Shown here one piece after another: positions 1 through 5,817 of a DNA stretch of 5,817 nt; position 1 is the first letter of the stretch, and every line of letters begins with the position of its first letter. Below the pieces are notes generated by a model. That model saw nothing but the letters and a program-made list of their open reading frames with translations, was not told the DNA's origin and made no database searches. Made by a program: the position numbers and the translations under genes. This DNA comes from an uncultured Solobacterium sp. (lineage in GTDB: Bacteria; Bacillota_I; Bacilli_A; Erysipelotrichales; Erysipelotrichaceae): contig USIC01000063.1 of the NCBI GenBank assembly GCA_900554555.1, positions 1-5,817 on the forward strand, in the 5' to 3' direction.

Positions 1-116
1 CCGAAGTATCACATGTTAGTAAGCAGGCTATCGTAACACTCAACAAAGAAGTATCTAATGAAGAGTTACGTAAAGCTGTTGAAGCAGAAGACTATACAGT
101 TACAGGAATTGAGTAA
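1..116 (+). CDS. HMA-domain protein, C-terminal fragment (copper chaperone or metal P-type ATPase tail)
   Basis: The open frame enters from the left edge and ends at TAA 114-116, leaving 37 full residues. The pattern of a beta strand (QAIVTL), a helix (SNEELRKAVE) and a final strand ending YTVTGIE is how heavy-metal-associated (HMA) domains of the CopZ / copper-ATPase type finish. The metal-binding CxxC loop would lie upstream, outside the window, so metal binding is not visible. It could be a free-standing copper chaperone of about 70 residues or the last domain of a larger P-type ATPase; the fragment cannot separate these. A terminator follows directly, so it belongs to a different transcription unit from the hyp genes. 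Confidence 0.7.
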   Translation, partial: EVSHVSKQAIVTLNKEVSNEELRKAVEAEDYTVTGIE

Positions 117-151
117 CGACTTAGTTAGTTTTATCAAACCATGCATACAAG

Positions 152-182
152 AAAAGAATGCCAATAAATGGCATTCTTTTTT
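152..182 (+). terminator. Intrinsic terminator after the HMA-domain gene
   Basis: A perfect stem, AAAAGAATGCC (152-162) against GGCATTCTTTT (170-180), encloses a 7-nt loop and runs into a T tract ending at 182. It lies about 35 nt after the stop codon at 116 and should separate that gene from the hyp operon. The A run on the left arm could give weak termination on the opposite strand, but no opposing gene is seen. Confidence 0.9.
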
Positions 183-216
183 AGACTTTCATGGGATTTT
201 GTAGTGTTTTGTTATA

Positions 217-245
217 TTGTGAAAAAACTAATTAAATATTAAAAT
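217..245 (+). promoter_or_regulatory. Possible sigma-70-type promoter of the hypB-hypB-oxidoreductase-hypA operon
   Basis: A TTGTGA box (217-222) lies 17 nt before TAAAAT (240-245), in the very AT-rich gap between the terminator and the first hypB. The -10 matches 5 of 6 consensus bases and the -35 matches 4 of 6. The region is so AT-rich that other placements are possible. A promoter somewhere in 183-260 is likely because a terminator lies upstream and an operon begins downstream. No convincing operator or riboswitch was seen in the gap. Confidence 0.4.
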
Positions 246-272
246 AAATAAAACAAACAACAAGGAGTAAAC

Positions 273-941
273 ATGTACGAGATTTTTGAGACAAAAGAAC
301 GATTGAGTGCAGATAATACCTTGGAAGCCCAAAAAGTACGTAATACATTAAAAGAACATCGTGTATATCTAATCAATTTAATGGCTTCGCCAGGTGCAGG
401 TAAGACAACAACACTCGTCAGAATGATTGAGGAGCTGAAGAAAGATTACCGTGTAGGTGTGATAGAAGCAGATGTCGATTCTGATGTGGACGCAAAGACA
501 ATTTCTAAGTTAGGTGTTAAGGTAATCCAACTACATACCGGTGGAAGCTGTCATATGACAGCAGACATGACTGCTCGTGGAATGGAAAGGCTGAATATTG
601 AAGATTTAGATGTCGTAATCTTAGAGAATATTGGTAACTTGGTATGTCCAGCTGAGTTTGATACTGGTGCGAATCTAAAACTAGTAATCTTAAGTATTCC
701 AGAGGGTGATGATAAGCCCCTGAAATATCCATTGATGTTTCAGGTGGGCGATATCCTACTTTTTAATAAGATTGATACAAAAGCCATCTTTGATTTTGAT
801 GAAGAACGCTGTAAGGAACATGTTCGTAAACTGAATCCAGATATGGAATTCTATCCAATCAGTGCAAAGACTGGGGAAGGATTTGAAAACATGATGAATG
901 CGATACGCAAGCGTATCGAAGCGTGGAGGAATGCGAAATGA
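273..941 (+). CDS. hypB: HypB-type GTPase, first paralog (nickel insertion accessory protein)
   Basis: SIMIBI-class GTPase of the HypB family, a cytoplasmic protein that couples GTP hydrolysis and dimerisation to nickel transfer. The 222 residues match a HypB core without an N-terminal extension. Visible motifs are the P-loop SPGAGKTT (39-46), the acidic EADVDSDVDA stretch (65-74), Cys93-His94 and Cys125, which match the metal site in the G domain of known HypBs, NKID (165-168) and SAK (197-199) for guanine recognition. The N-terminal CxxCGC nickel site of the E. coli type and any His-rich tract are absent. ATG 273 is supported by AAGGAG at 262-267, 5 nt upstream. It is first in the operon and its stop overlaps the start of the second hypB. 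Family assignment is secure; the client enzyme is unknown. Confidence 0.95.
   Translation: MYEIFETKERLSADNTLEAQKVRNTLKEHRVYLINLMASPGAGKTTTLVRMIEELKKDYRVGVIEADVDSDVDAKTISKLGVKVIQLHTGGSCHMTADMTARGMERLNIEDLDVVILENIGNLVCPAEFDTGANLKLVILSIPEGDDKPLKYPLMFQVGDILLFNKIDTKAIFDFDEERCKEHVRKLNPDMEFYPISAKTGEGFENMMNAIRKRIEAWRNAK
901..918 (+). repeat. Perfect inverted repeat just before the second hypB ribosome binding site
   Basis: CGATACGC (901-908) and GCGTATCG (911-918) are exact reverse complements separated by AA. In RNA this could fold as a 7-bp stem with a CAAG tetraloop. It lies inside the 3' coding end of the first hypB and ends 6 nt before the GGAGG (925-929) that serves the second. It may influence coupled translation of the two GTPases, but it could equally be a by-product of the encoded residues (Ile-Arg-Lys-Arg-Ile). 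Confidence 0.5.
925..929 (+). promoter_or_regulatory. Ribosome binding site that fixes the second hypB start at 938
   Basis: GGAGG lies 8 nt before ATG 938. A GTG at 923 is in frame and would add five residues, but it overlaps this Shine-Dalgarno sequence and has no good site of its own. ATG 938 also gives the classic ATGA overlap with the stop of the first hypB (938-941), which suggests translational coupling. Confidence 0.85.
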
Positions 942-1597
942 AAGTTATAGAACTCCATAAGAGTATTACTGCATCAAATGAAAAGGATGCGGATGCATTA
1001 CGTAGGGGAATGAAATTTCAAGGAACGCTACTCATCAACCTAATGAGTTCCCCAGGCTCAGGGAAGACAACACTTCTAAGTTCAACAATACAAATGTTGG
1101 AGAAAATTAAGATAGCGGTTCTTGAAGCAGATATTGAATCTGCAGTTGATGCGGAAAGAATTGAACAGTTAGGTGCTGTTGCGGTACAGGTACATACAGA
1201 TGGTATGTGTCATATGGATGTGGGAATGACAAAGACAGGCATCGATGCGATGAAGGAAGACGACATCGACCTTGCATTCTTAGAGAATGTAGGAAATCTA
1301 ATTTGTCCTGCGGAATATGATACAGGTGCTAGGTATAATGTCATGATTCTAAGCGTGACAGAAGGTGATGATAAACCTCTCAAATATCCATTGATGTTTG
1401 AAAAGAGTGATGCCCTCGTCATCAGTAAGATCGATGCCCTACCATATTTTGATTTTGATTTAGATGTTTGTATCGAACGTGTAAAGCGTTTGAATCCAAA
1501 TATTCAGATATTCCCAGTGAGTGCTAAAACCAAAGAGGGAATGCAAGAGTGGCTAAACTGGTTACAACAAGAAGTAGCTGAGTGGAAAGAGAGATAA
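938..1597 (+). CDS. hypB: HypB-type GTPase, second divergent paralog
   Basis: A second HypB-family GTPase of 219 residues, with roughly half of its positions identical to the first by eye. It keeps the P-loop SPGSGKTT (38-45), EADIESAVDA (63-72), the metal-site residues Cys91-His92 and Cys123, the shared GDDKPLKYPLMF segment (143-154) and SAK (195-197). The guanine-specificity motif reads SKID (163-166) instead of NKxD, so the Asn that usually contacts the base is Ser. There is no CxxCGC N-terminal site and no His-rich tract. It is the second gene of the operon, probably translationally coupled to the first (ATGA overlap, GGAGG at 925-929). Tandem retention suggests a heterodimer or a division of labour, such as storage versus delivery; this is inference. 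Confidence 0.93.
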   Translation: MKVIELHKSITASNEKDADALRRGMKFQGTLLINLMSSPGSGKTTLLSSTIQMLEKIKIAVLEADIESAVDAERIEQLGAVAVQVHTDGMCHMDVGMTKTGIDAMKEDDIDLAFLENVGNLICPAEYDTGARYNVMILSVTEGDDKPLKYPLMFEKSDALVISKIDALPYFDFDLDVCIERVKRLNPNIQIFPVSAKTKEGMQEWLNWLQQEVAEWKER

Positions 1598-1602
1598 TAA
1601 TT

Positions 1603-4392
1603 ATGACAACTGCCCCAAAAAAGAGAATGACAAATGAACGTGATTTCGTTCCAGATCCAAATTATGTAGCTGCAGATCCAGAAAAGGAAAAACTACTACT
1701 AGACCTTGCATGCATGATTACCAACCGCATCAAGGCAAAGTTAACACATTCTGTGAAAACAGAAGATCCTGAATATTGGATGCTAGATGAACTACTTACA
1801 AAAGAAGAAGTAAAGTTCATGTTATCGTTCAAAAAGACGCGTGTTGGATATAAGCCAGAAGTTCTAGCGAAGAAAAATAATATGACGCTAGAAGAAACAC
1901 AGAAGATGATTGATCACCTATGTTGGATTGGTTTGATAGAGATGAATCGTGAAAATCCGGAGAATGAGAAACAATATAACGTGCCTATTTTCGTTCCAGG
2001 TTCTGCTGAGTTTATGATGATGAATGATGAACTCACAGAAGCACATCCAAATCTAGCGACATTTTTTAACTTAATGACACAGATGCCGCTAGAACCTGTA
2101 ACACCAATGGTTCCACTTGGAGGTGGTGGAATTGGTATGCATGTTATTCCTGTAGAAAAGGCGATTGAACATGTAAATCAATCCGTATCTGTAGAACACT
2201 TGAGTCATTGGTTAGATAAGTATGATAAGTACGCAATCAGCCAATGTACATGCCGTCGCCAACAAGAGATGCGTGGTGAAGGTTCTGGTGAAATCAATGG
2301 TGAATTCTGTATTGGTGTTGGAGACATGGCCGAATACCAGGTTGACCGTGGAAGAGCGCATTATGTTTCTTACGATGAAGTCTTAGAAATCTTAAAGCGT
2401 GGTGAACGTCATGGCTTCGTACATCAAATTACAAATATTGATGGTGAAGGTAAGATTGTAGGTATCTGTAACTGTGCACCTGGTGTATGTAATGCATTAC
2501 GTACATCACAGTTGTACAATACACCAAACTTATCACGTTCCGCATATCGAGCACATGTTGAGAAAGAAAAGTGTGTTGCCTGTGGTAAGTGTGTAGAAGT
2601 TTGTCCGGTTGGAGCTGCGAAGCTTGGTCAGAAGTTATGTACAAGTTTAGGTGCAATTAAATATCCGACAACATTACTGCCTGATGAGACAGAATGGGGC
2701 GAGGATCATTGGAATCCAGATTATCGTGAAACTTCTAAGATTAACTGTTATGACACTGGTACAGCGCCATGTAAGACAGCATGTCCTGCTCACTTAGCAG
2801 TACAAGGATATGTAAAGATGGCTTCTGAAGGAAGATTCATGGATGCTCTTAAACTAATCAAGCAGGATAATCCTTTCCCTGCAGTATGTGGTGCAATCTG
2901 TAATCGTCGTTGTGAAGACGCATGTACTCGTGGTAAGGTTGATCAACCTATCGCGATTGATGAAATTAAGAAATACATCGCTGCACAAGAATTAAACGCA
3001 GAGACACGCTTCGTTCCTTTATGTGAAAAGGACGATGGTGGAATGTGGTCTGATGAATATAAGATTGCGATTGTTGGTGCTGGTCCTGCTGGTCTTTCGG
3101 CAGCGTATTACCTCCGTATGCATGGATATCCTGTAACAGTGTTTGAAAAGGAAAGCCGTGCAGGTGGTATGTTACTGAATGGTATTCCATCTTTTCGCTT
3201 AGAAAAAGATATTATCGAAGCTGAAATCGATGTACTACGTCAGATGGGTGTTGAGTTTAAATACAACATTGAAATTGGTAAGGACACAACAATCCCATCG
3301 TTACGTAGTGAAGGCTATAAAGCATTCTATATTGCGATTGGTGCCCAAGGTGGACGTAAGACAGGTGTTCCTGGTGAAGACGCAAATGGTGTTCAAACAG
3401 GTGTTGAGTTCTTGCGTAAAGCAAATAACAAAGAATTAAGACATGCATTAGAAGGTGATGTAGTTGTTATTGGTGGTGGTAATGTTGCGGTTGACGTAGC
3501 ACGTACTGCTGTTCGTCTAACAGAAGGCAAAGTCACAATGTTATGTCTTGAAGGTGAAAAGGAAATGCCTGCGGCTAGAGATGAAGTACTAGAAGCCAAG
3601 GAAGAAGATATTTCTGTTATGAATGGTTGGGGTCCAAAGGAAATCCTAACTGAAAATGGAAATGTTACAGCCGTTGTGTTTAAGAAGTGCTTGTCTGTGA
3701 AGGATGCGGATGGTAAGTTTAATCCTCAATACGATGAAAATGAAACCATCACAGTTCCATGCAAGAATGTATTATTATCCATTGGACAATCGATCGAATG
3801 GGGCAAACTATTAGAAGGCACACAGGTTGAACTCAATCGCAACAATACTGCTAAGGCTGACCCAGTCACATTACAGACTGCTGACCCAGATATCTTTGTG
3901 GGTGGTGATGTATATACAGGTCCAAGATTTGCGATTGATGCGATTGCGGCTGGTAGAATTGTAGAAGATTCCATTAATCGTTTCGTTCATCCAGGACAAT
4001 CCATGACAATCAACCGTGACCTACGTCATTTCATTGAATTAAATAAGGATGATGTTGTATTAGAAGAATTTGATACAGCTAAGCGTCAAGTTCCTGGACA
4101 TAAACAAGGAAATCCAAAGGCTACATTCAACGATATGCGTTTGGCATTCTCGGATGAACAAGTCCGTACAGAAGCAAAACGTTGTTTAGGCTGCGGAGCA
4201 ACATTTGTTGACCTTAATAAGTGTATTGGTTGTGGTTTATGTACAACACGTTGTGAATTTGATGCGATTCATCTACAAAGAGATTTACCAGATGCGTCAA
4301 GAATGTATCGTTGTGAAGATAAGATCAAGGCTGTTCTTCCTTACGCCGCAAAACGTAAGCTCAAGATTTTATTTAAGAAGAAGAGTAAATAA
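1603..4392 (+). CDS. Multidomain Fe-S/FAD NAD(P)H oxidoreductase (winged helix, CxC module, ferredoxin, GltD-like core, ferredoxin)
   Basis: Predicted 929-residue cytoplasmic electron-transfer flavoprotein; substrate unknown. Order of parts: a winged-helix-like segment (about 60-135); a cysteine module with Cys215-T-Cys217-R-R, Cys236, Cys289-N-Cys291 and Cys296; a [4Fe-4S] motif CxxCxxCxxxCP (324-335); a GltD-type N-terminal cluster region (Cys390, 394, 429, 433, 437, 441); an FAD Rossmann motif GAGPAG (492-497) with Glu515 for the ribose; an NAD(P)H motif GGGNVAVDVAR (624-634); the second FAD signature GGD (767-769); and a C-terminal CLGC (861-864) plus CxxCxxCxxxC (874-884). It is far longer than GltD (about 470 residues). 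The core resembles the glutamate synthase small subunit and its relatives, but no glutamate synthase large subunit is present. ATG 1603 is chosen over in-frame GTG 1582, which overlaps the preceding gene; a purine-rich stretch at 1584-1593 is a weak ribosome site. It lies 5 nt after hypB and 2 nt before hypA. Confidence 0.88.
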   Translation: MTTAPKKRMTNERDFVPDPNYVAADPEKEKLLLDLACMITNRIKAKLTHSVKTEDPEYWMLDELLTKEEVKFMLSFKKTRVGYKPEVLAKKNNMTLEETQKMIDHLCWIGLIEMNRENPENEKQYNVPIFVPGSAEFMMMNDELTEAHPNLATFFNLMTQMPLEPVTPMVPLGGGGIGMHVIPVEKAIEHVNQSVSVEHLSHWLDKYDKYAISQCTCRRQQEMRGEGSGEINGEFCIGVGDMAEYQVDRGRAHYVSYDEVLEILKRGERHGFVHQITNIDGEGKIVGICNCAPGVCNALRTSQLYNTPNLSRSAYRAHVEKEKCVACGKCVEVCPVGAAKLGQKLCTSLGAIKYPTTLLPDETEWGEDHWNPDYRETSKINCYDTGTAPCKTACPAHLAVQGYVKMASEGRFMDALKLIKQDNPFPAVCGAICNRRCEDACTRGKVDQPIAIDEIKKYIAAQELNAETRFVPLCEKDDGGMWSDEYKIAIVGAGPAGLSAAYYLRMHGYPVTVFEKESRAGGMLLNGIPSFRLEKDIIEAEIDVLRQMGVEFKYNIEIGKDTTIPSLRSEGYKAFYIAIGAQGGRKTGVPGEDANGVQTGVEFLRKANNKELRHALEGDVVVIGGGNVAVDVARTAVRLTEGKVTMLCLEGEKEMPAARDEVLEAKEEDISVMNGWGPKEILTENGNVTAVVFKKCLSVKDADGKFNPQYDENETITVPCKNVLLSIGQSIEWGKLLEGTQVELNRNNTAKADPVTLQTADPDIFVGGDVYTGPRFAIDAIAAGRIVEDSINRFVHPGQSMTINRDLRHFIELNKDDVVLEEFDTAKRQVPGHKQGNPKATFNDMRLAFSDEQVRTEAKRCLGCGATFVDLNKCIGCGLCTTRCEFDAIHLQRDLPDASRMYRCEDKIKAVLPYAAKRKLKILFKKKSK

Positions 4393-4394
4393 CC

Positions 4395-4748
4395 ATGCAT
4401 GAAATGGGAATCGTTACACACCTTGCGAAATCTCTTACTGAAATGGCAGAAGAAAACAAGGTCACAAAATATGGTTCAGTAACCCTAGAGGTTGGTGAAG
4501 TATCTGGTATTATGACAGATTACTTCGTAGATTGCTGGAATTATTTCAAAGTAAAATATCCTCTATTACTAGAGTGTGAGTTAAAACTTGAAACAATTCC
4601 TGCCGTAACATTTTGTGAATCGTGTAAACAAGAATATGAGACAGTAAAACATGGAAGAATATGTCCATACTGCGGTAGTGAAGAGACTTACCTTGTAAAA
4701 GGTGATGAATGCGTTATCAAAGAAGTTGAAGCAGAAACAGAAGAGTAG
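4395..4748 (+). CDS. hypA: HypA-type nickel metallochaperone
   Basis: HypA/HybF family, 117 residues, the usual length. It begins Met-His-Glu (1-3), the conserved nickel-binding N-terminus, and has a zinc-finger loop with Cys74-x-x-Cys77 and Cys90-x-x-Cys93. The C-terminal GDECVIKEVE resembles the closing strand of the family. In known systems HypA takes nickel with HypB and passes it to a hydrogenase large subunit or, in Helicobacter, supports urease. Three further cysteines (47, 61, 106) are outside the zinc motif. It starts 2 nt after the oxidoreductase stop, with only a weak purine-rich AAGAAGAAGAG (4375-4385) as ribosome site, so translation is probably coupled. It is last in the operon. 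Family is secure; the receiving enzyme is not in the window. Confidence 0.95.
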   Translation: MHEMGIVTHLAKSLTEMAEENKVTKYGSVTLEVGEVSGIMTDYFVDCWNYFKVKYPLLLECELKLETIPAVTFCESCKQEYETVKHGRICPYCGSEETYLVKGDECVIKEVEAETEE

Positions 4749-4773
4749 AAATTCAAATCTACTCTTCTTTTTT
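4739..4773 (+). terminator. Intrinsic terminator overlapping the hypA stop codon
   Basis: A perfect 11-bp stem, AGAAGAGTAGA (4739-4749) against TCTACTCTTCT (4758-4768), has an 8-nt loop and is followed by five further T residues to 4773. The left arm includes the last two hypA sense codons and the TAG stop (4746-4748). It ends the four-gene operon. The stem is not very GC-rich, but its length and T tail make it convincing. Confidence 0.92.
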
Positions 4774-4792
4774 AAAAGAATTGATATATAAT
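4765..4792 (+). promoter_or_regulatory. Probable promoter of the MATE transporter gene
   Basis: A perfect TATAAT (4787-4792) lies 32 nt before the start codon of the next gene. The best -35 candidate at 16 nt spacing is TTCTTT (4765-4770), a poor match that falls inside the terminator's right arm and T tract. The -10 assignment is better supported than the -35. The strong terminator just upstream implies the transporter needs its own promoter. Confidence 0.5.
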
Positions 4793-4824
4793 AAACAATA
4801 TTCTTTGAAGGGAGGAACGATACG

Positions 4825-5817
4825 ATGAGAAAAAGTATGGTAGAGGGAAACCCTTTAAAACTGATATTACAGTTTGCGATTCCACTCTTATTAGGAAATC
4901 TATTCCAACAAACATATAATGTGGCAGATGCCGCAATTGTAGGACAAACACTAGGGCCTGCAGCGCTAGCAGCTGTCGGTGCAACCAGTAGTGTTCAGTT
5001 TTTGGTATTAGGATTTTGTGTTGGAACAATGGCAGGGTTTGCGGTACCGATTGCTCAACGCTTTGGTGCAAATGATTCAAAGGGGATGCAGAAATTTGAA
5101 TTTCAAGGTTGCGTTTGGACATTTATTATTGCGGTGATTATAACTGCCGCAACGTGCTTCTTCTGTCCGTTAATCTTGGATTTATTACGTGTTCCAGCTG
5201 AAATCTATCAGGATACATATAACTATATTATTGTGATTTTTATTGGCATACCATTTACACTTTTATATAACTATTTATCGAGTATCTTACGTGCAATCGG
5301 TGACTCTAAAACACCATTTATCTTCTTAGCAATTTCGGCTGTACTGAATATCTTTTTGGATATCTTCTGTATTATTAACTTGAAGTGGGGTGTTGCAGGA
5401 GCGGCAATTGCGACTGTATTCTCACAAGCTGTATCAGCTGTTCTATGCTTGATTTTAATTGTGATGAAATTTCCAATTCTACACATTCATTCAGAAGAAA
5501 GAAAGTTTGATTCAGAACTATCAAAACAATTGTTGGTAATGGGAATTCCGATGGGTTTACAATATTCAATTACAGCTATTGGTTCAATGATTATGCAATC
5601 GGCAAATAACTCTCTAGGAACAGTGTATGTTTCTGCCTTTACCGCTGGTGTCAAGATTAAGCTGTTCTTGTTGTGTCCATTTGATGCCCTAGCTACTGCT
5701 GTTTCTACCTTTGTCTCACAAAACTACGGCGCAAAGAAAGAAGACCGTATCAAAGAAGGTTTGCTTAAGGGTACTTATGTTGGTGTTGCATATGGTGTGC
5801 TAGCAGGAATCTTAGAT
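4825..5817 (+). CDS. MATE-family multidrug/cation efflux transporter, N-terminal part (runs off the window)
   Basis: The frame is open from ATG 4825 to the right edge, giving 331 residues of a family usually about 450 long, so the C-terminal quarter is missing because of the window, not a mutation. The start has a strong GGGAGG (4810-4815) 9 nt upstream. The N-terminus shows the MATE signature: a short polar leader with GNPLK (8-12), then the first helix with Pro20 and a Q-x-x-N-x-x-D motif (29-35), followed by VGQTLGPAALAAVG. About eight hydrophobic helices can be counted, with an internal boundary near a charged loop (HSEERKFDSE) where the second six-helix half begins. MATE proteins export drugs or metabolites in exchange for Na+ or H+; the substrate cannot be told here. 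It has its own promoter after a terminator, so a functional link to the hyp operon is not implied. Confidence 0.92.
   Translation, partial: MRKSMVEGNPLKLILQFAIPLLLGNLFQQTYNVADAAIVGQTLGPAALAAVGATSSVQFLVLGFCVGTMAGFAVPIAQRFGANDSKGMQKFEFQGCVWTFIIAVIITAATCFFCPLILDLLRVPAEIYQDTYNYIIVIFIGIPFTLLYNYLSSILRAIGDSKTPFIFLAISAVLNIFLDIFCIINLKWGVAGAAIATVFSQAVSAVLCLILIVMKFPILHIHSEERKFDSELSKQLLVMGIPMGLQYSITAIGSMIMQSANNSLGTVYVSAFTAGVKIKLFLLCPFDALATAVSTFVSQNYGAKKEDRIKEGLLKGTYVGVAYGVLAGILD

Follow-up and report, generated by a model that had tools for sequence, protein, structure and literature searches.

A hypB-hypB-oxidoreductase-hypA operon in an uncultured Solobacterium encodes a probable HypA/HypB client, a putative nickel-dependent conjugated-diene reductase

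In the window (the whole stretch of 5,817 nucleotides analysed, from an uncultured Solobacterium sp.), genes for the nickel chaperones HypB and HypA flank a large Fe-S/FAD oxidoreductase, OxR, which sequence comparison indicates is very probably their client. We propose, with slightly less than even confidence in the reading as a whole, that OxR is a HypA/HypB-dependent, putatively nickel-containing reductase of conjugated dienes, used in many hosts for conjugated fatty acids. Taken separately, nickel is the likely metal, judging from the sequences, and reduction of conjugated dienes is a likely activity by analogy with relatives studied by others; that a fatty acid is the substrate in the window's own genome is possible, though somewhat less likely than not.

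The initial annotation had described four tightly packed genes between two terminators, and this layout was reproduced. The two hypB genes, OxR and hypA are four co-directional ORFs (+), with a 4-nt overlap between hypB1 and hypB2 and gaps of 5 nt (hypB2–OxR) and 2 nt (OxR–hypA); hypB2 starts at ATG 938 and OxR at ATG 1603, with a further in-frame GTG at 1582. Both bounding hairpins fold well, and a consensus terminator scan listed the downstream one and not the upstream one.

148..185, + strand: intrinsic terminator of the upstream gene (fold of 148-190, -17.1 kcal/mol, z -6.1; T run present)
273..941, + strand: HypB1, GTPase nickel chaperone, copy 1, 222 aa (TIGR00073 232.7 bits, cut-off 121.2; C93-H94 and C125 kept)
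938..1597, + strand: HypB2, copy 2, 219 aa (TIGR00073 246 bits, cut-off 121.2; C91-H92 and C123 kept)
1603..4392, + strand: OxR, IsrA-type Fe-S/FAD oxidoreductase, 929 aa (Fer4, Fer4_20 and Pyr_redox_2 domains)
4395..4748, + strand: HypA, 117 aa (MHE at the N-terminus, two CxxC motifs; PF01155 96.6 bits, cut-off 28.9)
4739..4773, + strand: intrinsic terminator of the operon (consensus scan; fold of 4735-4778, -14.9 kcal/mol, z -5.2)

Five of the 17 ORFs of at least 60 aa in the window are the four operon genes and a MATE transporter gene downstream of them; the other 12 overlap these genes in other frames, leaving no space for a hypC-F, hydrogenase, urease or CODH gene, so the annotated absence of hypC-F, a [NiFe] large subunit, urease and CODH from the operon stands. 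Family profiles applied to the window's ORFs likewise found neither HypC-F nor the large subunit that would mark a [NiFe]-hydrogenase maturation cluster. The operon thus has HypA and HypB in common with the HypABCDEF set of [NiFe]-hydrogenase, and differs from that set in lacking HypC-F and the large subunit and in having a probable client of another family. Upstream, bases 3-115 appear to be the last part of a gene for a heavy-metal P-type ATPase, sharing 60% identity with L001 3957-6464 over 35 residues. A plasmid origin of the operon was rejected, as megablast of a plasmid collection with the window gave no match.

Both HypB copies, 46% identical to one another, exceed the TIGR00073 cut-off and carry the Cys-His...Cys metal site of the G-domain, and HypB2 matches the HypB structure 4lps (E 6.3e-43). 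HypA has the MHE start, the two CxxC motifs and the PF01155 score of its family; it falls below the NCBIfam equivalog cut-off (TIGR00100, 67.2 bits vs 88.1) and is therefore a divergent HypA, with a weak match to the HypA structure 6g81 (E 3.8e-4).

None of the NCBIfam families listed (25 of 92) reached its cut-off with OxR, whose parts are as follows.

2245..2490, + strand: six-cysteine site (C215, C217, C236, C289, C291, C296, all invariant), with H274 in between
2572..2604, + strand: [4Fe-4S] motif C324-C327-C330-C334 (Fer4 at residues 319-338)
2746..2997, + strand: Fer4_20 domain, residues 382-465 (PF14691)
3058..3954, + strand: FAD/NAD(P)H domain (Pyr_redox_2), residues 486-784 (PF07992)
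4183..4254, + strand: C-terminal cysteine cluster (C861, C864, C874, C877, C880, C884), invariant in the 73-protein alignment

The six N-terminal cysteines are invariant in 73 aligned proteins and in 106/106 distinct OxR N-termini, and C324, C327, C330 and C334 are each retained in 105 or 106 of the 106. By analogy with DPD/GltD, the Fer4_20 domain may carry two further Fe-S clusters; the best Foldseek match of the FAD/NAD(P)H domain is NfnABC 9bov (E 9.8e-39). Residues ~380-795 resemble NfnB, GltD and dihydropyrimidine dehydrogenase in their Fe-S clusters, FAD and NAD(P)H, but those enzymes, unlike OxR, have no six-cysteine N-terminal domain and no link to HypA.

From the published descriptions of IsrA, we assign OxR to the IsrA type (clade 9). 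At ~900 aa, with an N-terminal domain of six cysteines including two CxC pairs, a GltD-like FAD half, extra ferredoxin sites and adjoining hypA and hypB genes without hydrogenase genes, it has the features published for the isr operon and IsrA (Kronen et al. 2023, PMC10134865) and for the cluster that encodes the diene reductase in strains Y and N (PMC12509576; also PMC9765523). The distance between the CxC pairs is 74 residues in both proteins (180/254 in IsrA and 215/289 in OxR). The two operons differ in make-up: isr pairs two HypA with a single HypB and adds a separate 4Fe-4S protein, which the window lacks, its own set being two HypB and one HypA. PMC10134865 presents IsrA as a putative isoprene reductase, with HypA near 73% of 988 homologs, models an electron chain of four Fe-S clusters, and reports induction of the isr operon of Acetobacterium wieringae ISORED-2 by isoprene; strain Y reduces isoprene and butadiene and not ethene, propene or fumarate (PMC9765523). 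That HypA and HypB serve the oxidoreductase is not a new idea, having been proposed in PMC10134865 for IsrA and its homologs; new here are the class-wide co-occurrence of OxR and HypA and the link to a relative of linoleate isomerase.

Relatives were compared in three samples: 296 genomes from the class of the window's nearest relative; 80 OxR loci, the best 80 of 219; and 50 genomes chosen, not at random, from those best 80 of 219 loci, mostly MAGs that may be incomplete. In 40 of the 50, OxR is linked to hyp genes, whatever their order; the other 10 served alongside. The order HypB-HypB-OxR-HypA recurs in 34/80 loci (best 80 of 219), across loci titled Erysipelotrichaceae, Lachnospiraceae and Oscillospiraceae, so the arrangement is more than chance. 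A fixed distance rule found no hypA directly after OxR in 31/80 (again the best 80 of 219); this rule undercounts links in other orders (L012, L050, L062, L063, L067, L079), and some of the 31 have hyp genes nearby in another order. Full-length OxR was present in 22/296 class genomes and HypA over cut-off in 25/296; all 22 OxR genomes have HypA, its gene on the same strand and 9-128 bp from the OxR match (Fisher 2.5e-30, a test that ignores kinship and overstates the association because the OxR genomes are partly close kin). Where a class genome gave a match and yet lacked full-length OxR, HypA over cut-off was absent in 119/122 cases, which bears out that the NfnB, GltD and dihydropyrimidine dehydrogenase domains have no link to HypA. 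A [NiFe] large subunit over cut-off was found in 0/22 class OxR genomes and in 1/40 chosen genomes with hyp-linked OxR, and HypD in 1/40. The comparison strongly supports the annotated suggestion that HypA and HypB serve the oxidoreductase or its partner. The outcomes that the initial annotation had named as speaking against it, a complete hydrogenase elsewhere relying on this HypA/HypB, or an oxidoreductase adjoining hypA/hypB in this genome only, were not encountered in the relatives. The three class genomes with HypA and no OxR comprise G126, where hypA lies 4 kb away from a NiFe match, and G204 and G307, in which a stand-alone relative of the six-cysteine N-terminal domain of OxR precedes hypB-hypA in one run with an OYE-type flavoenzyme related to BaiCD and bilirubin reductase.

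Evidence on the substrate comes from a PAI-like isomerase. It occurs in 9/296 class genomes, all nine with OxR (Fisher 1.2e-11, likewise ignoring kinship and overstated), and at E 1e-20 in 0/274 class genomes without OxR; eight of the copies are 64-76% identical to the query, and the weak ninth match (G103, 29%) may be another flavoenzyme. Among the chosen genomes with hyp-linked OxR it is present in 35/40. In several loci the gene immediately precedes OxR; in others it forms a block together with genes for an acyl ligase and a thioesterase. Three copies compared had their best match in PDB 2b9w (E 1e-102 to 1e-137), which we take to be the linoleate isomerase PAI of Cutibacterium (Propionibacterium) acnes. 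The PDB table titles 2b9w a 'putative aminooxidase', and none of the openly licensed papers retrieved carried the code; we rejected an amine oxidase as the identity of this neighbour, the L010 copy matching 2b9w at E 1.9e-137 vs 1.2e-10 for amine oxidases. As the hyp genes travel with OxR, and often with this isomerase relative, the set may help bacteria to hydrogenate dietary fats. Among the matches listed, the openly licensed literature yielded no paper connecting fatty acid isomerases with HypA/HypB or with the IsrA family, and PMC10134865 does not mention linoleic acid.

It is possible, if on balance unlikely, that OxR is a client and a conjugated-bond reductase for some other substrate (an isoprenoid, carotenoid, plant phenolic or bile pigment) and that the isomerase link holds for part of the family only. 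The isomerase is absent from the window's closest relative (G001), from 13/22 class OxR genomes and from the four Butyrivibrio genomes searched (G043, G044, G045, G049); isoprene and butadiene are the substrates of the relatives that others have studied, and the solo six-cysteine loci adjoin a flavoenzyme related to BaiCD and bilirubin reductase. Against this stands the isomerase distribution, with no occurrence in class genomes without OxR and frequent occurrence in the chosen genomes with hyp-linked OxR. The broadest form of our proposal is just as doubtful: that OxR represents a new class of nickel enzyme, a conjugated-PUFA reductase matured by HypA/HypB that acts behind a PAI-type isomerase and is a main reductase when rumen and gut bacteria biohydrogenate fat anaerobically, with isoprene reductase as one specialised member. 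The gene for a conjugated linoleic acid (CLA) reductase from Butyrivibrio was reportedly sequenced by Fukuda et al. in 2007, and that protein may be unrelated to OxR. The CLA reductase of Butyrivibrio fibrisolvens (Hughes 1982 and Fukuda 2007, cited in PMC4478896, PMC2654759 and PMC2836310) has in common with OxR the proposed reaction, in which a conjugated fatty acid is reduced at one double bond.

Concerning the metal, it is fairly improbable that HypA and HypB assist OxR with a metal other than nickel (Fe, Zn or Co), or merely drive its assembly at the expense of GTP. The divergent HypA agrees with this, as do six-cysteine relatives from genomes that lack HypA, and the heavy-metal P-type ATPase (6/80) and CsoR-like repressor (4/80) upstream of the operon in the best 80 of 219 loci, neither of them a known nickel gene; the repressor is presumably of the copper type. 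The Cys-His...Cys site kept in both HypB copies, with the MHE and both CxxC motifs of the window's HypA, argues against it. The six-cysteine site is found in nine ~430-aa relatives, all of which keep the six cysteines (a further partial match in G128 was left out). Of their nine genomes, eight lack HypA over cut-off; the HypA of the remaining one (G062) adjoins OxR. Thus the six-cysteine site alone does not require HypA/HypB, and we rejected it as a mark of HypA dependence. Five columns (L74, G110, P132, G271, H274) separate 106 OxR N-termini, with or without adjoining hyp genes, and two solo proteins from the nine relatives, which have Gln at the H274 position. The tree of six-cysteine proteins has three clades, so this separation amounts to a single split; His is also found in 94/100 stand-alone relatives of unknown context and is therefore not diagnostic. 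H274 was set aside as a nickel signature and is a lead only.

It is very unlikely that HypA and HypB serve another nickel enzyme of the cell, with OxR a mere neighbour or electron supplier. Lar_N exceeded its cut-off in 19/50 chosen genomes, and G033 carries NiFe and HypD besides the operon; however, urease alpha over cut-off was found in 0/50, G001 has no match to NiFe, HypD, urease or LarA, and beyond the invariable adjacency in class OxR genomes, 24/25 class HypA genes adjoin either OxR or its N-terminal domain as a free-standing protein. That the hyp genes were left behind when a hydrogenase was lost, and lie beside OxR by accident, agrees with most hosts lacking a hydrogenase but is barely credible, being contradicted by conservation: the HypB motifs are intact, two old HypB lines are retained in 43 tandem pairs, and the gene order is shared across families.

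If OxR is indeed a HypA/HypB-dependent diene reductase, the HypB GTPases, perhaps as a HypB1/HypB2 pair, would load HypA with a metal, most likely Ni2+. HypA would pass this on to the N-terminal domain of OxR, where C215, C217, C236, C289, C291, C296 and possibly H274 form the putative cysteine-rich site. Electrons from NAD(P)H would enter at the FAD of the GltD/NfnB-like half and run through the Fe-S cluster chain to the six-cysteine site, there to reduce a conjugated diene at one of its double bonds. In many gut and rumen hosts this diene is probably a conjugated polyunsaturated fatty acid, which would come from dietary linoleate or linolenate via the PAI-type isomerase.

Nickel is used by few known enzyme families, and to our knowledge the maturation of hydrogenase and of urease are the only settings in which clients of HypA and HypB are proven. 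Adding a third family of clients, if true, would broaden the known biology of nickel and offer a possible reason for the retention of HypA and HypB in gut bacteria that have no hydrogenase. If the substrate is a conjugated fatty acid, these findings would also name testable genes for a step of ruminal biohydrogenation that shapes milk and meat fat, and would tie that step to a trace metal.

The initial annotation had proposed a hypB-hypB-oxidoreductase-hypA operon between two terminators, and ORF reading, family scans and folding, which placed a strong terminator on each side, bear this out. The gene names likewise agree with the family scans, save that the HypA of the window scores under the NCBIfam equivalog cut-off. 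The operon genes (ORF reading and family scan) and their flanks are:

3-115, tail of a heavy-metal P-type ATPase gene, upstream of the operon
273-941, + strand, hypB1
938-1597, + strand, hypB2, overlapping hypB1 by 4 nt
1603-4392, + strand, OxR, the 929-aa IsrA-type Fe-S/FAD oxidoreductase, after a 5-nt gap
4395-4748, + strand, hypA, after a 2-nt gap
4825-5817, MATE family transporter gene, directly downstream of hypA

Among the best 80 of 219 OxR matches the closest, at 88% identity, lies in locus L001, where a CsoR-like repressor, P-type ATPase, hypB, hypB, OxR, hypA and MATE gene form the same run as in the window. The metal-gene stretch preceding the L001 operon spans 3659-6464; of the 80 loci, six have a heavy-metal P-type ATPase upstream of the operon and four a CsoR-like repressor (both families scanned on the relatives in L117). 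The collection contains the gene many times over, since the cluster that matches OxR at 98% identity represents 1,690 sequences. The operon is real, well conserved and no artefact, and its core is not new.

The survey of this gene order called for in the initial annotation covered the same 80 loci, fetched via the OxR alignment and read under a fixed distance rule. HypB-HypB-OxR-HypA on one strand occurs in 34 of them, and so is not confined to the window; HypB-HypB-OxR occurs in three (with 36, 483 and 0 bases left after OxR), HypB-OxR-HypA in one and OxR-HypA in 11, while 31 have neither arrangement under the rule. The hypB1 and hypB2 products are 46% identical. Across 38 first and 37 second copies, conservation of the P-loop residues and of the Cys-His...Cys site exceeds 95%. 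In a HypB tree built by a quick method (127 rows, 115 different), three changes suffice for the first copies of 43 tandem pairs and three for the second, versus ~36 when the labels are shuffled. The copies represent two old lines that, with few exceptions, have been passed on together; this suggests that each has a fixed task, perhaps within a heterodimer. In both HypB of contig C68 in genome G026 (L036 2982-4516), split matches reveal a ~35-40-codon insertion close to residue 108, and L012 (8001-14020) has OxR, HypA and a second OxR in tandem.

The association of HypA with OxR was followed in 296 genomes from the class to which G001, the genome that contains L001, belongs. Of these, 22 had full-length OxR and a further 122 had an OxR match that, among the matches listed, covered only residues ~367-870, the GltD part. 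HypA exceeded its cut-off in 25 (and in 4 of 14 control genomes), and these include all 22 with OxR (Fisher 2.5e-30, kinship ignored). There hypA shares the strand of OxR, the matched stretches lying 9-128 bp apart, with hypA behind OxR in 21 and before it in one (G108). A NiFe large subunit over cut-off was present in two class genomes and in none of the 22. Among genomes with HypA and no OxR, G126 shows a NiFe match at a distance of 4 kb from hypA, an adjoining HypB, and ORFs that we take to resemble HypD, HypE and HypF. In the others, G204 and G307, a 367-aa protein is encoded in a single run with HypB, HypA and a flavoenzyme akin to BaiCD and bilirubin reductase (families scanned in L111). 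The 367-aa protein is 25% identical to the OxR N-terminal domain over residues 208-347, and all six cysteines of its site (C215, C217, C236, C289, C291 and C296) align. Since all 25 HypA genes lie by a hydrogenase, OxR or a free copy of its N-terminal domain, the evidence points to this domain as the client of HypA/HypB. The solo runs (L111 4196-8315, L112 1164-5283), comprising a six-Cys ferredoxin-like protein, HypB, HypA and flavoenzyme with a divergent TetR gene alongside, are possibly another client system.

As a counter-test, the class genomes were searched with the 367-aa protein, yielding nine relatives of ~390-430 aa (L131-L139) with a match that extends across the cysteines. The six cysteines are conserved in every one of them, and eight of their genomes have no HypA over cut-off (in the ninth, G062, HypA adjoins OxR), so HypA/HypB cannot be deduced from the cysteines by themselves. 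No constant neighbour of these proteins was obvious in L131-L139. Either they hold an ordinary Fe-S cluster, or the need for HypA depends on some other feature. Five columns (L74, G110, P132, G271 and H274) split the OxR group and two solo proteins from them, but all five follow a single split in the tree; His274, which 94 of 100 further relatives retain, was rejected as a nickel signature and stays only a lead.

The search for other nickel enzymes covered 50 genomes picked from among the 80 loci: 40 in which OxR is linked to hyp genes, and 10 others. A NiFe large subunit was found in 1/40 hyp-linked versus 6/10 other genomes (Fisher 8.5e-5) and HypD in 1/40 versus 7/10; HypA exceeded its cut-off in 39/40 and 9/10, and HypB in 40/40 and 8/10. 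Urease alpha over cut-off was found in none of the 50, and Lar_N in 19, several of them weak or partial. G001, the genome nearest to the window, has one HypA and two HypB over cut-off, and a search there gave no match for NiFe, HypD, urease or LarA. Among the 10 others, four Butyrivibrio genomes with no hyp gene beside OxR all have a NiFe match, with HypA and HypB elsewhere. G047 has a separate hypB-hypB-hypA run. In G016, G032 and G047 a second OxR is accompanied by a HypA of its own and by a small gene that resembles a regulator (a TetR gene in L113, the locus scanned); in L113, L114 and L116 this second OxR and its HypA are divergent, the main OxR also being in the genome.

That HypA/HypB serve the oxidoreductase was the right direction and is already in print for IsrA, whose architecture and six cysteines OxR shares. 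Kronen et al. 2023 (PMC10134865) describe an isr operon in Acetobacterium wieringae that is induced by isoprene. It encodes the oxidoreductase IsrA along with two HypA, one HypB and a 4Fe-4S protein, and the genome is reported there to be without hypCDEF and [NiFe] hydrogenase genes. In the same study, 988 IsrA homologs have HypA nearby in 73% and HypB in 56%, nickel is proposed at the six-cysteine 'cluster V', where their model also has a substrate tunnel, an oleate hydratase adjoins the A. woodii homolog, and DUF5692 is a listed neighbour. DUF5692 also adjoins the operon in L123 (8436-9266), L124 (3996-5072, with a GntR regulator) and L128 (3303-4130). Strain Y reduces isoprene and butadiene and not ethene, propene or fumarate (PMC9765523), and a 'putative diene reductase cluster' is common to strains Y and N (PMC12509576).

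The commonest OxR neighbour besides HypA/HypB is a ~470-aa FAD protein (18 of 80 loci). Ten of these (469-484 aa) lie upstream of OxR or its hyp genes; eight (462-464 aa) belong to a block that also encodes an AMP-binding ligase (8/8), a thioesterase (8/8) and a CrtI-like protein (7/8; families scanned in L010 only). The FAD proteins of L067, L010 and G276 (L127) best match PDB 2b9w (E 1e-102 to 1e-137), which we take to be the linoleate isomerase PAI of Cutibacterium acnes. A PAI-like isomerase (E 1e-20) occurs in nine of the 296 class genomes, all nine with OxR (Fisher 1.2e-11), at 64-76% identity in eight and 29% in G103; because six of the nine have it on a contig other than that of OxR, the link goes beyond mere adjacency. 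It was found in 35/40 hyp-linked genomes and 3/10 others, and was absent from G001, 13 of the 22 class OxR genomes and the four genomes of Butyrivibrio, although biohydrogenation is well known in this genus. According to the citing passages in PMC4478896 and PMC2654759, the gene of a Butyrivibrio CLA reductase appeared in print in 2007. By the logic of biohydrogenation, the isomerase would make a conjugated diene, which OxR, a relative of conjugated-diene reductase, would reduce. The isomerase/ligase/thioesterase/CrtI-like block near the OxR operon (L010, L015, L020, L027, L029, L049, L059 and L079) may form an independent cluster for fatty acid modification.

Electrons would enter OxR at a predicted NAD(P)H and FAD site (residues 486-784) and be carried onward by Fe-S clusters in Fer4_20 and at the ferredoxin-type cysteines 324-334 and 861-884; on the pattern of the IsrA model, this chain probably ends at the six-Cys site. 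In hydrogenase maturation, as outlined in PMC10134865, nickel is bound by HypB and passed to HypA and then to the client; we propose that the same route may supply OxR, although the metal could be another. As far as the literature searched shows, what is new is that HypA is tied almost exclusively to OxR in one class, together with the old HypB pair, the solo six-Cys/HypB/HypA runs and the association of OxR with a fatty acid isomerase.
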